64,000 nt of DNA. Origin: Cyanobacteriota bacterium (GTDB taxonomy: Bacteria; Cyanobacteriota; Cyanobacteriia; PCC-6307; Cyanobiaceae). Below are positions 1 to 64,000 of this stretch, piece after piece. The stretch covers positions 1-64,000 of the forward strand of contig JAPLIC010000024.1 in assembly GCA_026389315.1 (NCBI GenBank), in the 5' to 3' direction. Made by a program: the position numbers and the translations under genes. Within the stretch, counting starts at the first letter, position 1. The number at the start of each line of letters is the position of its first letter. The notes under the pieces were generated by a model, which was given only the letters and a program-made list of their open reading frames with translations, had not been told where the DNA came from and did not search any database.

Positions 1-142
1 CCGGCAGGCCGAGACGATCGAGCGCCACCACCAGCGCCGTGGGCTGCTGATGGCTGGTCACCAGAGCCATCGCGTCTTGCTCAGCGGCCCGCAGCACCGT
101 GGACGGATTGCTCTTGAGCTGGCGGATTGAAAAAGCCTTCAC
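1..142 (-). CDS. Phd/YefM-type antitoxin N-terminus (partial, runs off window edge; GTG start)
   Basis: Minus-strand translation VKAFSIRQLKSNPSTVLRAAEQDAMALVTSHQQPTALVVALDRLGLP is Phd-like. Confidence 0.6.
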   Translation of the reverse strand, partial: MKAFSIRQLKSNPSTVLRAAEQDAMALVTSHQQPTALVVALDRLGLP

Positions 143-482
143 GATGTTCCTACACTCTGCGACTGTAGCGAGGGAGAACGCCGCCAGCAACGCCGATTGA
201 ACCAGCAGCTTCAAAACCACCAGGGGCCCGTGCTCGGCCCGGCAGACATCGCCCAGCCCCTTCCCCTGCTCCAGGAGCTGCAGAGCTCCTGGCGGCGGTC
301 CCGGTTCGGCCGCTCCGGCCGGCGCTCCAGCGGCTCCGGGGGCTACCTGCGTGAACTTGGTCGCGGGGATCGAGACTCCTGAGGCGCAGGACCCCACAAC
401 AGGGCAAGGCTCGAAACAGGCAACACCACGGCAACCGTATTACAATGATCGAATCCGTAAGACAGCATTGAGTCTGGGGTCC

Positions 483-749
483 ATGCCACTCACCGTCAGG
501 CTGGACAGCGAAACCGAACGCTGCCTGCAGGAGCTTCTGGCCGCCACAGGCCAGGACAAGAGCTCCCTCATCCGCCAGCTGATCCGCGATCGCTGGCAAC
601 AGCGCCGGCCAGCCCCCTCGATCACCGAGCAGTTGGGAGGCCACCCCGATCCCTTCCTCGACACCCTGCCACCGGGCAGCGCTGAACGCCAGGAGCGGCG
701 CCGCCTGCTCACGGAGCAGCTCCAGGCTCGCCGGCTGGAGCGCCGCTGA
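483..749 (+). CDS. Ribbon-helix-helix (CopG-like) antitoxin
   Basis: MPLTVRLDSETERCLQELLAATGQDKSSLIRQLIRDRW is RHH-like; overlaps the downstream PIN gene. Start chosen inside ORF 351..749. Confidence 0.7.
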   Translation: MPLTVRLDSETERCLQELLAATGQDKSSLIRQLIRDRWQQRRPAPSITEQLGGHPDPFLDTLPPGSAERQERRRLLTEQLQARRLERR

Positions 750-1177
750 TGCGAAGGATCCTGATCGATTCAGGAATCCTGCTCAGCTACTACCAGCAGC
801 AGGAGCCCCTGCATCAGGCGGTGGTGGCCTTCTTTGATCACAACGCCGCCCAACTGATCACCTCGCCGATCTGCATCGCCGAGGTGCTCTGGCTGCTGGG
901 CAATCCCGGTGATCCCCGCGTCCTGAGCGCTCAGAACCACCTGCTCGGAGCCGTCAGCTGCGGTGGCATCGAGGCGATCAACCTGGTCCCGGAGGATTAC
1001 GCCCGCATCGCCGAACTCAACCAACGCCATGCCGATCTACCCGGTGATTTCGCCGATCTCACCCTGGTGACACTCTCGGAGCGCCTGGATATCGCCGACA
1101 TCCTCTCCCTGGACAGCGACTTCGATGTCTATCGGCGCTTCCGGCGACAACCCTGCCGCCGGGTTCCCCTCTCATAA
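749..1177 (+). CDS. PIN-domain (VapC-like) toxin
   Basis: MRRILIDSGILLSYYQQ... with conserved acidic residues (LTLVTLSERLDIADILSLDSDFDVYR). Confidence 0.75.
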   Translation: MRRILIDSGILLSYYQQQEPLHQAVVAFFDHNAAQLITSPICIAEVLWLLGNPGDPRVLSAQNHLLGAVSCGGIEAINLVPEDYARIAELNQRHADLPGDFADLTLVTLSERLDIADILSLDSDFDVYRRFRRQPCRRVPLS

Positions 1178-1192
1178 GCCATAGGGCTGGCT

Positions 1193-2023
1193 TCAAAGCG
1201 TCGCCCGGCCCGTGTCATAGACCTCAAACCCGCAGGCCTTTGCCGCCTTTTGCCAGGCCGCGTCGAAGCGGTCCCAGCGAAAGTTGCGGGGGTCATAGCG
1301 GCTGCGGCTGCGGTCGACGGCGGCGTGGCTGGTGACCCGGCTGAGGGGGATGCCGAAGCGGGCCTGCCAGAGCAGCACCTGGGCTGCGGCGCTGCGGTAC
1401 TGGGCGTCGCTGTAGCCGCTGTGGCTGGCCGTGTCGCCGCGGCCATCGGCCGGGGATTCGAGGCCGAGGTGCAGGGCCAGGTTGTTGATCGAGCCCACCG
1501 ATGTCGGACGGATGCGCACGGTCATGTCCCCCCATGCCGCCATGCCGGCGCCGTAGGCACGTTTATCGTCGTTCACCACCCGCAGGCGCTGGCCGCCGAT
1601 GTCTACCAGCACGTGATAACTGGCCTGGTCGTCATCATTGGGGTGGGGCGTGGCGAACATGCGCAGGGTGTCGGCGGCCCCGATCACGGTTTCGTGCAGC
1701 ACGATCAACTGGGGCCGGTTCGGCACCGCTCGGCCGTAGACGTCAAAGCCCTGGCGTTCGCCGAAGTTGGTGGCATCGGCGGGGGCGGCCCGTTCGGGAG
1801 CCAAGCCCAAGCGCACCTCGCATTGGCGTAGCGCGGCCTCCGGCTGGCGGGGCAGGGGGCTTTCGGCCAGCCACTGCACCGGCCAGGGGGGACGGGGGCC
1901 GCAGCCGGCGAGCAGGGCCGCGCTGGCCAGGGCCCAAGCCGCCGGCAGCCGGCGGCGGTGGTTGACCTTGGGAGGCGGTCCGGGGTGGGCCATCCGGTTA
2001 GGGAGAGACAAGCCAGGCCCCAT
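1193..2023 (-). CDS. N-acetylmuramoyl-L-alanine amidase-like lipoprotein
   Basis: Lipobox-like LLAGCG; LIVLHETVIGA...ASYHVLVDIGG and TSHAAVDRSRSRYDPRNFRWDRF are amidase_2-like. Confidence 0.7.
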   Translation of the reverse strand: MGPGLSLPNRMAHPGPPPKVNHRRRLPAAWALASAALLAGCGPRPPWPVQWLAESPLPRQPEAALRQCEVRLGLAPERAAPADATNFGERQGFDVYGRAVPNRPQLIVLHETVIGAADTLRMFATPHPNDDDQASYHVLVDIGGQRLRVVNDDKRAYGAGMAAWGDMTVRIRPTSVGSINNLALHLGLESPADGRGDTASHSGYSDAQYRSAAAQVLLWQARFGIPLSRVTSHAAVDRSRSRYDPRNFRWDRFDAAWQKAAKACGFEVYDTGRATL

Positions 2024-2075
2024 CGTCAGCCATGGCCGCCCGTGGCACCGTGGTTACCAATGCGATCTTGGGCCC

Positions 2076-2984
2076 ATGACTGTTCCCGATTCTGGCTGGC
2101 CCCAGGTGTCTTTTCTTGGTCTCGGTGCCCTTGGGGCCCCCATGGCCGCCAACCTGCTGGCCGCCGGCGTACCCTTGACGGTGCACAACCGCAGCCGCGA
2201 TCGGGAACTGCCCCTGGAGGCCCTGGGGGCCAGCCGGGCCGCCCATCCGGCGGCGGCGGTGGCCTCAGCCGCGCTGGTCTGCCTTTGCCTGCGCGATGAC
2301 GACGCGGTGCGAGAGGTGCTGCTGGGGCCCGAGGGGGTGGTGGCCGGGGCTGCCCCGGGCACCCTGGTGCTTGATTTTTCGACCATCGCCCCCGCCAGCA
2401 GCGCAGCCCTGGCGAAGGCCCTGGCCGGGCATGGCCTGGCCTATCTCGATGCGCCGGTGACGGGCGGCACCGAGGGGGCCCGCGCCGGCACCTTAGTGGT
2501 GTTGGTGGGCGGAGACCCCGCGGATTTGGAGCGGGCCCGGCCGCTGCTGCAGGTGGTGGGAGGCGCCATCCACCATTTCGGGCCGGCGGGGGCCGGCCAG
2601 CGGGTCAAGGCGGTGAATCAGGTGCTGGTTGCCGGCAGCTATGCCGCCGTGGCTGAGGCGATGGCGTTGGGGGTGCGGTTGGGGTTGCCGATGGCGGCGG
2701 TGTGTGGCGCCCTGGAGGGCGGTGCGGCCGGTTCGTGGGCCTTGCGTCATCGGGCCGGCGCCATGCTGGCGGGCCAATTCCCACTGGGATTCAAGCTTGA
2801 GCTGCACCACAAAGACCTGGCCATCGCCCTGGCGGCGGCGGCCGAGGTGGGCCTGGAGTTACCCGTGTGCGAGCGGGTGGCGGCCCTGGAGGAGGCCCTG
2901 ATCGCCCGGGGCCATGGCGGCGAGGATGTGTCGGCCCTGGTGCGCTGGTTTGGGATGGGGACGCCTTCTATTCCTCCCGCCTGA
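2076..2984 (+). CDS. NAD(P)-dependent 3-hydroxyisobutyrate dehydrogenase-family oxidoreductase
   Basis: VSFLGLGALGAPMAANLLAAG Rossmann motif; YLDAPVTGGTEGARAGTLVVLVGG. Confidence 0.85.
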   Translation: MTVPDSGWPQVSFLGLGALGAPMAANLLAAGVPLTVHNRSRDRELPLEALGASRAAHPAAAVASAALVCLCLRDDDAVREVLLGPEGVVAGAAPGTLVLDFSTIAPASSAALAKALAGHGLAYLDAPVTGGTEGARAGTLVVLVGGDPADLERARPLLQVVGGAIHHFGPAGAGQRVKAVNQVLVAGSYAAVAEAMALGVRLGLPMAAVCGALEGGAAGSWALRHRAGAMLAGQFPLGFKLELHHKDLAIALAAAAEVGLELPVCERVAALEEALIARGHGGEDVSALVRWFGMGTPSIPPA

Positions 2985-3080
2985 ATCGATCGCGGTCAGG
3001 GTGGTTCAAGGTCAGGGTGTTATTGCCTGGGTAGGCAGGGGAAGGGTGGGGCAGGTGCAGGCGTCGCTGCGGCAGTTGGG

Positions 3081-4262
3081 TCATGGTTCCCATCGTTCGG
3101 CGTCGCGGGCCCACCAAAGCCCCGGGGCAGCGGCTGTGGCCAACATCAAGGCGGGTTCGTTCGGGCGCGGCAGCTCCACACTCCTGGCATGGAGCCTGTA
3201 ACCACCGTCGCCGGGCAGGGCTGCGGGCAGGGCGTCACCACCGGGCAAGTACAGCGGATCGCCCAACAGGGGCGCACCCGCCGCCGCGCAATGGATGCGG
3301 ATCTGGTGGGGGCGGCCGCTGCTGATCGCCACTTCCACCAGGTCGGCGTCGCGGCGCCGTTCGAGCAGGGTGAGTTGGCTGCGGGCGGCCAGGGCCGCGG
3401 GATCGTCGGGGGAGCCGGCGGCCCATAGGGTCCCAAGGCGCGGGTGGGGTTGGCGGGCGATCGGGGTGGTGATTTCGAGCTCCTCACCGACTTGGAGGCC
3501 CAGGGCGCCTGGCGCGAGCAAGGCCCGGTAAATCTTGCGGCCGCCGCTTTTCCCGGCACCGCTTGCGACGTCCATGGCCCCATGGCTGCCGGCAACGAGG
3601 GACGTGCTCTCCCGCAGCAGGGCGCTCAGCCAGGCCCGGCTGGCCGGACGGCGGGCGCAGAGCAGCAGGCCGCTGGTGAAGCGCCCCAGACGATGCACGG
3701 GCCGTGGCACTCCGGCAGTGTCGTTGGCGTGCTGCCGTTCGAGCAGCCGCATCAAAGTGTGCTCAAGGAAGCCGCCGGCGGGCATGACCGGCAGGCCACT
3801 TGGTTTGTCCACGGCCAGCAGGTCGCCGTCATCGAAGACGGTTTCCCAGCTCCCGGGGATGGCGGGCTCCAGCCAGGGGGGGCGATGCCAGGCCAACCGA
3901 TCGCCCCGGGCCAGGACGGCATCAGCTTGAAGCGGCTGCTCCTGGCGCCAGATTTCGCCGCCGGCCAGGCGCTGCTGCCAGGTCTTTCGGCCGCTGTGGC
4001 GATAACGCCGGGCGTAAAAGCAACTGGCGAGCTGACCCTCTGCGAAGCGCTCGACCCGGTCGCGATAGATCCAGCCGTCATTGAGAGCCGCAGGCCGCCA
4101 GCCAGGGGGTGTGGGGAATGGCGCGGCACTCACGGGGGCGGCAGGTAAGGCATGGCAGGAAAGTGGTGTTATTTGGCTCCATTCCATAGCAAAACCATGG
4201 CAAAAACGGCCGAGTTTGGCTGGGTCGTTGGTTTTGGTAAAAATGTCAGGCGGAAGGTCCAT
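3081..4262 (-). CDS. RluA-family pseudouridine synthase
   Basis: PVHRLGRFTSGLLLCAR, SGRPHQIRIHCAAAGAPLLGDPLY motifs; start approximate within ORF 3081..4436. Confidence 0.8.
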   Translation of the reverse strand: MDLPPDIFTKTNDPAKLGRFCHGFAMEWSQITPLSCHALPAAPVSAAPFPTPPGWRPAALNDGWIYRDRVERFAEGQLASCFYARRYRHSGRKTWQQRLAGGEIWRQEQPLQADAVLARGDRLAWHRPPWLEPAIPGSWETVFDDGDLLAVDKPSGLPVMPAGGFLEHTLMRLLERQHANDTAGVPRPVHRLGRFTSGLLLCARRPASRAWLSALLRESTSLVAGSHGAMDVASGAGKSGGRKIYRALLAPGALGLQVGEELEITTPIARQPHPRLGTLWAAGSPDDPAALAARSQLTLLERRRDADLVEVAISSGRPHQIRIHCAAAGAPLLGDPLYLPGGDALPAALPGDGGYRLHARSVELPRPNEPALMLATAAAPGLWWARDAERWEP

Positions 4263-4383
4263 GCCCATCGCTTGTTGTGGCTTGGCTTGCTCGCCAGGGG
4301 GAAGCCCCATCCTTGGCACCTCCCAGTCCCAGGCCGCCCCAGTCCCCCTTAGGCTCCCGCCAACGTGACTGCGATGAGCGCCC

Positions 4384-5118
4384 ATGCCCCCTGAGCCGAC
4401 CGTTGCCGCCGTCTCCGAGGCCCAAGGCGACCGCAAGGCGGCCGAAAAGGCTGAGGTGCAGACCTACTTCGAAACCAAGGGTTTTGAGCGCTGGAATCGC
4501 ATCTACAGCGACAGCGACGAGGTCAACAAGGTGCAGCGCAACATCCGCATCGGCCATCAAAAAACCGTCGATGCCGTGCTGGCCTGGCTGGTTCAGCAGG
4601 GCGATCTGGAGGGCCTCAGCGTCTGTGATGCCGGCTGTGGGGTCGGCAGCCTGGCCCTGCCCATGGCCCAGCTGGGTGCCTCCGTGGCCGCCAGCGATCT
4701 CTCCGCCGCCATGGTGGCTGAGGCGGAGCGGCGCGCCAGGGAGGCCGGCATCAGCGCCGAACGGCTGCACTTTGAGACCTCTGACCTGGAAAGCCTGTCC
4801 GGTCGCTACGACACCGTGATCTGTCTGGATGTCTTCATCCACTATCCCCAGGCGGCCGCCGAGGAGATGGTGACCCACCTGGCTGGGCTGGCCGACAAGC
4901 GCCTGATCGTCAGCTTTGCTCCCTACACCCCCCTGCTGGCGCTGCTCAAGGGCATCGGCCAGCTGTTTCCCGGCCCCAGCAAGACCACCCGCGCCTATCA
5001 ACTGCGCGAAGAGGGCATCGTTGCCGCCGCCACCGCCGCCGGCTTCAATCCCGTGCACCGAGAACTAAACCAGGCCCCATTTTATTTCTCACGATTGGTC
5101 TGCTTCGAGCGGGCCTGA
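4384..5118 (+). CDS. chlM: Magnesium protoporphyrin IX methyltransferase
   Basis: TYFETKGFERWNRIYSDSDEVNKVQRNIRIGHQKTVD plus SAM motif VCDAGCGVGSLALPMA. Confidence 0.9.
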   Translation: MPPEPTVAAVSEAQGDRKAAEKAEVQTYFETKGFERWNRIYSDSDEVNKVQRNIRIGHQKTVDAVLAWLVQQGDLEGLSVCDAGCGVGSLALPMAQLGASVAASDLSAAMVAEAERRAREAGISAERLHFETSDLESLSGRYDTVICLDVFIHYPQAAAEEMVTHLAGLADKRLIVSFAPYTPLLALLKGIGQLFPGPSKTTRAYQLREEGIVAAATAAGFNPVHRELNQAPFYFSRLVCFERA

Positions 5119-5172
5119 GCATCAACGCCCGCTGACGGGCGGGGCCCTCCAGCCACGGCGATAGCGGCGGCC

Positions 5173-6291
5173 TCAGCGGCGGGCGTCCTCCCCTTGGGCC
5201 AGCGCCACCAGCAGGTCCGCCAGCCGCCGGTCCGCATCCCGCACCGCCAGCTGCTCCATGCCCGCGCGCAGGCTGTCGAGCGGATCGCCCCCCCCGGCCG
5301 CTCCCTGGAACGCCACCGGGGCAGCCCCCCGCAGCCGCGGCCCCAGCAGTCGCCACACGGTGCGCTCCAGGGTGGGCTCCTCCGGTGGGTGCTGGGCGAC
5401 GATCACCGCCGCCCCCAGGGCCGCCGCCGCCTCGGCGTTGGCATCCTGGTGCTTCTCAGCGGCCTGGGGGTAGGGCACCAGAATCGCCGGGGTGCCGCAG
5501 ACGGCCAGCTCGCTGAGGCTGCCGGCCCCCGCCCGGCTGATGGCCAGGTCGGCGTGCTGCAGCAGCCCCGGCAGTTCATCGCTGAAGGGACGCTCCACCA
5601 CCCCCTCCAGCCGCAGCTGACCCGCCTCCGGATCGTTGCTGCCGGTGAGATGGACCACCCGGCAGCCGGCCGCCACCAACTTCGGCAGCAGCGGCCGCAC
5701 CATGCGGTTCAACCCCACCGCCCCCTGGCTGCCTCCCATGGCCAGCACCAGGGGGCCCGCTCCGCTGGGCACCCAGTCCGGTAAGGGGGCGGGTTCGAGG
5801 AAGGCGCGGCGCACCGGCGTGCCGGTCAGCATCGGCCGGCAATGGGGCAGCCGCTCGCTGGCCTGGGGCAGACCCACCGCCACATGGGTGCAGAAGCGCC
5901 CCAACAGCCGCGTCACCTTGCCGGGGATGGCATTGCTTTCGTGCAACACCACCGGCACGCCGCACCATCGCGCCGCCAGGATCGCCGGCGCCGCAATGTA
6001 TCCACCACTGCTGAACACGGCCGCGATGCGGCGGCGGCGAATCAGGGCCCGCGCCACCCGGGTGGCATTGAGCAATTGCGCCAGATTCCAAATCTGGCGC
6101 AGACCTCGGCCCTGCAGCCCACCGGCCCGCACCGTATGCAGTGGATAGGTTTCAGGCACCAATTGCCGCTCCATGCGGTCGGGAACCCCCAGCCATTCCA
6201 CCTGCCAATCCGCCGGCAGGGCTTGCGCCACCGCCAGGGCTGGAAAGAGGTGGCCACCCGTGCCGCTGGCGGCAATCAGGAGGGTAGGCAT
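5173..6291 (-). CDS. murG: UDP-N-acetylglucosamine--N-acetylmuramyl-(pentapeptide) pyrophosphoryl-undecaprenol N-acetylglucosamine transferase
   Basis: [57 protein letters not shown]. Confidence 0.92.
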
Positions 6292-6362
6292 GGGAGAAGG
6301 GCGCGCGCGCGCCTAACTTAAAAGCCGGGTTCCGGCTCCTCTGCCCACCCATCGCCGCCCCC

Positions 6363-7136
6363 ATGCCGCCCGAGATGCGCCCCGCCCGGCCCCTGTCCCG
6401 TTTCTTCGCCGCCAGGGCACTGGCCCCCCTCTTCCTGGTGCTGACGACCCCTGCCTTTGCTGGCAGCCCTTCGGCGGGGCAGTTGCAGTCCCTGGAGACG
6501 GCCCTCAACAGTCCCGACGATGGGGCCCTCAACAGCTTGCTGCAGCCAGGACCTGGCCTGGATCCACGCCAGATCCGTGCTCGCCGCCTGACCTTGCGCC
6601 AGCAATTTCCCAATGCCCGTTGGCAGGTGCTGCCCGCCTCGCCCCTGCGCGATGGCCAAGCCACGGTCACCGTGACGGTCAGCGGCACCCGGACCGCCGG
6701 GGCCACCACCTATCGGCTCCAATCCGAACAACAGCTGGCCTTGACCAGTGATGGCCAGCGCATCAACGGCCAGACCGTGCTGCGGGAGCAGTCCCTTTTG
6801 CGCAGTGGCGAGCAGTCCCCCAGCGTCACCGTGCAGATCCCGGATGTGGTGCTGACCGGCCAGCGTTACGACGTCGACGTGATCTTTGATGAACCGCTCG
6901 ATGGGGCCCTGCTCGCCGGAGGGTTGGCGCCGGTCAGCCCCGAGCAGGTCGCGACCCAGGTCAGTCCCAACCTGGAGCTCACCACCCTCTGGGGTGGCGG
7001 CTTGTTCAAGTCGGTCCAGGCCCCCCTCAGCCCCGGCTCCCAGACTTGGGCCGTGCTGCTGGTCCATCCCAAGGGGGTGATCAGCGCCTCCAAGCTGGTG
7101 CGCGTCGTTGGCGATCGCCGCGCCATGCAGCCCTAG
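6363..7136 (+). CDS. Conserved secreted hypothetical protein
   Basis: Signal peptide-like N-terminus; uninterrupted 257-aa ORF. Confidence 0.6.
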   Translation: MPPEMRPARPLSRFFAARALAPLFLVLTTPAFAGSPSAGQLQSLETALNSPDDGALNSLLQPGPGLDPRQIRARRLTLRQQFPNARWQVLPASPLRDGQATVTVTVSGTRTAGATTYRLQSEQQLALTSDGQRINGQTVLREQSLLRSGEQSPSVTVQIPDVVLTGQRYDVDVIFDEPLDGALLAGGLAPVSPEQVATQVSPNLELTTLWGGGLFKSVQAPLSPGSQTWAVLLVHPKGVISASKLVRVVGDRRAMQP

Positions 7137-7139
7137 TCC

Positions 7140-7868
7140 ATGGCCGCTTCGCCACGGGTCTGGGTGGTGGATGACGATCCAGAACTGCGCCGCATGCTGG
7201 CCACCTACCTGGGTGATCTCGGCTACGAGGTGCGCACCCTCCAGGACGGGGCCCAGTTGCTGGCCCGCCTCCAGGGTCAACGCCCCGACCTGCTGGTGCT
7301 TGATCTGATGCTGCCCGGCGAGGACGGGCTCAGCCTGCTGCGGCGCCTGCGCGATGGCGGCGACACCCTGCCGGTGTTGATGCTGACCGCCAGGGCCGAT
7401 GGGGTGGATCGCATCATTGGCCTGGAGCAGGGCGCCGACGATTACCTCGCCAAGCCCTTCCTGCCCCGCGAACTCAGCGCCCGCATCGAGGCGGTGCTGC
7501 GCCGCCGCAACCCCCTGCCCCCAGGCAGCCCCGAGGCTGCCGCCGCCCAACCGCTTTGTTTTGGCGATTGCCGCCTGGATCTGGCCAGCCGCCAGCTCGA
7601 ACGGGACGGCCTCCCGGTGCCGATCACCAGTGGCGAGTTCGCCCTGCTGGCCAGCTTCGTCCAGCACCCCCATCGCCCCCTATCGCGGGAACGCTTGATC
7701 GAGCTGGCCCGCGGCCCCGGCAGCGAGACCGATAGCCGCAGCATGGATGTGCAGATTTCCCGGTTGCGCAAGTTGATCGAACCCGATCCGGCCCGCCCCC
7801 GCTTCGTGCAGACCGTCTGGGGGTATGGCTATGTCTTCGTGCCCGATGGCCAGCCCCGCACCGCCTGA
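7140..7868 (+). CDS. OmpR-family response regulator
   Basis: VWVVDDDPELRRMLATYL, DLLVLDLMLPGEDG, winged-helix RPRFVQTVWGYGYVFVP. Confidence 0.9.
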   Translation: MAASPRVWVVDDDPELRRMLATYLGDLGYEVRTLQDGAQLLARLQGQRPDLLVLDLMLPGEDGLSLLRRLRDGGDTLPVLMLTARADGVDRIIGLEQGADDYLAKPFLPRELSARIEAVLRRRNPLPPGSPEAAAAQPLCFGDCRLDLASRQLERDGLPVPITSGEFALLASFVQHPHRPLSRERLIELARGPGSETDSRSMDVQISRLRKLIEPDPARPRFVQTVWGYGYVFVPDGQPRTA

Positions 7869-9273
7869 CATCACCCCTGATCTCCCCCCGGAGCCCCTGC
7901 CTGACGCCCCGCTGGCTGGCTGGCGGCGCCGGCTTGGCTATGGCGCCAGTACTGCCGGATTCACGGCCCTGGCCCTGCTGCTGTTGCAACTGCTGCTGGC
8001 CCAGCGGCTGGAGCAGCAACAGCGCCGCCAGCTCGCCACCCAAGTGGCCGGCAGCGTTCTGCTGGCTGAACTGGGCCTCGAACGCTTCAGCCCGGTCGCC
8101 CTCGCCGATCTCAGCGACATGCGCCTGGCGGTGGGGCCCCGCCCCCCGGCCGCCGCCAGCCCCGGCCAGCCGGCGCCCCTCGCCCTGCGCCAGCAAGCCG
8201 AAGCGCTCCGCAACGATCTCTGCCGCCGTTTGTCCCATTGCCCCCTGATCTGGCCGACCCAGCCAGGACCCACCCAGCCAGGACCCACCGGGCCAGGACC
8301 CACCGGGCCAGGCGCCCCAACACGGAATCCCGGCCGCGGCGCCTGGGTAGAGCTGCAGTCTCCCCTGGAAACCGTCTGGCTGTTTGCCCCCATCGCCCCC
8401 CGCCATGGCTGGCCCCCCGATCCCCAGTTGGCCTCCCTGGCCCTTGTCGCCGGCAGCCTGGCCAGCCTGCTGCTGTTTTTGGCCCTGGAGGTGCAGCGTC
8501 CCTTGGGGCGTTTAGAGGGGGCTTTGGCCAAAGTCGGGCTGGATTCGGATCGGCCCCAGCCCCCGTTGGTGGCCTCGGGCGGCACCGCTGCGGTGCGGCG
8601 CCTGACCCAGCGCTTCAACGCCATGCTGAACCGCATCGAAGCCACCAGCCAGGAGCGGCGCACCATGCTCGCCGGCCTGGCCCACGACCTGCGCAGTCCC
8701 CTGACGCGCCTGCAGCTGCGCTTGGCCAGCAGCGGCCCCCTTGCCGCCGACGAACGGCGCCGGGCCGAGGCCGATCTGGCGGCCTTAGAGCGAATCACCC
8801 GCCAGTTTCTGCAGTTCATTGGGGCCGAATCCCAGGAAGAACCTGTGCTGGTGCCCCTGGAGGCCCTGGTGGCCGAGGCCGCCAATGGCGTGGACCAGGT
8901 GCAGCTTGAGCTCGAACCGATGGGGCGCTGCGTGCAGCCGATTGCCCTGGCCCGGGCCATTGCCAACCTGCTCGATAACGCCGCAACCCATGGCCAGCCA
9001 CCGCTGCGCCTGGTGCTGCGATCGCTGGATCAGGAGGGCTTTGCGATCGAAGTCTGGGATGCTGGCCCAGGCATTGCTGAGGCCGACTGGGAGCGGGCCC
9101 TGATGCCTTTCCAACGGCTCGATCCGGCCCGCTCGGGGGTGGGCCACAGCGGCCTGGGAATGGCGATCGCCGCGAGGGTCGCCCAGGCCCATGGCGGCAG
9201 CCTGGAACGGCTGGCGCCCGCCCGGGGCGGCTTCGCCGTGGTGCTCAAGGGCCGCTCCCTGATGCGGCCTTGA
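7846..9273 (+). CDS. Sensor histidine kinase (EnvZ-like), overlapping the response regulator gene
   Basis: HAMP-like region, H-box LAGLAHDLRSPLTRLQLR, N-box NLLDNAATHG, G-box GLGMAIAARVAQAHGG. Confidence 0.88.
   Translation: MASPAPPDITPDLPPEPLPDAPLAGWRRRLGYGASTAGFTALALLLLQLLLAQRLEQQQRRQLATQVAGSVLLAELGLERFSPVALADLSDMRLAVGPRPPAAASPGQPAPLALRQQAEALRNDLCRRLSHCPLIWPTQPGPTQPGPTGPGPTGPGAPTRNPGRGAWVELQSPLETVWLFAPIAPRHGWPPDPQLASLALVAGSLASLLLFLALEVQRPLGRLEGALAKVGLDSDRPQPPLVASGGTAAVRRLTQRFNAMLNRIEATSQERRTMLAGLAHDLRSPLTRLQLRLASSGPLAADERRRAEADLAALERITRQFLQFIGAESQEEPVLVPLEALVAEAANGVDQVQLELEPMGRCVQPIALARAIANLLDNAATHGQPPLRLVLRSLDQEGFAIEVWDAGPGIAEADWERALMPFQRLDPARSGVGHSGLGMAIAARVAQAHGGSLERLAPARGGFAVVLKGRSLMRP
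8256..8314 (+). repeat. About 4 copies of an imperfect 15-bp tandem repeat (GGACCCACCGGGCCA) inside the kinase sensor domain
   Basis: cagccaggacccacccagccaggacccaccgggccaggacccaccgggcca encodes QPGPTQPGPTGPGPTGPG. Confidence 0.85.
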
Positions 9274-9313
9274 TGGGGCCAGTCACATCTGGTCACACCT
9301 TGGCGCTGGCCAG

Positions 9314-9862
9314 TTGCAACTCAGTCCGATCTGCTTCGCAGGATGGAGATGTCACCCAGGGCTTAGCCCCTCTCCCATGACCCTCCCTTCCCTTTGCCTA
9401 CGGCGCCCCGGTTCCCTGCGGCGCCTCAGCCTGGCCCTGGCCCTGGGCCTGGCCACCACCACCGCCCCCGCCTTGGCCCAGCCCGTCGCCCAACCGCTAA
9501 CCCAACCGACAATCCAGCCCGGCGCAGCCCCCACCGGTCAGGTGCCCCGCCAACAGCGCCCCCAACGCCTCACCCCCGAACAGCGCCAAAAGATCTTCCC
9601 CGAGCAGCGCAGCCTCGCCGTTCAAGACCACCAGGCCCGCATCGCCATCCTCGAAAAGGGCCGCCGCTGCCTGACTGCCGCCGCCAATGCCGATGCCCTC
9701 AGCGATTGCATGCGTCAGGAGCGCGAGGCGATGCAGAGCCAACGCACCCAGCACATGGCCAGCATGCGCGAGCTGCTGCAGCGCAATGGATTGCCCGTAC
9801 CCCAGTGGCGCCCGCTGCGCAGCAAGCCCGGCATGGGTAAGGGCACACCCCAGGCCATTTGA
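9314..9862 (+). CDS. Small secreted hypothetical protein
   Basis: Signal peptide SLALALGLATTTAPALA followed by a charged domain. Confidence 0.5.
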   Translation: MQLSPICFAGWRCHPGLSPSPMTLPSLCLRRPGSLRRLSLALALGLATTTAPALAQPVAQPLTQPTIQPGAAPTGQVPRQQRPQRLTPEQRQKIFPEQRSLAVQDHQARIAILEKGRRCLTAAANADALSDCMRQEREAMQSQRTQHMASMRELLQRNGLPVPQWRPLRSKPGMGKGTPQAI

Positions 9863-9876
9863 GGCCCAGCTGCCTC

Positions 9877-10923
9877 CTAGACCGCTGGCCTGGAGGCAAA
9901 CAAATTCAGACCCAGGTGCTCGGAGAGATATTGGGCGGTGAGCTGGCCCCGCACGCTGTTGCCGGCGGCATCCAGCGGCGGTGAATAGGTGGCCAGCCCC
10001 CCCTTGCCGGGGATCACGGTGATCATGCCGCCGGAAACGCCGCTCTTGCCGGGCAGGCCGGTGTCGTAAAGCCAGTCCCCGGAGGTTTCATACAGACCGG
10101 CGGTGACCATCACCGCCAAGACGTGCTGACAGATCACCGGATCAACCACCTGATCGCCACTGACGGGCTGGCGCCCGCCATTGCCCAAGGTGGCGGCCAT
10201 CAGGGCCAGGTCCCGCGTGGTGATGCTCAAGGAGCACTGGCGGGTATAGAGGTCGGTGGAGATTTCGGGATCAAACCAGAGGCGCTCCTGGGCGCTCAGC
10301 AGGGTGGCGATACCCACATTGCTTTGGTTTGTAGCCCGTTATGAGGCATAGACAGTCGAGTCAATCTCTAACGGCCGACCGGCAAAGCGGGAGAAGCCCG
10401 CCTCAATGAAGGACCACTTCGCCTCGGCGGAATCCCCCGGCGCCAGGCTGGTGGCGGCGATGGCCCCCGCATTCACCATCGGGTTGGAGAGCCCCTCGCC
10501 ACTGCGCTCCACCGCCAGCACCGAATTAAACGGCAGGCCGGTGCTGTTCACCCCCAGTTTCTCTTTGGCCGCGTCTTCGCCGATCGCCTGGCAGATCAAA
10601 GCGAACAGAAAGGGCTTCGAGATGCTTTGGATGCTGAAGGACTGCTCGGCCTGCCCCGCTGCAACCAACTGGCCGTCGCTGGCGGCGATGCAGATGCCGA
10701 AATGATCCGGGTTGGCCGCCGCCAGGGCGGGAATGTAATCGGCGACCTCGCCATCACCCACGGCCGCAAAGAGTTGATGGGCAGCGTCGACTAGTTGCTG
10801 CACCACGGACTGCGTGGGGAGATGGCCGGTCGAAACCCAGTCGGGGTTTGTTGGCGGCGGGGTGGACTTCACGGGGATGGGGTGGATGGAGAGGGGATGG
10901 GGGGGGGGTAACACTATCGGCAA
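9877..10923 (-). pseudogene. glsA: Glutaminase interrupted by one in-frame TAA stop
   Basis: ORFs 10339..10923 and 9877..10317 are in the same frame and join as ...EIDSTVYAS[TAA]RATNQSNVGIATLLSAQERLW..., the glutaminase 'VY.SE.ATN' region. Confidence 0.85.
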
Positions 10924-10972
10924 GGCAGGAGCTGGCGGCTCTGGACCTGCTGGTCAAGGGTCTCGGCGTCGT

Positions 10973-11035
10973 CTGCATTTCCAGGACCTTGCCGAGGGCT
11001 ATGGGTAAGTGGGCCTCCCCCACGGGCTGGCCTTA
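10973..11035 (+). pseudogene. Short fragment resembling an integron-integrase gene
   Basis: LHFQDLAEGYG[TAA]VGLPHGLAL parallels LHEKDLAEGYGSVQLPGALRRK of the intact integrase 1.2 kb downstream. Confidence 0.45.
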
Positions 11036-11133
11036 GGGGCGGAGGGTTGCGGCGGGGAGGGGGTCGCCCTGGAGGATGAGCAGCACGCGAGCCTGGACGT
11101 TCACATGGACGTGAACAAAGGGGCTTGCCGGTC

Positions 11134-11424
11134 TCAGCCTTGGTCTTTGGTCCCCGCCCCAATGAGAGCAGCCGCGAAAGCCGCGGCGCGGAAGGCTTCA
11201 TCGTTCCGCAGGCTGCGGGCCAGGGGGGTGAGCAGGAAGGTGGTGGATTCCTCCTGGCAAGCGAGCAGACCGCGCCGCACTAGGTCGTAAAAAATGGCTT
11301 TCGTCTCCTCCAGGTCCATGCCGAGGGAGTCCGCCACCTCGCGGGGCGTCGCGCCGCCGTTTTCAACCAGCACGAGCACCTCGAGGTCGTCAAAACTCAG
11401 GGTGTGGGCAAAGGGTTGGCCCAT
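11134..11424 (-). CDS. Winged-helix-like hypothetical protein
   Basis: LVLVENGGATPREVADSLGMDLEETKAIFYDLVRRGLL. Confidence 0.5.
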   Translation of the reverse strand: MGQPFAHTLSFDDLEVLVLVENGGATPREVADSLGMDLEETKAIFYDLVRRGLLACQEESTTFLLTPLARSLRNDEAFRAAAFAAALIGAGTKDQG

Positions 11425-11520
11425 GGGTGGTGGCTAGCCCTACCGGGCGGTTGCTGATGAGTGCTACCAGCATGGAACCGCGGCTGCGGCTGGGAATGCT
11501 GAGAGGAAAGATCCGAGAGG

Positions 11521-12528
11521 ATGGACATGACCACACCTGAACCCCCACCTGGGCCCCCGCCTGTTGGCGCCCGTCCGCCAGGTCTGATCCAGCGGTACAG
11601 AGAGCAACTGCAGGCCCGCCATTACGCCCGCCGCACAGTGGACACCTACGAGCAATGGCTGCGGCGGTTTCTGAGGTTTCACCAGCTGCGCCATCCGCGG
11701 GAGATGGGCAGCGCGGAGGTGAATGCCTTCCTCACCCATCTGGCGGTGGAGGGTCAGGTCAGTGCCTCCACCCAGAACCAGGCCTTATCGGCGCTGCTGT
11801 TTCTGTATCGGGTGCTGCTGGAGCGGGATCTGGATCTGGAGGGGGTGGTGCGAGCCAGGCAGAAGCGACGGCTGCCCGTGGTGTTGCCCCCGGGGGAGGT
11901 GCGGGCGGTGCTGGAACGGATGGACGGCGTGGAAGCGTTGGTGAGCGAAGTGTTGTACGGCAGTGGGCTGCGATTGATGGAAGCGCTGCGGCTGCGGGTA
12001 CAGGATCTGGATTTCGAGCGCCGAGAACTGACTGTGCGTGACGGAAAGGGCAACAAGGATCGGCGGACGATGCTTCCTATAGGGGTAGGAGAGCGGTTGA
12101 GAGTGCAGCTACAGAAGGTGCGATGCCTGCACGAGAAAGACCTTGCTGAGGGGTACGGAAGTGTGCAACTACCGGGTGCGCTCCGACGTAAATACCGTGA
12201 TGCGGACAAGCAGTGGTACTGGCAGTGGGTGTTCCCCCAGTACCAGCGCTGGCGCAATAACCAAACAGGAGAGCAGGGTCGGCATCATCTCGATCCGAGC
12301 CTGGTGCAAAAGGCGATTCGCCGCGCCGTGATCGAGGCAAAGATCAGTAAGGCCGCTACCTCTCACAGCTTCCGTCATTCTTTTGCAACCCACTTACTCG
12401 AACGTGGCCATGACATCCGCACGATACAGGAATTGCTCGGCCACAACGACATCCGAACCACCATGATCTACACCCATGTGCTGAACCGTGGCCCATTCGG
12501 CATCAGCAGCCCTGCCGACAACTTGTAA
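11521..12528 (+). CDS. intI: Integron integrase (tyrosine recombinase, IntI type)
   Basis: Catalytic motifs GSGLRLMEALRLRVQD and HSFRHSFATHLLERGHDIRTIQELLGHNDIRTTMIYTHVLNRG; IntI-specific insert ALRRKYRDADKQWYWQWVFPQ. Confidence 0.92.
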   Translation: MDMTTPEPPPGPPPVGARPPGLIQRYREQLQARHYARRTVDTYEQWLRRFLRFHQLRHPREMGSAEVNAFLTHLAVEGQVSASTQNQALSALLFLYRVLLERDLDLEGVVRARQKRRLPVVLPPGEVRAVLERMDGVEALVSEVLYGSGLRLMEALRLRVQDLDFERRELTVRDGKGNKDRRTMLPIGVGERLRVQLQKVRCLHEKDLAEGYGSVQLPGALRRKYRDADKQWYWQWVFPQYQRWRNNQTGEQGRHHLDPSLVQKAIRRAVIEAKISKAATSHSFRHSFATHLLERGHDIRTIQELLGHNDIRTTMIYTHVLNRGPFGISSPADNL

Positions 12529-12825
12529 TCCAGTGCACACTGTCTAGGTGGATCCGACAAAGATGGTCGGCAATTTTTCCAGTTGCCCTGCGGCTTGGGC
12601 GGACGGCCAAAGGACCCGGGGGCAACTTGGGCGGATCCACTAGATCGGAGTTTGAAGGATCGCAGACGAGCAATACTAACAATATTGACAGGGCTATTTT
12701 CGCGAGCTTTAAATATCGATCAAAGCGAAACCGTTTGGCTCGCTTGATAATGAGGATAAATCTTGCCAAAAACTCATTATTGCCGCCTCAGCGGCTTCTC
12801 AGCACTTTTGTAACGCCACGAACAC

Positions 12826-12849
12826 ATCTTAGGCGGATCCGCCTAAGAT
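12826..12849. repeat. 24-bp perfect palindrome ATCTTAGGCGGATCCGCCTAAGAT
   Basis: Direct reading; related GGCGGATCC copies lie at about 12543, 12594, 12626, 12928 and 12961. Confidence 0.9.
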
Positions 12850-12985
12850 CCAGCTGCCTTGGTCCTTGAGCCATGAGAACCATTGTGGCGCAATGCCTCT
12901 GCTGCCGGGCAGCCGGGCGAGAGCTGCGTCTTAGGCGGACAGCCGAGGGCCTCGGTGCGACATAGGCGGATCCGCCCAAATAGAA

Positions 12986-12992
12986 GTTATAC
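12986..12992 (+). promoter_or_regulatory. Putative attI core (R box GTTATAC), first cassette junction
   Basis: GTTATAC is the exact reverse complement of GTATAAC, the R'' box of the attC ending cassette 1. Confidence 0.65.
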
Positions 12993-13020
12993 AGTCAAAC
13001 CAACCTGACCCAAAATTGCG

Positions 13021-13932
13021 ATGCAGCCGATTCCCCTGATACATCCGATATATCTTGATGTGCCTATGCTGGTTTCATTCGCCGCAGCAGTTCAAGGTGG
13101 CCTTTCTCTTGCCTCTGAGGTTACCGAGGAGAAAAAGCGAGCTACATCTGGCTCGGGGAGCTTCTCGGCTGAATTTAGCCTCAGCAACCTCTTCAAATCC
13201 CTTTTTGATGCTGGGGCAAAGGCGAGTATCGAGGGGAGCCTCAATAGCGAGACGCAGTTAGTTCGAAAAGAGTCTCGGTCATACACGGAGGCCTCAATCG
13301 CAATTATTCTCTATCATCAGCTAAAGGCACAGACAGGCAGCATTCTTGAAGTTGCCAGCATTGGAGACATTGCAAGCTTGCAGATTGGAGCACTCGTGGA
13401 AGTACCTGGCACAATCGAGAAAAACACTATTGACTCAATTATTGATTATGCGGCGGCGATAGATATTCTAAGTAGCATGGCGGGAGATCAGACGCCAGCC
13501 CCAAATCCTCAGCAAAAAGGCAAGCAAGGATTTGCGACAGTACCAAAAAAACAGAAGAGTGATGTTGCGCGAGTTGCTGAATGCCTAGATCAAGACAGGA
13601 AGAGAACGCCTATATCAAATGTCATGCTAAGAACAAAAGACTCAACAGATTTGAATGTGATCATTTCTCTTAGAACAGCTAACCTTCGCGATCTGACTTT
13701 AAGTGAGCTACACAAGAATAATGTTAGAGTAGTCGGAAAGGTTACAAGAGTAATCCCTGAAGGAGAAGAGATGGTTTCATTTGAGAATTATGGCATGGCG
13801 ATGATCGATCAAGATGTACTATCCAACTTGTTTTCTGGAATCACGTCTGCCGATGGTTTTGCCGGTGAGCTTAGCGATTTTGTTGTAAGCGGCCCAGCGA
13901 TCCAAATCCTTCCGCTAATGATCTTTGTGTAG
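13021..13932 (+). CDS. Cassette 1 protein of unknown function (possibly DUF6414-like)
   Basis: 303-aa ORF filling cassette 1; YLDVPMLVSFAAAVQGGLSLASEVTEEK. Confidence 0.65.
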   Translation: MQPIPLIHPIYLDVPMLVSFAAAVQGGLSLASEVTEEKKRATSGSGSFSAEFSLSNLFKSLFDAGAKASIEGSLNSETQLVRKESRSYTEASIAIILYHQLKAQTGSILEVASIGDIASLQIGALVEVPGTIEKNTIDSIIDYAAAIDILSSMAGDQTPAPNPQQKGKQGFATVPKKQKSDVARVAECLDQDRKRTPISNVMLRTKDSTDLNVIISLRTANLRDLTLSELHKNNVRVVGKVTRVIPEGEEMVSFENYGMAMIDQDVLSNLFSGITSADGFAGELSDFVVSGPAIQILPLMIFV

Positions 13933-13940
13933 ATGCCGCT

Positions 13941-14027
13941 GTATAACACCCAGATACAGAAGACGGGAACGTGAGTGGGTTGTCAATGCGTCAAGCCTCT
14001 TCCCGCTTCTGATCTGGAGCGTTAGAA
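13941..14027 (+). repeat. attC recombination site 1
   Basis: GTATAACACCCAGATACAGAAGACGGGAA...TTCCCGCTTCTGATCTGGAGCGTTAGAA; the arms pair with unpaired (extrahelical) bases on one side. Confidence 0.88.
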
Positions 14028-14160
14028 GGATGCGTCGGAGGCTGAGGGGTCAGTCCTTTCGGGGCAGAGGCGTCCGGGCTCCCTTTCACAAGCAAGGAGA
14101 CCAACTCGATGGTTTCTTGGCTAAGGTGGCATCATATGCAATGGAGATCTAAGGAAAGAA

Positions 14161-14370
14161 ATGGAAAACCTCTATGATGCTGTTGTTGAGCCTGACGGAC
14201 GAATACGGCTCAATACATCAGTACATCTCCAAAAGGGCCTCAAGGTCTTGGTCGCAGTGCCACGAAGCGACAAGGATTCTGCGTTAAGCGGAATCGCATT
14301 GAGCGAACCTTCGCTTACAGATGATTGGCTCAATCCAGATGAAGAGGAAGCATGGGCGCACCTTCAGTAG
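14161..14370 (+). CDS. Antitoxin of cassette 2
   Basis: MENLYDAVVEPDGRIRLNTSVHLQKGLKVLVAVP, 69 aa, overlaps the toxin ORF. Confidence 0.65.
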   Translation: MENLYDAVVEPDGRIRLNTSVHLQKGLKVLVAVPRSDKDSALSGIALSEPSLTDDWLNPDEEEAWAHLQ

Positions 14371-14705
14371 GTGATGGAGTCATCATTCCATTCCCTTATT
14401 CCGATCTGTCGCAATCCAAGCGCAGGCCCGCCCTTGTCCTTGCTGAAGCGGGCAGAGGTGATTTTCTTCTTTGTCAGATCACCAGCAAGAAATATGGTGA
14501 TTTACATGCCTTGTCCCTCAAAGAGTCGGACTTCCTCTCCGGTGGCATCAAACGAGACAGTTTTATCCCTGGCGCCAAGCTATTCACTGCCAATGAGGCT
14601 CTTATTCTTGGAGTTGCTGGACATCTGACTCATTCCAAGCTTTCAGAAGTCATTTACCAACTTATTGAAATACTGTCTGCTTGCCTGAAAGATGACACCT
14701 TCTAA
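14352..14705 (+). CDS. MazF/PemK-type toxin of cassette 2
   Basis: GDGVIIPFPYSDLSQSKRRPALVLAEAG...LCQITSKKYGD. Confidence 0.8.
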   Translation: MGAPSVGDGVIIPFPYSDLSQSKRRPALVLAEAGRGDFLLCQITSKKYGDLHALSLKESDFLSGGIKRDSFIPGAKLFTANEALILGVAGHLTHSKLSEVIYQLIEILSACLKDDTF

Positions 14706-14784
14706 CATCCAAATCCAGAAGACGGCAGCAATGGCTGACTTCTGTGCCGAGATTCATGACCGCCGCTGATCTTGGGCGTTGGGC
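14700..14784 (+). repeat. attC recombination site 2
   Basis: R'' TTCTAAC at 14700-14706 is the reverse complement of cassette 2's own start GTTAGAA (14021-14027); R' GTTGGGC at 14778-14784; shares CAGAAGACGG and GCTGATCTtGG-GCGTT with attC 1. Confidence 0.85.
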
Positions 14785-14858
14785 GGACGCTGCATAGGTA
14801 CCGCCCCCCTGTTGCTGTCCTTGATTTCCGGCTAGAATTAACAGAGGAGCTATGTCTG

Positions 14859-15167
14859 ATGTCCATGCGCATTGACGAAAAGCGAGAAGAGATTGCAGAG
14901 GCTTGCCAGCGATACGGTATAGAGCGCCTATTCATCTTTGGCTCTGCTCTCAGAGAAGACTTCAGGCCTGGGGAAAGCGATATTGATCTTCTTGTTGAGT
15001 TTGGCCCTATAGATATTTCCAAGAAATTTCATACTTACCTAGAGGCTCGTGCTGCTTTTGGCAAGATCCTTCAGGCTGAGGTTGACTTGGTAATGAGCGG
15101 AGCAGTGAAAAACAAAGTCATCGCCGGCGAGATTGATCGAACGAAGAAGCTTCTATATGGCGCGTGA
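14859..15167 (+). CDS. MNT-type nucleotidyltransferase (antitoxin of an MNT/HEPN pair), cassette 3
   Basis: RLFIFGSALREDFRPGESDIDLLVEF. Confidence 0.8.
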   Translation: MSMRIDEKREEIAEACQRYGIERLFIFGSALREDFRPGESDIDLLVEFGPIDISKKFHTYLEARAAFGKILQAEVDLVMSGAVKNKVIAGEIDRTKKLLYGA

Positions 15168-15312
15168 TCTATCCGTATATTTGCAGGATATCTATGATGC
15201 CTGCGTTGCGATTGAAGAGGTGATTGAGGGTGTCACCTTAGATGATTGTCGTGGGTGGCGTGCCATCATTGATTTCAGAAACCTTCTTGCCCATGACTAT
15301 AGGGGCAGTTGA
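15157..15312 (+). pseudogene. HEPN toxin gene with internal in-frame deletion (51 codons left)
   Basis: MARDLSVYLQDIYDACVAIEEVIEGVTLDD|CRGWRAIIDFRNLLAHDYRGS*: HEPN N- and C-terminal motifs joined without the middle. Confidence 0.65.
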
Positions 15313-15476
15313 TGACGATTCGGTGTTCGGGCTTGTCCACTCGGATCTGATTGTCTTAAAGGCAGAGGTGGGCCTTCTGCCTTGTTTGTTCACTCCTTGC
15401 GGCCAAGTTATGGCCAGCGTTCAAAGAATCAAGAGCATGCCAATAGCATCTGCATGTGCATCCAGCCAAAGGCTTC

Positions 15477-16166
15477 TCACCTGCGTTGACGCAGCACAAG
15501 ATCGATCAGCTGCAGCAAGGATGCCGCCGCCGCCGCCACATAGGTGAGGGCGGCGGCATCCAGCACCCGCTTGACACCATCGGATTCCTGCTGGGTGGAC
15601 ACAATCCCCGTGCTCGCCAGCACCGCCTTCGCCCGGTTGGAGGCATTGAATTCCGTCGGCAAGGTGATGAGCTGAAACACCACCACGGCGGCGAACAAGC
15701 CAATGCCTGTCCAAATCAGCAGGGGTGAAAAGGAGAGCTGGCGCAGCAACATACCAGCCATGAAGGGAAAGATCCAGAGCAAGCTGCCCGCACTGCATAG
15801 GGGCACCAGGGCCGAACGCCACACCAGGGGCAGGTAGCCCACTTTGTCCTGAATGGCATGGCCGGCCTCATGGGCCGCCACGTCGACCGCGGCGATGGAC
15901 TGGCCGTTGTAGACGTGGGGCGAAAGGCGCAGGACCTTGGCGAGGGGGTCGTAGTGGTCGCTGAGGAAGCCTTGATGGCGCTCGATTCGCACACCCTCCA
16001 CCCCCGCGCTCTGCAGGACCGCCTGGGCGGCCTGGGCGCCGCTGTATCCGGATTGCACGCCTACTCTGGCGAAATGATGGAAGGTGCTACGCACCTTCCA
16101 CTGGGCCCAGAGGCTGAACAGCAGGGCTGGGATGGTCAGCACGACGTATTGAAGGTCGAAAAACAT
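15477..16166 (-). CDS. YugP-like neutral zinc metallopeptidase
   Basis: MFFDLQYVVLTIPALLFSLWAQ..., HEAGHAIQDKVGYLPLVWRSALVP. Confidence 0.85.
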   Translation of the reverse strand: MFFDLQYVVLTIPALLFSLWAQWKVRSTFHHFARVGVQSGYSGAQAAQAVLQSAGVEGVRIERHQGFLSDHYDPLAKVLRLSPHVYNGQSIAAVDVAAHEAGHAIQDKVGYLPLVWRSALVPLCSAGSLLWIFPFMAGMLLRQLSFSPLLIWTGIGLFAAVVVFQLITLPTEFNASNRAKAVLASTGIVSTQQESDGVKRVLDAAALTYVAAAAASLLQLIDLVLRQRR

Positions 16167-16315
16167 GGCGTTAAACCCGGGGAGGCCGGCGGCGATCGGG
16201 ACCAAATCATTGTTCTGCGGCCATCTGATCTCGGTCAATGATCGTCAGATGGAAGCCGCTGGAAGTCGATGGAAGAGGCAGGAAGAGGCCCCATTGGGTT
16301 GCAGGGGTGGCACTA

Positions 16316-16936
16316 ATGGATGGAGGTCTTTTCTGCTTCCCAGGCCTCCCTCCCCCCGGTGTGCCCCCAACCACCCCAGATCCCGCCCCGCCGCCTGTGG
16401 GCAGCGAAGAGCCCCTGGTTCTGCCAGAATTTGCAGCAACGCTTCGCCTCTGGTCCGGTCTCGACCGGCTTGGTCTAACTCAGTCCATCGGCGGCCTCGT
16501 CCTCGGCCTGATCGCCCTGTTCTCCTCTTATGACCACATCACCCTCGCCGGCCAGAGCATCAGCCTCCAGCAGCAATGGGGAATCCCTTGCATCTTTGCC
16601 TCGGTGGCGACAGTTTTTGTCGATTCTCAACTGGCGTCGCGATCCAGGCTACGAGCAGCGTATCAACGCGAAGTTGATCGAAATCGAGCAGATCAGGAAA
16701 GAAACCGAGCAGATCAAGAGCGACAGCGCGCAGATCAAGAAAGAAACCGAGCAGCTGAGGCGCGAGAACGCCAGGCTCAGGACGCTGAACGCCAGGCAGA
16801 AAGCCTTGAGCGCCTTGATCAAGCAGCACTGCTTTCCGCCCGAGTCCAACTCGACCCCAATCCCACCCATCGAGCCCGGCTCCAGTTCTTCCTGACGCTG
16901 ATGGATCAGAGATCGCTGCAGGATCCGGAAGCCTGA
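16316..16936 (+). CDS. Membrane protein with heptad repeats (outer frame of nested pair 1)
   Basis: IGGLVLGLIALFSSYDHITL transmembrane segment then RNRADQERNRADQERQRADQE; start approximate. Confidence 0.5.
   Translation: MDGGLFCFPGLPPPGVPPTTPDPAPPPVGSEEPLVLPEFAATLRLWSGLDRLGLTQSIGGLVLGLIALFSSYDHITLAGQSISLQQQWGIPCIFASVATVFVDSQLASRSRLRAAYQREVDRNRADQERNRADQERQRADQERNRAAEARERQAQDAERQAESLERLDQAALLSARVQLDPNPTHRARLQFFLTLMDQRSLQDPEA
16530..16895 (+). CDS. Coiled-coil protein nested in +1 frame (inner frame of pair 1)
   Basis: MTTSPSPARASASSSNGESLASLPRWRQFLSILNWRRDPGYEQR...IEQIRKETEQIKSDSAQIKKETEQLRRE; paralogous to 30871..31116. Confidence 0.6.
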   Translation: MTTSPSPARASASSSNGESLASLPRWRQFLSILNWRRDPGYEQRINAKLIEIEQIRKETEQIKSDSAQIKKETEQLRRENARLRTLNARQKALSALIKQHCFPPESNSTPIPPIEPGSSSS

Positions 16937-16987
16937 GGCGTTTTGGTCGCAGTGCAAAGGACTGCTGCCCTGGGTCGCGGTTCCAGC

Positions 16988-17749
16988 TCAGTCCGCCGCG
17001 CCGCTTTCCCAGGCGAATCGAGGCAGCCGATATAAAGCCTCCCGCTGGGCCTCGCTCCAGATATCAAACATGGTGGCCAGATCGGGATCGTCCGCTTCGA
17101 TCTTGCTTTGCTGGGCGATGGCCAGACTGCCGGCGGGAATCAGCGCCAACTCGAAGGGTGGGCCCACACTGAGGTTGGAGCGCTGGGTGAGGACCTGGGA
17201 GATCAAGCAGAGCCGGGCCCCATCTTCCAGGGAAAGGTTGGTGTTGCCGATGGTGTCGAGCGGCGGTTTGCCGTATTTGCTCTCGCCGATCTGCAGAAAA
17301 GGAGTTTCGGGCGCCGCCATGATGGCGTTGCCTTGGGGATAGATCAGATAGAGGCCATGGGCCTCGCTGCCGATCTGGCCGCCGAGGATGAAGGAGGCGG
17401 CGCCGCTGGATCCCGATTGCTTCAGGGCCGCTTCGTTTTCCTGCTGGACGGCCTGACTGACGCGACCGATGTAGGCCGCCGCTTCAAAGAGATAGTCGCA
17501 GTGCCGTAGATCTTTGCCGGCCCCGCGCTCTAAATCCGCATGGCGATCGAGGTCTCGGCGGATCCAACTGATCACCGCCTGGGTGGTGGCCAGGCTCCCA
17601 GCCGCCAGCAACACGAACAGTCGATCCGGAGCCGGCTGAAACCGGTGCATCTTGCTGTAACTGGAGATGTAATCGACTCCCGCACTGGTGCGGGAGTCTG
17701 AAGCCATGACCAGTCACTTCTCCAACCAGTAGCCGATGCAATAGGTCAT
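16988..17749 (-). pseudogene. Anbu (20S proteasome-like peptidase) interrupted by in-frame TGA at codon 12
   Basis: MTYCIGYWLEK[TGA]LVMASDSRTSAGVDYISSYSKMHRF; expected reading EKGLVMASDSRT. Confidence 0.85.
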
Positions 17750-17794
17750 GCGTTTGCGAGCCTTCAGGCTGAATTCAGCCGAAGCTACCCCGGA

Positions 17795-19000
17795 TCAGGC
17801 CTCGTCCAGGGCCGCCACGCCGGGCAGCACCTTGCCTTCCAACAGCTCCAGGCTGGCGCCACCACCGGTCGAGATGTGGCTCATCTTGTCGGCCACACCC
17901 ACTTTTTCCACGGCGGCCACCGAATCACCGCCGCCGATGATGGTGGTGGTGCCGGTGGCGGTCAGGCCGGCGAGGGTGTGGGCAATGGCATCGGTGCCGG
18001 CGGCGAATTTGGCAAATTCGAACACCCCCATCGGCCCGTTCCAGATCACCGTTTTGCAGTCGGCCAGGGCGGCCTCAAAGGCCTTGATCGAATCGGGACC
18101 GATGTCGAGGCCCATCCAGCCATCGGGGATGGCGTCGATCTTGGCGATTTGGCTGTTGGCATCGGGGGCGAAATTGTCCGCCAGCACCACATCGGTGGGC
18201 AGCAGCAATTGCACTCCCTTGGCGGCCGCCTTGGCCTCCAGTTCGCGGGCCAATTCCAGCTTGTCCTCTTCCACCAGACTCTTGCCGACGGCCAGACCCC
18301 GGGCTTTGTAGAAGGTGAAGATCATGCCGCCGCCAATCAAGATCTTGTCGCACTTGTCGATCAGCGCCTCCAGCACGCCGATCTTGCTGCTCACCTTGGA
18401 GCCGCCCACGATCGCCGCCAGGGGCCGCTTGGGATCATCGATGGCCCCCTGCAGATATTGGAGTTCTTTTTCCATCAGGTGGCCGGCCACACTGGGCCGC
18501 AGGAACTTGGTCACCCCCTCGGTGGAGGCATGGGCGCGGTGGGCGGCGCCGAAGGCATCGTTGACATACACCTCAGCCAGGGCGGCCAGCTTTTCGGCGA
18601 AGGCCGGATCATTCTTTTCTTCCTCGGCGAAGAAACGCACGTTTTCCAGCAGCACCACGCCGCCATCGCCCAGGGCGGCCACCTTGGCCTCGGCATCGGC
18701 ACCGATGCAGCTGTCGGTTTTGGCCACCGGGATGCCCAGCAGGTCGCTCAGGCGGGCGACCACGGCGGTCAGGCGCATCCCCTCGTTCACCTGCCCCTTG
18801 GGACGGCCGAAATGGGCGGCCAGCAGCACCCGGGCGCCGTTGTCCCTCAAATAGCCGATGGTGGGCAGGGCGGCCCGGATGCGGGTGTCATCGGTGATGG
18901 CACCGGCGTCATCGAGGGGCACATTGAAATCCACCCGCACCAAGACGCGTTTGCCGCGCAGATCATCGGCGCCGAGGCTGGCCAGGGAACGCTTCGCCAT
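17795..19000 (-). CDS. pgk: Phosphoglycerate kinase
   Basis: [40 protein letters not shown]. Confidence 0.97.
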
Positions 19001-19257
19001 GGATACGGGATAGGGAAAGGCGGGGGGAGATTAGCCCCCGGGCGTCCCGGGCCTGGCCCATGGGCCCCGGATGGGAAGGGGGTCAGTGGGGTGGCAGCAT
19101 CAAAAACAGGCCCGCCTACAGATCAGGACGCTTCGGCTCCCCAGGCGCAGTTCCGCCAGCGGGGTGCAAAACGAAGCTGGCTGGTCCTGGGGGGGCGGTC
19201 TTCGCCCTGGCCCGCGGCCCCCTGGAGCGCTAGATCTTGGCTACCGCACCAGCCACC

Positions 19258-19638
19258 ATGTTCGAAACCGTCCTGCTGGCCATTGACCACAGCCCCGAGA
19301 CGACGGAGACGGTGGCGGTGGGCCTGCAACTCGCCCGTCAGCACGGCAGTCGGGTCGTGTTGCTGTCGGTGGTCGAGGAGGAAGGCACGATGCATGATCC
19401 CGTCGCCGTCACCCAACTGTTGGAGCAGGCCAGGGGCCGCTTTGAGCAAGCTGGTCTGGCCTGCGATGTCTTCGAGCGTCAGGGCAAACCGGCTTTTGTG
19501 ATCGGTGATGTGGCCGATGAGATCAATGCCGACGTGATTGTCATCGGCACCCATGGCATCACCTTGGAGGAGGATCAACACAGCACCGCCGCCAGGGTGA
19601 TTCAGTTGGCTCCCTGTCCCGTTCTTGTGGTGCCTTGA
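19258..19638 (+). CDS. Universal stress protein family
   Basis: MFETVLLAIDHSPETTETV...ADVIVIGTHGITLEE...VIQLAPCPVLVVP. Confidence 0.9.
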   Translation: MFETVLLAIDHSPETTETVAVGLQLARQHGSRVVLLSVVEEEGTMHDPVAVTQLLEQARGRFEQAGLACDVFERQGKPAFVIGDVADEINADVIVIGTHGITLEEDQHSTAARVIQLAPCPVLVVP

Positions 19639-20537
19639 TGACGGCTAGCGCCAGCCCCACTCCCCGCCAGGGGGCCCCCGGGGGCGGGGCGCCAGCGATT
19701 CAGTGGTATCCGGGCCACATCGCCAAGGCCGAAAAGGCCCTCACCGCCAGCCTGGAGAAGGTCGATCTGGTCATTGAGGTGCGCGATGCCCGCATCCCCC
19801 TGGCCACCGCCCACCCCAGGCTGCAGCGCTGGATCCAGGCCAAGCAGCATCTGTTGGTGGTCAACCGCCGCGACATGGTCAGCGAGGCCTCCCGCAAGGC
19901 CTGGGATCGCTGGTTCCGGGAGCGGGACCAGACCCCCTGGTGGTGTGATGCCCGCAGCGGCACCGGCGTCAGTCAGTTGCAGCAGGCGGCGATCCGCAGT
20001 GGCGAGGCGCTCAATGCCCGCCGGCTCGGTCGCGGCATGCGCCCCAGGCCGGTGCGGGCCCTGATGCTCGGCTTCCCCAACGTCGGCAAATCTGCCCTGA
20101 TCAACCGGTTGGTGCGCAAGAAGGTGGTGGAAAGTGCCCGCAAGGCTGGCGTCACCCGCAGCCTGCGCTGGGTGCGGCTGGGCCAGGACATCGACCTGCT
20201 CGATGCCCCCGGGGTGCTGCCGCCCCGGCTGGATGACCAGCAGGCGGCCCTGCGGCTGGCCCTGTGCGACGACATCGGCCAGGCCGCCTACGACACCGAG
20301 GCCGTGGCCCTGGCCTTTCTGCGGCTGTTGATCCAGCTGGAGCCCAACCCTGCCGCCGGGGTGGCCCTGGGGCTGCTGCAGGGACGCTATGGGGTGGCGG
20401 CCAGCCCTGCCGTGGAGGACTGGCTCAGCGCCGCCGCCGCCCGCCACACCAGCGGCGATACGCTGCGCATGGGCCAGCGGCTGCTGGATGACTTTCGCCG
20501 CTCTCTGTTGGGGCCGATCTCCCTGGAGCTGCCTTGA
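19635..20537 (+). CDS. ylqF: Ribosome biogenesis GTPase YlqF/RbgA
   Basis: WYPGHIAKAEKAL, circularly permuted GTPase motifs, GFPNVGKSALINRL. Confidence 0.92.
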   Translation: MMTASASPTPRQGAPGGGAPAIQWYPGHIAKAEKALTASLEKVDLVIEVRDARIPLATAHPRLQRWIQAKQHLLVVNRRDMVSEASRKAWDRWFRERDQTPWWCDARSGTGVSQLQQAAIRSGEALNARRLGRGMRPRPVRALMLGFPNVGKSALINRLVRKKVVESARKAGVTRSLRWVRLGQDIDLLDAPGVLPPRLDDQQAALRLALCDDIGQAAYDTEAVALAFLRLLIQLEPNPAAGVALGLLQGRYGVAASPAVEDWLSAAAARHTSGDTLRMGQRLLDDFRRSLLGPISLELP

Positions 20538-20598
20538 GCTGGAGTTGAGATGGGTTGGCACAAAAAATCGGCAATCAACTTGTTGAGCACTGGAGGCC

Positions 20599-21543
20599 AT
20601 GGCGACATTCGGTGAAGGTGAAGGCGAACGGTTGACGCTCCACTACCCCAAACCGCTGCCGATGCGTTTGGACCGCTGGCTGGTGAGTCAACGTCCCGAG
20701 CAGAGCCGCGCCCGCATCCAGAAGTTCATCGACGCCGGCTTTGTGCGGGTCAATGGCGTCACCGGTCGCGCTAAAACACCCCTCAGGCCGGGCGATGAGG
20801 TGCAGTTGTGGATGCCGCCCCCCGAACCGCTTCCTTATCTCAAGGCTGAGCCGATCCCCCTTGATGTGCTGTACGAGGACGCCCACCTGATTGTGATCAA
20901 CAAGCCCGCTGGCCTCACCGTGCATCCGGCCCCCGGCAACAAGGACGGCACCCTGGTGAACGGTCTGCTGCACCATTGCCCCGACCTGCCCGGCATTGGC
21001 GGTGAGATGCGCCCGGGCATCGTGCATCGCCTCGATAAGGACACAACCGGCTGCATTGTCATCGCCAAAAGCCAGGAGGCCCTGGTGCGGCTGCAGCGCC
21101 AGATTCAGCAGCGCATCGCCAGCCGCGAATACCTGGCGGTGGTGCATGGGGTGCCGCTGGGGGAAGCGGGCAGCATCAATGGGCCGATCGGCCGCCACCC
21201 GGCGGATCGCAAGAAATATGCGGTCGTTGATGCCGCCAGTGGCCGAACCGCTTGCACCCACTGGCGGCTGATCGAGCGACTGGGGGACTATTCGCTATTG
21301 CGCTTCAAGCTGGATACGGGGCGCACCCACCAGATCCGGGTGCATTGCGCCCACTGGGGCCATCCGATTGTGGGCGATGCCACCTACAGCCGCTGCCGCA
21401 AGTTGCCGATTCCCCTGGCTGGCCAGGCCCTCCATGCCGTCCAGTTGGGCTTGGATCACCCCATCAGCCGAGAGCGACTTGTCTTTGAAGCACCCCTGCC
21501 CGAAGTCTTCGAACGGCTCTTGAATCAGTTGCGTTGCCGTTAG
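20599..21543 (+). CDS. Pseudouridine synthase, RluD-like
   Basis: S4-like N-terminus, RPGIVHRLDKDTTGCIVIAKS, GRTHQIRVHCAHWGHPIVGD. Confidence 0.9.
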   Translation: MATFGEGEGERLTLHYPKPLPMRLDRWLVSQRPEQSRARIQKFIDAGFVRVNGVTGRAKTPLRPGDEVQLWMPPPEPLPYLKAEPIPLDVLYEDAHLIVINKPAGLTVHPAPGNKDGTLVNGLLHHCPDLPGIGGEMRPGIVHRLDKDTTGCIVIAKSQEALVRLQRQIQQRIASREYLAVVHGVPLGEAGSINGPIGRHPADRKKYAVVDAASGRTACTHWRLIERLGDYSLLRFKLDTGRTHQIRVHCAHWGHPIVGDATYSRCRKLPIPLAGQALHAVQLGLDHPISRERLVFEAPLPEVFERLLNQLRCR

Positions 21544-21556
21544 CGAATTTTGCCGA

Positions 21557-23266
21557 TTAGGTCGTCACTGCCGAGGGCAGACGCGGGCAGGCTTCCACCA
21601 ACGTGCGGGTGATGGCGGCATGGGGATGGGCCAGCAGGTCGGCGCCCGGGCCCTCCTCCACGATGCGTCCCCCCTCCAGCACGATCACCCGGTGGCAGAA
21701 GCCGCTGGCCACGCTCAGGTCGTGGGTGATGAAGACCAGGCCCAGGCCCAACTGCCGCTGCAGCTGGCCCAGCAGCCCCAGGACTTCGGCCTGCACTTCG
21801 GCATCGAGCATGCTGACGCTTTCATCACACAGCAGCACCCGGGGTTTGAGGATCAGGGCGCGGGCAATGGCCACCCGCTGTTGCTGGCCCCCCGAGAGTT
21901 GGCGGGGCAGGCGCCGTTCGAAGTCCTCCGGGGGCGTCAGGCCCACCGCAGCCAGCTGGCGCCGGGCTTCTTGCCGGGCCTCGGCGGGACGGGCCAGGCC
22001 GTGGATCAGCAGCGGATCGGCGATGGCTTCGCCCACCGCCATCTGGGGATTGAGGCAGGCCAACGGATCCTGGAACACCATCTGCAGGCCGCGGCGCGCC
22101 CGGGCCAGTTTGGCTCCCCGCAACTGGCGCAGGTCCTGGCCTTGCAGGCGCACCTGACCGCCCCGCACCGGCACCAGGCCCATCAGGGCGCGACAGAGGC
22201 TGCTCTTGCCGCAGCCGGAAGCCCCCACCACCCCCAGGGTTTCCCCCTCGTGGAGCTGGAGGCTGATGCCATCCACGGCCTTCAGCCACCGCTGGCTCCA
22301 GGGGGGGGAGGGCAGGGGATGCCAGCTGCGCAGCTCCTGCACCTCCAGCAGCAGCGGCGAGGCCGCCGCCGCCTGGCGGTGCCCCCCCTCGCGCTGGCGG
22401 GCTGCCCGCACCAGGCGGCGCCCCACATCCGATACCGGCGCGGTCAAGAGCTGGTGGCTGGGACCCTCCTCCACCAGGCGGCCGTCAGCGAGGACGGCGA
22501 TCCGCTGGCACCAACGGCCGGCCATGGCCAGGTCATGGCTGATCAGCAACAGGGCGCTGCCCGCTTCGGCACAGAGGTCGCTCAGCTCAGCCATCACCTG
22601 GGCGGTGACGGCCACATCCAGGCTGGTGGTGGGTTCATCGGCGATCACCAGGGGCGGGTTCAGGGCCAGGGCCAAGGCGATGGCCAGCCGTTGGCGCATG
22701 CCACCGCTGAACTCGTGCGGATAGCTGCCATAGCGGGCGGGATCGATGCCGACCCGCTCCAGCAGGGCTTGGGCCCGTTCGAGGCTGCCCTGGCAGCGGT
22801 GGGCCTCCAGGGTGTCCCGCAGGTGTTCGCCAACGGTCATCAACGGATTGAGCCGGGTCATCGGGTCCTGAAACACCAGCCCCGCCGCCTGCCCCCGCAG
22901 CTGCTGCAGGGAGCTGGCGCTGAGGCGTCGGGGATCCTGGCCGGTGAGCTCGAGCCTGCCCTCGCAGCTGCTGCCCGGGGGCAGCAACTGCAATACGGCC
23001 CTGGCCACGGTGCTTTTGCCGCAGCCGGAGGGGCCCACCAGGGCGAGGGTTTCCCCCTGGTTCAGCCGCAGGTCCAGGCCGTCCAGCACATTGGTGGGGC
23101 TGCCCGGATAGCGCACCTTCAGGCCTTGGAGACGGAGGACTTCCCGGGGGGCACTGGGGGCCGCGGAACTGGGCGCCATGGGTTGGGGGAGGGCTGTCGG
23201 CGGGTTGATCGCCGTCCCCAGACATGGCGGTCCAGGTAGCGGCATTTGCATACCATGGAGCATCAC
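21557..23266 (-). CDS. ABC transporter with two fused ATP-binding domains (oligopeptide type)
   Basis: Two sets of Walker A (GPSGCGKSTVAR, GASGCGKSSLCR), signature and Walker B motifs. Confidence 0.93.
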   Translation of the reverse strand: MMLHGMQMPLPGPPCLGTAINPPTALPQPMAPSSAAPSAPREVLRLQGLKVRYPGSPTNVLDGLDLRLNQGETLALVGPSGCGKSTVARAVLQLLPPGSSCEGRLELTGQDPRRLSASSLQQLRGQAAGLVFQDPMTRLNPLMTVGEHLRDTLEAHRCQGSLERAQALLERVGIDPARYGSYPHEFSGGMRQRLAIALALALNPPLVIADEPTTSLDVAVTAQVMAELSDLCAEAGSALLLISHDLAMAGRWCQRIAVLADGRLVEEGPSHQLLTAPVSDVGRRLVRAARQREGGHRQAAAASPLLLEVQELRSWHPLPSPPWSQRWLKAVDGISLQLHEGETLGVVGASGCGKSSLCRALMGLVPVRGGQVRLQGQDLRQLRGAKLARARRGLQMVFQDPLACLNPQMAVGEAIADPLLIHGLARPAEARQEARRQLAAVGLTPPEDFERRLPRQLSGGQQQRVAIARALILKPRVLLCDESVSMLDAEVQAEVLGLLGQLQRQLGLGLVFITHDLSVASGFCHRVIVLEGGRIVEEGPGADLLAHPHAAITRTLVEACPRLPSAVTT

Positions 23267-23277
23267 CGTGGAACGAG

Positions 23278-25653
23278 ATGCTTAAAACCGTTCCCGAGCC
23301 CTCCACCACCGATCAGCCGCTAACGGATGGGTCGGCTATGGCCCTGGCGGCCCCGGCCTTGGCGGCCCCGGCCCTGGCTACCGACCCAATGGCCATTGCC
23401 GATCCTTCAGAAGCCTATGGGGTCAGCCTGCCGGCCTGGTTAAGGGATTCTTTGCGGGCAGCCCAGGGCCCCCAGGGCCTGGCGGAGGCTGCCAAGGCCA
23501 GCCGCAGCAACGACAGACTTTTGGCCGCCGCTTTCGATTTCGCCCACCAGCTCCACGATGGCCAGATGCGGGCCACCGGCGAGCCCTACATCGTCCATCC
23601 CATCGCCGTGGCCGATTTGCTGCGCGATATCGGTGCCGGCAGTTCGGTCATCGCCGCCGGCTTCCTCCACGACGTGGTCGAAGACACCCAGGTGACGCCG
23701 GAGGAAATCGAGGCCCAATTCGGCGCCGAGGTGCGGGCCTTGGTGGAGGGGGTCACCAAGCTGGGGGGCATCCATTTCACTAACCAGACCGAGGCCCAGG
23801 CCGAGAACCTGCGGCGCATGTTTCTGGCCATGGCCAGCGACATTCGGGTGGTGCTGGTGAAGCTCGCCGATCGGTTGCACAACATGCGCACCCTCGGGGC
23901 CCTCAAGCCCGAGAAGCAGCAGCGCATCGCCCGTGAAACCCGCGACATTTACGCCCCCCTGGCCAACCGGCTCGGCATCGGTCGCTTCAAGTGGGAACTG
24001 GAGGACCTCGCCTTCAAGATCCTGGAGCCGGAGGCGTTTCGGGAGATCCAGCAGCAGGTCGCCACCAAGCGCAGTGAACGGGAAGATCGGCTGGGGGTCA
24101 CCGTGCAGTTGCTGCGGGACCGGCTGGCTTCGGTGGGACTGGGCAGTTGCGATGTCAGCGGCCGGCCGAAACATCTCTATGGCATCTGGAGCAAGATGCA
24201 GCGCCAGCAGAAGGCGTTTCACGAGCTCTATGACGTCGCGGCGGTGCGCATTCTCTGCCCGACGCTCGAGAGTTGTTATCGCGCCCTGGCGGTGGTGCAT
24301 GACACCTTTCGGCCCATCCCGGGGCGGTTCAAGGATTACATCGGTTTGCCCAAACCGAATGGCTACCAGTCCCTGCATACGGCGGTGATCGGTCGCCATC
24401 GGCCGATTGAGGTGCAGATCCGCACCGTGGAAATGCATCAGGTGGCCGAATACGGCATCGCCGCCCATTGGAAATACAAGGAGGGGGGCTCTCCCGCCGC
24501 CACCGGTGGCGATGCCGAGCGCTTCAGTTGGCTGAGGCAGCTGGTGGATTGGCAGAAAGAGGGAGGCAGCGAGGACAGCAGCGACTATCTGGCCTCAATC
24601 AAGGAAGATCTCTTCGATGAGGAGGTGTTTGTCTTCACCCCCAAGGGCGATGTGGTGGGGTTGCGCAAGGGATCAACCTCCGTTGATTTTGCCTATCGCA
24701 TCCACTCCGAGATCGGCAACCACTGCCAGGGAGTACGCATCAATGACCGCCTCTGCCCTTTGGCGACACCGCTGAAAAACGGTGATTTCGTGCAGGTGAT
24801 CACCTCAAAGAGTGCTCATCCCAGCCTGGATTGGCTCAATTTTGTCGCTACCCCCACGGCCCGCAACCGCATCCGTGCCTGGTACAAGCGCAGTCACCGC
24901 CAGGACAACATTGGGCGCGGCACTGAGATGCTGGAGCGGGAGTTGGGCCGCGATGGCTTTGATGCCCTGCTCAACGGTGAGGCCCTCGCGCGGGTATCCC
25001 GGCGCTGCAATCTGGTGGGCACCGAAGACCTGCTGGCGGCCATCGGTTTTGGTGGGGTGACCCTGCAGCAGGTCGTCAATCGGCTGCGGGAGGAGGTGCG
25101 TCTGGCCACCGAGGCGGTGGCGGCGCCGCCCAGCAATGCAGAGGTGGCCGCTGGGGTCGTGGCCCGCCAGGAGTCGGCGACGCTGCCCCATCTGCCCAGC
25201 AGTGGTAGCCCGATCCTGGGGGTCGAGGGGTTGGAATATCGGCTGGGCGGCTGCTGCAGCCCCCTGCCGGGGGAGGCGATTGTGGGTTCGGTGGCCCTGG
25301 GCAATCACGGCATCACCATCCACCGCCAGGATTGCGGCAACGTGGCCCAGGTGCCGGTGGAACGCCGCTTGCCTGTGCGTTGGAATGGGCCGGTGGAGGG
25401 CCAGCAGCGGCGTTACCCGGTACGGCTGCGCATAGAGGTTCTCGATCGGGTGGGGGTGCTGAAAGACATCCTCACCCGTCTTTCCGATCACCGCATCAAT
25501 GTCAGCGATGCCCGGGTGCGCACCAGTGCCGGCAAGCCGGCCCGCATCGATCTACGGGTTGAATTGCATAGCGCCAACCAACTGCGCGACACGATGGACC
25601 AGATCCGTTCGATGGCGGATGTGCTCGATCTTTGCCGGACGGGGATTGGTTGA
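23278..25653 (+). CDS. spoT: Bifunctional (p)ppGpp synthetase/hydrolase
   Basis: HD domain, GLPKPNGYQSLHTAVIG, TGS and ACT domains. Confidence 0.95.
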   Translation: MLKTVPEPSTTDQPLTDGSAMALAAPALAAPALATDPMAIADPSEAYGVSLPAWLRDSLRAAQGPQGLAEAAKASRSNDRLLAAAFDFAHQLHDGQMRATGEPYIVHPIAVADLLRDIGAGSSVIAAGFLHDVVEDTQVTPEEIEAQFGAEVRALVEGVTKLGGIHFTNQTEAQAENLRRMFLAMASDIRVVLVKLADRLHNMRTLGALKPEKQQRIARETRDIYAPLANRLGIGRFKWELEDLAFKILEPEAFREIQQQVATKRSEREDRLGVTVQLLRDRLASVGLGSCDVSGRPKHLYGIWSKMQRQQKAFHELYDVAAVRILCPTLESCYRALAVVHDTFRPIPGRFKDYIGLPKPNGYQSLHTAVIGRHRPIEVQIRTVEMHQVAEYGIAAHWKYKEGGSPAATGGDAERFSWLRQLVDWQKEGGSEDSSDYLASIKEDLFDEEVFVFTPKGDVVGLRKGSTSVDFAYRIHSEIGNHCQGVRINDRLCPLATPLKNGDFVQVITSKSAHPSLDWLNFVATPTARNRIRAWYKRSHRQDNIGRGTEMLERELGRDGFDALLNGEALARVSRRCNLVGTEDLLAAIGFGGVTLQQVVNRLREEVRLATEAVAAPPSNAEVAAGVVARQESATLPHLPSSGSPILGVEGLEYRLGGCCSPLPGEAIVGSVALGNHGITIHRQDCGNVAQVPVERRLPVRWNGPVEGQQRRYPVRLRIEVLDRVGVLKDILTRLSDHRINVSDARVRTSAGKPARIDLRVELHSANQLRDTMDQIRSMADVLDLCRTGIG

Positions 25654-25798
25654 GGGCCTTCCATCAGCTAGCGCGGCAGCGCGGTGAGCATCTGCCCATC
25701 GGAGTGGGGGTGCTGGTGTCTGCTGTTACACCCGTCATGGGGCGCCATCTTTAGAAAACGTCGATTGAACCTTCTTCCGTCCCAGCGCCTTTCGTGAC

Positions 25799-25987
25799 AT
25801 GACCTCTGAACAGGCTGCCCAGCTGATCGACAACACCCTCGACCTGGTGCACCAGCGCCTGCTGGACCTGGAATCCCAGTCGATGCGGGCCGAGCAGAAC
25901 GCCCTGGCGGCCGAATTTCGCGAATGGCGCCAGCCGATCGGTGGCCACATCGACCTGATGGTGTTTCCTGGGCTGACCAACTCCTGA
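25799..25987 (+). CDS. Small conserved hypothetical protein
   Basis: 62-aa ORF MTSEQAAQLIDNTLDLVHQRLLDLESQSMRAEQNALAAEF. Confidence 0.5.
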   Translation: MTSEQAAQLIDNTLDLVHQRLLDLESQSMRAEQNALAAEFREWRQPIGGHIDLMVFPGLTNS

Positions 25988-26032
25988 ATGATTTGCCTCC
26001 TGAACCAATCCGGCCCAATCCCGGAGCGCATC

Positions 26033-26591
26033 TCACCGCGGTGGTGTGACCAGCCGCCGCCGGCGGAAGTGGAGCCACTGCCTGTAGCCCACACCGCTGG
26101 CCGCAGCGAGCAGTCCACCGACCAGCACCGAGCCCAGGATCAGCCGAATGGAGAAGGCCCAACCCAGGCCGGCCAGGTTGTCGGGGTTGAGATCCTTGAG
26201 TTGCAAGCCGGCCGCCCCCGGCCCCATCAACAGCGATCCCAGTTGATAGCTGAGCCAAAACAGCGGCAGGTTGGTGATGGGGTTGCTGATCCAGGTGCCT
26301 GCCATCGCCAGGAACCTGTTGCCGCGCATGGCGTTGGCCAGGCCCAAGCTGACGAGCATCTGTAATCCAAAGATCGGCAGGCAGCCGATGAATACCCCAA
26401 TTGCCAGGCCCCGGGCCTGGTGGCCGGGGCTACCCTCCTGGCGCCGCATCCAGGTGATGGCCTTGCGCAGGTTCTGGTGCAACCTGCGGCTCCAGATCCG
26501 CAAGGGGCGCCAGCGGCTGCCCAATACTTTTGGTCGGGCCGGGCCCACCGGCCGCCCTGGCGGCCGAGACTGGCTGGGATGACGGGGCATG
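26033..26591 (-). CDS. DUF2062 domain protein
   Basis: SPGHQARGLAIGVFIGCLPIFGLQMLVSLGLANAMRGNRFLAMAGTWISNPITNLPLF; start approximate. Confidence 0.85.
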
Positions 26592-28052
26592 AAGGCTGTG
26601 GGCGCTGCAACATTCGGTGAAGGACTTGACCCTAAGGAGCCCCGGGGCCGTTTGGTTGCTGCTGGGGACACGATCGCCGCCATCGCCACCGCCGTGGCCC
26701 CCGGCCAGGGCAGCGTGGCGATTGTGCGGCTGTCGGGCCCCCGAGCGGAGGCCATCGGCAGGCGGCTGTTTCAGGTGCCGGGCCAGCAGGAGTGGGCCAG
26801 CCACCGGGTGCTCTATGGCCATGTGGTGGAGCCAAACAGCGGTGAACGGCTGGATGAGGCCCTGCTGCTGCTGATGCGGGCGCCGCGCAGCTTCACCCGC
26901 GAGGATGTGGTGGAGTTGCACTGCCACGGCGGCCTGGTGGCGGTGCGGCGGGTGCTGAAGGCGGTGCTGGACGCCGGAGCCCGGCTGGCGGCGCCGGGGG
27001 AATTCAGCCAGAGGGCGTTCCTCAATGGCCGGCTTGATCTGACCCGGGCCGAGGCGATCGCCGAGATGATCGCTGCCCGGGGGCAAAGGGCGGCCCAGCT
27101 GGCGATGGCCGGCCTGGAGGGGGGCTTGCAGCGCCGCATCACTGCGTTGCGGGAGCGCTTGCTCGACCAGCTGGCCGAACTGGAGGCGCGGCTGGATTTC
27201 GAAGAAGACCTACCCCCCCTGCAGCCCGAGGCCGTGATTAGCGCTTTGACCGCAGTGCGGACCGAACTGGAGGCCCTGGTGCGGGAGGCGGACCAGGGCC
27301 AGCGCCTGCGCGAGGGCTTGCGGGTGGCGATTGTGGGCCGCCCCAATGTGGGCAAATCGACCCTGCTCAATCGCCTCAGCCGCCAGGACCGGGCGATTGT
27401 GACGGATCTGCCCGGCACCACCCGCGACCTGCTGGAAAGCGAGCTGGTGCTCGACGGCGTGCCCCTCACCCTGGTGGACACCGCCGGCATCCACGCCACC
27501 GATGATCTGGTGGAGCGGCTGGGCATCGGCCGCAGCCAGGCGGCCCTGGCGGCAGCCGATGCGGTGCTGCTGGTCTTTGATGTGGCATCTGGCTGGGGCC
27601 CTGCCGATCAACGGGTGCGGGAGCTGGTGCCGGCTGGGGTGCCGTTACTGCTGGTGGGCAACCAGTGCGACCGCTGCGGCCTGGCGGCTGGGGCGGTGGA
27701 GGCTGGAGTTGGGGATGGTGCAGTTGTTGAGGCCGCAGCCCCCGCCCAGGTGTTGATCAGTGCCCTCAGCGGCGCCGGCGAGACGGAGCTGGGCCAGATG
27801 TTGCTGCAATGCTGCGGCGCCAGTGCCAGCGAGGGTTTGCAGGTGGCCCTCAATGACCGCCAACGCCAGCTGGCCGCCAGCGCCGCCGAATCCCTGCAGC
27901 GCAGCCTGGAGGCCGCCGCCGATGGCCTGCCCTGGGATTTCTGGACGATCGACCTGGCCGCCGCCGCATCCACCCTGGGGGAGATCACCGGCGAGACCGT
28001 GACCGAGGCGGTGCTGGATCGGGTGTTTTCGCGGTTTTGTATTGGGAAGTGA
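26589..28052 (+). CDS. mnmE: tRNA modification GTPase MnmE
   Basis: DTIAAIATAVAPGQGSVAIVRLSG, GRPNVGKSTLLNRL, C-terminal VFSRFCIGK. Confidence 0.96.
   Translation: MKAVGAATFGEGLDPKEPRGRLVAAGDTIAAIATAVAPGQGSVAIVRLSGPRAEAIGRRLFQVPGQQEWASHRVLYGHVVEPNSGERLDEALLLLMRAPRSFTREDVVELHCHGGLVAVRRVLKAVLDAGARLAAPGEFSQRAFLNGRLDLTRAEAIAEMIAARGQRAAQLAMAGLEGGLQRRITALRERLLDQLAELEARLDFEEDLPPLQPEAVISALTAVRTELEALVREADQGQRLREGLRVAIVGRPNVGKSTLLNRLSRQDRAIVTDLPGTTRDLLESELVLDGVPLTLVDTAGIHATDDLVERLGIGRSQAALAAADAVLLVFDVASGWGPADQRVRELVPAGVPLLLVGNQCDRCGLAAGAVEAGVGDGAVVEAAAPAQVLISALSGAGETELGQMLLQCCGASASEGLQVALNDRQRQLAASAAESLQRSLEAAADGLPWDFWTIDLAAAASTLGEITGETVTEAVLDRVFSRFCIGK
28035..28052 (+). other. Putative island att site (left copy) TTTTGTATTGGGAAGTGA at the mnmE 3' end
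   Basis: Imperfect repeat partner at 29713..29730; same gene location as the SGI1 attB at the trmE/mnmE 3' end. Confidence 0.6.
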
Positions 28053-28084
28053 GGGGGGGTGTATGCAGTTAATGATTTCGAATA

Positions 28085-28657
28085 CTAACTGCCAAGAGTC
28101 AATCGATCAAGCTGAAGTGGTACCAATTGAAGATCTTGGAGAATGCTTGGATCCCAGAGACAGACTTGGAGGTGTTGGTCGGTATAAAAGTTGCCTTCTG
28201 CTGTCAGGGATGGACCGAGATGGAATGGCATCCTCAATCCGCATTTTCGGCTGCCTTGCAGCCTCCCCTGGACAGACTTCGCAATCTGGCAGTCAAGAAG
28301 GAACTGCTGTCTTTGTCTGTTGTTCGTAGATTGTCGGGTCCGCCGATTCGGGATCGCATCAAGCGCCAAAAGAGCCTCATCTTGAAAGAGAGCAGCGTCT
28401 TGACGATTGGTTAAATCAAGCAGAAGATCGAGATTTGCTTTCGCAGTCAGGATTAATCCATCAGCTTCTTCCTTGCGGGTGACCCAACGCTTCGAATACC
28501 ACCGTTCTGCCCATGTCAGGTCTTCCCAGCAATACACCCCATGGCCAAGCCAATTATCATCTCTGGCGCTCCATTGAAGACCCGCCCCATTTTGGGCTGC
28601 AACCGCAATGGTAATACTGTTGGCTGACCCAACATGATAAACCCTAACATTCGTCAT
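28085..28657 (-). CDS. Candidate ADP-ribosyltransferase-like toxin
   Basis: VRVYHVGSANSITIAVAAQ...NWLGHGVYCWEDLTWAERWYSKRW resembles the H...Y core of ART-fold/DUF3990-like proteins. Confidence 0.5.
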   Translation of the reverse strand: MTNVRVYHVGSANSITIAVAAQNGAGLQWSARDDNWLGHGVYCWEDLTWAERWYSKRWVTRKEEADGLILTAKANLDLLLDLTNRQDAALFQDEALLALDAIPNRRTRQSTNNRQRQQFLLDCQIAKSVQGRLQGSRKCGLRMPFHLGPSLTAEGNFYTDQHLQVCLWDPSILQDLQLVPLQLDRLTLGS

Positions 28658-28980
28658 TTCTGCGCTGGATATTGCGAATTCAGGTAGCTCAGTAAAGCGG
28701 TGCGCATCTGCCCTCGCTTATCAATCAAGAGTTGTATCGTATTAGCGATCTCCTCTGAATTGGCATCTCCTTGGGTTGCGGCACAGGAAGTTTCCCACCA
28801 TTCCGTATAGGTGTCAATAAACTTTGTCAGTAGGCCTGCCGCTAACTGGTCCTTGCTGCTGATTTCATCTAGTAGGTGTGCTTTGTCTTGGTCTGCGGAA
28901 AGGCCTAGTCGCTTTGCCACAATACGAGGTGCCTCATTGATGACTTCTTGATAATCTTGTTGGGTCATCGCTAGATACAT
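28654..28980 (-). CDS. Partner gene (candidate antitoxin) overlapping the ART-like ORF by 4 nt
   Basis: 108-aa ORF upstream and overlapping 28654-28657; helical, acidic. Confidence 0.5.
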   Translation of the reverse strand: MYLAMTQQDYQEVINEAPRIVAKRLGLSADQDKAHLLDEISSKDQLAAGLLTKFIDTYTEWWETSCAATQGDANSEEIANTIQLLIDKRGQMRTALLSYLNSQYPAQK

Positions 28981-29169
28981 GGCTGTTTGCTCGTTGGTTT
29001 AGTGTATGTTATTGGAGATAGGTTCCATTCAGCACCTGCCTTTTCGATAGGCCTGGCGATCACATGGTGGAGTCAGTGGCGCCATTGCTCCATCTGCGAC
29101 TGGGAATAGAGGAACAGATTCATACAATAGGTGGGCTGGCTTTGGGGCGTTGGTGCTGCCACGAAACTC

Positions 29170-29461
29170 AGCAACCCACCAATGGCTGGATGCGCTCTAG
29201 CTCGTCGACCAGCTCGGCACTGGCCAGCTCAGTGTCATGGGCGGCCTGGGCGCGCAACTAGTAACCGGGGCTGAGCCCCAGCACGCGGCAGAGCCGCAGG
29301 TCGGTGTCGGCGGTGATGGCCCGCTGGCCGGGGATGTTTTCGCTGATGCGGGAGGCGGGCACGCCGATCGCTTTGGCCAGGCGATATTGGCTGATGCCCA
29401 GCGGTTCGAGGAAGTCCTCCTGGATCAGTTCGCCGGGGGTGATGGGGGATAGGCGGTTCAT
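29170..29461 (-). pseudogene. higA: HigA antitoxin with premature TAG at 29258-29260
   Basis: MNRLSPITPGELIQEDFLEPLGISQYRLAKAIGVPASRISENIPGQRAITADTDLRLCRVLGLSPGY[TAG]LRAQAAHDTELASAELVDELERIQPLVGC*. Confidence 0.85.
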
Positions 29462-29500
29462 GGGGATGGCTCAGTGGTCATCAATTCATTGGTAATCAAC

Positions 29501-29607
29501 TCAGTGGTAATCAATGATCTCAACATCTTCCGGGCTGTTAAAAGCGAGACACGGCCCAACCACTAGAGAGAGGCCTTGATGTCGGCGTATCGGAACGACC
29601 GGATCAT
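29501..29607 (-). pseudogene. higB: HigB toxin remnant with internal deletion
   Basis: MIRSFRYADIKASL* and, out of frame, ...AFNSPEDVEIIDYH*: start and end of HigB, middle lost. Confidence 0.6.
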
Positions 29608-29640
29608 GGCTTCACAATAGTTCTGCCACGCAGAATGGTC

Positions 29641-29730
29641 GCCGCCGCCACCCTGGGGGAGAGCACCGGCGAGACCTTCTCCTAGGCGGTGCTGGCTCGG
29701 GTGATTTCGCGGTTTTGGATTGGCAGATGA
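29641..29730 (+). repeat. Degenerate duplicate of the mnmE 3' terminus
   Basis: gccgccgccaccctgggggagagcaccggcgagacc...gcggtgctggctcgggtgatttcgcggttttggattggcagatga versus mnmE 27961..28052. Confidence 0.88.
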
Positions 29731-29734
29731 GAGG

Positions 29735-30036
29735 AGTATGTCAACCGGATGGCGCGTAGTACCAGTTTTCCAAGTTCAGTCCGGGGATACGTTTGAATTC
29801 GCGCAGGTTGCGAGTTACGAGGGTCAGGCCACGCGCCAGGGCCTGCCCGGCGATGAGGATGTCTTAGGTGCCCATGGGAGTGCCGCGGGCGGCCAATAAG
29901 GCGCGAATCTCTACCGCATGGCGAGCGTCCTCTACCCACGTCAGCAGGCACCAGCGAGTGAAGACGGCTGGACAGGGGGCCGTTGGGTTCGTTCAGCGTT
30001 GCAATTACCGCATTGACATCAAGCAAATAGCGCATG
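29735..30036 (-). pseudogene. PIN (VapC) toxin remnant: frameshift plus internal TAA
   Basis: MRYLLDVNAVIATLNEPNGPLSSRL (frame 1) ... VEDARHAVEIRALLAARGTPMGT[TAA]DILIAGQALARGLTLVTRNLREFKRIPGLNLENWYYAPSG (frame 2). Confidence 0.75.
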
Positions 30037-30044
30037 CGGGACAA

Positions 30045-30293
30045 TCACCCGAATAACTGATCAAGCTCCGGGCGCTCCTGAGCGATGGGTTGCTCGTCGA
30101 CCGCGCGTTGGATATCCGAGTCAATCGGGCCGCTGAGGGAATCGAGCCAGGTCCAGTCTGTGGCGATTGGCTCCAGGATCACGGCGGCGCCGTGCCGACG
30201 AATGCGCACTTCAGTGCCATCCATGCGGAATGCCTTGGGCAGCCGTACAGCCTGGGAGCGCCCAGACCAGAAGAGCTTCGCGGTGTCTATGGC
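30045..30293 (-). pseudogene. VapB-like antitoxin whose expected ATG is ATA
   Basis: (ATA)DTAKLFWSGRSQAVRLPKAFRMDGTEVRIRRHGAAVILEPI; the family normally begins MDTAKLFWSGRSQAVRLP. Confidence 0.6.
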
Positions 30294-30333
30294 GCGCCTA
30301 AGGAACAGTATGGATATCAAAAAGATATATCAG

Positions 30334-30402
30334 GGCTGAGCCCCTTTGCGCGGCAGTGCCGCAGGTGTGTGTCGGCGGTGATCGCCTACTGGCCATTTCC
30401 AG
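30334..30402 (-). pseudogene. Second HigA fragment
   Basis: GQ[TAG]AITADTHLRHCRAKGLSPD parallels GQRAITADTDLRLCRVLGLSPGY. Confidence 0.65.
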
Positions 30403-30444
30403 CTTGGGCGTTTGGTCATGGGGCAAGAGCCGTTGGGCTGTGGA

Positions 30445-30690
30445 AGGGATTCAGCAAGGCCCGCGAACCTTTGCGGGCTTCGCTGATCACATTGGTGTCA
30501 ACTAAAAACATCGGCGTCGTCCCCTCCTTCGGGCTGGCGCGCGAAATCGGTGTCACGCCCCACATCCGGCATGGCGGCCAGCAGTTCGGCCAGCTTGCGG
30601 CGGGGTGGGCTCAACAGCGCCGCCGCCAAGATCGCGCGGTGCGCCGCTTCGGCAGCCGCGCGCGCCGGCCACAGGCCGTGTGGAGAGGTA
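30445..30690 (-). pseudogene. Fragments of an antitoxin (C-terminus) and PIN toxin (N-terminus)
   Basis: ...SPPRRKLAELLAAMPDVGRDTDFARQPEGGDDADVFS* overlapping MFLVDTNVISEARKGSRAL. Confidence 0.55.
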
Positions 30691-30739
30691 CAAGAGTACT
30701 ATGCTGGTTTCGGCGACAGTTCGAGCTTGCTACGTTGAC

Positions 30740-31166
30740 GCTTGATCCTGAAAGCCTTCAATGGCAGCCAGCTCCATCTCAGCCCCCTTGGCTGCCGGAT
30801 CGCCAGGGCTGGTCAACCCTTCTCGCTGGAGCTCTGCTGCTCCTGATTTCATTTTTTTCGAACTACGGCGATGACCACCTCCTCCAGTTCGGAAGCCTCC
30901 CGGCCTCAGACCAGATCGGAATGGGCCTCCACCTTGCCGCCCTGGCGGCGCTTGCTGGCGATGCTCAACTGGCGACCCGTTTACGACATCGAACAGCGAA
31001 CGAAGCAGCTCGAAATCGAGAACAAGCGTCTCGCCGCGCTCGAATCCAGGCTGGATTCCTTGTTGCTCAATGCCGATTCCTCCTCGCAGACACCTCCCGC
31101 AACCGGCTCCAACTGAGTGAAGCCCTGGCGGTGTTGCTGGAGGAGATCAGGCTGCAAAAGCCCTGA
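30740..31166 (+). CDS. Membrane protein (outer frame of nested pair 2)
   Basis: LLAGALLLLISFFSNYGDDHLLQ...DAQLATRLRHRTANEAARNREQ; paralogous to 16316..16936; start uncertain. Confidence 0.45.
30871..31116 (+). CDS. Coiled-coil protein nested in +1 frame (inner frame of pair 2)
   Basis: MTTSSSSEASRPQTRSEWASTLPPWRRLLAMLNWRPVYDIEQRTKQLEIENKRLAALESRLDSLLLN. Confidence 0.6.
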   Translation: MTTSSSSEASRPQTRSEWASTLPPWRRLLAMLNWRPVYDIEQRTKQLEIENKRLAALESRLDSLLLNADSSSQTPPATGSN

Positions 31167-31232
31167 GCTGGGCTTGAAATGCCACTCCCTAGAGGTATTG
31201 CCAGGCCTTGGTGTCAACCGACATCGATAACT

Positions 31233-31345
31233 GCACCACTTAGGACACCGAAAAGTGTGCCACCCCCGTGGCGAAGAAATCGGCCGTGTTGCGTGTCACC
31301 ACGGAGAGGTCATGCGGAAGGGCAATCGCTGTCAAGGCCCAGCAT
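31233..31345 (-). pseudogene. PIN toxin C-terminal fragment
   Basis: ALTAIALPHDLSVVTRNTADFFATGVAHFSVS*. Confidence 0.55.
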
Positions 31346-31394
31346 TTGATCGCCGTAGACCTGAAACAGATGCAGCAGTCATTGTTCCAGAGCT

Positions 31395-31583
31395 TCAGCA
31401 GGGCCTAATTGTCCTGCGACGATTAGGTAGGCGGGCGCCTAAGTAGTTGACACCGGGCAAATAGCCAGTGATCCGCCAGTAGCGGATGGCTTCCTGCAGA
31501 GCAGGCCGGTAGAAGCCCTCCAGCAGGTTGTCCTGGGAGCTGGTGAAGCTGTACTGCCAGTCGTGATCGCGTAGCTGTGTCAT
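31395..31583 (-). pseudogene. N-terminal fragment resembling phospholipase D-like helicase proteins
   Basis: MTQLRDHDWQYSFTSSQDNLLEGFYRPALQEAIRYWRITGYL then truncated. Confidence 0.4.
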
Positions 31584-31966
31584 GGCGCGCGCCCTTCAAT
31601 CCTCATATCCACCTCATCCAGCAGGGCCTGCACCACCGTCAGCCAGTGCTGGCGATCGAGATCCAGAGACTCCGGTTCATCGTCGTAGCGGAGTTGAACA
31701 GCGAACAGGGTGAATTGCGAGAACTGGAGGTAGTGACTGATCTCGATGCCCTGTTCTCTCAGAATCTGCAGGAGATCGGCGATGTCGTGGGTAATTGGGG
31801 CTTTGAGATCGCGGCTGAGAATCCAGGCTTTGAAGGCCTTCTCAATCGCCTGCTGCAACTGGAAGCCCCAGCTGGCTTCATCGGCCTCGTCCACCGCCAG
31901 CAGCCGTGCTGCCCTGAGATCGCGCCGGGCGACGCGATGCATGGCCTGAGCTTCAGTGCGGGCCAT
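31580..31966 (-). CDS. HEPN-domain protein (toxin), copy 1
   Basis: ARRDLRAARLL...ASWGFQLQQAIEKAFKAWILSR...THDIADLLQIL. Confidence 0.85.
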   Translation of the reverse strand: MARTEAQAMHRVARRDLRAARLLAVDEADEASWGFQLQQAIEKAFKAWILSRDLKAPITHDIADLLQILREQGIEISHYLQFSQFTLFAVQLRYDDEPESLDLDRQHWLTVVQALLDEVDMRIEGRAP

Positions 31967-32315
31967 CCAGCACCCTTCCTTCCCGATGAGCTTGAGCGAT
32001 CACATGGCTGAGCCAGAGACGCCGCTCCTCCACCTTGCTGCGGGGATAGAGCAGCAGGTCCACCGGAACACGATGGTGGGCGAGCTTGTTCCAGAGCTGC
32101 CCGAGCACCTCAAACCAGTTGTGAGTGGCGTACCAGTCGTCGCTGACGGTAATCATCAGGTCCACATCGGAGCTAGGCCTGGCGTCGCCGCGCGCATGGG
32201 AGCCGAACAGGCGCACCTCGGCTTCCGGGATCTCCGCATGGATCTCTGCAGCCATCTGCCGCAGTTGGGCTTCGCTAACGGTGGCTCTGGGGGTGGCGCG
32301 GGGCGTGGTGGTCAT
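31953..32315 (-). CDS. MNT-type nucleotidyltransferase (antitoxin), copy 1
   Basis: PEAEVRLFGSHARGDARPSSDVDLMITV. Confidence 0.88.
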   Translation of the reverse strand: MTTTPRATPRATVSEAQLRQMAAEIHAEIPEAEVRLFGSHARGDARPSSDVDLMITVSDDWYATHNWFEVLGQLWNKLAHHRVPVDLLLYPRSKVEERRLWLSHVIAQAHREGRVLDGPH

Positions 32316-32719
32316 CGCAAGGCTGGGGGTGGAAGCATCGCTTCAAGAACGGTCACCAGTGCTTCGGCCCTGCCGTTCCAGTCGGATCGATCGAGGTTCT
32401 GTAAATCAGGCTGATCGTCGTAGCGGACCTGCACTGCAAAATCAGTAAAGCGGGCGAGATCGCGATAGCGGGCGATTTCGATGCCGGCTTCTTCCAACAG
32501 CTTGAGCAGGGCGACCAAGTCGTGGGTGAACGGAGGCTGCACACCAATGAGGTATAGCCAGGCCTTGAGAGCTTTCTCGATGGTTTGCTGCACCTGAAAC
32601 CCCCACACCGCCTCGTGGAACACGGTGGCATCCGTCATCCCCCTCGCGGCCAGCAGATCGCGGCGAGCGATGGACATGAGGCCGAGGGCATCGTCTTCAG
32701 CCATCGAGCCGCAAGCCAT
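32312..32719 (-). CDS. HEPN-domain protein, copy 2
   Basis: MSIARRDLLAARG...AVWGFQVQQTIEKALKAWLYLIG...THDLVALLKLL. Confidence 0.85.
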   Translation of the reverse strand: MACGSMAEDDALGLMSIARRDLLAARGMTDATVFHEAVWGFQVQQTIEKALKAWLYLIGVQPPFTHDLVALLKLLEEAGIEIARYRDLARFTDFAVQVRYDDQPDLQNLDRSDWNGRAEALVTVLEAMLPPPALR

Positions 32720-33053
32720 GGGAGTAGGCCTGGTGCACCACGCTGCTGTGCAGCTGCTGGCGTTGCTCCACCTGTGAGCGGGAGAACAACAGCAAATCCA
32801 CCGGCCGGCGCGGCTCGCTCAGCCGCCATCGCAGGCGATCCAGCACCTCAAAGCGGTTGTGCTGGGCAAGCCAGTCATCGGTCACCGTGATCAACAGATC
32901 GATGTCGGAACCGGGCCGGGCGTCGCCGCGGGCATGGGAGCCGAACAGACGCACCTCGGCCTCCGGGATCTCTGCGAGGATGTCGGAGGCTATCTGCTGC
33001 AGCAGGGCTTTGTTGACGGTGCTTTCTGGGGTGGCGCTGGTGGTTATGGTCAT
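32697..33053 (-). CDS. MNT-type nucleotidyltransferase, copy 2
   Basis: PEAEVRLFGSHARGDARPGSDIDLLITV. Confidence 0.88.
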   Translation of the reverse strand: MTITTSATPESTVNKALLQQIASDILAEIPEAEVRLFGSHARGDARPGSDIDLLITVTDDWLAQHNRFEVLDRLRWRLSEPRRPVDLLLFSRSQVEQRQQLHSSVVHQAYSHGLRLDG

Positions 33054-33442
33054 GGCTTCACCTCCACTCTAAGTCTGCCGCCAGTTCCGCCAACACCAGC
33101 TCCAATTGCTTGGGCACCGGCACCTGCTCGGCCAGGGCGAGGCGGCGAAGGTTTTCCATAGCCTTGAAGTCGGACGCCGCTGGTGCAGCAGCTTTCACCG
33201 GATCGAAGCCGGTGTAGCGGGCGTAGAGGGTCAGCACTTCGAGCACGGCCTCCAGGGCGGTTGCTGATCATCGAGAGAAACAGCGACCACCGCGAAGCAA
33301 GGGGCGAGCGCCTGATAAGCCTGATGCACATCTTGGTCGGCCAGAAAGGTGTCGCGCACCTCTCGCCAGCTGGGGTGGTGTCTGGGGACGGAGTGTTCAG
33401 TGTTGCTCATCTTAGGTGGTGGAGCCAAACCAACAGTGTTAA

Positions 33443-36400
33443 TCAGTTGCTCGACGGTTCGAATTCAAACACATCATCCAGAGAGCGGGCTGGCAAAAAG
33501 AAAGCTGGATTGTTGCCAGACGCAAGAGCTTTGAAGTGAGCCCTGCCACAATTGATTTTAGCACTTTCCTTATCGCGCAAGTCATCGGTGAACAAGCTGC
33601 TTTTTGTCTCCACGACGAGATAGAGCCTCTCCCCCTCAGGCTTATCAACCAGGACGGCCCAATCTGGGTTGTAGGGACCAAGGGGGGTGGGAACCTTGAA
33701 CCAGGCTGGGAGCTTGGCGTAAACCTTGATCGCCTCATTCTTTTCGAGGTCTTCGGCAAAAGACCGTTCGGTGTCCGATTGGTAAATCACTTGCTCGTGG
33801 ACCGATTTGTTGGCATCAATCATTGACTTGAGATAACCCGATAGCTCCTGGCTCTCGAATAATTGCTGGGCGTAGTAGGCATCATCTCCGATGCGCTGAT
33901 ATTTGATGCCATCCACCAAGGCCATGCGTTTGGTGCGGTTGATGATCTCAGCGGCCAGCTCGATGAATTGCTGTGGATTGCGTTTGAAATCATCTAGCTT
34001 CTTGCTGCCCACAAGGATGCGATAAATGCTGCGGCGTGTTAACGAGGTCTTGTCCTGAAGATCGGTCAGAATGTCGGGCAGTTCGATGTCGCTTTCTTCG
34101 AGGGTCACGGGAGCAGCGGCGGACTTCTCCGTTGCGTCCACACCTGAGCGGCCGATGGCGATGTCGGCCTTGCGCCATTGCAGGCGGGTTTTGGCGACGG
34201 CTGGTGCTTCTGCCAGCGCCTTGATGCAGTTGGTCAGCAGGGCCTCGTTGTCGAACTGCACCCGGTAGGTGGTCTTGTGCTTGATGCGATCCCAGAGGGC
34301 TTTGAAGTCGGCACCGTGTAGCACGGCCTGGCGGCTTTTCACTTGCCTGCGTTCGTCTGCGTTCTTGATCTCCAGGCGGCCGGCGAGCTTGCGCAGGATC
34401 TCCTTTACCTGGGGGAGCTGGGCCTTGAACGGCTCCGGCAGAATCAATGTGTCGTTCTTGAGTGCTGTACGCAATGCGTCTTGCAGCTTGCCTTGGGCAT
34501 TGAGAAATTTTTCAGACTTCAGGTATTCCCAGAGCTGTTTTGACTGCTCAAGCCCCAGCGGCGCGGGTTGGCCATCGGCCCCGATGATGGTGAGACCAGC
34601 GAACTGGTGGGCCTCAACAATGCCGAAGCGGATGCCTGTATCGGTTTCGATTTCTTTTTGGAGGTTTTCTGCGAACTGCTCGTAGCTCTCGGTGGCGATC
34701 ACGGTGAGCGTATTGGTTTCGAACCCGCGTAAGCGTTCACCCTGTTGATTCACGCAGAGGCGCAGGCCACGGCCGATGGTCTGACGGCGCTGCTGCTCGG
34801 AGGTCATCTCCCGCAGGGCGCAGATCTGGAAGACGTTCGGATTGTCCCAGCCCTCGCGGAGCGCGGAATGGGAAAAGATGAATTTCAACGGCGTATCAAG
34901 GCTGAGGAGCTTCTCTTTGTCACGCATGATCAATTTGTAGGTGTCGTCGTCAGCCTTGGTGGTTCCTTCACCCTTGGAATCTTTGAATATCTCCACAGTC
35001 TTTCCACCCACTTTCTTTTTGTCGATGGCAAAGTAGCCTTCGTGAACTTCTGCGGCCGCAGTTGTGAGGTCTACTTCCTGGAAGAGGGTCTGGTAGTCAG
35101 GATGATTGGCGAGGCGGCGGTATTCCTCCTCAAAGATGCGTGCATAGTCGCCATCCACCTTGTTGCCATCGGCGTCGTATTGACGATACTTCTCCACAGC
35201 ATCGATGAAGAACAGACTGAGCACCTTGATGCCCTGGGGGCGTAGCCGCTTCTCCTTGTCCAGATGTTCCTTGATGGTGCGTTTTATCATCTGGCGCTGG
35301 ATCGCGAGGGGTTCGACATCTCCATAGGCTTCGCCAAGGTGTAGAAACGTCTCACCACCGGGATAGCAAAGCTCAAGGAACTCGGTGCCCTTGGCTCCGC
35401 GTATTTCACCGATTCTGAAATCGTGGTACACGGCCCTTTGGGTTGTCATTTCCAGAAGATCTCCGTCTTCTACGTTGACTTCACGGCGTGCGACACCGGT
35501 ACCTACCTGCATGTCCAGCTCCACCTTGGCGCGAATGCCACCTTTGTTGCTGACGGATAGCAGCCGAACAAATGGCTTGTTAAAACCACCTTCAACTGAG
35601 GCCGCCGCCACTTCGATCTGCTTCACCAGCTTGCGCTCGTAAGCATCCACCGCATCGAGCTTGAACACCATGTGATGGGCCTGCTTTGGTGTGGCGGAGT
35701 AGCGCAGGTTGCACAGTGGCTTCATGCGCTCCATGGCCTTCTTGCCCTTGCCATCCAGCCCGCCTTCGACGCTTTGGGGCTCGTCAACAATCAGGATGGG
35801 GCAGGTTGCCCGGATCAAGTCAATGGGCTTCTCGCCGCCGGTTTTTTCGCTGGGGCGATACATCACATTCTTTGACTTTTCTCGTCGGGCGGTCTCGTCT
35901 GCTTCCTCTGTTTGCGCCTGCTGCTCATCGCCAAATTTGTTGATGGCGCCCACCGTCATCACCATGATCTGGATTTGGGGGCTGGTGGCGAAGTTGCGCA
36001 CCTGGCCCAGTTTGGCTGAGTCATAGATGAAGGAGTCGAAGGGTGTGCCTGCGTACAGCCCTTTGAGGTGTTCGCCTGCAGTCTCGATGGTGTGATAGAC
36101 ACCTTCTTTGATCGCCACAGAGGGCACCACGATCACGAACTTGGTGAAGCCGTAGCGCTTGTTCAGCTCGAATACAGTTCGCAGATAGACGTAGGTCTTG
36201 CCAGTGCCAGTTTCCATCTCCACAGTGAAGTCACCGGATGCGAGCGAAGCCGAGGGTGCGAGGCCGTGGCGGAGCTGAATGGCGTGCAGGTTATCAAGTA
36301 GCTGGTCATCGAGCAGGGTGAGCCGGTTGCCGATGCCAAGGTCGTTCTCCAGGAACGAAAGTTGATCACTGGAGGCTTCCCTTGTGACAGTGAACTCCGT

Positions 36401-36490
36401 CCGGCAGATTTCTTGCCCATGAAAGAGATCGCAGACTGCTTCGATGGCCTGCAGTTGGTAGTCGAGGTTGGGTTCGAAGTGGAGTTTCAT
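33443..36490 (-). CDS. Type III restriction enzyme Res-like DEAD/DEAH helicase-nuclease
   Basis: VEMETGTGKTYVYLRTVFELN, DEPQS, C-terminal nuclease-like PYNPDWAVLVDKPEGERLYLVVETKSS. Confidence 0.93.
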   Translation of the reverse strand: MKLHFEPNLDYQLQAIEAVCDLFHGQEICRTEFTVTREASSDQLSFLENDLGIGNRLTLLDDQLLDNLHAIQLRHGLAPSASLASGDFTVEMETGTGKTYVYLRTVFELNKRYGFTKFVIVVPSVAIKEGVYHTIETAGEHLKGLYAGTPFDSFIYDSAKLGQVRNFATSPQIQIMVMTVGAINKFGDEQQAQTEEADETARREKSKNVMYRPSEKTGGEKPIDLIRATCPILIVDEPQSVEGGLDGKGKKAMERMKPLCNLRYSATPKQAHHMVFKLDAVDAYERKLVKQIEVAAASVEGGFNKPFVRLLSVSNKGGIRAKVELDMQVGTGVARREVNVEDGDLLEMTTQRAVYHDFRIGEIRGAKGTEFLELCYPGGETFLHLGEAYGDVEPLAIQRQMIKRTIKEHLDKEKRLRPQGIKVLSLFFIDAVEKYRQYDADGNKVDGDYARIFEEEYRRLANHPDYQTLFQEVDLTTAAAEVHEGYFAIDKKKVGGKTVEIFKDSKGEGTTKADDDTYKLIMRDKEKLLSLDTPLKFIFSHSALREGWDNPNVFQICALREMTSEQQRRQTIGRGLRLCVNQQGERLRGFETNTLTVIATESYEQFAENLQKEIETDTGIRFGIVEAHQFAGLTIIGADGQPAPLGLEQSKQLWEYLKSEKFLNAQGKLQDALRTALKNDTLILPEPFKAQLPQVKEILRKLAGRLEIKNADERRQVKSRQAVLHGADFKALWDRIKHKTTYRVQFDNEALLTNCIKALAEAPAVAKTRLQWRKADIAIGRSGVDATEKSAAAPVTLEESDIELPDILTDLQDKTSLTRRSIYRILVGSKKLDDFKRNPQQFIELAAEIINRTKRMALVDGIKYQRIGDDAYYAQQLFESQELSGYLKSMIDANKSVHEQVIYQSDTERSFAEDLEKNEAIKVYAKLPAWFKVPTPLGPYNPDWAVLVDKPEGERLYLVVETKSSLFTDDLRDKESAKINCGRAHFKALASGNNPAFFLPARSLDDVFEFEPSSN

Positions 36491-36493
36491 GCC

Positions 36494-36619
36494 TTAGCCC
36501 ACGCCCCGCTCGCTGCCACTGAACACCATTTTCGTGGCGTCACGAAAATGGTGAATCGGGTAAAAGTCGATTGGCCTGCAGGATTCGATGCGTGCAAGAG
36601 CATCAAACTGGATTTGCAT
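36494..36619 (-). CDS. Small ORF (41 aa) between mod and res
   Basis: MQIQFDALARIESCRPIDFYPIHHFRDATKMVFSGSERGVG*; contains a perfect hairpin. Confidence 0.3.
   Translation of the reverse strand: MQIQFDALARIESCRPIDFYPIHHFRDATKMVFSGSERGVG
36524..36553. repeat. Perfect inverted repeat, 13-bp arms with 4-nt loop (CACCATTTTCGTG-GCGT-CACGAAAATGGTG)
   Basis: Direct reading, in the mod-res intergenic region. Confidence 0.95.
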
Positions 36620-36639
36620 CTTTTGTAGAAGATCTTTAT

Positions 36640-38583
36640 TCACAGGCTTTTCACGGTTTTCAGGCCGTGTTGCTGGAGGATGGCGGTGATGTTGGTCTTG
36701 GCCACGTCATCAGCGAAGGCGCTGTCGCGGAAGACGACAGTTGTGTCTCCGGCAGGTTTCAATTCCTGGTGCCATGCCACGAGGGCGAGAGCCAGGGGCT
36801 CTACGTCGGCCTGTGGGATCGATTGGGATAGGCAGACCAGCAGTGAACCTCCACCAATAGAGTGGAGGTCGTGGAATTGCTTTGCACTTCCTTCCACCTT
36901 TCGGGTTTCAATCGGCACGCAGAGATCAAGGCCAAGCTTGAGCAGCAGCTCAAAGAGGATGTCTTGCTCGGTCCGGTCAGTCTTGAGGTGCTCGATGGAG
37001 GCTTCGAGGGTTTCGGCGATTTTGTCGTTGTCTGGGTCCCATTCAACGATGTTTGTAGAGTCCAGCTTGAAGACGCGGAAACCGAGGTCGCCTGCGAATA
37101 ACGGGTTATCGCTTCTTATCTTCAACCCGGAACGACGTAGGCGTTCTTTCGTCAGCTCGGCTATAGTGCGAGGTTTTCCGATTCCGTCGCAGACTTTCGC
37201 CGCATTTATCTGTTCTGTGTTCTCAGTGCTGACAGGCTCGGGTAGTTGAACCAAGATAACGCGCAGGTTTTTTTGGTCCTTGACGTTATGTTGATATATT
37301 GCTTGAATAGAACTACCTGAACCTGCAAAAAAATCAAGAATAATATCGCTACCGCTTGCACCAGAAAGACTTACAAGATGTTGAATGAGTGCTGACGGCT
37401 TTGGAGTATCGAAAGGCACGCTGCCTTCGAAGAGATCTTTGAGTTCGCTGGCTGCGTCTCGGGTCGTACCAACATCTTTGCCAAACAGAATCGTTTCAGG
37501 AGTACGCCCGTCAAGGTTGTTCAGATAGATTTTCCGGATGATCCTCGACTCGTCCGCTGAAAAGATTATTTCTCCTGAATAAATCTTGTTGGCCATTGTC
37601 TCTTTGCTCCATCGCCATCCATTAGCAGGGGCAGGAATGTACTTTCCGGAGGGCGTTGTTACATTATAGATAAGGTTAGGACGATATAGGGCATTTCGCA
37701 CATCACCAGTGCGCCATGCGCCATTGGGATCGTTGTCTGGGTTCGAATAATTCTTATTATTTTCATCCGTTCGGCTTAGATTTATTAACTCAAAGTCTTC
37801 TCCTTTTTGATAGCAAAGAATGAAATTATGATGGACCGAGAAAGTGCCTGAATAGCCTTTTGGTTGGAGACTGTGCTGCCAAATGAGAATCCCTTGACAA
37901 TTCTCTTGCCCGAAGATCTCATCGCACAGGTTCTTTAGTCCAGTTACTTCATGATCGTCTATCGTGACGAAAATGACCCCATCATTTCGGAGTAGATTCC
38001 TCGCCAGCTTTAGCCGCGGATACATCATATTGAGCCAGTCGGTGTGGAAGCGTCCTGAGGCTTCTGTATTGGATGAGAGTTTCTTTCCACCCTCGCCGGT
38101 CTGTCCCGTAAGTACCAGGTAGTTCTTGATATTGTCCTGAAAGTTATCGGGATAGACGAAGTCTTTGCCAGTGTTATAGGGCGGATCGATGTAGATGAGC
38201 TTCACCTTGCCTGCATAGCTCTTCTGCAGGAGCTTGAGCACTTCCAGGTTGTCGCCCTCGATCATCAGATTCTGAGTTGTGTCCCAATCCACGCTGTCTT
38301 CCGGGCAAGGGCGCAGGGTGCCGGTGGAGGGGGTGAGGGCCAGTTGGCGTGCGCGGCGTTTGCCATGCCAGTTGAGGCCGTATTTCTCATCGGCATCGCT
38401 CACGGTCTTATCACCCACGAGCGCCTTGAGCACGTCGATATTCACCGCCACACCATCCGGCCCCTCGGTGATCAGTTCGGGGAACAGCGCCTGCAACGCA
38501 GCCAGGTTTTCCGCCACCAGGTCGGGGGAATGGGTCTCGGGGTCGGCGGCTGTCAGTTTCTGCATGGTGGCGTCGTGCTTCAC
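36640..38583 (-). CDS. Type III modification N6-adenine methyltransferase (Mod)
   Basis: YIDPPYNTGKDFVYPDNFQDN (motif IV) precedes ILDFFAGSGSSIQAI (motif I), the beta-class order. Confidence 0.94.
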   Translation of the reverse strand: MKHDATMQKLTAADPETHSPDLVAENLAALQALFPELITEGPDGVAVNIDVLKALVGDKTVSDADEKYGLNWHGKRRARQLALTPSTGTLRPCPEDSVDWDTTQNLMIEGDNLEVLKLLQKSYAGKVKLIYIDPPYNTGKDFVYPDNFQDNIKNYLVLTGQTGEGGKKLSSNTEASGRFHTDWLNMMYPRLKLARNLLRNDGVIFVTIDDHEVTGLKNLCDEIFGQENCQGILIWQHSLQPKGYSGTFSVHHNFILCYQKGEDFELINLSRTDENNKNYSNPDNDPNGAWRTGDVRNALYRPNLIYNVTTPSGKYIPAPANGWRWSKETMANKIYSGEIIFSADESRIIRKIYLNNLDGRTPETILFGKDVGTTRDAASELKDLFEGSVPFDTPKPSALIQHLVSLSGASGSDIILDFFAGSGSSIQAIYQHNVKDQKNLRVILVQLPEPVSTENTEQINAAKVCDGIGKPRTIAELTKERLRRSGLKIRSDNPLFAGDLGFRVFKLDSTNIVEWDPDNDKIAETLEASIEHLKTDRTEQDILFELLLKLGLDLCVPIETRKVEGSAKQFHDLHSIGGGSLLVCLSQSIPQADVEPLALALVAWHQELKPAGDTTVVFRDSAFADDVAKTNITAILQQHGLKTVKSL

Positions 38584-39338
38584 AGGTTGGCGTGGGCGGC
38601 AGCCAGGGCTGCTTCCAGACGCTTGAGTTCCAGGTTCAGATCTACGCGCCGGGACATCTGCTTTTCCTTGGCGGCAGTGGCCCGCAAGCGGGCGATCTCC
38701 TTGTCCAGGCGTGCTGATTCTTGCAGAGCCTCGCGGCGGTGCTGAGCCTGCCCGGCGTTGCTCGGCACGGCAAAGGCACCTGTGACGTGAGCAGCCTGTA
38801 GGGCCAAGAGCGTATCGATCCAGCCCTGATACAACGCCTGCAGGTTGATGCGTGGCTGTTGACCTATGGCGAGCGCATCACAGAAGCCCGGCCAGCGTTC
38901 AGCCTCCTGCTCTGGGTGCCATTCAACGGATACCACGTTACCCTCCAGCACCGTTTTGCCCGCCTCAGCTTGAGACCAGCGTTTGGGGGCGGCAGATAGG
39001 CCAACAGTGGAACCCTGCTCGGCAATCAACAGCAAGGGATAGGGCACAGCGCGGTGGACCAGCTCGATCAGGCGGCCCGCCTTGGCCGTTGCCCGCAACG
39101 TGAGCTGCAGCACGGCAATCTCCAGTACCTCCCGCAACTCGTCGCGGTATTCCGCCACACCGATCGTGGTGGGCTTGAGGGCGGCCAGCCAGATGAGTTG
39201 CTCGATTCCCTCGTTGATTTGCCGCTTGTCGGCGGGCGTGGGCGCCCCGTGCTCCAGCAGCAAGGTCTTGGGCACCCGCTTGTCGACCCTGGCGGACGCG
39301 GGTAGATCGAGGGCATCAAGGAGCAGCGATGCCTTCAT
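38580..39338 (-). CDS. DUF4391 domain protein
   Basis: Position between mod and helicase; LKPTTIGVAEYRDELREVLEIAVLQLTLRATAKAGRLIELVHRAVPYPLLLI. Confidence 0.75.
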   Translation of the reverse strand: MKASLLLDALDLPASARVDKRVPKTLLLEHGAPTPADKRQINEGIEQLIWLAALKPTTIGVAEYRDELREVLEIAVLQLTLRATAKAGRLIELVHRAVPYPLLLIAEQGSTVGLSAAPKRWSQAEAGKTVLEGNVVSVEWHPEQEAERWPGFCDALAIGQQPRINLQALYQGWIDTLLALQAAHVTGAFAVPSNAGQAQHRREALQESARLDKEIARLRATAAKEKQMSRRVDLNLELKRLEAALAAAHANL

Positions 39339-42300
39339 GCTGGCTCCTCGGCCAGCACAACCAGGAAGGCCACCACTTCAAAATCGTTGATGCCTGCGAA
39401 TTCACCGGCCAAGGCATGGGTGCCGCCTGGGCTGAACAGACTTGCCACGGCGCGCTCTTCGCTTTTGCCCACCACAGAGGCCACGGCAGCGGCCAACAGT
39501 CGCTGGGCTTGGCGCATGTCTTCTCCGCCTTTTGTGACGCGATCAAAGTGCGCACAGGCGCCAGCATCGGGCAGATCACGCCCCAGGCAAACCCGCTTCA
39601 AACGATCCAGGATTTGCTTGGCCTGGGTATAGGGAAGCAACACGGCCCCGTCTTCGCCCACATGGATCAGGACGTTTGGGGCCAGGGGATAGCCACTCTC
39701 GCTGATCTGTTCGGCCGCCACTGCTTCCGCCCTAAGACAGAAGATCATGCCCGCTGGAATGTCAAGTTCGCTGCTGGTGGTTACGGCAAAAGTGCCCAGG
39801 GGCAGGGACTCCAGTAAGCCGGGATTGGCCTTGGTGAATTGGGCTAGATCAATGCGGAAATCGGTGAGGGTGAGGTCTGCAATCGAAACACCAGTGGACA
39901 GATCCTCCAGATCGATCACGGCATCCTGGAGCTTGATCAGCTGCTTGCGCCGATACTCCAGGTCATTCATCGGATTGCCCGATTGCTGTTCAATCAGGTT
40001 TTCCTCGCCAGTAGCCGAGATATCGAGCAGCACCATCCGACCGCTGACGCGTTGCTCTAAGTTGATGTACTCCTCCAGTTCTATATTGGGCCAGAAATTG
40101 GCGAGCTGGATGCAGGTATTCGGGGATCCAAGCCTATCGATGCGGCCAAAGCGTTGAATGATGCGCACTGGATTCCAGTGGATGTCGTAGTTGATCAGCC
40201 AATCACAATCCTGCAGGTTCTGGCCCTCGGAGATGCAATCGGTGGCAATCAGCAGATCGAGTACACCCTCCTCCGCCATGTCTTCGGGGCGTTCCTTGGC
40301 GCGGGGCGCAAAGGAGGTGAGGATGGAGGTCAGATCACGCCGTTGTTTCGGCAGGGTGGTGAGGTTGTTACCTGAACCCGTGACAAGGGCTGATTCAAGC
40401 TGTAAATCAGTCTTCGCCCAGTCGTTAAGTTGGTCGTAGAGGTAGCGAGCCGTATCGGCAAAAGCCGTAAAGATGATCAGCTTGCGGTTGCCCGGATTGA
40501 TTGGTGAATGGATCTTCTGGCGGATCATCGCCTTCAGTTCTTTCAGCTTTGCATCACGAGATGGTTCCACGGCCCGGGCGGCGGCGAGAAGGTTTGCCAA
40601 ACGGTTGCGGTCTTCCACCAGGTCTTGCTTCCAACGAATCAGATCAACGTCCTGGAGCAGCACTTTGATTTTTCGGCCCACCAACAAGCTCTCGAAGCCA
40701 GGATCGTCAAAATCAACATCGGCAATGTCGATTTCCTCTACTTCAAGGGTTTGCTCTTCAATCCGCTCCAAAGTGGCTTTAACATCCCGGAGTTGCCTCT
40801 CCACCGTCAGCGCGAAGGAGGCCACCGAGCTTTCCATCCGCTTGAGCACATTGACGCGGATCAGATGGATCAGGCTCTCCTCCCGGTCCACCTGGCGGAA
40901 CAAGCCCAGGCCTCCCTTTACCTCAACGCTGTATTTCTGATCGTAGGCCGCTTGCTTGTGGGGCAGCAAATAACGTAGCGGCGCATAAGATGCCAGGTTG
41001 AGCCGGCGGATTTCTAGATTGATATCGCCTATGGCAGGGAAGGTGCCGCTGAGATCTACATCGGCCTTGATGTTGATGGGCTTCAGCCGCTCTGGGAACT
41101 TGCCTGTTTCAGCGACTCCGTAATATTTCTCGACGTGCTTGCGTGAACGGGCAATGGTGAGTGTGTCCAGCAATGTGAAATAGTCAAAGCCCAGCATCTC
41201 CATCAAGAGCTGTGGCGTGCGTTTCATATCATCTAGATCCAGCCAGCGGTTGAACTGCTTCTGGGCCAAGCGGGTGGTCGCGTCGATGCTGCCAATCCCT
41301 TGCCCCAGTAGAGCCGCGTCGTTGGCTTCAGTGGCAAAGGCAATCTGATTGCGTAGGTCTGCCATCCGGTTGTTGACCGGGGTTGCGGAAAGCATCAGCA
41401 CTCGCGTTCTTACACCCTCTTGGATGATCTTGCGCATCAAGCGGTCGTAGCGCGTTTCACCGCCCATTTTTGGTGTGCGCTTGTTGCGAAAGTTATGAGA
41501 TTCATCAATCACGACAAGGTCGTAGTTGCCCCAATTGATGTAGCCAAGATCAATGTCTCCTGACAGGCCCCCTTCGCGGGAGAGGTCGGTGTGATTGAGA
41601 ACGTCGTAGTTGAACCGATCAGTTGCCAGGATGTTTCGGCGATCGTTGGCTTTATAGATCGTCCAGTTGTCACGTAGGCGCTTGGGGCAAAGTACGAGAA
41701 CGCGGTCATTGCGTAGTTCGTGGTATTTGATGATGGCCAGGGCTTCGAATGTCTTTCCGAGCCCCACGCTATCGGCAATGATGCAACCGCCAAACCGATT
41801 CAGTTTGTCGATGGCGCCAACTACGCCATCCCGTTGAAACTTGTAGAGTTTTTGCCAAACAACCGTGTCGCGAATTCCTGTTGCAGCATTGACAATCTGA
41901 TCCTCATCGAGCTGGTCTTCACGACTGCTAAAGAGGCAGTAAAGAATGAGGATGTAGACGAGATAGGGGTCGCGGTGACTCGCAATCTGCTGAAGTGAAT
42001 CAAGCAGGGATGTCTTGGCCTGCGGGTCTTCTGCAAGTCCGTTCCATTGCGACTTGAACCATGCATCGATCAGCTTGGCTTCCTCAGGGCTCTCCGATGC
42101 CTGAATCAGGCTGAGGGGATTACCTGGCGTGACCCCCAACCCGTCGCTGCTGAAGGCGAGTGAGCCGAGTAAGGCCTGCACCGGCCGGTCACTCCCCTCA
42201 CAGATGACCATGGCACCTTGGGGTACGCCTGCTGTGGCCCGCCGCAGCTTCACCTTGTTCGTGAGCCATTGGGCCAGTTGACCCGCCAGCCAACGGGCCT

Positions 42301-42532
42301 GGAGTCGGTTGCGAGCGGGCCGGTCAGCTGCGGTTCCCAGCAACTGGAGATCCGATCCCTCCGGAGGCAGAACAAGCCGGCATCGCTCAATCACCTGCAA
42401 CCCCGAGACCAGTTCGGCGAAGGCAAACATGGACAGGGCGGCACTCACCACACCCATGTCCTGTCCCGGCTTAAGCAGGGGCTTCACGAGGTCGATGACC
42501 CGGTCGTTGCCGGTGTTGCGGACTAGCCTCAT
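39335..42532 (-). CDS. SNF2/DEAD-like helicase
   Basis: GGCIIADSVGLGKTFEALAII, LVVIDESHNFRN, ATDCISEGQNLQDCDWLINYDIHWNPVRIIQRFGRIDRLGS. Confidence 0.93.
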   Translation of the reverse strand: MRLVRNTGNDRVIDLVKPLLKPGQDMGVVSAALSMFAFAELVSGLQVIERCRLVLPPEGSDLQLLGTAADRPARNRLQARWLAGQLAQWLTNKVKLRRATAGVPQGAMVICEGSDRPVQALLGSLAFSSDGLGVTPGNPLSLIQASESPEEAKLIDAWFKSQWNGLAEDPQAKTSLLDSLQQIASHRDPYLVYILILYCLFSSREDQLDEDQIVNAATGIRDTVVWQKLYKFQRDGVVGAIDKLNRFGGCIIADSVGLGKTFEALAIIKYHELRNDRVLVLCPKRLRDNWTIYKANDRRNILATDRFNYDVLNHTDLSREGGLSGDIDLGYINWGNYDLVVIDESHNFRNKRTPKMGGETRYDRLMRKIIQEGVRTRVLMLSATPVNNRMADLRNQIAFATEANDAALLGQGIGSIDATTRLAQKQFNRWLDLDDMKRTPQLLMEMLGFDYFTLLDTLTIARSRKHVEKYYGVAETGKFPERLKPINIKADVDLSGTFPAIGDINLEIRRLNLASYAPLRYLLPHKQAAYDQKYSVEVKGGLGLFRQVDREESLIHLIRVNVLKRMESSVASFALTVERQLRDVKATLERIEEQTLEVEEIDIADVDFDDPGFESLLVGRKIKVLLQDVDLIRWKQDLVEDRNRLANLLAAARAVEPSRDAKLKELKAMIRQKIHSPINPGNRKLIIFTAFADTARYLYDQLNDWAKTDLQLESALVTGSGNNLTTLPKQRRDLTSILTSFAPRAKERPEDMAEEGVLDLLIATDCISEGQNLQDCDWLINYDIHWNPVRIIQRFGRIDRLGSPNTCIQLANFWPNIELEEYINLEQRVSGRMVLLDISATGEENLIEQQSGNPMNDLEYRRKQLIKLQDAVIDLEDLSTGVSIADLTLTDFRIDLAQFTKANPGLLESLPLGTFAVTTSSELDIPAGMIFCLRAEAVAAEQISESGYPLAPNVLIHVGEDGAVLLPYTQAKQILDRLKRVCLGRDLPDAGACAHFDRVTKGGEDMRQAQRLLAAAVASVVGKSEERAVASLFSPGGTHALAGEFAGINDFEVVAFLVVLAEEPA

Positions 42533-42935
42533 TTGGTACCCTTTTTGAGGCTCCTAGCGAGTGGGGTGACACCTTACTATAGGCGAGATGTTAAAAATAA
42601 AAAATTGATGCGACTTAGCGATGGACAAAAAATAAGTAAAAAAGTATCTTGGGGTGGTGGTCGTGTTCATGCAAGGGCTCAATTGGTCCTTTTACAGAAA
42701 AGAGTGAGTTAATCTCTACAGATTGTTGCCTCCGCCTACAGGCTTCGGCTTTGCCCTGGGGGTCTCTCTCAAGCAATTGGCCGTCAAAAATGGTCAAAAG
42801 CCTTGCTGGAACTGCCTTGAAGTGCTGAAGCAGGGCCGCCAGGCCGCTGAGCGATCAAATGCCCAGCAAAAGCAGGAGTGGCTGCCGTGCAGGCAGTTTC
42901 GGTCAGCGATGGCCATGGGGAGCGGTGTCCCAGGA

Positions 42936-43436
42936 TCAACCCCCCAACACTCCCCGCAGATCCGATAAACGCACCATCAGGGTTGCGGGGTCCAAGGGTG
43001 AGGCTTCAAACCCCATCTTCAGGTAAAAAGCGGTAGCCGCTGGTGATGCGGCCTGAACGAGGATCCAGCGCACCCCGATTGGCTCACTGGCCTGCGCCAC
43101 CCTTTCGAAGGCATCAGCCAGCAAGGCCCGGGCCAGCCCTTGCCCCTCCACGCTTTGGTCTACTGCCAAGCGCGCCAAGACCACGACGGGAATCGGATCG
43201 GGCATGTTGCGCCGAAACCGGCCGGGGCTTGCGGCCCCAGCCACGGCACCGGAGGCCAGCGCCACAAACGCCTTGACCATGCCCGCCCCATCGCAGACCA
43301 CGAAGGTGCGGCTGGCGCCGCTGCCTTGATTCGCCAGTGCCCGTTGCTGCAGCCAGCGGTTAAGGCCGTCATCGCCGCAATCGAAGCCAGCGGTGCTGTG
43401 CTGGGGCTCCAGGGGCTGGGGCGCCTGCAGGGCCAT
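42936..43436 (-). CDS. GNAT acetyltransferase (TacT/AtaT-like toxin)
   Basis: GAAGSPGRF..PIPVVVLARLAVDQSVEGQGLARALLADAFERV; overlaps the DUF1778 gene. Confidence 0.88.
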   Translation of the reverse strand: MALQAPQPLEPQHSTAGFDCGDDGLNRWLQQRALANQGSGASRTFVVCDGAGMVKAFVALASGAVAGAASPGRFRRNMPDPIPVVVLARLAVDQSVEGQGLARALLADAFERVAQASEPIGVRWILVQAASPAATAFYLKMGFEASPLDPATLMVRLSDLRGVLGG

Positions 43437-43708
43437 CAGCTCTGCCAGGGCCTCGGAGCGGCCATGGTGCGCCGCAGTCGTTCATTGGCGTGGGGCGGGG
43501 CATCGAGTGCGGCGGCAAAGCGCTCGAACGGTTCAGCTCCGACGCTGAGCCAGGTCTGCTCGATCAGCAATTCTTGGGCGGCCAAACGAGCCGCCTGCAG
43601 CACGAAGTCGGTGCGGGTGAGGCCCGAGGCGCTTACGGCACGGTCGATCAGGGCTTGATCCTCGGGTGTGACCCGCAGGTTCCAGCTCAGACGGGCGGAG
43701 GCGGTCAC
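43436..43708 (-). CDS. DUF1778 antitoxin
   Basis: SWNLRVTPEDQALIDRAVSASGLTRTDFVLQAARLAAQELL. Confidence 0.88.
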   Translation of the reverse strand: MTASARLSWNLRVTPEDQALIDRAVSASGLTRTDFVLQAARLAAQELLIEQTWLSVGAEPFERFAAALDAPPHANERLRRTMAAPRPWQS

Positions 43709-43849
43709 GGCGCAGCTTGGAACTGGGGGCGATCCTAGCTGGGCTGGTAGACGGCGTCTATCACTGGGTTGGGGTTTTTCTGTCTGGGGCGGCTACAGAT
43801 TCACGCCGTCGTCTATGAACGATCCCAGCTCCCGGCCACGTAACCCCCC

Positions 43850-44716
43850 ATGCCCGGCCCCTTCCTCTCCTTCACGCCGGCCCTGGAGGCCCAGCTGCGC
43901 GCCTGGCTGGATGAAGACCTCGGCCGTGGTGATCTCACGGCCCCGGCCTTGGCGGGCCGGCCGGCCCGGGCCCACTGGATCAGCAAGGCGGGGGGGGTGC
44001 TGTGCGGCGGGCCCTTGGCCTTGGCGTTGTTTCGCCTATTAGACCCCCAGGTTGAGGGGCGCCTGCTGGTGGCCGATGGCGACCCTATGGCTAAGGGTCA
44101 GCGGCTGCTTGAGCTCTCGGGCGATGCCTCCGCGTTGGTGGCCGCCGAGCGCACTGCCCTCAACCTGGTGATGCGCCTCTCCGGCATCGCTACCGCCACT
44201 GCCGCCTTGGTGGCCCAGCTGGCCGGCAGTGGCGTGCGCTTGGCCGATACCCGCAAGACCACGCCGGGGCTGCGGGTGCTGGAGAAGTACGCCGTGCGCT
44301 GCGGGGGTGGCGTCAACCATCGCCTGGGCCTGGATGACGCCGCCATGCTCAAGGAAAACCACCTGGCCTGGAGCGGTGGCGTCGCTGCGGCGATTGCGGC
44401 GGTGCGCTCCCAGGCCCCCTGGCCCAGCCGCGTCATCGTGGAGGCCGAAACCGCCGCCGAAGCCGCAGCCGCCGTGCTGGCCGGCGCCGATGCCCTGCTG
44501 CTGGATGAATTTGCGCCGGCCGATCTGGCCGATCTGGTGCTGCGGCTGCGGGGCCTGGCGGCCGGCCGTTCGTTGGTGCTGGAAGCCTCCGGCATCCAGC
44601 CCGATCAGTTGCGCCTCTATGCCGCCAGCGGTGTTGACCTGATCTCCACCAGCGCCCCGGTGACGCGGGCCCCCTGGCTGGATCTATCGATGCGGTTTGA
44701 GGCGGTGATCGCCTGA
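43850..44716 (+). CDS. nadC: Nicotinate-nucleotide pyrophosphorylase
   Basis: LDEDLGRGDLTAPAL, TRKTTPGLRVLEKYAVRCGGGVNHRLGLDDAAMLKENH. Confidence 0.95.
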   Translation: MPGPFLSFTPALEAQLRAWLDEDLGRGDLTAPALAGRPARAHWISKAGGVLCGGPLALALFRLLDPQVEGRLLVADGDPMAKGQRLLELSGDASALVAAERTALNLVMRLSGIATATAALVAQLAGSGVRLADTRKTTPGLRVLEKYAVRCGGGVNHRLGLDDAAMLKENHLAWSGGVAAAIAAVRSQAPWPSRVIVEAETAAEAAAAVLAGADALLLDEFAPADLADLVLRLRGLAAGRSLVLEASGIQPDQLRLYAASGVDLISTSAPVTRAPWLDLSMRFEAVIA

Positions 44717-44796
44717 GGGCCGCAACGACCGGCGGGCCCGTCGCCTGACGGTGGATGATCGCTGGGTGTGCCTGCCGCCTCCAGAGCCTTCTCACC

Positions 44797-46686
44797 ATGC
44801 TGTCGGTTTTCCATCGCCTCTCCGAACGGCTGCAGCTGGCCCTGGATTTTTCCTTTCCTGAGCAAGCGGCGGCGGCCCGGGCGGCGGGTCGGCCTCTGGA
44901 TCCCCAGCTGGTGGCCGCCAGCAAGCCCGAATTCGGCGACTTCCAGGCCAATGGCGCCCTGGCCCTGGCCAAGCCGTTGGGGTTAAAGCCCCGTGCCATC
45001 GCTGAGCAGATCAAGGCCTGTCTGCAGGCCGATCCCGCCTTCACCTCCCTCTGCCTGGAGCCGGAGATCGCCGGCCCGGGTTTCCTCAACCTGCGCCTGC
45101 GGCCCGAGGCCCTGGCGGCCGAGGTGGCCGCCCGGCTGGCCGATCCACGGCTCGGGGTTCCTTGGGCGGGGACTGCCGCAGTCCTTGCCAGCGCCGCCTC
45201 CGGAGGTGATGCCGGGCTCGTTTCCCCAGCCGAACCCGTCATCGTCGATTTCTCCAGCCCCAACATCGCTAAGGAGATGCACGTGGGGCACCTGCGCTCG
45301 ACGATCATCGGCGATGCCCTGGCGCGGGTGCTGGAGTTCCGCGGCCACCAGGTGTTGCGGCTCAACCATGTGGGCGATTGGGGCACCCAATTCGGCATGC
45401 TGATCACCCATCTCAAGCAGGTGGCACCCCAGGCCCTCACCACCGCCGATGCGGTCGATCTGGGTGATCTGGTGGCGTTCTATCGCCAGGCCAAGGCCCG
45501 CTTTGATGCCGACGAAACCTTCCAGACCACCGCCCGCGAGGAGGTGGTGCGGCTGCAGGGCGGCGATCCGGTCAGCCGCCGGGCCTGGCAGTTGCTGTGT
45601 GAGCAATCGCGGCGCGAATTCCAGGCCATCTACGACCGCCTCGATATCCGCCTGACCGAACGGGGCGAATCCTTCTACAACCCCTACCTCGAGGCCGTGG
45701 TGGCCGATCTCGATGCGTCGGGGCTGCTGGTGCAGGACGACGGGGCCCAGTGCGTCTTTCTCGAAGGGGTGAGCGGCAAGGAGGGCAAACCGCTGCCGGT
45801 GATCGTGCAAAAAAGCGATGGCGGCTTCAACTACGCCACCACCGATCTGGCCGCGATTCGCTATCGCTTTGCGGCCCCACCCGCCGGTGATGGCGCCCGC
45901 CGCGTCATCTATGTGACCGATGCCGGCCAGGCCAGCCACTTCGCCGGCGTGTTCCAGGTGGCTCGGCGGGCCGGTTGGATCCCCGCGGGGTCGCGGCTGG
46001 AGCACGTGCCCTTTGGCCTGGTGCAGGGGGGGGATGGCAAGAAGCTCAAGACCCGCTCGGGCGACACCGTGCGCCTCAAGGATCTGCTCGATGAGGCCGT
46101 CGAGCGCTGCGAGGCCGACCTGCGCCGCCGCCTGGCCGAGGAGGGCCGCGCTGAGGGTGAGGAGTTCATCCGCCAGGTCGCCACCACCGTGGGATTGGCG
46201 GCGGTCAAATATGCCGACCTCAGCCAGAACCGCACCACCAACTACCAGTTCAGCTTTGATCGCATGTTGGCCCTGCAGGGCAATACGGCTCCCTATTTGC
46301 TGTATGCGGTGGTGCGTATCGCCGGCATCGTCCGCAAGGGGGGAGATGGGGTCGAAACAGGCATCCAGGGGCGCCAGCCGCTGGCGGCGAGCACCGCTGC
46401 ATCCGGGCCGCTCAGCTTCAGCGAGCCCCAGGAATGGGCCCTGGTGCGCCAGTTGCTCGACTTCGATGCGGTGATCGCCGCCGTGGAGGACGAACTGCTG
46501 CCCAACCGGCTCTGCGCCTATCTGTTTGAGCTCAGCCAGGTGTTCAACCGCTTCTACGACCAGGTGCCGGTGCTCAAGGCCCCGCCGGTGGCGCGCGAGT
46601 CCCGGTTGGCCCTCTGCCGCCTCACGGCCGACACCCTCAAGCTGGGTCTGGGTCTGCTGGGCATTGCCACCCTGGAGCGGATGTAA
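44797..46686 (+). CDS. argS: Arginyl-tRNA synthetase
   Basis: [30 protein letters not shown]-terminal domain. Confidence 0.96.
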
Positions 46687-46745
46687 GGCTGGGACCAGGA
46701 AGAGCGCGACCTACTGGAGCGGTCGGCTTAGGTGCTGCGCCGGGG

Positions 46746-47141
46746 TTATGGCGAGGCGATGCAGGTGCAGGAAGGCTGAGGCCGCTCCCAGAGCCAGCGG
46801 GTATCGCGTTGCAGCTCGGCGGCCATGCGCGAGCCGCAGGCTAGGAGTCGGGCGTGTTCCGCCGGAGTCAGCACCAGGGCATCACAGCTCAGGGGCAGCT
46901 CGGCCAGGGGCCAGATCAGCAGACGTTGTCCTTGGGTTCCGCTGGCGTTGGCATCCACCACCAGCAGATCCAGATCGCTGCCCACCCCTGCCTGACCCCG
47001 GCCATAGCTGCCGAAAACGCCCACCTTCTGGAGCCCTGGCTGAACGGCCCCCATCCGGGCGGACCAGGTCCTCACCTGGGCGAGCACCGCTGCCGGTTCA
47101 GGCCAGCGCAGCACCGATTGCGTCAACGATCGAACGGGCAT
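46746..47141 (-). CDS. MNT-type nucleotidyltransferase
   Basis: KVGVFGSYGRGQAGVGSDLDLLVVD. Confidence 0.85.
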   Translation of the reverse strand: MPVRSLTQSVLRWPEPAAVLAQVRTWSARMGAVQPGLQKVGVFGSYGRGQAGVGSDLDLLVVDANASGTQGQRLLIWPLAELPLSCDALVLTPAEHARLLACGSRMAAELQRDTRWLWERPQPSCTCIASP

Positions 47142-47500
47142 GGTTCAGGGCGTCCTCGCTCTGGAGTCGGCCGAAGTGGTCGGTTGGAGCTCCTTCCGGC
47201 AGGCTATCGGGATAGCGGGTCGGAATGTAAAGGGCATCGAGGATGCGCAGCCGATCCTCCAGGTCGGAAACATTGGCCGCCAGGGTTGCGGCCGTGTCTG
47301 CCGGAAGATCCCGGTAGGCGCGGCCGAGTCCATGGCCCCAGACCTGTTGGCCGAGATGCAGGTGCAGAGCCTTGAAGGCTTTTTCCACTCCTTGATGACA
47401 GGCAAAGCAGGCCCACTCATGGTGGCCAGCGTTGGCGCTTACCTGGGCCAGGTTGAGGTCGGCCCGCGCCTGATGCAGCCAATCGGCGGAGCGATTCATG
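47098..47500 (-). CDS. HEPN-domain protein
   Basis: ADWLHQARADLNLAQVSANAGHHEWACFACHQGVEKAFKALHLHLG. Confidence 0.85.
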
Positions 47501-47627
47501 GAGCCATTGTGCCGGAGGTTCAGCCACTGATTCACCCCCTGGCTACAGCAAGGGTGACACCTTGCGAAACACGAGACAGGTCACCGAACACTCCTTGGCC
47601 GTGGGTCGCTTGAAAATGGTTGTTGGC

Positions 47628-48284
47628 TTAACCATCCCAGAGCTCCGCCAGCTCCAGCCGCAGCCCCGGCAGCAGGCCGCCGCCCTCCAGCACCTCGGCC
47701 GGCTCGATCCGTTGGATCTGCGGCGCAGCGGAGCCGTCCGCACTCGCCTGCCAGATCTCCACCGCCCGTTGCTGCGGGATCAACAGCCAGCCCAACCGGG
47801 CGCCATTGGCGAGGTAGGCGGCCAGCTTGCGGCGCAGGGCCTGGACGCCCCGGGGGCCCCCATCCGCAGGACTCACCAGCTCCACCACCAGATCGGGGCA
47901 CAGCGGCGGAAAACCGCTGCGTTGATCCGGCGTGAGGGCCTGCCAACGCTCTAGTCGCACCAGGGCCGCATCGGGGCTGAGCACCGAGCCATCGGCCAGG
48001 CGGAAGCCTCCCGAGCTGTCGAAGACCTTCCAGCCCCCCTCGCTGAGGGCCCAGATCTGCAGCCGGGTGTTCAGGAGGTTGTTGCGGGCGCTGGTCTCAC
48101 CCCCTGTCGGCGTCATCGCGATCACCTGGCCATCGGCCGTGAGTTCCAGCACCGCCCCGGGGTTCGCCGCACACACCAGGGCGAACTGCTGAGGCGACAG
48201 CCGCAGATCCGCTGGCAACAGCAGAGGCTTTAGCCCGGTGCCAGGGGCCTGCGGGGTGGCGGCAGCGGGTGGGGCGAGCGTCAT
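47628..48284 (-). CDS. Uma2-family (DUF820) putative endonuclease
   Basis: DGQVIAMTPTGGETSARNNLLNTRL...PDLVVELVSPADGGPRGVQALRRKLAAYLANGARLGWLL; start approximate. Confidence 0.88.
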   Translation of the reverse strand: MTLAPPAAATPQAPGTGLKPLLLPADLRLSPQQFALVCAANPGAVLELTADGQVIAMTPTGGETSARNNLLNTRLQIWALSEGGWKVFDSSGGFRLADGSVLSPDAALVRLERWQALTPDQRSGFPPLCPDLVVELVSPADGGPRGVQALRRKLAAYLANGARLGWLLIPQQRAVEIWQASADGSAAPQIQRIEPAEVLEGGGLLPGLRLELAELWDG

Positions 48285-48340
48285 GTCCCCAACAAAGCAT
48301 GGGCCAAATTTTAGGCGGAGCCGCCACCTACCGTCTGGGA

Positions 48341-49702
48341 ATGGATCGACCCGCTGCACCCCGGGCGGCCCCGCCGTCCCCCCAAGCTGCCGAAGCCCCA
48401 CAGGCACCATCGGACCTCGCACCCCCACCGGCGCGACCCGAGGTGGAGAGCCTGCAGGCCTACAGCGCCCCCCTGGAGGGCCGGCGGGGAATGCTGCGGC
48501 TCGATTTCAACGAGAACACCGTGGGCCCCAGCCCCAAGGTTGTTGAGGCGATTAGGGCCATCCCGGCCGAGCATTTCTCCATCTATCCCGAATACGACGG
48601 CCTCCAGGCGGCGGTGGCGGCCTCCTTGTTGCGCACTTCTGGGTTGCGCACTTCTCGTTCGGCGGCGCCGGGCCGGAGGTTGGAGCCCCGCCACATCGGC
48701 CTGTTCAACGGCGTCGATGCGGCCCTGCACGCGGTGTTCCTGGCCTACGGGGCTCCCGGCGATCGCCTGCTCACCACCAGCCCCACCTTTGGCTACTACT
48801 CCCCCTGCGCCCGCATGCAGGGCATGGCGATCGAGGCGATCCCCTACCGCCAGCACGATTTCGCCTTCCCATTCGAGGCGATCCGCGCCGCCTTGACGGG
48901 GCCAAATCCTGATCCGCCAATGGCTGCCAGGCCCCAAGGCGCTTCGCAGGGCGCCGCAGCCCAGGCTGTCGCGCCGCAGGGCGATGCCGCTGTGCTGAAT
49001 GAACCCCAGCCCTGGGCCCCGCCGCGCCTGCTGTTGATCTGCAATCCCAACAACCCCACCGGCACCCGCCTGGCGCCCGAGCGGATCCTGGAGCTGGCGG
49101 CGGCCGCGCCCGCCACCCTCGTGGTCGTCGATGAGCTCTATGAGGCCTTCAGCGGCGACAGCGTGCTGCCCCTGCTGTTGGCTGGCGCCGCTGAAGACGC
49201 CGCCGCCGCCCAGGCGCCAGGGGCGGCCGGCCCCTTCGCCGCTTTCCCCAACCTGCTGGTGCTGCGCTCGCTTGCCAAAACGGCGGGTCTGGCGGGGTTG
49301 CGCATCGGCTTTGCCATCGGCCATCCCGCCGTGGTGGAGCGGGTCGGACGGGTCACCGGGCCCTACGACATCAACAGCTTTGCCGTAACCGCCGCCTTCG
49401 CCGCCCTCGACGACCAGGCCTATGTCGATGGCTTCGTGGCTGAGGTTTTGGCGGCCAAGGTCTTGCTGCAACAACGTCTGACGGCGGGAGGGTGGCGTCA
49501 CCAGGGGGAAGGGGGCAACTATCTGCTGCTCTGGCCCCGGGCCCGGGGGGCCGCCGCCGTCGAACAGCGGCTCAGGGATGCCGGCATCCTGGTGCGCTCG
49601 ATGGCGGGCAAGCCCCTCATCGACGGCAGCCTGCGGGTCAGCATCGGCACCCGCGCCCAGATGGAGCAGTTCTGGAGCGCCTGGCAACAGGCCGATTCCT
49701 GA
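48341..49702 (+). CDS. Histidinol-phosphate aminotransferase-like PLP enzyme
   Basis: LDFNENTVGPSPKV, LLICNPNNPTGTRL, LRSLAKTAGLAGLRIGFAIG. Confidence 0.88.
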   Translation: MDRPAAPRAAPPSPQAAEAPQAPSDLAPPPARPEVESLQAYSAPLEGRRGMLRLDFNENTVGPSPKVVEAIRAIPAEHFSIYPEYDGLQAAVAASLLRTSGLRTSRSAAPGRRLEPRHIGLFNGVDAALHAVFLAYGAPGDRLLTTSPTFGYYSPCARMQGMAIEAIPYRQHDFAFPFEAIRAALTGPNPDPPMAARPQGASQGAAAQAVAPQGDAAVLNEPQPWAPPRLLLICNPNNPTGTRLAPERILELAAAAPATLVVVDELYEAFSGDSVLPLLLAGAAEDAAAAQAPGAAGPFAAFPNLLVLRSLAKTAGLAGLRIGFAIGHPAVVERVGRVTGPYDINSFAVTAAFAALDDQAYVDGFVAEVLAAKVLLQQRLTAGGWRHQGEGGNYLLLWPRARGAAAVEQRLRDAGILVRSMAGKPLIDGSLRVSIGTRAQMEQFWSAWQQADS

Positions 49703-49817
49703 ACTCCCCTGGCCGGTACGCCGGTGCTCCAGGGTCTTTGTCCCCTCGGGGGGTGCTGTTTCAGGGCCTCTGCTCGCTTGGGGGTTGCGCTTCAGGATCT
49801 CTGCCCCTAGGGGCGCG

Positions 49818-51065
49818 TCAGGCCTTTTGCACCTGGGGTGGTCGCCTGCGGCCGGTGCGCTCGCTGACGCTGCGGCTGCGCTGCTGGTAGCCATGCACCA
49901 CCGGCAGGCGTTCGGCCTCGTAGGCGGCCAGGGCGGCCCCCGGGTCGGCGCCACTGGCCAGGTGGCGCGCCAGGCTCACCGCATCCTCCAGGCCGGCGGT
50001 CATCCCGCGCGCCTGGCTCGAACTCATGGCATGGGCGGCATCGCCGACCAGGGCCACCCTGCCGTCCACCAGGTGGGGCAGGGGGTCGATGTCGAACGAC
50101 CAGTTGGCCACCACATCCTGCGGCGGCGTGGCCCGCATCAGGGCCGCCAGATCGGCCGGCAGCTTAGCCAACGCCGCCTCCGGCACCGCTTCGCCCAGCA
50201 GGCGCCGCTGCTCCTGGCGATCGGCCGGCAGGGGCTCCTCCTGGAACAGGCCCCAGTGGGTGAGGGGTTGGCCCGCAGCGTCCAAGCCCAGGTCAAACAC
50301 ATTGGCGTAGACCCCCCGGCCGCGGGCATAGACGAAGAATTCGCCGTCGCGGCAGAAGGTGCCATCGCGCACCACCCCCCGCCAGACCCGATCGCCCAGG
50401 TAGTTGAGGTGGCGCCGGGGATCCAGCAGGGGCGCCACCTTCGAAAACAGGCCGTCGGCCCCCACCAGCAGGTCGCCCTGCCAGCGCCCCCCGTCCGCCA
50501 ACACCAGCTGCACCGGCCCCTCTTTTGCCGGCTCGCAGCTCGCTGCGGGAGCGGCTGCTGGGGGAGCCTCCTGGCGCCAACTCAGCAGTTCGGCGTCGCC
50601 CACCAGCACCCCTGGTTCCAGCTGGGCCGCCAGCGCCTCCAGGATTGCCCGGCGCGGCACCAGCAGCGAGGGCAGCTCGCCTGGCTCCCTTGCTGCAGGG
50701 CTGCTCTCGATCAGATCGCCACGCAGATTGCGCACGACAAAGCGGCTCACCGGCACCCCCGCCGCCAGCACCCGCTCCAGCAGCCCGGGCAGCTCGGCCG
50801 CCGCCACGGCCTCCACCCCCGATTTCACCAGCAAGATGCCGCAGCCGTCGGTGCGTACCCGGGGCGCCCGCTCCAGCAAGCTGACCCGATGGCCCTGGCG
50901 CTGCAGCAGCGCCGCCAGCAGCAGGCCGGCGCTGCCCGCCCCCACGATGGCAATGCTCCACGGGGGGCCCGGGAGTTCGGCCGGTGGGTGCGCAACCTGC
51001 GGCGACGCTGATGGGTGGGGCGCTGGCGGTTCCGACGCGGAAAACTCGGACGGGGACGGCGACAC
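49818..51065 (-). CDS. FAD-dependent monooxygenase
   Basis: IAIVGAGSAGLLLAALLQRQGHRVSLLERAP, GRVALVGDAAHAMSSSQARGM. Confidence 0.88.
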   Translation of the reverse strand: MSPSPSEFSASEPPAPHPSASPQVAHPPAELPGPPWSIAIVGAGSAGLLLAALLQRQGHRVSLLERAPRVRTDGCGILLVKSGVEAVAAAELPGLLERVLAAGVPVSRFVVRNLRGDLIESSPAAREPGELPSLLVPRRAILEALAAQLEPGVLVGDAELLSWRQEAPPAAAPAASCEPAKEGPVQLVLADGGRWQGDLLVGADGLFSKVAPLLDPRRHLNYLGDRVWRGVVRDGTFCRDGEFFVYARGRGVYANVFDLGLDAAGQPLTHWGLFQEEPLPADRQEQRRLLGEAVPEAALAKLPADLAALMRATPPQDVVANWSFDIDPLPHLVDGRVALVGDAAHAMSSSQARGMTAGLEDAVSLARHLASGADPGAALAAYEAERLPVVHGYQQRSRSVSERTGRRRPPQVQKA

Positions 51066-51185
51066 AGGGGGGCGGCGGTGGCTTGGTGTCTGGGGAACTT
51101 ATGGGTTGGTTTGGGGGAGACCTGTAACCGGGACCACTGGTCGAGGGACCACTTGGGGTCAGGGCCGTCGTCCAGCGCCGGCGCT

Positions 51186-51779
51186 TCAGGCCGCGGCCTG
51201 GGTCAGAAAATTGGCCAGCAACTGGTGCCCCCCCTGGGTCAGGACGCTTTCGGGGTGGAATTGCACCCCCTGCAGGGCCGGGTGCTGACGGTGTTTCAGG
51301 CCCATGATCGTGCCGTCCTCCAGCCAGGCCGTCACCTCCAAGCACTCCGGCAGACTGGAACGCTCAGCGATGAGGCTGTGGTAGCGGGTGGCCGTGAGGG
51401 GATCGGGCAGACCCGCGAAGACTCCCCCGTTGTCGTGGTGGACGGGGGATGTTTTGCCGTGCATCAGCTGGGGCGCCCGCACCACCCGGCCTCCGAAGGC
51501 CTGGGCCAGGCACTGGTGGCCCAGGCACACCCCCAGAATCGGCACCCTGCCCCCCAGCTCCTGGATCACCTCCAGACAAACCCCGGCCTGATCAGGGTCC
51601 CCCGGACCCGGTGAGATCAAAATCGCGGCTGGATTGAGGCCCCTGATCGCCTCCAGGCTGAGGGTATCGTTGCGCTCCACCCTTACATCGGCCGCCACGG
51701 GATGGTCGGCGGCTAATTCGCCGAGGTATTGGACCAGGTTGTAGGTGAAGCTGTCATAGTTATCAAGAACCAGAAGCAT
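51186..51779 (-). CDS. Anthranilate/aminodeoxychorismate synthase glutamine amidotransferase
   Basis: [48 protein letters not shown]. Confidence 0.93.
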
Positions 51780-51810
51780 GGGGCGCCACGGCGGGCGAGG
51801 GTGCCCCCAT

Positions 51811-52272
51811 TCAAAGCCCGAGGCGGGCCATCAGGGGCGGCAGCAGCAGCAGAACTGCGATCAGCATCGAAGCCAGGGCCGCCACCAGCACGGCGGCGGC
51901 GGCGCAGTCCTTGGCGATGCGGGCCAAGGGGTGATATTTACGGCCAATCGCCAGGTCGACCACCGCTTCGGTGGCGGTATTCAGAAGTTCCAGCACCAGC
52001 ACCGCCGTCACGGTCAGCACCAGCAGGGCCAGGCGATCGAGGCTGAGCTGCAGCCACAGGCCCAGGCCGAAGGCGACGCTGCCGATGAAGACATGGATGC
52101 GGAAATTCCGCTGGCTGACAAAGCCATAGGCCAGACCCTGGGCCGCATAGCGAAAGCTGGAGGGCAGGTCGCCGGCCACCTTCCAGGCTGTGTGGCGGCC
52201 ACGGCCTTTTTGGGGCTGGCTGTTGCCGCTCACAGCGCGCAGGTGATTTGTAAGGTCATCGGAAGCAAGCAT
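51811..52272 (-). CDS. dgkA: Diacylglycerol kinase
   Basis: [26 protein letters not shown]...[35 protein letters not shown]. Confidence 0.92.
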
Positions 52273-52351
52273 GAATCACTCGCCGGCCGGAGTCGACGCC
52301 AGAATATGGAGCAAACCTTAAGCCCATTTCTGCGCCAAAAATGGCGTCGAA

Positions 52352-52930
52352 TCAACCTTGCGAGGAGATGGGAACACCCGCCTTGGCCAGCAGCTGCTCC
52401 TGCCGCGCCAGCATGCGCTCCAGGCTGGCGCCATCGGGGTGGTCCCAGCCGAGCAGATGCAACAGCCCATGGCTGGCCAGAAACCGCAGTTCCCCTGCCA
52501 GGTCATGGCCTTGGTCCCGGGCCTGCCGCGCCGCAGTCTCCAGGGAAATGACGATGTCCCCCAGCTCTAGGGGTTCGTCCTCCCCCAGTTCGGCCAGGGC
52601 GCCGGGGGGTAGGGGCGCCTCCTGGGCGGCGAAGGCCAACACATCGGTGGGGCCCTCCTGCTGGCGCCACTCCCCGTTCAGCACCGCCATGCTGTGGTCA
52701 TCGGTGATCAGTAGACCCAGGCTGTAGGCCGGGGCCCGCAGCTCCGCCGGCAGCTCCGGGGCCAGTTGGCCCAGCCAGTCACCCAGCAGGGCCTGCCAGT
52801 GGCCCTCGGCCTGGTCGCCAGAGGTGAGGGGGGCCGCTGCCGCCAGCTGGGGCGCCAAGGCGGAGCCCAGGGGGGAGCCATCGCCACCCTCCAGCCGCAG
52901 GGACAGCTCCAGGCTGGGTGCGGATGTCAC
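52352..52930 (-). CDS. ybeY: Endoribonuclease YbeY
   Basis: NGEWRQQEGPTDVLAF, HGLLHLLGWDH. Confidence 0.92.
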   Translation of the reverse strand: MTSAPSLELSLRLEGGDGSPLGSALAPQLAAAAPLTSGDQAEGHWQALLGDWLGQLAPELPAELRAPAYSLGLLITDDHSMAVLNGEWRQQEGPTDVLAFAAQEAPLPPGALAELGEDEPLELGDIVISLETAARQARDQGHDLAGELRFLASHGLLHLLGWDHPDGASLERMLARQEQLLAKAGVPISSQG

Positions 52931-53112
52931 TGGGGCAGGTTGGGGCGACCGAGCCAGGCGATCAGCAGCAGAAAAGCCGCCAGCCCCACGGCGGTCAAGC
53001 CGAAATGGAACAGGCTCTGGCGGCCCTTGCGCACCATGTTGCGCATGGCCAATTTGATGAAACCGGCGTCGGCTTCCGGCCCGTTGATCGGCGGTTGTTC
53101 GTCAGCGTTCAT
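52927..53112 (-). CDS. DUF3285-like small membrane protein
   Basis: [40 protein letters not shown], upstream of ybeY. Confidence 0.8.
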
Positions 53113-54234
53113 GCGGCCTCCCCAGCACCCACCTCCACACCCTGGCGCAGCAGCGACTGGATGAAGGGGTCGAGATCGCCGTCCATCACGCCTTGCACGT
53201 CGGTGGTCTCCTCGCCGGTACGCAGATCTTTCACCATTTGGTAAGGGTGAAACACATAATTGCGGATCTGGTTGCCCCAGGCCGCCTCAACGATGTCGCC
53301 GCGGATGTCGGCGATCTCGGCGGCCCGTTGCTCCTGGGCGATCACCAGCAATTTCGCCATCAGCAGGGCCATGGCCTTTTCCTTGTTCTGCAGCTGGGAG
53401 CGCTCCTGGGTGCAGCGCACAGCCAGGCCGGTGGGGATATGCAGGATGCGCACCGCTGTTTCCACCTTGTTGACGTTTTGGCCGCCGGCGCCGCCGGAGC
53501 GGGAGGTGGTGACCTCCAGGTCTTTTTCGGGGATGTCGAGCTTCACATCCTCATCCAGCTTGGGCATCACCTCGACACCGGCAAAGCTCGTCTGCCGTTT
53601 GTCATTGGCGTTGAAGGGCGAGATGCGCACCAGGCGGTGGGTGCCCTTCTCATTGCGGAGGTAGCCATAGGCGTAGCGCCCGTCGATTTCGATGGTGCAG
53701 CTTTTGATGCCCGCTTCTTCCCCTTCGGAGAGTTCATCGACGCTGACCTTCATGCCGTGGTCTTCGGCCCAGCGGGTGTACATGCGCATCAACATCAGGG
53801 CCCAGTCCTGGGCATCGGTTCCCCCGGCGCCAGCGTTGATGGAGATCACCGCCCCTTCCTTGTCGTAGGTGCCCGCGAGCAACCGTTCCAATTCCCAGCG
53901 GTCCAGGTCGCAGCGGAGGCTTTGCAGGCCGCTGTGGGCTTCTTCGAGCAGGTCGTTGTCGGGTTCGAGGTCGTAAAGCTCGAGGGTGGCCCGGCCGTCG
54001 TCGATCAGCCCCTGCCAGCGGCTGAGCTGGGTCAACTGGGCTTTCACCTCGTCGAGCTGGCGCATCTGCTTTTGGGCATTGGCCTGATCCTCCCAAAACG
54101 TGGGCTGGGAGGCGAGCTGCTCCAGATCCCGCTGGCGGGCCTTCAGGGCCGGTACGTCAAAGGCAGTCCTGGGCATGGCCCAGGCGGTCAGTGAGCTCGG
54201 AAAGGTCGCGTTTGAAATCCGTGAGGTCGAGCAC
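53109..54234 (-). CDS. prfB: Peptide chain release factor 2 with programmed +1 frameshift
   Basis: 0-frame [25 protein letters not shown][TGA] then +1 [32 protein letters not shown] at 54156..54162; GGQ loop [13 protein letters not shown]. Confidence 0.95.
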
Positions 54235-54343
54235 GGGTGGTCCTTCATGGATGAAGTTGAACGTACCAGTGGGCCGGGGTCCCCCAGCCGACCGTTGCCG
54301 GTGACTTGCCTACGCTGAGGGGAGGTTTGCCGCTAATTGACCC

Positions 54344-54658
54344 ATGTCCCAGACCACGATCGGGCAGGAATCCTCCGCTTCGGCCTCCGGGCAGCCACCC
54401 AAGGTGGAGATTTACACCTGGCAGTTCTGCCCCTATTGCATCCGCGCCAAGGCGCTCCTTGACCGCAAACACGTGGTCTACAGCGAATACCGGATTGATG
54501 GCGATCAGGAGGCCCGCAGTCGCATGGCCCTCCGCGCCACCGGCCGCACCAGTGTCCCCCAAGTGTTTGTCAATAACAGGGGGGTTGGTGGCTGTGACGA
54601 TCTGTACGCCCTCGAGCGCAGTGGCGAGCTCGATGCCCTGCTGGGCCGGCAAGCGTGA
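54344..54658 (+). CDS. grxC: Glutaredoxin 3
   Basis: [41 protein letters not shown]. Confidence 0.93.
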
Positions 54659-55683
54659 TCACCACCGGCGAGCGTCAAGGGGCCCAGCTTTTTGTGGTCG
54701 ACCCGATCGAGCGACTGCGCCCGAGCAAGGACTCCAGCGTGGCGCTGATGCAGGCGGCCCAGAGGGCCGGCCTTGAGGTTTGGGTCTGCACCCTTGCCGA
54801 CCTTTCCGCCCGCGCCGATGGCGCCCTTGCGGCGGCTGGCCACCGTGCCCATGGCTGGGTTCGTCGCCTCACCCTGGCGCCCATGGCCTGCGAGGGCGGC
54901 CAGTGGCAGGTTCCAGACCCCTGGTTCAGCGCCGCGGAGGCCCAGCTCCTGCCCCTTGATCGTTTCGGCTGGATCTGGATGCGCAAGGATCCGCCGGTGG
55001 ATGAGGCTTATCTCTATGCCACCCATCTCCTCGACCTGGCCAGTGCCAGGGGCGTGCGCGTCCTCAACCGTCCCGATTCCCTGCGCGGCCACAACGAGAA
55101 ATTGAGCGCCCTGCGCTTCAGTTCCCTGATGGCCCCGTCGTTGGTGAGCAGCCGGGTCGACCAGCTGGCCGCCTTCGTGGCCGACCACGGGGAGGTGGTG
55201 CTCAAGCCCCTCGGCGGCCGCGCCGGCCAGGGGGTGGTGTTTGCCGCCGCCGGGACGCCGGGGCTGCGGGCCCTGCTGGAACTGGTCACCAACCAGGAGC
55301 AGTTGCCAGTGATGGTGCAGGCATTTCTAAAAGGTGTCGCGGCCGGTGACAAGCGCATCCTGCTGGTGGACGGCGAGCCCCTCGGGGCTGTCAATCGCTT
55401 GCCGGTGGCTGGTGACTTCCGCAGCAACCTGGCCGTTGGTGGCATTCCCCGGGCCTGTGACCTCAGCGAGCGGGAGCGGCAGATCTGTGCCGAGCTCGCC
55501 CCCTGGTTGCGGCAGGAGGGTCTGTTCTTTGTCGGCATTGATGTCATCGATGGCCACCTCTCTGAAATCAATGTCACCAGCCCCACCGGCATCCGGGAAG
55601 TGGAGCGCTTGGCCGGTGTTCCCCTGGCCGATCTGGTGCTGGAACGCCTGTTGCAGGGCGCGGCCCCCCTGGTCGCCGTCTAA
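54655..55683 (+). CDS. gshB: Glutathione synthetase
   Basis: [51 protein letters not shown]. Confidence 0.94.
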
Positions 55684-55687
55684 CCCG

Positions 55688-57094
55688 TCAGCAGGGGGCC
55701 AGGTCGTGGTTGGCATCGCCCAGCAGGTGCAGTTGCTGCTGCAGAACCCCCAGCTTCAGGGCCACCTCCTGCAGTTCGCGCTCGGGCTGGGAGCCGCAGA
55801 CCAGACCGGCCCCGGCCGTCAGTTCCAGTTGGTCTCCGCGCAGGATGCCGCTGCGGATCGCCACCCGCAGGTCGGCATCTCCCTCACTGTCCAGCCAGCC
55901 GATGGGGGCGGCGTAATGGCCCCTCTCGAAGGGTTCCAGCGTGCGCAGCCAGGCCATCGCTTGCCGACGGGGCAGGCCCGCCACGGCGGGGGTCGGATGC
56001 AGGGCTTCCGCCAGGGCCAGGGGGTGCTGCCCCCCCAGGCGGGCGGTGATTGGCGTGTGCAGATGCACCAACGCTCCATGGCGCGCCAGGCGCGGGTGGC
56101 GCGAGCGCCGGGGGGTCAGACCCGCCGCCTGCAGCACTTCGGTGATCGTGTCCACCACCAGCTCGTGTTCATGGCGGTCCTTGATGGAGCGCAGCAGGTC
56201 GGGGGCGGCTTCCCCCTGGGGGGCGGTGCCGGCCAGGCCGTCGCTGCGTAGCTGTCCCTGACGCACCGTCAGCAAGCGTTCGGGAGAGGCCCCCAGCAGG
56301 GCTTCGCCAGGCCCGCGCTGCCAGAGAAAACGGCAGCTGCCGCTTTGGCTGTGGCGCAGCTCGGCCAACAGGGTCAGGGGGTCGGGGGCGGATTCCAGCC
56401 GTAGCTGCTGGCGGGCCGCCAGCACCAGCTTGCGCAGGTCGCCGCCCCGCACCAGTTCGAGGGCCTTCTCAAGGGCCTGCCGATAACCCACCTGCCAGGA
56501 GGGCTCGATGGCCAGTGGTGTCGCCCGCAGCTTGGGGGCACGGCCGGGGGGATCGCTTGTGGCGGCGCACCTTTCGAGCTGCCGGGCCATCTCCCACAAT
56601 TCTTCGGCCAGCCCCCGGGGTGTGACGCCGCCACCCAGTCCCCCCTGCAGCCGCAGCCAGCAACGGTGCCCCTGGCGACTCAGCTGCCAGCGGGGCAGCA
56701 CCGCCTGCACCCCCGGGGCGCCGCCGCCCGGCAACAGGGGGCTGGCGAAGAAGGCAAAGGCCAGCAGCAGCCGCGGCCTGGCCAGCGCCGGGCAGGGCAG
56801 GGGCCCGCTGGCCAGGCGGCTGAGGGTGAGGGCACTGAAGCGCTGGGCCAGCTCAAAGCGGCGCGGGCCGCTGAGTTCGAGGTGGTGGGCGCGACCGCTG
56901 GCCGCTAGGCAGAGGCCTGGACTGCCATCCCAGAGGAAGCGAAAGCCCTCGGCATCCTGCAGCTCGGGCAGCACCCGCAGGGGATCGACGGGGGCGAGGG
57001 GCATGGCCAGGCTGATCAGCCCGTCTTCGTCGAGACCTGCGGCCAGCCGGGTGGCCTCCGCGATCAGGTCGGAGAAGGACGCAGGAGCCAGCAC
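55688..57094 (-). CDS. menF: Isochorismate synthase
   Basis: Chorismate-binding fold: LLGASPERLLTVRQGQLRSDGLAGTAPQG, HEHELVVDTI; adjacent to menA/C/E. Confidence 0.88.
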   Translation of the reverse strand: MLAPASFSDLIAEATRLAAGLDEDGLISLAMPLAPVDPLRVLPELQDAEGFRFLWDGSPGLCLAASGRAHHLELSGPRRFELAQRFSALTLSRLASGPLPCPALARPRLLLAFAFFASPLLPGGGAPGVQAVLPRWQLSRQGHRCWLRLQGGLGGGVTPRGLAEELWEMARQLERCAATSDPPGRAPKLRATPLAIEPSWQVGYRQALEKALELVRGGDLRKLVLAARQQLRLESAPDPLTLLAELRHSQSGSCRFLWQRGPGEALLGASPERLLTVRQGQLRSDGLAGTAPQGEAAPDLLRSIKDRHEHELVVDTITEVLQAAGLTPRRSRHPRLARHGALVHLHTPITARLGGQHPLALAEALHPTPAVAGLPRRQAMAWLRTLEPFERGHYAAPIGWLDSEGDADLRVAIRSGILRGDQLELTAGAGLVCGSQPERELQEVALKLGVLQQQLHLLGDANHDLAPC

Positions 57095-57310
57095 CGGGGA
57101 ACCTCGAAACCGGGGAGAAGGCTCGACAAATGTATGGGGCTTTGTCGGCTCCCAGGCGGGTGATCGGCTTGGAAGGCCCCAGGTCGTCGCAAGCCGTTAC
57201 GACCCAGGCGGGTGGCTATGCTTGTGCTGGAGCCACACTTTTCCAGCTGAAGTGGCTAAGATAAAGTTCAAGAGCGTGATTTGTTTGAATTTTGCTAGAT
57301 TTTTTCGGGT

Positions 57311-58210
57311 GTGGGCCCCGCTTTGATGGCCTCCTATTCCCGTTGGACTTTATTCGGCTATGGGCTGGGTCCTTTTTTTATCATTCTCAGCCACGTCGGT
57401 TGCCTCTTGCTGCTGGCCACCGGCCTCAGCCTGGGGGCCATGGCCTGGGCCTTGGGCCTCTACCTGATCCGCATGTTGGCCACCACGGCCATCTACCACC
57501 GGTTGCTGACGCACCGCTCCTACGACACCTCCCCCACCCTGTTGCGCCTGGGGTGTGTCGTGGGTGCCAGTGCCGGCCAGATGGGCCCCAGTTGGTGGAA
57601 AGCCCATCACCTGGCCCACCACCGCAGTCCCGATGCGGCGGCAGACACCCATTCGCCGTTCCAGCCCCACGTCGGTTTCAGGGGGTTCCTTTGGTCCCAG
57701 GGAGGCTGGTTGCTGTCACCCCAATTCCTGCCCCGGGCCTTGCCTGCCGATGTGGAGGCGGATCCCGTGCTGCGGGCCATTGACCGCCTCCACTTCGTGC
57801 CGCTACTGCTGCTGGCCCTGCTGTCGTATCAGATCGGTGGGCTGGCCTATCTGGGGGCCTTCTTTCTCAGTACCACCCTGCTGTTTCACGGGGTTCAAAC
57901 GGTCAATTCCCTCAGCCACCTCTTTGGCAGCCAGCCCTTCCGCACCACCGACAACAGCCGCAACAACGCCTTGGTGGCCTTCCTCACCCTCGGCGAAGGC
58001 TGGCACAACCTGCACCACGCTTTCCAGCATTCGGCCCGCCATGGCTTCAGCTTCCGCGGCGATCACCTGGTGGCTCTGGTCGATCCCACCTTTGGCTTCA
58101 TTCGCCTGCTGGAGGCCCTGGGCCTGGCCTGGAACGTGAGGTTGCCCAATAATCGCCAGCTTCAACTGCGGCGGCTTTGCGGGGATTCTCCAGGACCACC
58201 ACCGAAGTGA
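57311..58210 (+). CDS. Acyl-lipid/acyl-CoA desaturase
   Basis: Histidine boxes HRLLTHRS, HHLAHHRS, EGWHNLHHAF. Confidence 0.93.
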   Translation: MGPALMASYSRWTLFGYGLGPFFIILSHVGCLLLLATGLSLGAMAWALGLYLIRMLATTAIYHRLLTHRSYDTSPTLLRLGCVVGASAGQMGPSWWKAHHLAHHRSPDAAADTHSPFQPHVGFRGFLWSQGGWLLSPQFLPRALPADVEADPVLRAIDRLHFVPLLLLALLSYQIGGLAYLGAFFLSTTLLFHGVQTVNSLSHLFGSQPFRTTDNSRNNALVAFLTLGEGWHNLHHAFQHSARHGFSFRGDHLVALVDPTFGFIRLLEALGLAWNVRLPNNRQLQLRRLCGDSPGPPPK

Positions 58211-58259
58211 TGCGGGGCTGGTCCCCGTCCTGACCGGGGGGTGGGCCAGGGCTGCTCAA

Positions 58260-59270
58260 ATGGTCCGGATCCAGCCGTTGTCTCCCTCCTTCATGTCGGA
58301 TCCCAGGCCCGAGCGGCGGCGCCTCTGGAAGGCCGCCATCAAGTGGCCCATGTATGCCGTGGCGGTCATGCCGGTGCTGCTGGCGGCCGGCTGGCGCCGC
58401 AGCCAGGGGCTGCCGGTCAGCCAGTCCCAGCTGCTGTTGTTTCTGCTGGCGGCGGTGTTGCTGCTGGCCTGGGAAAACCTGGCCAACGATGTCTTTGATG
58501 CCGACACCGGCGTGGATGCCAACGGCAAGCCCCACTCCCTGGTCAATCTCACCGGCCGGCGGGATCGGGTGGCAGGCTGGGCCAATGGGGCCCTGCTGCT
58601 TGGCCTGTTGTTGATGGCGCTGGTCGCTTTGCGCAGCACCCCGGCGGTCTTTGGCCTGGTGCTGCTGTGTTGCGGCTTGGGATACATCTACCAGGGACCG
58701 CCCTTTCGATTGGGCTACCGCGGCCTGGGGGAACCCCTCTGCTGGCTGGCTTTCGGCCCCTGCGCCACCGCCGCAGCCCTGCTGGCCCTGGCCCCCGCTC
58801 AGCCGGCCGCTGCCCCTGGCGGCGGCGCCATCCCCTGGGGCACCGCCCTGGTGCTGGGCAGCGGTCCGGCCTTGGCCACCTGCCTGGTGCTGTTCTGTTC
58901 CCATTTCCATCAGGTGGCCGAGGACGCCTCCCATGGCAAACGCTCGCCGGTGGTGCGCCTGGGCACCGCCCGGGCCGCCGGTCTGGTGCCCTGGTTTGTC
59001 GCCACCTCCCTGGCCCTGCAGTGGGCGCCGGTGCTGCTGGGATGGTGGCCCCTTTCGGCCCTGCTGGGGGCCATCGGCCTGCCCCCCGCCCGCGCCCTGA
59101 TCCAATTGCTGGGCCAGGCCCATGACCAGCCCGAGCGCATCAGCGGCAGCAAGTTTCTGGCCCTGCGCTTCCAGGCCCTCAGCGGCCTGGGCCTGGCGGC
59201 GGGCCTGGCCCTGGCCCCCTGGCTGGCCCGGATCGGTGCCGCTGGGCTTGGTCCTGTCCAAGGGCCATGA
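58260..59270 (+). CDS. menA: 2-carboxy-1,4-naphthoquinone phytyltransferase
   Basis: UbiA motif NDVFDADTGVDANGKPHSLVNLTGRRD, men gene cluster. Confidence 0.9.
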   Translation: MVRIQPLSPSFMSDPRPERRRLWKAAIKWPMYAVAVMPVLLAAGWRRSQGLPVSQSQLLLFLLAAVLLLAWENLANDVFDADTGVDANGKPHSLVNLTGRRDRVAGWANGALLLGLLLMALVALRSTPAVFGLVLLCCGLGYIYQGPPFRLGYRGLGEPLCWLAFGPCATAAALLALAPAQPAAAPGGGAIPWGTALVLGSGPALATCLVLFCSHFHQVAEDASHGKRSPVVRLGTARAAGLVPWFVATSLALQWAPVLLGWWPLSALLGAIGLPPARALIQLLGQAHDQPERISGSKFLALRFQALSGLGLAAGLALAPWLARIGAAGLGPVQGP

Positions 59271-60280
59271 AGGCCAGCGGCGCCGGGGTCGATGCGCTGC
59301 TGCGTCTGAGCTGGCGCCCCTTTTCTTTTGTGCTGCCGAGGGAACTGGTCACGGCCCATGGGGCGGTGAGCGAGCGGTGTGGCTGGCTGCTGCGACTGGA
59401 AAACGCTGAGGGCGCCGTGGGTTGGGGGGAGGCGGCGCCGTTGGGGTTGTCTCTGCAGGCCCCCGGGCGGCCTTGCCCAATCACGGCGGCCGCCCTGGCG
59501 GATCTGGGCTCCGTGCGAACCCGTCTTGAGCTGGAAGGGTTGCTGCCGACCCTGCCGGCGGCACTGGGCTTTGGCCTCGGCTCGGCCCTGGCCGAACTGG
59601 AGGGACGGGTGGGGCCCGGTGCCGGCGGATGGCGGCCGGCTCCCGCGGCGGCCTGGCTGTTGCCCGCTGGACAGGCGGCCCTGGCCGAAGTCGACCGCTT
59701 GCTGGCCAGCCAGGGCTCCCTGCGCCCTGGCCTGACCTTCAAGTGGAAGGTGGCCGCGACCGGCGATGGGCTGGAGCGGGCTGTGTTGGAGGAGCTGCTG
59801 GACCGCCTGCGCCCCCCAGACCGGCTGCGAATTGATGCCAACGGCGGCTGGGATCGGGCCACCGCAGCCCGCTGGGCCGATCGGTTGGTGGGCGAGCCCC
59901 GGCTGGACTGGATTGAGCAACCCCTGCCCCCCGAGGATGGGGAGGGATTGGGGGCCCTGGCCGCTCGCTTGCCCGTCGCCCTGGATGAATCCCTGCGGGC
60001 CGATCCCGGCTTGTGTCACCGCTGGCCGGGGTGGCAGGTGCGGCGGCCGGCTCTGGAGGGCGATCCCAGGCCCCTGCTGGCCCAGCTGACCGCGGGGGTG
60101 CCGTGGCTGATGGTGAGCACCGCCCTGGAAACGGGGGTGGGCCGCCGCTGGATCCACCATCTGGCGGCCCTCCAGGCCGAAGGCCCCACCCCCACAGCCC
60201 CGGGGCTGGCGCCCGGCTGGACCCCTGAGGGGCCCTTGTTTGCGGCCGATCCCGAGCGGGTGTGGGAGGCGGTGGCATGA
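59267..60280 (+). CDS. menC: o-Succinylbenzoate synthase
   Basis: FKWKVA, RIDANGGWDRATAARWADRL, WIEQPLPPED, ALDES. Confidence 0.88.
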   Translation: MKASGAGVDALLRLSWRPFSFVLPRELVTAHGAVSERCGWLLRLENAEGAVGWGEAAPLGLSLQAPGRPCPITAAALADLGSVRTRLELEGLLPTLPAALGFGLGSALAELEGRVGPGAGGWRPAPAAAWLLPAGQAALAEVDRLLASQGSLRPGLTFKWKVAATGDGLERAVLEELLDRLRPPDRLRIDANGGWDRATAARWADRLVGEPRLDWIEQPLPPEDGEGLGALAARLPVALDESLRADPGLCHRWPGWQVRRPALEGDPRPLLAQLTAGVPWLMVSTALETGVGRRWIHHLAALQAEGPTPTAPGLAPGWTPEGPLFAADPERVWEAVA

Positions 60281-61500
60281 GGGGGGCGGATCCCCTGGTG
60301 CTGGAGGCGGCAGGCGAGGCGGGCCCCCTGGTTCCCCGGATCCTCGCAGCCTGGGCGGAGGGCCGGCCGGTGGCCCTGGCCGCTCCCGTCGATCGGCAGG
60401 AGTTGGAAGCGGCCCTGGGCGACGGCAGCAATTGGCCTTCACTGGCCCCCTCCGTTGTCCTGGGCAGTGGCGGTAGCAGTGGCCGGCGCCGCTGGTGCCT
60501 GCAACCCCTCGCCCACCTGGAGGCCTCGGCGGCGGCCAGCGCCGCTCTGCTGGTGGGCCAGGGCCTGGATCCAGCCACCTGCCTCCACCTCAATCCCCTG
60601 CCCCTGCACCACGTCAGCGGCCTGTTGCCCCTGGTGCGCACGCGCCAGTGGGGCGCCCAGCTGGGCCTGCTCCCCGCCGCCTGGATGCGCGACCCTGACC
60701 TGCTGGCCCTGGCGGCGCCGCTGCCTGTCCAGCGTCCCGTGGTGTTGTCGCTGGTGCCCACCCAATTGACCCGCTTGATGACCACGGCGACGGGTGTGGA
60801 TTGGCTGCGCCGCTGCGCCGTGATCTGGGTGGGGGGCGCGGCCCTGGCGCCAGCGCTGGCGACCCGGGCGCGGCAGCTGGGACTGCGGCTTTCCCCTTGC
60901 TATGGCGCCACCGAAACCGCCGCCATGGTCTGTGCCCTGGCACCCGACCGCTTCCTGGCCGGCGAATCTGGCTGTGGGCCGGCCCTCGTCGATGTGGCCC
61001 TGCGCCTGGATGGGAAGACGGGGGCGTTGGAGGTGCGCACGGCGCGGCTCGCTTGCGGTTGGCTGGAGGCCGGTCGGCTGATCTCCCTGGCCCCAGGAGC
61101 TGGCGGTTGGTGGCGCAGTGGCGATGCCGGCCGCCTGGACCCCGGTGGCTTGACCGTCCTGGGCCGTCTGGATGGTGCCCTGCAGAGCGGCGCTGAAACG
61201 GTCTTCCCTGAGGAGTTGGAGGGGCGGCTGGCCGCGGCGGCCCTGGGGCGCGGGTTGCCCCTGGAGGCCGTGTTGCTGCTGGGGCAGCCGGAAGCGGAGT
61301 GGGGCGAGCGGTTGCTGGCCCTGGTGCGCCCCCAGCCGGGGGCCGATGGTGCCGCCCTGATCACCGCCTTGCAGCAGTTGACGGCCCGGTGGCGGCCGGC
61401 GGATCGCCCCCGCCGCTGGCACCTCTGCGGCGAGCTGGCCCCCAATGCCGCCGGCAAGTGGGAACGTTCGCGCTGGCGGCGCTGGTTAGCCGAGGCGTGA
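60262..61500 (+). CDS. menE: o-Succinylbenzoate-CoA ligase
   Basis: AMP-binding motifs: LGSGGSSGRRRW, CYGATETAAMVC, GRLDGALQSGAETVFPEELE. Confidence 0.88.
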   Translation: MGGGGMRGADPLVLEAAGEAGPLVPRILAAWAEGRPVALAAPVDRQELEAALGDGSNWPSLAPSVVLGSGGSSGRRRWCLQPLAHLEASAAASAALLVGQGLDPATCLHLNPLPLHHVSGLLPLVRTRQWGAQLGLLPAAWMRDPDLLALAAPLPVQRPVVLSLVPTQLTRLMTTATGVDWLRRCAVIWVGGAALAPALATRARQLGLRLSPCYGATETAAMVCALAPDRFLAGESGCGPALVDVALRLDGKTGALEVRTARLACGWLEAGRLISLAPGAGGWWRSGDAGRLDPGGLTVLGRLDGALQSGAETVFPEELEGRLAAAALGRGLPLEAVLLLGQPEAEWGERLLALVRPQPGADGAALITALQQLTARWRPADRPRRWHLCGELAPNAAGKWERSRWRRWLAEA

Positions 61501-61681
61501 GGGGTGATCGCCAAAGTCAACAATGTTGTCGTTGACGTGGCTGAAGGGCCCGGAATTTGGGTGAGTGACGTTAACTTGTTTTGGCGCTAAAATTGCGAGG
61601 GGCTCTGCGAGTCGTATCCCTGCATGGCACTGCGGGGTGAATCAATTCACGTTTTTTGGCCATTTTGCATTCATTCCACTA

Positions 61682-62845
61682 ATGAATTCTTTTGCTCTGT
61701 CTTCTGGTCCTGCGGGCGACCTGCAGACGTTTCGGCCCCTGGCCAACGGGGGGCTTCCCTCAGATTCTCTGTCCTACAAAAGCACGCGCCTGATGGCCCG
61801 TGCCGTCAATGGGATGCAGATGGCCCTGGCCGAGGCCTACGTCAATGGGCTGGAAATTCCCGATTCTTTGTATCGGGCCATGCTGCATAGCACGATGCCA
61901 ACCCTGTTTCGGAGTTTCCCTGGCCTGCTGGCTCCCTATGAATGGGTTTTGACGGAATCAGATCGCCTGGCGGAGTCATCCGGTGAATTGATGAAGATTC
62001 AATATGACCTTCCCCAGACGATGCTCAATAAGATGCTGGGCGATTGGGAGCCGATTTATCCCAAGTACAGCATGGGGCTTTGGGAAAATGGGGCTCAAGA
62101 TCTGGAGGAGTCGCAAAAACAAATGATCGACCAGCTGATCGAGAGGCTTGGTATTGAGGATGGCGATCAGATTCTTGACTTCGGCTGTGGTTGGGGTTGC
62201 GTGCCCAACTACATCATGACCAAGTTTGCCAATGTTCGCTTTACTGGTGTCAACCTCAGCCACCAGCAATGCACTTATATGCGCACCAAGATGAACGATC
62301 CCCGCAGCCAGCTCAGCTCGGGAAGGTTCACTTTGGTGGAAGGGGACCTAAATGACATTGAGTTTGCCGAGAAATTTGACAAGATCGTTTCGGTGGGTGT
62401 TTTTTGCCATGTGGGCAACCTGACCCAGTCCCTGCAGAAGTTGGCCTCCTTGCTCAAGCCCAAGGGCCGGGCATTGATCCATATCATCACGGTGCGAATC
62501 CCGAATAATATGTCGTCGGGGTTCACCCATAAGTACATCTTCCCCCATGGCAGGTATTGGAACCATGACGCCATCCCAAGTCATAGTCGTGACTTGAAAA
62601 CAGTGAAGCGCTGGTATCTCAATGGTATGAACTACCACCAGACCCTCACGCAATGGTTGCATCGCTTTGATGCCAATCAAAGTGAGTTTCAGAGTCTTGA
62701 TTATGGAATGGATTATGCACGCTTTCGGCGCATCTGGCGTTTTTATCTCCTGCTGCTTGGTACGATTTTTGCCACCTGTGATGGTGAGTACAACGGCAAT
62801 GGCCAGTACCTGCTGACCCATGCTGATGCCTCCGGGCTGGCCTGA
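61682..62845 (+). CDS. Cyclopropane-fatty-acid-synthase-like SAM methyltransferase
   Basis: PKYSMGLWENGAQDLEESQKQMIDQLIERLGIEDGDQILDFGCGWGCVPNYI, FTGVNLSHQQ. Confidence 0.85.
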   Translation: MNSFALSSGPAGDLQTFRPLANGGLPSDSLSYKSTRLMARAVNGMQMALAEAYVNGLEIPDSLYRAMLHSTMPTLFRSFPGLLAPYEWVLTESDRLAESSGELMKIQYDLPQTMLNKMLGDWEPIYPKYSMGLWENGAQDLEESQKQMIDQLIERLGIEDGDQILDFGCGWGCVPNYIMTKFANVRFTGVNLSHQQCTYMRTKMNDPRSQLSSGRFTLVEGDLNDIEFAEKFDKIVSVGVFCHVGNLTQSLQKLASLLKPKGRALIHIITVRIPNNMSSGFTHKYIFPHGRYWNHDAIPSHSRDLKTVKRWYLNGMNYHQTLTQWLHRFDANQSEFQSLDYGMDYARFRRIWRFYLLLLGTIFATCDGEYNGNGQYLLTHADASGLA

Positions 62846-62976
62846 TTGGGTGGGTCGTTGGCGATTAAGTTTTGTATCTCGCGCTTCCATACTGAGATAG
62901 CTCCCCTACCGTATTGGAGGTAATATTTTTCCAATAAATTCTTTTCTCCCCATTTTTTCTCCCCGCCAACACGCCC

Positions 62977-63648
62977 ATGTCAAATGTAGCAGGCAAGGCC
63001 TACGCGATGACCTTGATCACCCCCATGCGGCCGTCCCGGACCTGGATCAACCGTTTCGTGTTTGCTGTGGGGAGGTTGGAGCCGGCATTTTTGCGTGGAT
63101 TATTAAACCTTTCCATTATTCATTTTGCCCGTTGGGTTGTTATTCCCCGGGATCGCTGGCCGGGGATTAGGCCCGAAATGGTTCCAGCCAATGATTCCAT
63201 GTTATTTGTCAGTAATTTCAATGGCACCTGGGATCAATATATTGACAGCTTTTCCGATGGCATTCCCAACGGGCTGGATTTGTTTTGGTACAGCAGCACT
63301 GCCTATCCCGGATCCATTCCCATTACCCCTTTTAAGAATTATATAAAACATAATCAAATTGGTACGGACTATTATTATAATTCTACTCCGGGTTCGGCCC
63401 AGCGGGACATCAAATCAGCCCTGCGCATCTGGGCCGGTATCGATGTCTTGACCCAAGCGCTTCCCAGTGCGGATCCAGAGGCCTTTTCCCTGCTCTACGC
63501 CAGGGTGACCCAGGCGCTCCAGAACAACCTCGCCGCCTCGGGTCCGGCGCCCATTGCCAGTACGGATACCCAGAAGGCGGATGCCAACCGCAGGCAACTG
63601 ACAGCCAAGTTTTACGCCACCCGCGCCGCCTCCCGTTCGCTTTCTTAA
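62977..63648 (+). CDS. Conserved hypothetical protein
   Basis: 223-aa ORF, next to a related-context ORF downstream. Confidence 0.65.
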   Translation: MSNVAGKAYAMTLITPMRPSRTWINRFVFAVGRLEPAFLRGLLNLSIIHFARWVVIPRDRWPGIRPEMVPANDSMLFVSNFNGTWDQYIDSFSDGIPNGLDLFWYSSTAYPGSIPITPFKNYIKHNQIGTDYYYNSTPGSAQRDIKSALRIWAGIDVLTQALPSADPEAFSLLYARVTQALQNNLAASGPAPIASTDTQKADANRRQLTAKFYATRAASRSLS

Positions 63649-63654
63649 CTCCCC

Positions 63655-64000
63655 ATGCCTAATTTTGACGGTGGCCACTATTTCCTCACGGCCCTGATCC
63701 CCGTGCGCCAAACGGACCCTGCTGGTACGGACAGGATCCTTTCCCATGTCCATGCCATCAAGGAGGTGTTGGCCAGCCTGCCTACCGAGAACCAGGATCC
63801 CTACGGCTCGGCAGAAGCCAATCTCGCCGAGGGCATGCTGACGACGGCTCCCTTCAGTCGGGACCTGCGCACCCATCTGGCCCGTATGGTGGTGATCGAC
63901 GATGTTGCCTATAACGGCCGCCAACATCAAGATGCCATTCGCACAGCGATACGCGGCCCCAATCCGGTCCTGACCGAAGCGGTCGACCACCTGCCCTGGT
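63655..64000 (+). CDS. Hypothetical protein (partial, runs off window edge)
   Basis: MPNFDGGHYFLTALIPVRQTDPAGTDRILSHVHAIKEVLASLP open to window end. Confidence 0.6.
   Translation, partial: MPNFDGGHYFLTALIPVRQTDPAGTDRILSHVHAIKEVLASLPTENQDPYGSAEANLAEGMLTTAPFSRDLRTHLARMVVIDDVAYNGRQHQDAIRTAIRGPNPVLTEAVDHLPW

Follow-up and report, generated by a model that had tools for sequence, protein, structure and literature searches.

A putative same-strand nested gene pair, present in many cyanobacteria, with purifying selection on both reading frames

Within the 64,000-nucleotide stretch of Cyanobiaceae DNA analysed here (the window), a gene for a predicted membrane protein appears to enclose a second gene completely, on the same strand and in the +1 frame. 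Comparative sequence evidence strongly supports the view that both frames are protein-coding and are kept by selection. We consider it nearly certain that the two genes are functional, and very likely that this holds jointly with expression of the inner one by internal initiation. Long nested bacterial genes are often doubted, and well-known examples come from phages. With over a hundred natural replicates, equal selection on the two frames and a start that moves between codons, the present family makes the reality of dual coding, and its evolution, directly testable.

In the explanation that we prefer, one mRNA would be read twice. The outer protein (a predicted two-TM hairpin, then a long helix and one more at the C-terminus) would arise by ordinary initiation. 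The inner protein would arise by independent internal initiation, at an ATG lying within the codons of the hairpin loop. The latter would attach to the membrane by a short Trp-bearing amphipathic helix, and the two proteins would bind each other by the long helices that their shared DNA encodes, probably on the cytoplasmic face of the membrane. A direct membrane-bound complex of the two partners is put forward as a plausible but tentative model, because the long helices are co-encoded and both are predicted as helices.

Layout of the two frames in the window

The outer frame, with candidate ATGs at 16238 and 16316, is already open ahead of 16238 and ends in a stop at 16936. The inner ORF was found where the first-pass annotation had placed it, inside this longer frame. 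The features of the pair, and those of a second, diverged copy in the window, are as follows.

16316..16936, + strand: outer gene, 206 aa, with an in-frame ATG at 16238 as a possible earlier start; its variable, Pro-rich N-terminus is followed by a predicted two-TM hairpin, a long helix rich in Arg, Glu, Ala and Gln, and a C-terminal helix
16466..16531, + strand: first predicted TM segment, equal to outer helix 51-72 (AlphaFold2 and hydropathy)
16509..16511, + strand: inner-frame TGA, six codons 5' of the inner ATG and conserved in almost every Cyanobiaceae copy
16529..16534, + strand: outer codons TAT GAC (Tyr-Asp), which hold the inner ATG (16530-16532)
16530..16895, + strand: inner gene, 121 aa, wholly within the outer ORF and +1 relative to the outer frame; Ser/Pro-rich N-terminus (disordered), then a short amphipathic helix with Trp, a long helix and a disordered tail of Pro and Ser
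16580..16645, + strand: second predicted TM segment (about residues 89-110), the start of outer helix 89-179
16644..16832, + strand: inner long helix, residues 39-101 (predicted structure)
16680..16754, + strand: 21-bp tandem repeat, 3.6 copies (Tandem Repeats Finder), giving heptad-length repeats in both frames
30057..31166, + strand: outer open frame of the second copy; homologous part about 30798-31148, the start being a candidate only
30871..31116, + strand: inner gene of this second copy (81 aa), likewise +1 relative to its outer frame

The inner-frame TGA at 16509..16511 would keep translation that starts farther 5' from entering the inner frame. Downstream of the inner ATG, the DNA of the second outer TM segment (16580..16645) also encodes, in the +1 frame, the short inner helix (residues 25-35), and the long inner helix shares its DNA with the long outer helix, which extends to residue 179 (nt 16852). 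The 21-nt periodicity that had been noticed at first reading was recovered by Tandem Repeats Finder as a period of 21 bp, with repeats of heptad length in both frames.

Base composition by codon position changes along the overlap. GC at outer position 3 was 0.7-0.9 in windows starting at 16448-16538, then 0.27-0.43 in those starting at 16598-16748. Where it falls, outer position 1, which is inner position 3, reaches GC values up to 0.7-0.93. By these values, the codon-position signal leaves the outer frame for the inner one near 16,600-16,640, in agreement with the earlier by-eye impression that G/C-ending codons dominate the outer frame before about 16,640 and the inner frame after it.

The window also holds an integron-type tyrosine recombinase-like ORF (11521-12528, judged by eye), after which come small toxin-antitoxin-like ORFs at 14161-14705; a nucleotidyltransferase-like ORF lies at 14772-15167. 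The pair and the gene that follows it are often convergent, with their 3' ends towards each other, as was seen in the window (16936-16988) and at loci L264, L265, L270 and L272. Such convergent placement might mark a preferred insertion place.

A multi-copy family and its neighbours

In the window's own genome the outer protein gave 22 matches, which correspond to about 13 copies. It matched 36 of 60 related genomes, among them 23 of 36 genus-mates. Sixty regions were retrieved and searched with both the outer and the inner protein. Within these regions, a copy matched by one of the two proteins was matched by the other too, in the same +1 phase, frame-shifted copies excepted. In Cyanobiaceae, 85 copies were extracted, including 63 distinct ones with both frames intact. 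Among named genomes, the inner gene is present in Cyanobium, Synechococcus, Vulcanococcus and 'Microcystis elabens' FACHB-917, for example.

The inner-protein profile (A2) matched several further cyanobacterial families. Across 389 genomes sampled over the class, the combined profile (A4) matched 69 and the outer profile (A3) matched 136, many of them weakly. The same nesting was present in non-Cyanobiaceae loci, often as tandem arrays (nine copies at L175, five at L182, four at L260). Homologues with one frame freely broken, or with the two frames joined by a 1-nt indel, had been named as the observation that would speak against a nested pair; they were largely absent. Outside Cyanobiaceae, 80 of 82 full-length outer genes keep the nested ORF, counted if it spans at least 75 codons from an ATG, and it is missing or short in the other two. 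The pair would represent two protein families, likely missed or mis-framed by annotation, in a group that includes cultured Cyanobium and Synechococcus strains. No description of the nested family was found in the open-access literature searched.

One frame is broken in roughly 10 of the 85 Cyanobiaceae copies. The frame left intact is the inner one in some of these and the outer one in others, as expected for decaying duplicates. Locus L238 has a stop within the inner frame. Contig C45 of the window's genome carries locus L044, where a single open frame leads from the outer N-terminus into the inner C-terminal frame through an indel in the coil; this may be either a decaying copy or a natural fusion. 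At L262 (757-1242, minus-strand coordinates), the outer frame carries an inner-type coil mid-way and then outer sequence again, and the inner gene is truncated, which looks like a pair of compensating frameshifts. One subfamily (L223-L234), of constant length and with strong outer matches, was suspected to be without the inner gene. This was rejected: the inner gene is present there, with a shorter tail.

A genome may hold from 0 to 22 matches, and some of the copies stand in tandem arrays. Both facts would fit a two-component conflict or toxin-antitoxin module, with one product that harms or signals and another that holds it in check; copy number and arrays would then reflect an arms race, and about 11 Cyanobiaceae loci lie beside TIR-FGE or WD40-FGE proteins. 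However, the copies in complete genomes lie among unrelated genes, where a fixed genomic partner was looked for and none was found, and the pair had no match to the family libraries searched. We consider a conflict module unlikely.

At the approximately 11 loci in question (L041 631-4536, L058, L060, L099, L116, L136 and others), the pair adjoins FGE-sulfatase-domain proteins. The domain is accompanied by TIR in L041 and L136 and by WD40 in L116, and in L041 two nested pairs alternate with two FGE-sulfatase-domain genes. Neighbours of the FGE, TIR and WD40 kinds are a hint of conflict biology.

Selection on both frames and the inner start

For the preferred reading, that of two functional genes, evidence comes from differences between copies, which were sorted into four classes according to their effect in each frame. 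The counting follows the idea of OLGenie (PMC7531306); it was done with our own script, not with the OLGenie program, and is pairwise rather than based on a codon model along a tree.

In the overlap, 31 matched Cyanobiaceae pairs gave a dNN/dNS ratio of 0.36 (0.29-0.44) for the inner frame and a dNN/dSN ratio of 0.39 (0.32-0.48) for the outer frame. The inner-frame measure was 1.22 (0.79-1.95) for the same 31 pairs in an upstream control, where only the outer frame is coding. For 39 pairs from other families, the overlap gave 0.32 (0.26-0.39) for the inner and 0.37 (0.30-0.46) for the outer frame, and the intervals of the flanking controls span 1. Purifying selection is equal on both frames in the overlap. 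The check proposed in the first-pass annotation, a comparison of constraint across homologues in both frames, has thereby found purifying selection in the inner and the outer frame alike.

The start of the inner frame was inspected across copies. The ATG is formed from the Tyr codon TAT and the G that follows it in 120 copies. Where the ATG lies one or two codons later, the Tyr codon is TAC in 20 of 21 copies; the TAT half of this contrast is true by definition, and its informative part is the replacement ATG found nearby in the TAC copies. The ATG is retained across copies through such codon swaps, as a maintained start signal. An SD-like GAGG stands just 5' of the inner ATG in 44 of 80 copies outside Cyanobiaceae. 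These copies often (36 of 80) read TGAGGTTTTATG or TGAGGTTCTATG, which unite the SD-like GAGG with an inner-frame stop. Among Cyanobiaceae copies the prevailing sequence is CTCCTCCTATG; an SD is absent there, and the TGA lies six codons upstream of the inner ATG. The window copy is no exception: no Shine-Dalgarno site precedes the ATG at 16530, as had been remarked at first reading.

Taken together, the kept ATG, the GAGG and the upstream inner-frame stop point to independent initiation and away from frameshifting, and the inner protein is, with high probability, made by internal initiation. Programmed +1 frameshifting would have ribosomes in the outer frame shift and fuse the TM hairpin to the inner helix, with no separate inner protein. 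It would account for a codon-position signal that switches frames, outer to inner, and for constraint on the inner frame. Yet the outer frame is constrained through the whole overlap, and frameshifting needs neither an ATG nor an SD, whereas the ATG survives codon changes and the GAGG is present in 44 of the 80 copies from outside Cyanobiaceae. Such frameshifting is very unlikely. The first-pass annotation had left two overlapping genes and a frameshift side by side. The former is now strongly supported by the inner gene's own ATG, the in-frame stop upstream of it and purifying selection in both frames; the latter is disfavoured by the ATG, the GAGG, the stop and the outer constraint.

Could the outer gene alone be functional, with an inner ORF that is open by chance because of repeats and codon bias? 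A repeat-rich outer protein does offer few positions at which an inner-frame stop can arise: when the outer proteins of the 63 copies were re-encoded synonymously, the inner frame stayed open in 16% of trials. The converse re-encoding of the inner proteins left the outer frame open in 1.1% of trials, and the third frame holds 5 stops on average. Simulated outer-only constraint gave an inner-frame ratio of 0.999. In simulated outer-only evolution at 17% divergence, stops broke the inner frame in 88% of cases, as against an inner ORF missing or short in two of the 82 full-length outer genes sampled from other families than Cyanobiaceae, and its openness is therefore more than chance. The outer-only reading is effectively contradicted by the constraint that the inner frame shows in the overlap, where the controls stay near 1. 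It also has to face an inner ORF that persists across cyanobacterial families and whose start is maintained, and we judge it highly improbable.

Predicted proteins and known systems

Structures were predicted for the products of both genes. AlphaFold2 gave helices at residues 51-72, 89-179 and 183-202 of the outer protein (mean pLDDT 80), and at residues 25-35 and 39-101 of the inner protein (mean pLDDT 81). With pTM values of 0.49 and 0.47 (<0.5) the relative placement of the helices is uninformative, and these are single chains, which say nothing on association. Hydropathy revealed two hydrophobic segments in the outer protein and zero in the inner one. An Arg-rich stretch lies C-terminal to the second outer segment, and by the positive-inside rule it suggests that the long outer helix is cytoplasmic. 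When the PDB was searched by sequence and by fold, the outer protein had no meaningful relative, and the inner one matched generic coiled coils only. In Pfam, NCBIfam and PHROGs, all matches were either below threshold or to generic coiled coils.

The gene arrangement recalls that of lambda Rz/Rz1, where a larger gene, for a TM and coiled-coil protein, holds a small gene in its +1 frame (PMC6139136). The likeness to spanins, raised at first reading, holds for this embedded +1 layout, and in both systems the two products plausibly interact (PMC6139136). It does not extend to a lipobox, a single TM or a phage context. The inner protein, which starts MTTSPSP or similar, has no lipobox (the first-pass annotation had said so), no signal sequence and no hydrophobic segment; the outer protein has two hydrophobic segments and a predicted helical hairpin, unlike the single N-terminal TM with a periplasmic coiled coil that marks a spanin of this type; and phage context is absent, the spanin PHROG match reaching only E 0.53. 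There was no match among 50,697 phage records or in IMG/VR, no relative in the plasmid collections searched, and no lysis gene recognised among the neighbours of the copies, which were read by eye. The cyanobacterial pair further differs in being chromosomal and multi-copy, and its inner product is mainly a long helix, whereas Rz1 is a short Pro-rich lipoprotein. The pair is not a spanin, and an embedded Rz/Rz1-type lysis pair of phage origin has next to no probability.

Two other systems bear comparison with the nested pair. Rpn toxins with intragenic antitoxins (PMC10327210) likewise obtain a second product by translation initiated inside a gene. However, the small Rpn product is the toxin's own C-terminal domain in the same frame (PMC10327210), whereas here the second product is read in another frame and has an unrelated sequence. 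The overlapping genes of E. coli O157:H7 (PMC7103648, PMC9927249) are also long, protein-coding and chromosomal, but they are antisense, in contrast to the same-strand, multi-copy pair found in many cyanobacterial families. By the sequence tests run, the present locus is best described as a nested gene pair: its second ORF lies wholly inside the first and is conserved, both frames are selected and the start is maintained.

The lengths of the two helices vary in steps. Between fixed landmarks, the outer helix of Cyanobiaceae copies measured 40, 47, 54, 61, 68, 75, 82, 89 or 96 codons, and 39 of 45 lengths fell in one class modulo 7. For the inner protein, length differences between nearest neighbours were multiples of 7 in 66 of the 95 non-zero cases, and a further 18 of the 95 fit one added 11-residue step. 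Because the DNA is shared, both helices change length together and keep the repeat register. These shared length steps raise the idea that gene overlap keeps two helical partners equal in length. A self-matching helical pair, with both long helices built from the same 21-bp and 33-bp units so that indels resize both partners and leave the registers intact, is a somewhat doubtful but conceivable form of this idea. If true, the overlap would allow many private partner pairs, bound to the membrane, to be multiplied and diversified in cyanobacteria while the match was retained. When a few copies were checked for a charge basis of pairing, the outer and the inner products were both near neutral.
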